Source: an uncultured Erysipelotrichaceae bacterium (GTDB lineage Bacteria; Bacillota_I; Bacilli_A; RF39; UBA660). From it: 10,119 nt of DNA. Below the pieces are notes generated by a model. It searched no databases, was not told the origin of the DNA, and was given only the letters and a program-made list of their open reading frames with translations. Of this stretch, positions 1-10,119 are shown one piece after another; position 1 is the first letter of the stretch; every line of letters starts with the position of its first letter. The translations under genes and the position numbers were made by a program. The stretch is from positions 1-10,119 of the forward strand of contig CACXEZ010000060.1 in assembly GCA_902766815.1 (NCBI GenBank), given 5' to 3'.

Positions 1-1
1 A

Positions 2-442
2 CAAGCTGATGATGTTACTGAAGTCGCTAAATATTCTGCTAAATGGGCAGCTGAAAAATTAGGGGTTCCAGTATTAAAAAATGATTCAGGCTTATTTGTT
101 AAAAGTCTAAAAGGTTTCCCTGGAGTATATACTCATTATGCTGATGATACCATTGGCGTTGATGGTTTATTAACATTAATGGAAGGTATTGAAGATAGAG
201 AAGCTTACTTTAAAGAATCTATTGCTTATTGTGTACCTGGAGAAGAACCAATTGTTTTTGAAGGTATCACAAAAGGTACTATTGCCAAAGAAAAATCTGG
301 TGAATATGGCTGGAGTTGGGACTTTGTCTTCATTCCAGAAGGCGAAGAAAAAACACTAGGTTGCTTTCCAGACGAAGAAAGATGGAAATTCTGGAGTTTA
401 GATTCTTATAAAAAATTAGTAGATTATTTGGAAAAAAAATAA
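2..442 (+). CDS. Ham1/RdgB-type non-canonical purine NTP pyrophosphatase, 5'-truncated by the window edge
   Basis: Frame 2 is open from the first bases to TAA at 440-442, giving 146 residues; about 45-50 N-terminal residues should lie upstream. The family hydrolyses dITP/XTP-like nucleotides to monophosphate plus pyrophosphate in the cytosol, keeping deaminated purines out of DNA. Visible signatures are NDSGLFV (visible residues 27-33, with the DSG aspartate equivalent to the catalytic Asp), KGFPGVYTHY just after it, and a GWSWDFVFIPEGEEKT segment that replaces the usual GFGYDPxFxPxGxxKT. The usual C-terminal SHR base-recognition motif is not seen; the corresponding stretch reads WKFWSLDSYKK. 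The fold is therefore clear but nucleotide specificity may differ from E. coli RdgB. The next gene starts 20 bases downstream, so the two may be co-transcribed. Isoleucine codons here are ATT/ATC only, unlike the central operon. An internal ATG at 179 is not the start, because conserved sequence continues upstream of it. Confidence 0.85.
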   Translation, partial: QADDVTEVAKYSAKWAAEKLGVPVLKNDSGLFVKSLKGFPGVYTHYADDTIGVDGLLTLMEGIEDREAYFKESIAYCVPGEEPIVFEGITKGTIAKEKSGEYGWSWDFVFIPEGEEKTLGCFPDEERWKFWSLDSYKKLVDYLEKK

Positions 443-450
443 TAAATATA

Positions 451-456
451 GAGGTG
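451..456 (+). promoter_or_regulatory. Ribosome binding site deciding the GrpB start
   Basis: GAGGTG lies six bases before a GTG at 463. A GTG at 454 is in the same frame but sits inside this site, so it would have no site of its own. This favours 463 as the start. Confidence 0.6.
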
Positions 457-462
457 AATATC

Positions 463-987
463 GTGGCCCTAAAAAGAGGAATAGTAAAATTAGAAGCTTA
501 TAATAAAAATTGGAAAAAAGAATATCAAAAAGAAGAAAAAATTTTAAAAGATATTTTAAAAGATAAGATTATCGAAATTGAACATGTTGGTAGTACTTCA
601 ATTGAAGGATTACAAGCTAAACCAATTATTGATATTCTAATTGTAATTAAAAGTTTTGATAAAATATCTGAAATAGAAAAATTATTAAAAGATTATGGCT
701 ATATTAATCATGGTGATCATGGTATACCAAATAGATGCTTTTTTACAAAAGGACCAGATGATGCCAGAACTCATTATATTCATTTTACTACTCCAAATAG
801 CGATACATTTTATAATTTAATATACTTTAAAGAATATTTAAATAATCATCCAGAATATAAAGAAAAATATTGTAAGTTAAAAAATGAATTAGCAGAAAAA
901 TATGCTGATGATAGGCCCAAGTATACTCAAGGTAAAAGTGATTTTATTAGTAAGGTAATTAAACTAGCCAAAGAAGAGTATAAATAA
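463..987 (+). CDS. GrpB family (UPF0157) protein, nucleotidyltransferase-fold
   Basis: A protein of 174 residues from the GTG at 463, which has a GAGGTG site six bases upstream. The GTG at 454 would add three residues but lies within that site. The sequence follows the GrpB/UPF0157 pattern: VKLEAYNKNW near the N terminus, the EHVGSTSIEGLQAKPIID signature at about residues 40-57 (Gly-Ser plus Asp of the nucleotidyltransferase superfamily), a HGIPNRCFFTKG segment and a C-terminal FYNLIYFKEYLNNHPE to YTQGKSDFI block. Length fits the family, which is usually 165-180 residues. The biochemical role is not established; relatives are fused to dephospho-CoA kinase in some actinobacteria, and a nucleotidyl-transfer role is inferred from the fold only. 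It is soluble, with no signal peptide or membrane segment. Ile codons are mostly ATT (5 of 20 ATA), like the upstream gene, so it belongs to the core flank. No convincing terminator follows it. Confidence 0.88.
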   Translation: MALKRGIVKLEAYNKNWKKEYQKEEKILKDILKDKIIEIEHVGSTSIEGLQAKPIIDILIVIKSFDKISEIEKLLKDYGYINHGDHGIPNRCFFTKGPDDARTHYIHFTTPNSDTFYNLIYFKEYLNNHPEYKEKYCKLKNELAEKYADDRPKYTQGKSDFISKVIKLAKEEYK

Positions 988-1083
988 TAAATGAAAATGT
1001 TTATAAATGTGACAAAAAGAATGCGTTTTATTGGCAAAAACAAAAAAAGAAACTACAATAATAACCATTAAAAAGAGAGCGAT

Positions 1084-1130
1084 TAATAATTAATAAAATT
1101 GTAATATCTCCTACGTATAATAATTAATAA
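1084..1130 (+). repeat. 13-base direct repeat flanking the putative operon -10 region
   Basis: TAATAATTAATAA occurs at 1084-1096 and again at 1118-1130, 34 bases apart start to start (a little over three helical turns). The second copy begins inside the TATAAT box. The sequence is very AT-rich, so chance or slippage is possible; operator half-sites are the alternative. Confidence 0.4.
1093..1121 (+). promoter_or_regulatory. Putative promoter of the nonulosonate operon
   Basis: A perfect TATAAT -10 hexamer lies at 1116-1121. The position 17 bases upstream (1093-1098, ATAAAA) is a poor -35, so the promoter may be weak or activator-dependent. Transcription would start near 1128, leaving about 20 bases of leader that include the GGAGGG ribosome site at 1139-1144. 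It lies in the only long spacer before the operon (988-1148), which otherwise holds no recognised gene. Assignment rests on sequence alone. Confidence 0.4.
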
Positions 1131-1148
1131 TTCACAATGGAGGGTTAA

Positions 1149-1631
1149 ATGTGTAATAATATTAAATTGTTTTTAGTTGATTGCGACGGAGTTTTAACAG
1201 ACGGAGGAATGTATTATTTCGAATCTAAAGATGAAGCAAAAAAATTTAACACCAGGGATGGAATGGCTTTTAAAATGTTAAAGGAAAAGGATATAAAAAT
1301 TGGTATAATAACTGGAGAAAAAAGCAAAATTGTATTAAAACGTGGAAAAAAATTAAAAATGGACTATGTGTTTCTTAATGTAAAGGATAAAGTTTTCGCT
1401 GCTGATAAGATAATTAAAGAATTAAAAATTGATTATAACGACGTTTTATATGTTGGTGATGACATAAATGATTTAGAACTTCTTAAAAAGGTAGGGATCA
1501 GTGCATGTCCAATTGATGCTGAAGAAAAAGTAAAAAAAGTTTGCAAATATATTTCAGTTAAAACAGGTGGCAATGGAGTTATTAGAGATATTTATAATGA
1601 ATTATTCGATAATGAGGGCAAATATGAATGA
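1149..1631 (+). CDS. KdsC-type HAD phosphatase, likely nonulosonate-9-phosphate phosphatase
   Basis: A 160-residue type C0 HAD hydrolase, the usual size for KdsC (KDO-8-phosphate phosphatase) and KDN-9-phosphate phosphatase. Motif I is FLVDCDGVLTDGG with nucleophile D11 and acid/base D13. Motif II is T55 in IITGEKS, the motif III Lys is K81 in NVKDKV, and motif IV is YVGDDIND with D104/D105. A glycine-rich C-terminal TGGNGVIRD segment, typical of KdsC tetramers, is present. Start ATG 1149 has GGAGGG five bases upstream. It would remove the phosphate from a 2-keto-3-deoxy sugar acid made by the NeuB-like enzyme two genes downstream, before CMP activation. E57 and K68 align, by my recollection and with an offset of one, with Glu56 and Lys67 reported to mark KDN-9-phosphate rather than KDO phosphatases. 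No KDO pathway genes are present, so I favour a nine-carbon acid. First gene of the operon; it overlaps the next by eight bases. Confidence 0.85.
   Translation: MCNNIKLFLVDCDGVLTDGGMYYFESKDEAKKFNTRDGMAFKMLKEKDIKIGIITGEKSKIVLKRGKKLKMDYVFLNVKDKVFAADKIIKELKIDYNDVLYVGDDINDLELLKKVGISACPIDAEEKVKKVCKYISVKTGGNGVIRDIYNELFDNEGKYE
1614..1618 (+). promoter_or_regulatory. Ribosome binding site deciding the start of the ParB-like gene
   Basis: GAGGG lies five bases before the ATG at 1624, inside the end of the phosphatase gene. This favours 1624 over an in-frame GTG at 1567 that has no good site and would overlap the phosphatase by 65 bases. Confidence 0.65.
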
Positions 1632-2145
1632 TGAGTTAATAAAGTTATTTGAAATACCAGAAATAAAAGTAACTGTTGATACATTTTGGTTTTTTAAACA
1701 CTGTATGAAGGATAATTATTTTAATGCGCATATAATGGTAAGGCTAATAGCTATAGATTGTTTTTATGGAAAAAATGAGTATGGCTGGGATTGGTATAAT
1801 AAAATGCAAACTAAAAGGGTAAAAGACAATCCATTAATACCAAAACATATGGCTAATCATGAAAAAGAATTTAAAGAATTAATAAAGAGTTTTGAGAAAA
1901 ATGGTTATATTGATAAATATCCCATTGTTGTTAATAAAGATTTACTCTTTATTGATGGTGCACATAGATTAGCATTAGCACTATACTTTGGAATTGATAG
2001 AATACCAATAACAATTGACAAAAATTATTATAATTTTGAAAGCAAAGACTATTCTTTTGATTGGTTTGAGAAGAAAAATATGGGATACATCAAAGAAGAA
2101 GCAATGAAAAAATATGAGCAAATTTGTCGTAAATATGGGGGATAA
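1624..2145 (+). CDS. ParB/sulfiredoxin-fold protein of a sugar cassette, function unknown
   Basis: A 173-residue soluble protein. The recognisable part is at about residues 99-130: YPIVVNKDLLFIDGAHRLAL followed by ALYFGIDRIPITI. This is the ParB/Srx pattern of a beta strand, D-G-x-H-R (D111, G112, H114, R115), a helix, then a G-x-x-x-I-P-V/I strand. There is no helix-turn-helix domain and no chromosome-partition neighbour, so it is not a partition ParB. The N-terminal half is rich in Trp, Phe and Tyr and is not recognised. The ParB/Srx fold includes nucleotide-using enzymes: sulfiredoxin, ParB CTPases and the free-serine kinases SerK and SbnI. A small-molecule kinase or nucleotide-dependent role in making or modifying the sugar is therefore possible, but this is inference. 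The start overlaps the phosphatase by eight bases and the synthase begins two bases after the stop, so translation is probably coupled with both. The family assignment rests on one motif block. Confidence 0.7.
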   Translation: MNDELIKLFEIPEIKVTVDTFWFFKHCMKDNYFNAHIMVRLIAIDCFYGKNEYGWDWYNKMQTKRVKDNPLIPKHMANHEKEFKELIKSFEKNGYIDKYPIVVNKDLLFIDGAHRLALALYFGIDRIPITIDKNYYNFESKDYSFDWFEKKNMGYIKEEAMKKYEQICRKYGG

Positions 2146-2147
2146 GA

Positions 2148-3017
2148 ATGATTGAATACAAAAAACCAACATTTGTTGCCGAATTATGTTGCAATCATAT
2201 GGGAAGCATGGATATAGCTAAAATAATGATTGATTTAGCAGCTGAAGCCGGAGTTGACATTGTTAAATTTCAAAAAAGAAATATCGATGACTGGCATCTT
2301 AGAAAACCAGAAATATATAATAAACAGCATCAAAATAAAGCAAATGCTTTTGGTGAAACATATAAAGAACACAGAATGTTTTTAGAATTTGATTTCTCAC
2401 AGCATAAAGAATTGAAAAAATATTGTGACTCAAAAGGAATTGAATATAGTGCATCAGTTTGGGATTTGCAATCAGCAAAAGAAATTTGTTCATTAAAACC
2501 CAAAATGATTAAAATTGCTTCAGCATGTAATAATAATTTAGAAATGTTAGATTGGATATGTAAAAACTATAAAGGTGAAATACATTTATCAGTTGGAATG
2601 ACATCTAGAGATGAAATAGACAATATAGTCACACTTTTTAGTAAAAATAAAAGAGCATGTGACTTGTACCTATATGCATGTACTTCTGGATATCCCGTAG
2701 ATTATAAGGATATGTGTATTTTAGAAATAACATATTTAAAAGAAAAGTATGGCGAAAAAATAAAAGGAATAGGATTTTCTGGACATCACATTGGAACGAC
2801 TGTTGATATTGCTGCTTACACGTTAGGAGCAGAAGTAATAGAAAGACATTTTACTATAGATAAATCACTGAAAGGTACTGATCAAAAAATGGCATTGACA
2901 AAAGATGAATTTATAAAACTTATTTCTGATATATCTAATGTTAGAGAGGCATTAACATATAAACATAAAAGTATATTAGATATAGAATGCTATAATAAGG
3001 AGAAATTAAAATGGTAA
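2148..3017 (+). CDS. NeuB-type nonulosonate (sialic-acid-like) synthase lacking the SAF domain
   Basis: A 289-residue TIM-barrel enzyme of the NeuB family, which condenses PEP with a six-carbon aldose or aldose phosphate to form a nine-carbon 2-keto-3-deoxy acid. Hallmarks: AELCCNH (11-17), AGVDIVKFQKR, KIASACNNN, HLSVGMTSRDEI, GFSGHH (G212, H213, H214) and ERHFTID (H234). H213 or H214 together with H234 match the metal-binding histidines of NeuB. GTDQK (243-247) stands where relatives have G-x-D-H-K. Bacterial NeuB proteins are usually about 340-350 residues with a C-terminal SAF (antifreeze-like) domain. This one ends right after the barrel, at KEKLKW, an ending I recall in other SAF-less relatives, so it is probably natural and not a truncation. 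The SAF Arg that contacts the N-acetyl group of ManNAc in meningococcal NeuB is therefore absent. The ribosome site GGGGGAT (2137-2142) runs into the preceding stop. It overlaps the CMP-synthetase gene by seven bases. Confidence 0.9.
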   Translation: MIEYKKPTFVAELCCNHMGSMDIAKIMIDLAAEAGVDIVKFQKRNIDDWHLRKPEIYNKQHQNKANAFGETYKEHRMFLEFDFSQHKELKKYCDSKGIEYSASVWDLQSAKEICSLKPKMIKIASACNNNLEMLDWICKNYKGEIHLSVGMTSRDEIDNIVTLFSKNKRACDLYLYACTSGYPVDYKDMCILEITYLKEKYGEKIKGIGFSGHHIGTTVDIAAYTLGAEVIERHFTIDKSLKGTDQKMALTKDEFIKLISDISNVREALTYKHKSILDIECYNKEKLKW

Positions 3018-3697
3018 AATATAACTATGTAGTATTGATCCCGGCTAGAGGCGGAAGTAAATCAATACCATTAAAGAATATTAAATCGATTGCTGGGCAG
3101 CCATTAATTTACTGGTCATTAGATGCAGCCGTAAATAGTGAAAAAATCGATAAAGTATTTGTATCAACTGATAGCAAAGAAATAAAAGAAGTGGTACTAG
3201 CTTACGATAAAATAAATAAAGAAAAAATAGAAGTTATAGATAGAAGTCCAGAATGTTCAGTTGATACAGCATCAACAGAATCAGTAATGTTCGATTTTTC
3301 TAGCAAAATAGATTATAAAAATTTAGTTCTGATTCAATGTACTAATCCGATGATTACAACTAAAGATATAGATGAAGCAATAAAAATACATCCAAACTAT
3401 GACAGTGTGTTATCAACAGTAGTGCAAAAAAGATTTTATTGGCATTTAAATCCTGATGGAAGTATTAATGAAATTGGACATAGTATAAAAAAAAGGCCAA
3501 GGCGACAAGACTGGGATGGAGTGCTAGCTGAAAATGGTTCAATATATATTATATCAAAAGAAAATCTTTATAAAGGCAAATGCAGATTATATGGGAAAAT
3601 AGGCACCTATATTATGGATGATAGTAGTTACTATGAAATAGATGAAGAAACTGATTGGATTATTATTGAAAATCTATTAAAAAGCAGAAAAAAATAA
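3011..3697 (+). CDS. NeuA-type CMP-nonulosonate (acylneuraminate) cytidylyltransferase
   Basis: A 228-residue enzyme of the CMP-NeuAc/CMP-KDO synthetase family, which joins CTP and the free sugar acid to give CMP-sugar and pyrophosphate. The nucleotide-binding signature IPARGGSKSIPLKN is at residues 10-23. It is followed by GQPLIYWSL, VFVSTDSKEI, DTASTES and LIQCTNPM (the family's Q-x-T-x-P element), then a basic KKRPRRQDW segment, ENGSIYI, and a C-terminal YEIDEETDW containing the acidic metal-binding region. Length matches single-domain NeuA. Start ATG 3011 has AAGGAG (2997-3002) eight bases upstream and lies inside the end of the synthase gene, so translation is coupled. KdsB is a related alternative but normally pairs with KdsA and KdsD, which are absent; the NeuB-like partner makes a CMP-nonulosonate more likely. 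By hand count 14 of 28 Ile codons are ATA, well above the flanking genes. Confidence 0.9.
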   Translation: MVKYNYVVLIPARGGSKSIPLKNIKSIAGQPLIYWSLDAAVNSEKIDKVFVSTDSKEIKEVVLAYDKINKEKIEVIDRSPECSVDTASTESVMFDFSSKIDYKNLVLIQCTNPMITTKDIDEAIKIHPNYDSVLSTVVQKRFYWHLNPDGSINEIGHSIKKRPRRQDWDGVLAENGSIYIISKENLYKGKCRLYGKIGTYIMDDSSYYEIDEETDWIIIENLLKSRKK

Positions 3698-3721
3698 GTA
3701 TTATTTTTTTGGGGGTAACAG

Positions 3722-4201
3722 ATGTTAAGTATAGGAATTATATGGAATTGTGCGTACGAATATAGTAATCAAATAATAAAAGACATAAATGATAAGACAT
3801 CAGTAATAGGATCAATATCTATTGACTTAGGTAATAAGTATATAGATTTTGTAAAGGATATTTATGCAAGTGAACAAATGGAAGAATGGAAGATAGAAAA
3901 GAAAATTAATTATATGCTTTTGAATGAGAATAGAAACATTACAATCATATTTTTTGAGTTTGATAACAGTGAAATTGAATATCATCCTTTTAAGAAAAAA
4001 AATGTCTTTTCAAAATTAGAAAATTGTAAAACTTTCATTAGAGAAAAATATAAACCATATGTAGAAAATTATACATTTGATATTATATTTCATGCCACTG
4101 ATAATATAACAGAGCTTAAAAACTGTTTTAATGTAATAATATCTTATATAGATTTAAAAACTACTGAAAAAGTTTTAAAACTAATTAGCAACAAAATATA
4201 A
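3722..4201 (+). CDS. Unrecognised 159-residue cytosolic protein of the sugar operon
   Basis: I do not recognise this protein with confidence. It is soluble, with no signal peptide or membrane helix, and looks like alternating alpha/beta. It opens with a hydrophobic strand (LSIGIIWNCAYEY). A second strand NITIIFFEFDN lies mid-protein. Near the C-terminal half a KCKTF-like stretch (NCKTFIREKYKPY) leads to FDIIFHATDNITELKNC. The last block, H-A-T-D/N-x-x-x-E, reminds me of proteins next to surface-polysaccharide glycosyltransferases that carry a YRE...HKIHATN...ET pattern, but this is a memory-based resemblance only. The start is ATG 3722 behind an unusual TTTTTTTGGGGGT site (GGGGG 3711-3715). 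It sits between the CMP-sugar synthetase (24-base gap) and the radical SAM enzyme (21 bases to its preferred start). Position suggests a role in the same pathway, such as transfer to the acceptor or sugar modification. No catalytic residues can be assigned. Confidence 0.75.
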   Translation: MLSIGIIWNCAYEYSNQIIKDINDKTSVIGSISIDLGNKYIDFVKDIYASEQMEEWKIEKKINYMLLNENRNITIIFFEFDNSEIEYHPFKKKNVFSKLENCKTFIREKYKPYVENYTFDIIFHATDNITELKNCFNVIISYIDLKTTEKVLKLISNKI

Positions 4202-4212
4202 TTAATAAATGT

Positions 4213-4218
4213 GGTGAT
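4213..4218 (+). promoter_or_regulatory. Ribosome binding site deciding the radical SAM start
   Basis: GGTGAT lies four bases before ATG 4223. The in-frame GTG codons at 4211 and 4214 overlap this site and have no site of their own, so 4223 is preferred. Confidence 0.5.
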
Positions 4219-4222
4219 TGAA

Positions 4223-5251
4223 ATGGGTAACTTAATGAATAGAATAAATGAAATTACGAAAGTAGAAAATGGAGACATATGTCCACCATTTCCCCAAAAA
4301 AATTTGCTAATTGAAATAACAAATATTTGTAATAGCAATTGTATTTTTTGTGCAAATAGTAAAATGAAAAGAAAAAGAAAATACATAAAAAAAGAATTAG
4401 TCATAAATGTTTTAAAACAAGCATATCAATTGGGAACAAGAGAAGTTGGCTTTTATACTACTGGAGAACCATTATTAGATAAAAATTTAAATGAATATAT
4501 TGCCATGGCTAAAGACATAGGATATAACTATGTTTATATAACAACTAATGGAATTCTACTAGATAAATCCAAAGCTCAAGAACTGATTAATTCTGAAATA
4601 GATAGTATTAAATTATCAATTAATGGTATTAATAACAAAGATTATAAATTTATTCATGGAACAGATAAGTATGACACAGTTATGAATAATTTAAGGGACC
4701 TATATAATCTCAGAAAAAGAACGAAGTCAAGCTTTAAAATATATGTGTCATATATTTCTACAAGATATACCGATTATGATATAAATATTATAAAAAATAA
4801 TTTTAAAAAGTATTGTGATGAAGTAGTAATAGTAAATGTTAGAAATCAAGCAGGGATGATGCCAGAAATAAATAAAACATTATCTTGTATAAATACTAAC
4901 AACAAAGTACAAGCTGATAGAGTAGTGCCATGCCACTATGTTTTTGACACAATTAATGTAACATGTGAGGGTTTTTTAACAGCTTGTTGTACTGATTTTG
5001 AAAATTATCTAGTTTATGCCGATTTAAATAAGACAACACTAAAAGAAGCATGGCATAATGAAATAATAACTTCCCTAAGAAAGAAACACTTGGAAAATAA
5101 GTTGGGAAATACTCTATGTAATAATTGCATAAATTGTTCTTATAGTATTCCTAGCCCTCTATGCAGAGAATACATAGAAACAGAAATAGGTGAAGAGACT
5201 TTTAATAGCAATAGTGTGGAAAAAAGAATTCAAAAAAAGTTAAAAATGTAA
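4223..5251 (+). CDS. Radical SAM/SPASM enzyme, probable sugar- or glycan-modifying
   Basis: A 342-residue radical SAM enzyme. The canonical C-x3-C-x2-C that binds the [4Fe-4S] cluster reducing S-adenosylmethionine is C36, C40, C43 (ITNICNSNCIFC). A GEP motif (G81-P83, TTGEPLLD) and the YVYITTNGI and SIKLSINGI strands of the barrel follow. The C-terminal part carries eight cysteines: C237, C248, C255, C256, C299, C302, C305 and C314. The arrangement (C-H-Y...C-E-G-x-L-x-x-C-C-x-D, then E-A-W and C-x2-C-x2-C) is that of a SPASM domain, which binds one or two auxiliary Fe-S clusters. SPASM proteins often modify peptides, but relatives also occur in surface-glycan clusters. No precursor peptide is seen nearby and the neighbours are sugar enzymes. 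I therefore infer oxidation, epimerisation or deoxygenation of the sugar acid or its carrier, or modification of a protein acceptor. The reaction cannot be read from sequence. Conditions for use of the clusters would be anaerobic. Confidence 0.88.
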   Translation: MGNLMNRINEITKVENGDICPPFPQKNLLIEITNICNSNCIFCANSKMKRKRKYIKKELVINVLKQAYQLGTREVGFYTTGEPLLDKNLNEYIAMAKDIGYNYVYITTNGILLDKSKAQELINSEIDSIKLSINGINNKDYKFIHGTDKYDTVMNNLRDLYNLRKRTKSSFKIYVSYISTRYTDYDINIIKNNFKKYCDEVVIVNVRNQAGMMPEINKTLSCINTNNKVQADRVVPCHYVFDTINVTCEGFLTACCTDFENYLVYADLNKTTLKEAWHNEIITSLRKKHLENKLGNTLCNNCINCSYSIPSPLCREYIETEIGEETFNSNSVEKRIQKKLKM

Positions 5252-5267
5252 TATAAAGAACAAAGAA

Positions 5268-5273
5268 TGGAGA
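5268..5273 (+). promoter_or_regulatory. Ribosome binding site deciding the Nudix start
   Basis: GGAGAG lies eight bases before ATG 5282. The in-frame ATG at 5267 overlaps it and has only a weak AAAGA upstream. The MELIDVY N terminus from 5282 also matches the usual start of this Nudix group. Confidence 0.55.
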
Positions 5274-5281
5274 GATTACGT

Positions 5282-5827
5282 ATGGAATTAATAGATGTAT
5301 ACAATAACAGACATGAAAGTATGAATTATCAAAAAGAAAGAAAAAAATTAGAAGATGGAGAATATAGATTATCATGTTTTATATGGATAATAAATGATAG
5401 AGAAGAAATACTATTGCAGCAAAGACTAGCAACAGCAAAAAAAATGCCAAACATGTGGGGAACAACAGCTGGTGGAGTAATAAGCGGAGAAACAAGCCTA
5501 AATGGTGCTATAAGAGAACTAAGAGAGGAACTTGGAATAAATGTCAATAAAGAGGAGCTGGAATTTATAGGATCAAATAAGCGAATTAATGATTTTGTAG
5601 AAGTTTGGTTATGTAGAAAAAATATAAATATAAGTGAATTAATTTTAGAACCATCTGAAGTTCAAAATGCTCAATGGTTTAGTATAAAAGAATTTGAAAA
5701 AATGTTAAATGAAGGAACTGGAATAGATTCAGGTTACGAAATTTTCAAAATGTATTATGATAAGTTTTACGATAGGCATTATGAAATAATTGATGGAAAA
5801 CCAGTGGCAATAAAGAATGAAAAATAA
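5282..5827 (+). CDS. Nudix hydrolase (IPP-isomerase/YfcD-like group)
   Basis: A 181-residue Nudix hydrolase. The Nudix box is complete at residues 64-86 (GGVISGETSLNGAIRELREE, then LGI) and matches G-x5-E-x7-R-E-U-x-E-E-x-G-U, so the metal-binding glutamates are intact. The N-terminal MELIDVYN, the strand FIWIINDREEILLQQR and the KMPNMWGTT block before the box place it with the YfcD-like relatives of isopentenyl-diphosphate isomerase. The family cleaves nucleoside diphosphates linked to another group X; the substrate here is unknown. In this operon it might remove a toxic or misformed activated sugar, control CMP-sugar levels, or simply do housekeeping. The next gene starts 11 bases before this stop, so the two are translationally coupled, which argues for a pathway role. 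Start 5282 is chosen for its GGAGAG site. Confidence 0.88.
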   Translation: MELIDVYNNRHESMNYQKERKKLEDGEYRLSCFIWIINDREEILLQQRLATAKKMPNMWGTTAGGVISGETSLNGAIRELREELGINVNKEELEFIGSNKRINDFVEVWLCRKNINISELILEPSEVQNAQWFSIKEFEKMLNEGTGIDSGYEIFKMYYDKFYDRHYEIIDGKPVAIKNEK

Positions 5828-7259
5828 TCTATTAAATGAATTTTTTACATATGAAACCAAAAATAATCTTTTTGACATTGAATTTGAATCATTTAAAATA
5901 TGGGAAATATTAAGAACCTATGTTTTTATTGAAATAGAACAAATTTATAATAATTTACAACCATTGTTTCCACAAAAAAATTCTTCTAAAAAAAAACATA
6001 TATCATTCAATGTAATAAATAGCATTAGATTATTTTTGATTAAAAATAGAGATTATGTTTTTCTGAATAATCCAAGAAGGGTAAAGCAAAAAAATGGTGA
6101 ATATTATTGTATATATACTGATTTGCTAATTGATTTATTAAAGAAAAATCATACATGTACAACATTTGAAGATCCATATTGGGCATTGTCAAAATCAAGT
6201 AATATATCACATTTTGAACCAATAAAAACTGAAGACATATGTTATTTAGATTTTGTAGAGTTCATTTTCAAAATAAAAAAAATATTCTATAAAACGTTTA
6301 ATAGAAATTACAAAAAATTACATGCAATATTAAATAAATTAGAACAAGATATTGAAAAGGAATTTAAATGTAATCTAACTGATATATTTAAAGTTGGTGA
6401 AGACAAAATTTTATACTTAGTTTTGACTAAAAAAATATATGTTAAATTAATAAAAAGAATAAAACCAAAAGCTATATTAGAATTTTACGATGCCTTTCCA
6501 TCGAAAGTTGTAATAAATAAAATAGCTAAAGAACAAAACATTCCAATTATAGAAATTCAGCACGGCATAGTAACAAAAGAGAATCCTATATTTTTAAAGT
6601 ATAGTGATTTATCAAGACAATATGATTGCGTGCCAGATTATGTTTTGTCTTATGGAGAAAAATTGTTAAATACCGAACATATGCCAATTAAAAAGAATAA
6701 CATTTACTACGTAGGAAATTTATTTTTAAAAAGTAAAATAAATGAATATAAAAACAATATTGCGAAAAAAAAGAATATATTATTCATTTCACAATCAAAT
6801 TTAGGTAAATATATAAGTGAAAGTGCGAGTAAATTGGCTGATTTGTTAAAAAAAGATAACGAATATAAAATAATATACAAAATGCATCCGTACGAAATCG
6901 GAAACAATTATGAATGTTTGAAAAAATCAAACATCGAAATAATAAACAATAGAGAAAAAGATATATATTATTATCAATCAATTTCAATTGCTCAAGTAGG
7001 AATTTATAGTACTGGTATATATGAAGGAATAGCATTTGGATTAAAAACATTTATATTGGATAATAAATATGGAACAAAAGAAATAAAAGGTATATTAAAA
7101 GAAGATAATCAAATTACTTATGTAACAGACATAAAAGAAATTGCCGAAAATATTAAAAATATTAAAGAAAACCAAAAGAATATTGATAATAAATATTGGG
7201 AAAAAGTTGATGAAAACAAAATAATTGATATAATAGACAAAATAACAAATAATTGCTGA
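5817..7259 (+). CDS. Probable GT-B glycosyltransferase, candidate nonulosonyl (sialyl/KDN/KDO-type) transferase
   Basis: A 480-residue cytosolic protein without signal peptide or membrane helix. The N-terminal FDIEFESFKIWEILRTY resembles the start of surface-polysaccharide transferases of the KpsC/sialyltransferase-like kind. The C-terminal half has a GT-B look: ILEFYDAFPSK (E222-D225), a strand and turn with IPIIEIQHGI (Q248, H249, G250), KMHPYE (H357, P358), and YSTGIYEGIAFG (Y397, S398, T399, E403), then a closing helix. HP and Ser-Ser/Thr motifs are shared by bacterial sialyltransferase families that use CMP-sugars and bind the cytidine part. The third motif of those families (D/E-D/E-G) is not obvious. 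With the CMP-nonulosonate genes directly upstream, the natural inference is that it transfers that sugar to a glycan, lipid or protein acceptor. Start ATG 5817 lies inside the Nudix gene with only a weak AAAGA before it, so coupling may drive initiation. It ends in TGA, with an in-frame TAA four codons later. Very AT-rich, with many ATA codons. Confidence 0.7.
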   Translation: MKNNLLNEFFTYETKNNLFDIEFESFKIWEILRTYVFIEIEQIYNNLQPLFPQKNSSKKKHISFNVINSIRLFLIKNRDYVFLNNPRRVKQKNGEYYCIYTDLLIDLLKKNHTCTTFEDPYWALSKSSNISHFEPIKTEDICYLDFVEFIFKIKKIFYKTFNRNYKKLHAILNKLEQDIEKEFKCNLTDIFKVGEDKILYLVLTKKIYVKLIKRIKPKAILEFYDAFPSKVVINKIAKEQNIPIIEIQHGIVTKENPIFLKYSDLSRQYDCVPDYVLSYGEKLLNTEHMPIKKNNIYYVGNLFLKSKINEYKNNIAKKKNILFISQSNLGKYISESASKLADLLKKDNEYKIIYKMHPYEIGNNYECLKKSNIEIINNREKDIYYYQSISIAQVGIYSTGIYEGIAFGLKTFILDNKYGTKEIKGILKEDNQITYVTDIKEIAENIKNIKENQKNIDNKYWEKVDENKIIDIIDKITNNC

Positions 7260-7296
7260 TATATCATTTAAAAGAACATTTATTGGGGGTAAATTC

Positions 7297-9471
7297 ATGG
7301 ACAAAATAATTGTAGAAAAAAACAAACTAAAAGATACTTTAGAAATAATTAAAGATATTCTTTTATATGAAAAAGATGATCTAGATGATTTATATAACAA
7401 TTTCCATGGTAAAAGAGAAGACTTGTGGCGAATTGTAGAAAGAAAAAAAATTCATATTAATAATTTAAAAGCATCACTAGAAAAACCATATTTTGCTAGA
7501 GTCGATTTCATTAATGAATCTGACGATCAAAAACATACAATATACATAGGAAAAAATGGAATAAGTAAAAGCGCAAATATTGTTGTTACTGACTGGAGAG
7601 CTCCGATAAGTTCACTATATTATGATGCTGAAATTGGTAAATGTAGTTTTGATGCTCCAGAAGGTACAATTAGTGGAGAAATGACATTGAAACGTCAATA
7701 TGAAATTGAACATGGAGAATTATTAAAATACTTTGATGTTGATTTAGTTTCCAATGATGCTTTACTCCAAAAATATTTAAATGATAATAATGACAATAGA
7801 TTAAAAAGCATTGTTTCTACAATTCAAAAAGAACAAAATGAAGTAATCAGAAAAAATTTTTTTGATAATTTAATAGTACAAGGTGTAGCAGGTTCAGGAA
7901 AGACAACAGTAGCACTTCATAGAATTGCATATTTAGTATACAATTACATGAATCAAATAAACCAAAATCAATATTTAGTAATTGGACCTAACCCAGTATT
8001 TATAAAATATATTAAATCAGTTTTACCTGAACTAGATGTGTCAGGAGTAACTCAATCAACTTTTGAATTGTTTGCTAAGGAATATGTTGGTGGATTAATT
8101 AATATTAATTCTTCAGATAAAAAAGTAAATGATAGTATATCTGGGAAAAATCATAACGATATTGATAAATTTAAATCATCATTAAGATATAAGGATATGA
8201 TTGATAAATTTATTGAGATATATTTTAATGCTATAACATACAATGATTTAAAAGTAGGAAATTTTACAGTATTAGATAAAAACATCATTATGAATACATT
8301 CAATGAAATAAATAGAATGTCTAATACAAGCCTAGAGAATAAAATAGAATTAACTATTGAAAGGTTATGTAAACACATTGATGAATATAATAGTTCCATT
8401 ATATCTAAATATGATGATTACACCTATGAAATATTTAAAAATACTGAAGACATTAAAGAAAGAAACAAATTAAGAACAACTATTGCCAAAGAACGCGAAG
8501 AAATAAAAAAGAATTGTAAAGCGACTCTTAGAAAATATTTTTCTAAAGCTAAAGTAAGTCCTACTAAATTATATAAATTATTCATTTCATCAATTGAAGA
8601 TTTTAATTTATATAATTATAATAATTTAAAACTACTAAAAAAAGAAACCCTAACAAATATAAGGAAAGATAATTATGATTTTGAAGATTTATCTGCCCTA
8701 ATGTATATTAAATGCTCTATTTCTCCGGATAGAAAATACTCTATGCTTAGACATGTAGTTATTGATGAAGCACAAGATTTAGGTGAATTTAATTTCTATA
8801 CATTAAAGAATATATTACCGAATGCTACATTTAGTATCTTTGGAGACTTAGCTCAATCAATATATGATTATCGTGGAATCGATAACTGGGAACAAGTAAA
8901 CAGCATAATGTTTAATAATGATGGAGAGATAGTTAAATTCAAAAAAAGTTATCGAACTACCGCTGAAATTATGAATGCTGCAGATGCTGTCGCTGAAAGC
9001 ATTGATATGGAAAAATCAGATTTAGTAGTAAGACATGGTTCTCCAGTTAAATATACCGATATAGGAATAAAAGAGTTGATTCCTAACTACATAATTAGAA
9101 AAGTAGAAGAATACAAACAAAAAGGCTATAAAACTATTGCTATAATCAGCAAATCTGATTCTATGTCACAAGATATTAATGAAGAGCTTAAAGAAAATGG
9201 CCTAAACATACCCAACATTTCCATTAATGATGATTTGACTGAAGATAAGTATAGAATATGTACAATATCAAATCAATTAGCCAAAGGATTAGAATTTGAT
9301 GCTGTAATTATTAATGATGCAAGCGAAAAAAATTATTCATCAAATAATAGACTAGATATGAAATTATTATATGTTGCTATTACAAGAGCATTACATGAAA
9401 TAGATATTATGTATGCTGGAGAATTAACCAAACCGTTACAACAAAACATATCTAGAGTACTAAAAAAATAA
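7297..9471 (+). CDS. helD: HelD-like RNA polymerase-recycling motor (UvrD-family helicase fold)
   Basis: A 724-residue superfamily 1 ATPase. The N terminus has a long charged helical hairpin and the HelD-specific KPYFARVDF and VTDWRAPISSLYYD blocks, followed by MTLKRQYEI and STIQKEQNEVIR. Walker A is GVAGSGKTT at 196-204 (K202), Walker B is DEAQD at 490-494. Then come GDLAQSIYDYRG (motif III), KKSYRTTAEI (motif IV), LAKGLEFDAVII (motif V) and YVAITRA at 692-698 (motif VI, with the arginine finger). B. subtilis HelD is about 774 residues, so length fits. HelD enters RNA polymerase channels and uses ATP to free stalled or post-termination complexes; some actinobacterial HelD proteins protect against rifampicin. 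The insert between motifs is AT-rich and poorly conserved, as expected. The start has a GGGGG site at 7285-7289. It lies 37 bases after the glycosyltransferase and could share its transcript, but ATA codon use (about 9 of the first 26 Ile) is intermediate, and its role is unrelated to the sugar genes. Confidence 0.92.
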   Translation: MDKIIVEKNKLKDTLEIIKDILLYEKDDLDDLYNNFHGKREDLWRIVERKKIHINNLKASLEKPYFARVDFINESDDQKHTIYIGKNGISKSANIVVTDWRAPISSLYYDAEIGKCSFDAPEGTISGEMTLKRQYEIEHGELLKYFDVDLVSNDALLQKYLNDNNDNRLKSIVSTIQKEQNEVIRKNFFDNLIVQGVAGSGKTTVALHRIAYLVYNYMNQINQNQYLVIGPNPVFIKYIKSVLPELDVSGVTQSTFELFAKEYVGGLININSSDKKVNDSISGKNHNDIDKFKSSLRYKDMIDKFIEIYFNAITYNDLKVGNFTVLDKNIIMNTFNEINRMSNTSLENKIELTIERLCKHIDEYNSSIISKYDDYTYEIFKNTEDIKERNKLRTTIAKEREEIKKNCKATLRKYFSKAKVSPTKLYKLFISSIEDFNLYNYNNLKLLKKETLTNIRKDNYDFEDLSALMYIKCSISPDRKYSMLRHVVIDEAQDLGEFNFYTLKNILPNATFSIFGDLAQSIYDYRGIDNWEQVNSIMFNNDGEIVKFKKSYRTTAEIMNAADAVAESIDMEKSDLVVRHGSPVKYTDIGIKELIPNYIIRKVEEYKQKGYKTIAIISKSDSMSQDINEELKENGLNIPNISINDDLTEDKYRICTISNQLAKGLEFDAVIINDASEKNYSSNNRLDMKLLYVAITRALHEIDIMYAGELTKPLQQNISRVLKK

Positions 9472-9524
9472 GAATAATTAATTTTATTCTTTTCAAACTA
9501 TTGATAAACTAAGTCATTAGTCTG

Positions 9525-9556
9525 AAGGCAATTAAAGTAAATTGCCTTTTTATCTT
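9525..9556 (+). terminator. Rho-independent terminator after helD
   Basis: A perfect 9-base stem, AAGGCAATT at 9525-9533 and AATTGCCTT at 9540-9548, with a six-base loop, is followed by TTTTATCTTTT. A weaker AT-only-like hairpin (AAGAATAA 9470-9477 with TTATTCTT 9484-9491) sits directly at the helD stop and may add to termination. No A-run precedes the main stem, so it points rightward only. Confidence 0.75.
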
Positions 9557-9570
9557 TTATATGTTAAAAT
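9543..9570 (+). promoter_or_regulatory. Likely metG promoter with extended -10, overlapping the terminator
   Basis: TTGCCT at 9543-9548 could be the -35, then a 16-base spacer and TAAAAT at 9565-9570, with TG one base upstream (9562-9563), forming an extended -10 (TGTTAAAAT). Transcription would begin near 9577, leaving a leader of about 16 bases that contains the AGAGGG ribosome site. This is too short for a T-box or S-box riboswitch. Confidence 0.6.
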
Positions 9571-9592
9571 ATTACGAGAGAAGAGGGATAAT

Positions 9593-10119
9593 ATGGAAAA
9601 AAGAGATATATTTATTGGTGGAGCATGGCCATATGCTAATTATTTTTTACATATTGGTCATTTTGCAGCTTTATTACCTGGTGATATCCTTGCTAAATAT
9701 TTTAGAGGAAAAGGTGATAATGTTATCTATGTATCTGGATCAGATTGTCATGGAACACCAATTACTGAAAGAGCTAAAAAAGAAAATAAGAGTCCACGTG
9801 AAATAGCCGAATATTATCACAATGAGTTTGCAAATACATTTAAAAATGCTGGTTTTGAATATGATCTATATTCTGCTACAATGACTGACCATCATAAAGA
9901 ATATGTTATGAAACAATTTACAAAAATGTTAGATAACGGCTATATTTATGAAAAAGAAGAAGCACAAGATTATTGTGAAAAATGTGAGAAGTTTTTATCG
10001 GATAGAGAAATTGTCGGTACTTGTCCACGTTGTGGTGGAGAAAGTACTGGTGATCAATGTGATACATGTGGATCTTCACTTGATAGTAGTGAAGTTTTAG
10101 ATAAACATTGTAAAGAATG
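9593..10119 (+). CDS. metG: Methionyl-tRNA synthetase, 3'-truncated by the window edge
   Basis: The frame is open from ATG 9593 to the end: 175 codons of a protein normally 520-680 residues. Methionyl-tRNA synthetase charges tRNA-Met with methionine. The N terminus reads FIGGAWPYANYFLHIGH, containing the class I HIGH motif at residues 20-23. It is followed by VSGSDCHGTPITERAK and the zinc-binding insertion with C-x2-C pairs (YCEKCEKF, then CPRCGG, then CDTCGS). Four such pairs or knuckles place it with the E. coli/archaeal-like MetG form carrying the longer zinc domain and not the B. subtilis form with one simplified knuckle. The KMSKS loop and anticodon domain lie beyond the window. The ribosome site AGAGGG is just upstream. 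Codon use (2 of 9 Ile as ATA) agrees with the other core genes of the window. Confidence 0.93.
   Translation, partial: MEKRDIFIGGAWPYANYFLHIGHFAALLPGDILAKYFRGKGDNVIYVSGSDCHGTPITERAKKENKSPREIAEYYHNEFANTFKNAGFEYDLYSATMTDHHKEYVMKQFTKMLDNGYIYEKEEAQDYCEKCEKFLSDREIVGTCPRCGGESTGDQCDTCGSSLDSSEVLDKHCKE

Follow-up and report, generated by a model that had tools for sequence, protein, structure and literature searches.

We found that an uncultured, probably gut-dwelling Erysipelotrichaceae bacterium (GenBank assembly GCA_902766815.1, contig CACXEZ010000060.1) carries, within the 10,119-nucleotide stretch analysed here (the window), nine tightly packed genes on the + strand (1149-9471), whose core enzymes, judged from their sequences, most likely make a sialic-acid-like sugar of the KDN type and couple it to CMP. 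This core is of a known kind, and the novelty lies in the helper genes that accompany it. Our best explanation, to which we give an even chance of being right as a whole, is that the entire unit, helpers included, serves to produce a KDN-type nonulosonic acid, activate it and pass it on to an acceptor. First, NeuB would join PEP and a hexose-6-phosphate, most likely mannose-6-phosphate, to a nonulosonate-9-phosphate, as expected from its family; the HAD phosphatase would then remove the phosphate, and NeuA would link the acid to CMP. Subsequently, a BtrN-like radical SAM protein may oxidise or otherwise alter a hydroxyl group, either of the acid itself or of its CMP-linked form, in an oxygen-free reaction, and a GT-B-like protein may move the acid onto a cell-surface or secreted acceptor. 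A pair of ParB-fold and NDK-fold proteins could tie phosphoryl transfer to CMP-sugar use, our preferred guess being a return of released CMP towards CTP, while HelD would be a co-inherited member that perhaps keeps RNA polymerase clear on the unit.

The compact eight-gene cassette (1149..7259) described in the initial annotation is present, with all open reading frames on the + strand and only -8, +2, -7, +24, +9, +15 and -11 bases between consecutive genes, but the unit probably includes a ninth gene. Because the HelD gene (7297..9471, +) is separated from 7259 by only 37 bases and a site scan revealed no terminator-like site between 880 and 9471, an end at 7259 is unlikely, and the nine genes probably form one transcription unit. 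The first terminator-like site, a hairpin with a 10-pair stem and a T-rich tail (9524..9549, +), is suggestive as a possible unit end through its position alone, as the two such sites in the region do not exceed chance expectation (1.0, sd 1.0). Promoter-like sites were no more common than in shuffled sequences (66 versus 74.4), and we therefore claim no promoter. Contrary to the annotation, the phosphatase, NeuB and NeuA genes are not contiguous: the ParB-like gene separates the first of these from the second. The same eight genes recur in the same order at two further loci, L001 and L002 (50-86% identity; first two genes fused in L001), so the arrangement is not a product of chance.

The phosphatase (1149..1631, +), a HAD enzyme of the KdsC family (Hydrolase_3, 50.3 bits; TIGR01670, 131.7 bits, over cut-off), is most likely of the KDN-9-phosphate phosphatase type and is predicted to hydrolyse KDN-9-phosphate. 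The phosphorylated, KDN-like route of the initial annotation is supported by its score of 172.7 bits (E 5.8e-51) against the curated KDN-9-phosphatase model NF058599, although this lies about 7 bits short of the cut-off of 180, and by its best solved relative, 3e81 of Bacteroides thetaiotaomicron (E 3.6e-38). It is further supported by the pair E56/K67, which is kept in the window's enzyme and in all five other cassette phosphatases aligned; a non-cassette phosphatase (L015) has R and E at these positions. Glu56 and Lys67, which differ between PDB entries 4hgq and 4hgr, are presumably of functional importance. The KdsC family membership (TIGR01670) would also suit a Kdo-type C8 acid made from arabinose-5-phosphate, which we nevertheless consider very improbable: of the two aligned structures of KdsC type, 3mn1 carries R and S and 4um5 carries R and E in place of the window's E and K, the synthase belongs to the NeuB family, and NeuA scores far below the cut-offs of the KdsB models. 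In a whole-genome search of G001-G005, no KdsC-type phosphatase over cut-off was found in G003 and G004; the phosphorylated route may therefore not apply to all cassettes.

The synthase (2148..3017, +; 289 aa) is a NeuB-family barrel protein (PF03102, 226.5 bits, cut-off 22.1) without a C-terminal SAF domain. This domain is absent from all seven short NeuB members aligned, and the best 120 relatives all measure 272-296 aa with PF03102 as their sole domain. The alignments place no acidic residue at the NeuB Glu134 position in the SAF-less group, whose chemistry or substrate may thus differ. A rival reading is the usual bacterial pathway, in which Neu5Ac, legionaminic acid or pseudaminic acid is built from a free, N-acetylated sugar and the precursor genes lie at another site in the genome. 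Its synthases share the NeuB family with the window's enzyme, and in locus L031 the same helpers accompany a full-length NeuB that exceeds the NeuB_NnaB (Neu5Ac synthase) cut-off (404.2 versus 399.65 bits). However, the window's NeuB falls far below both NeuB_NnaB (TIGR03569; 188.7 bits) and pseudaminic acid synthase (PseI, TIGR03586; 149.2 bits, cut-off 340.25), lacks the SAF domain and is encoded with a KDN-9-phosphate-type phosphatase, which makes this pathway improbable. It is also disfavoured by the genomes of seven cassette loci (L001-L005, L030, L031), in which we found no clear UDP-GlcNAc 2-epimerase (PF02350); two weak matches over cut-off, in G001 and G004, have starts that we take to resemble MurG and a glycolipid synthase, respectively. 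Of the genes whose presence elsewhere in the genome would, according to the initial annotation, refute its reading, this search covered the epimerase family PF02350, which leaves ManNAc-6-phosphate some probability as a substrate.

A mammal-like conversion of ManNAc-6-phosphate to Neu5Ac-9-phosphate, in place of mannose-6-phosphate to KDN-9-phosphate, would be compatible with a 9-phosphatase of this family, which would suit both routes, with the scope of the epimerase search and with an AGE-family epimerase in one related plasmid locus (L104). We consider it unlikely, since the closest solved phosphatase is a KDN-9-phosphate enzyme, a mannose-6-phosphate isomerase adjoins the L005 cassette, and the SAF domain, which contacts the N-acetyl group in SAF-type NeuB, is missing from the seven short NeuBs. 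We infer that mannose-6-phosphate is the NeuB substrate; type I mannose-6-phosphate isomerase was detected in only one of ten genomes searched. According to the available extract of PMC6200933, the P. parvum synthase used mannose-6-phosphate but did not accept any of the six further sugars offered to it.

NeuA (3011..3697, +) belongs to the cytidylyltransferase family (PF02348, CTP_transf_3, 100.6 bits) and is predicted to accept KDN as a CMP-KDN synthetase. Its best PDB relative, 9t4z 'PpNeuA' (E 3e-40), appears to be the P. parvum enzyme; the P. parvum enzymes are eukaryotic and not part of a cassette. The B. thetaiotaomicron KDN pathway (BT1714 synthase, KDN-9-phosphate phosphatase, CMP-KDN synthetase) has three enzyme types in common with the window, and its phosphatase has the same E56/K67 pair, whereas the window's helpers and HelD find no mention in the available extract of PMC6200933. 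Sinorhizobium meliloti pSymB (L102) encodes a NeuB with 50.5% identity and, like L005, a fusion of NeuA with a phosphatase of this type, but its DUF6716 protein and sialyltransferase differ from the window's transferase, and the 16.9 kb opened contain no match to the ParB-like, NDK-like, radical SAM, Nudix, GT-B-like or HelD proteins. A short NeuB lies near such a NeuA-phosphatase fusion in three of the four annotated alphaproteobacterial plasmids opened, and a NeuB of the window's type (48.8% identity) occurs in two strains of Sinorhizobium fredii, a species reported, in the part of PMC7845648 available, to make a Kdn polysaccharide. Gene content points away from KDN at two plasmid loci with this NeuB, given the AGE-family epimerase in L104 and pseB and pseC nearby in L105. 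Viral contigs scanned for NeuB yielded no relative.

Among the helpers, the ParB-like protein (1624..2145, +; the ATG at 1624 was taken, and a longer GTG form from 1567 is also an open reading frame) deserves its annotated label as far as the fold, ParB/sulfiredoxin, is concerned, while CTPase, other NTPase or kinase activity is only a possibility. It shares this fold with the free serine kinases SerK and SbnI, but similarity is weak (NCBIfam SerK, 15 bits, cut-off 380). The 159-aa protein (3722..4201, +), previously listed as unknown, has a nucleoside-diphosphate-kinase (NDK) fold. Neither of these proteins nor the product of the last cassette gene (5817..7259) has a Pfam match over cut-off; for PF00334 (NDK), only one of the 28 members of the NDK-fold family gives a match (E 0.068), and the window's protein gives none. 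His124 is invariant in all 28 members. A local profile alignment that spans 30 columns (P 0.0047, with an hhalign probability of just 7.5%) pairs it with the catalytic His of NDK, which sits in an HGSD-like motif; an Arg is aligned as well. NDK binds phosphate through Lys12 in its first strand (IKP), while the NDK-fold family reads IIWN or LWPP there by eye, in a stretch that the profile alignment does not reach; its lysine loop seems changed, and Lys12 may have been replaced.

The NDK-fold protein may be encoded beside a ParB-fold one, but in L032 the two domains are joined in one polypeptide, as they also are, by eye, in L005, which suggests a working pair. A replacement of standard NDK by the NDK-fold protein was considered and rejected: none of the ten cassette genomes has NDK over cut-off, but NDK is also scarce in the controls (19 of 288 genomes of the order of G001, 18 of 148 of the class of G004), so its absence provides no clue. 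The NDK-like profile matched two of 391 genomes of the latter class (G004, G455) and three of 395 of the class of G001 (G001, G819, G1065), the match in G1065 (L068, E 1.7e-4) being dropped as chance. NDK-like domains without core enzymes occur in L065 (G455) and L067 (G819), neither of which is counted in the set of ten loci described below, and viral contigs contained no relative of this protein. One viral ParB-like match (L006) is, by eye, an ordinary phage ParB-type protein.

The radical SAM/SPASM protein (4211 or 4223..5251, +; PF04055, 83 bits; PF13186, 30.3 bits; both over cut-off) shows a CxxxCxxC motif. Its closest solved relative is BtrN (4m7s, E 3.8e-15, with residues 25-124 only as the best stretch), the radical SAM dehydrogenase of butirosin synthesis, a different pathway, and its solved relatives also include cytosylglucuronate decarboxylase; both enzymes belong to antibiotic pathways. 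BtrN-like oxidation of a secondary alcohol is predicted, and the final product may hence be a modified or new sugar acid. The Nudix hydrolase (5267..5827, +; PF00293, 62.9 bits) is related to MutT, YfcD and IPP isomerase in the PDB (E from 9.5e-7). The last cassette gene (5817..7259, +) encodes, by eye, a putative GT-B-type transferase with 34 invariant columns across seven relatives. Pfam and PDB profiles gave no match above noise, and the comparison with DUF6716 (P 0.028, probability 1.8%, 29 columns) yielded nothing firm. Its profile matched four of 327 genomes, strongly in G001 and G246 and weakly in G315 (E 1.3e-4) and G264 (E 6e-4).

Using the ParB-like protein as query, we gathered ten loci. 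Two of seven ParB matches (G384 and G271; L034 and L035) were dropped because the surroundings of their ParB domain are unrelated to the cassette; one of the seven, G001, corresponds to L001. Across the ten loci, the helpers are mostly retained while the acid-forming enzyme varies between SAF-less NeuB, full NeuB and aldolases that are either NanA-like or HMGL-like. The helpers are consequently not bound to a KDN route, and their role need not concern KDN. We regard it as a long shot that a portable module of ParB-fold, NDK-fold, Nudix, GT-B-like and HelD proteins, often with the BtrN-like radical SAM protein, is coupled to at least four ulosonate chemistries and yields derivatives of CMP-ulosonates that affect RNA polymerase, hence HelD. 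If true, this would be a sugar-acid nucleotide pathway of a new class, equipped with self-protection or regulation of its own.

HelD, the RNA polymerase recycling motor, is of class I (NF041464, 426 bits, cut-off 419; DWRAP and GSGKT present) and lies in or beside the cassette in seven of the ten loci, where it has the orientation of the cassette genes next to it. Its position varies: it follows the GT-B gene, follows or precedes Nudix, or, in one case, lies within the operon between phosphatase and ParB with frames overlapping on both sides. This recurrence in differing positions, together with at least two well-supported HelD lineages at cassettes, argues against a mere neighbour by history without a part in the sugar acid. 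Such a neighbour nevertheless has a considerable, if less than even, chance, as HelD acts as a general factor, four genomes (G002, G004, G246, G072) have no full-length match besides the cassette copy, L003, L005 and L032 lack an adjoining HelD, and in L004 it lies 498 bases from the cassette. A single cassette-specific HelD clade appeared in 4% of bootstrap trees (p-AU 0.391; seven cassette versus five other rows) and was neither supported nor rejected; one copy (L045, G370), labelled non-cassette in an earlier tree, was relabelled from its contig once that earlier tree had been seen.

The antibiotic-pathway relatives of the radical SAM protein, BtrN and cytosylglucuronate decarboxylase, would also fit a secreted nucleotide- or sugar-acid-derived antimicrobial against RNA polymerase, with HelD shielding its producer. 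HelD or HelR can guard RNA polymerase against rifampicin, according to the extracts available (PMC10719064, PMC12802891), but in a study cited in the former extract, loss of class I HelD left the rifampicin MIC of Bacillus subtilis unchanged. With no exporter or known self-resistance gene among the nine genes, and a transferase that suits a surface glycan better, we consider it unlikely that the unit makes such a compound.

With these loci, Bacilli and Clostridia represented by metagenome assemblies join the likely makers of KDN-type acids, with possible relevance where sialic acids act as signals and food. The helpers weigh more than the core, as they comprise a conserved, unannotated NDK-fold family together with its fused ParB-fold partner, and they raise testable links among CMP-sugar use, phosphoryl transfer and transcription; the transcription factor HelD encoded within a sugar operon is noteworthy in itself. 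Our searches of the open literature found no paper joining KDN, radical SAM and nonulosonic acids, nucleoside diphosphate kinase, ParB and CMP-sialic acid, or free serine kinase, ParB and polysaccharide. A search combining radical SAM, SPASM and sialic acid returned a single match, which by its title and abstract concerns a sactipeptide.

All eight genes that the initial annotation grouped into a cassette for a phosphorylated-route, probably KDN-like nonulosonic acid are present on the + strand in the window, which has a GC content of 26%. The full gene order, all on this strand, is XTP/dITP-pyrophosphatase-like (end only), GrpB-family, HAD phosphatase, ParB-like, NeuB, NeuA, unknown (3722-4201, NDK-like), radical SAM/SPASM, Nudix, 480-aa protein (5817-7259, GT-B-like), HelD (7297-9471) and methionyl-tRNA-synthetase-like (start only), where the first and last names are presumed from sequence. 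A gap of 161 bases (988-1148) lies upstream of the cassette, gaps within it reach at most 24 bases, and 37 bases separate its last gene from HelD. No terminator-like site was reported in 880-9471, and one stands directly 3' of HelD (9524-9549); this hairpin is at most suggestive, since two sites were found in the region with 1.0 expected by chance. The nine genes from 1149 to 9471 probably form one unit. The GrpB-family gene near the cassette (454-987, PF04229) has a similar counterpart, by eye, in genome G370 (L093:11316-11843), and locus L001 has, again by eye, a serine-recombinase-like gene (6507-8444) 1 kb before its cassette, a possible sign of mobility.

Judged by sequence, the proposed KDN-type core is well supported by the class and residues of its phosphatase, by its SAF-less NeuB and by the nearest relative of its NeuA. 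The closest solved structure to the phosphatase (1149-1631) is 3e81 (E 3.6e-38), followed as the next different protein by 3mn1 (E 1.7e-29); we take 3e81 to be the B. thetaiotaomicron KDN-9-P phosphatase, while its database entry names an acylneuraminate cytidylyltransferase. The KDN-9-phosphatase model gives the window protein 172.7 bits at a cut-off of 180. E56 and K67, the residues differing between entries 4hgq and 4hgr, are present here and in all five other aligned cassette phosphatases (L001, L002, L005, L030, L033); the equivalents are R and S or E in 3mn1 and 4um5, and R and E in locus L015.

The window NeuB (2148-3017) lacks the SAF domain, as do the other six short NeuBs aligned. 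SAF is missing from the best 120 of 6522 database relatives too (272-296 aa, PF03102 only), so that the SAF-less NeuB is a large known kind and not specific to the cassette. At the position of NeuB Glu134, five of the seven short members have Cys and two have Ser, against Glu or Asp in all four SAF-type sequences compared. Among the best 120 relatives, a motif search could read this position in 100 (Cys in 97, and Ala, Ser and Thr once each), and the 20 rows outside the motif have Cys (10), Met (8) and Ile (1), with one not visible. The acid residue is missing across the SAF-less group, mostly replaced by Cys, though the family is large.

For NeuA (3011-3697), the nearest solved relative is 9t4z, 'PpNeuA' (E 3e-40), presumably the CMP-Kdn synthetase that PMC6200933 describes from P. 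parvum. In that paper, the P. parvum synthase accepted Man-6-P and used none of six other sugars.

Upstream of the L005 cassette lies a mannose-6-phosphate isomerase gene (TIGR00218, 177.4 bits, cut-off 116.2), and no type I mannose-6-phosphate isomerase was found in the 10 genomes searched besides that of L005. The initial annotation regarded epimerase or acetyltransferase genes elsewhere in a split cluster, if constant among homologous loci, as speaking against its pathway; the PF02350 (UDP-GlcNAc 2-epimerase) part of this question was run on 10 genomes, with strong matches only in G072 and G455 (423 and 411 bits). Matches in G001 (40.6) and G004 (38.2) exceed the Pfam cut-off of 30.6, and their ORF starts resemble MurG and diacylglycerol glucosyltransferase by their motifs. 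For this one epimerase family, nothing exceeded the cut-off in G002, G003, G005, G246, G370 and G192, an absence that is weak evidence because these are metagenome assemblies.

Relatives of the window NeuB of any NeuB type also occur on plasmids, where tblastn matched 101 of 72,556 records, always below 60% identity. The ten matches listed show 44-51% identity over 97-100% of the query and include S. meliloti pSymB (50.5%). In three of the four annotated plasmids opened (L102, L103, L104), a NeuA fused to the cassette-type phosphatase, a DUF6716 gene and an 'alpha-2,3-sialyltransferase' gene lie near the NeuB gene, and L104 additionally has an AGE-family epimerase. In the fourth (L105), pseB and pseC are among the neighbours, and NeuA is absent from a gene table that describes itself as incomplete. 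A related NeuB also occurs in two S. fredii records, in one of which (L107) NeuA-phosphatase and DUF6716 genes were recognised. PMC7845648 names S. fredii as producing a Kdn polysaccharide, not necessarily in the strains of these two records.

We compared ten loci collected with the ParB-like protein as bait (alignment A2, 23 of 29 rows). The first search gave L001-L005, all kept; a search of 385 genomes of the order of G001 gave seven matches, namely L001, two that were dropped and four that were kept (L030 in G246, L031 with L093 in G370, L032 in G192, L033 in G072), and the window completes the set. The G370 cassette is split over two contigs, which we infer to belong together. Besides ParB, present in all ten as the bait, the loci carry NDK-like genes (9/10; eight by BLAST, L005 by eye only; the L033 contig ends there), a CMP-synthetase (9/10), Nudix (9/10; eight by BLAST, L032 by eye, none seen in L005), GT-B-like (8/10) and HelD (7/10) genes. 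The window-type radical SAM gene occurs in six of ten; L005 has a different kind, and the L030 contig stops 89 bases past its last gene. A KdsC-type phosphatase is likewise found in six, with a Cof-type in its place in L032 and none over cut-off in G003 and G004. Several partners are fused: phosphatase-ParB in L001, radical SAM-Nudix in L003, ParB-NDK-like in L032 and, by eye, L005, NeuA-phosphatase in L005, ParB-NanA-like and phosphatase-GmhA-like in L033, and HAD-HMGL-like aldolase in L032. The helper genes are rare among the genomes searched, with profile matches in 7 of 385 (ParB-like), 2 of 391 and 3 of 395 (NDK-like), and 4 of 327 genomes (GT-B-like, two weak).

The acid-forming enzyme itself is exchanged between loci. 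A SAF-less NeuB is found in seven (window, L001-L005, L030), a full NeuB above the NeuB_NnaB cut-off in L031 (404.2 bits), a NanA-like enzyme below its own cut-off in L033 (139.4 bits, cut-off 281), and an HMGL-like enzyme with a KdsB-like CMP-synthetase in L032. The helper genes outlast a change of acid-forming chemistry. Our reading departs most from the initial annotation here: since they recur with full NeuB, NanA-like and HMGL-like enzymes, the helper genes would extend ulosonate use in general and not KDN synthesis.

In L033 (5842-8231), a NanA/DapA-like aldolase that carries a fused ParB-like domain adjoins a phosphatase-GmhA-like isomerase fusion; we speculate that these fusions might assemble a longer ulosonic acid, starting from a heptose. 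L032 (8212-11732) holds in a row the HAD-HMGL-like aldolase fusion, the ParB-NDK-like fusion and the KdsB-like synthetase, which may represent a CMP-ulosonate pathway in a pyruvate-aldolase version. In the L005 cassette, one protein of 605 aa matches pyruvate-kinase barrels, and an AroB-like cyclase is also encoded (4361-6178 and 10309-11469).

The window HelD exceeds the cut-off of its curated model (426 vs 419). HelD lies within or adjoining the cassette in the window, L001, L002, L004 (498 bases off), L030, L033 and G370, where contig L093 holds the GT-B-like, Nudix and HelD genes; in L030 it sits between phosphatase and ParB, overlapping both frames (8934 vs 8941; 11050 vs 11069). Among nine genomes searched, G005 had no full-length HelD and each other genome one or two, the cassette copy being the sole one in G002, G004, G246 and G072. 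A HelD tree groups window, L001, L033 and G370 (100/100) and L002 with L030 (95/94), with L004 apart; the L033 HelD is thus of the window type despite a wholly different acid-forming enzyme. The main text of PMC8655204 on HelD classes never mentions operon, gene cluster, genomic context, sialic or polysaccharide. While the KDN-type core is of a known kind, the helper set including HelD is a new variation and merits biochemistry.

From family and residues, synthase, phosphatase and CMP-synthetase would act in this order towards a KDN-type acid, with mannose-6-phosphate as the most likely sugar substrate. Oxidation of a sugar hydroxyl is a natural guess for the radical SAM protein, as BtrN is the solved structure closest to it (E 3.8e-15), and the 480-aa protein might perform a transfer because of its conserved QHG, HP.E and ST..E motifs. 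The ParB/NDK pair, with ParB being the bait, co-occurs with CMP-synthetase more often than with KdsC-type phosphatase, so that a job tied to CMP-sugar turnover would be preferred over hexose-6-phosphate supply.

Few genomes of these groups have a standard NDK (over cut-off in 19 of 288 genomes of the order of G001 and 18 of 148 of the class of G004). The NDK-like family reaches past ulosonic acids: in L065 (9241-12683), such a gene lies without NeuB amid choline-kinase-like, mannose-1-phosphate guanylyltransferase-like and glycerol-1-phosphate-dehydrogenase-like genes, named by eye. In L067 (9204-10841), a 545-aa protein with a C-terminal NDK-like domain is encoded alongside a sulfotransferase-like protein in a polysaccharide cluster, these names again being given by eye.
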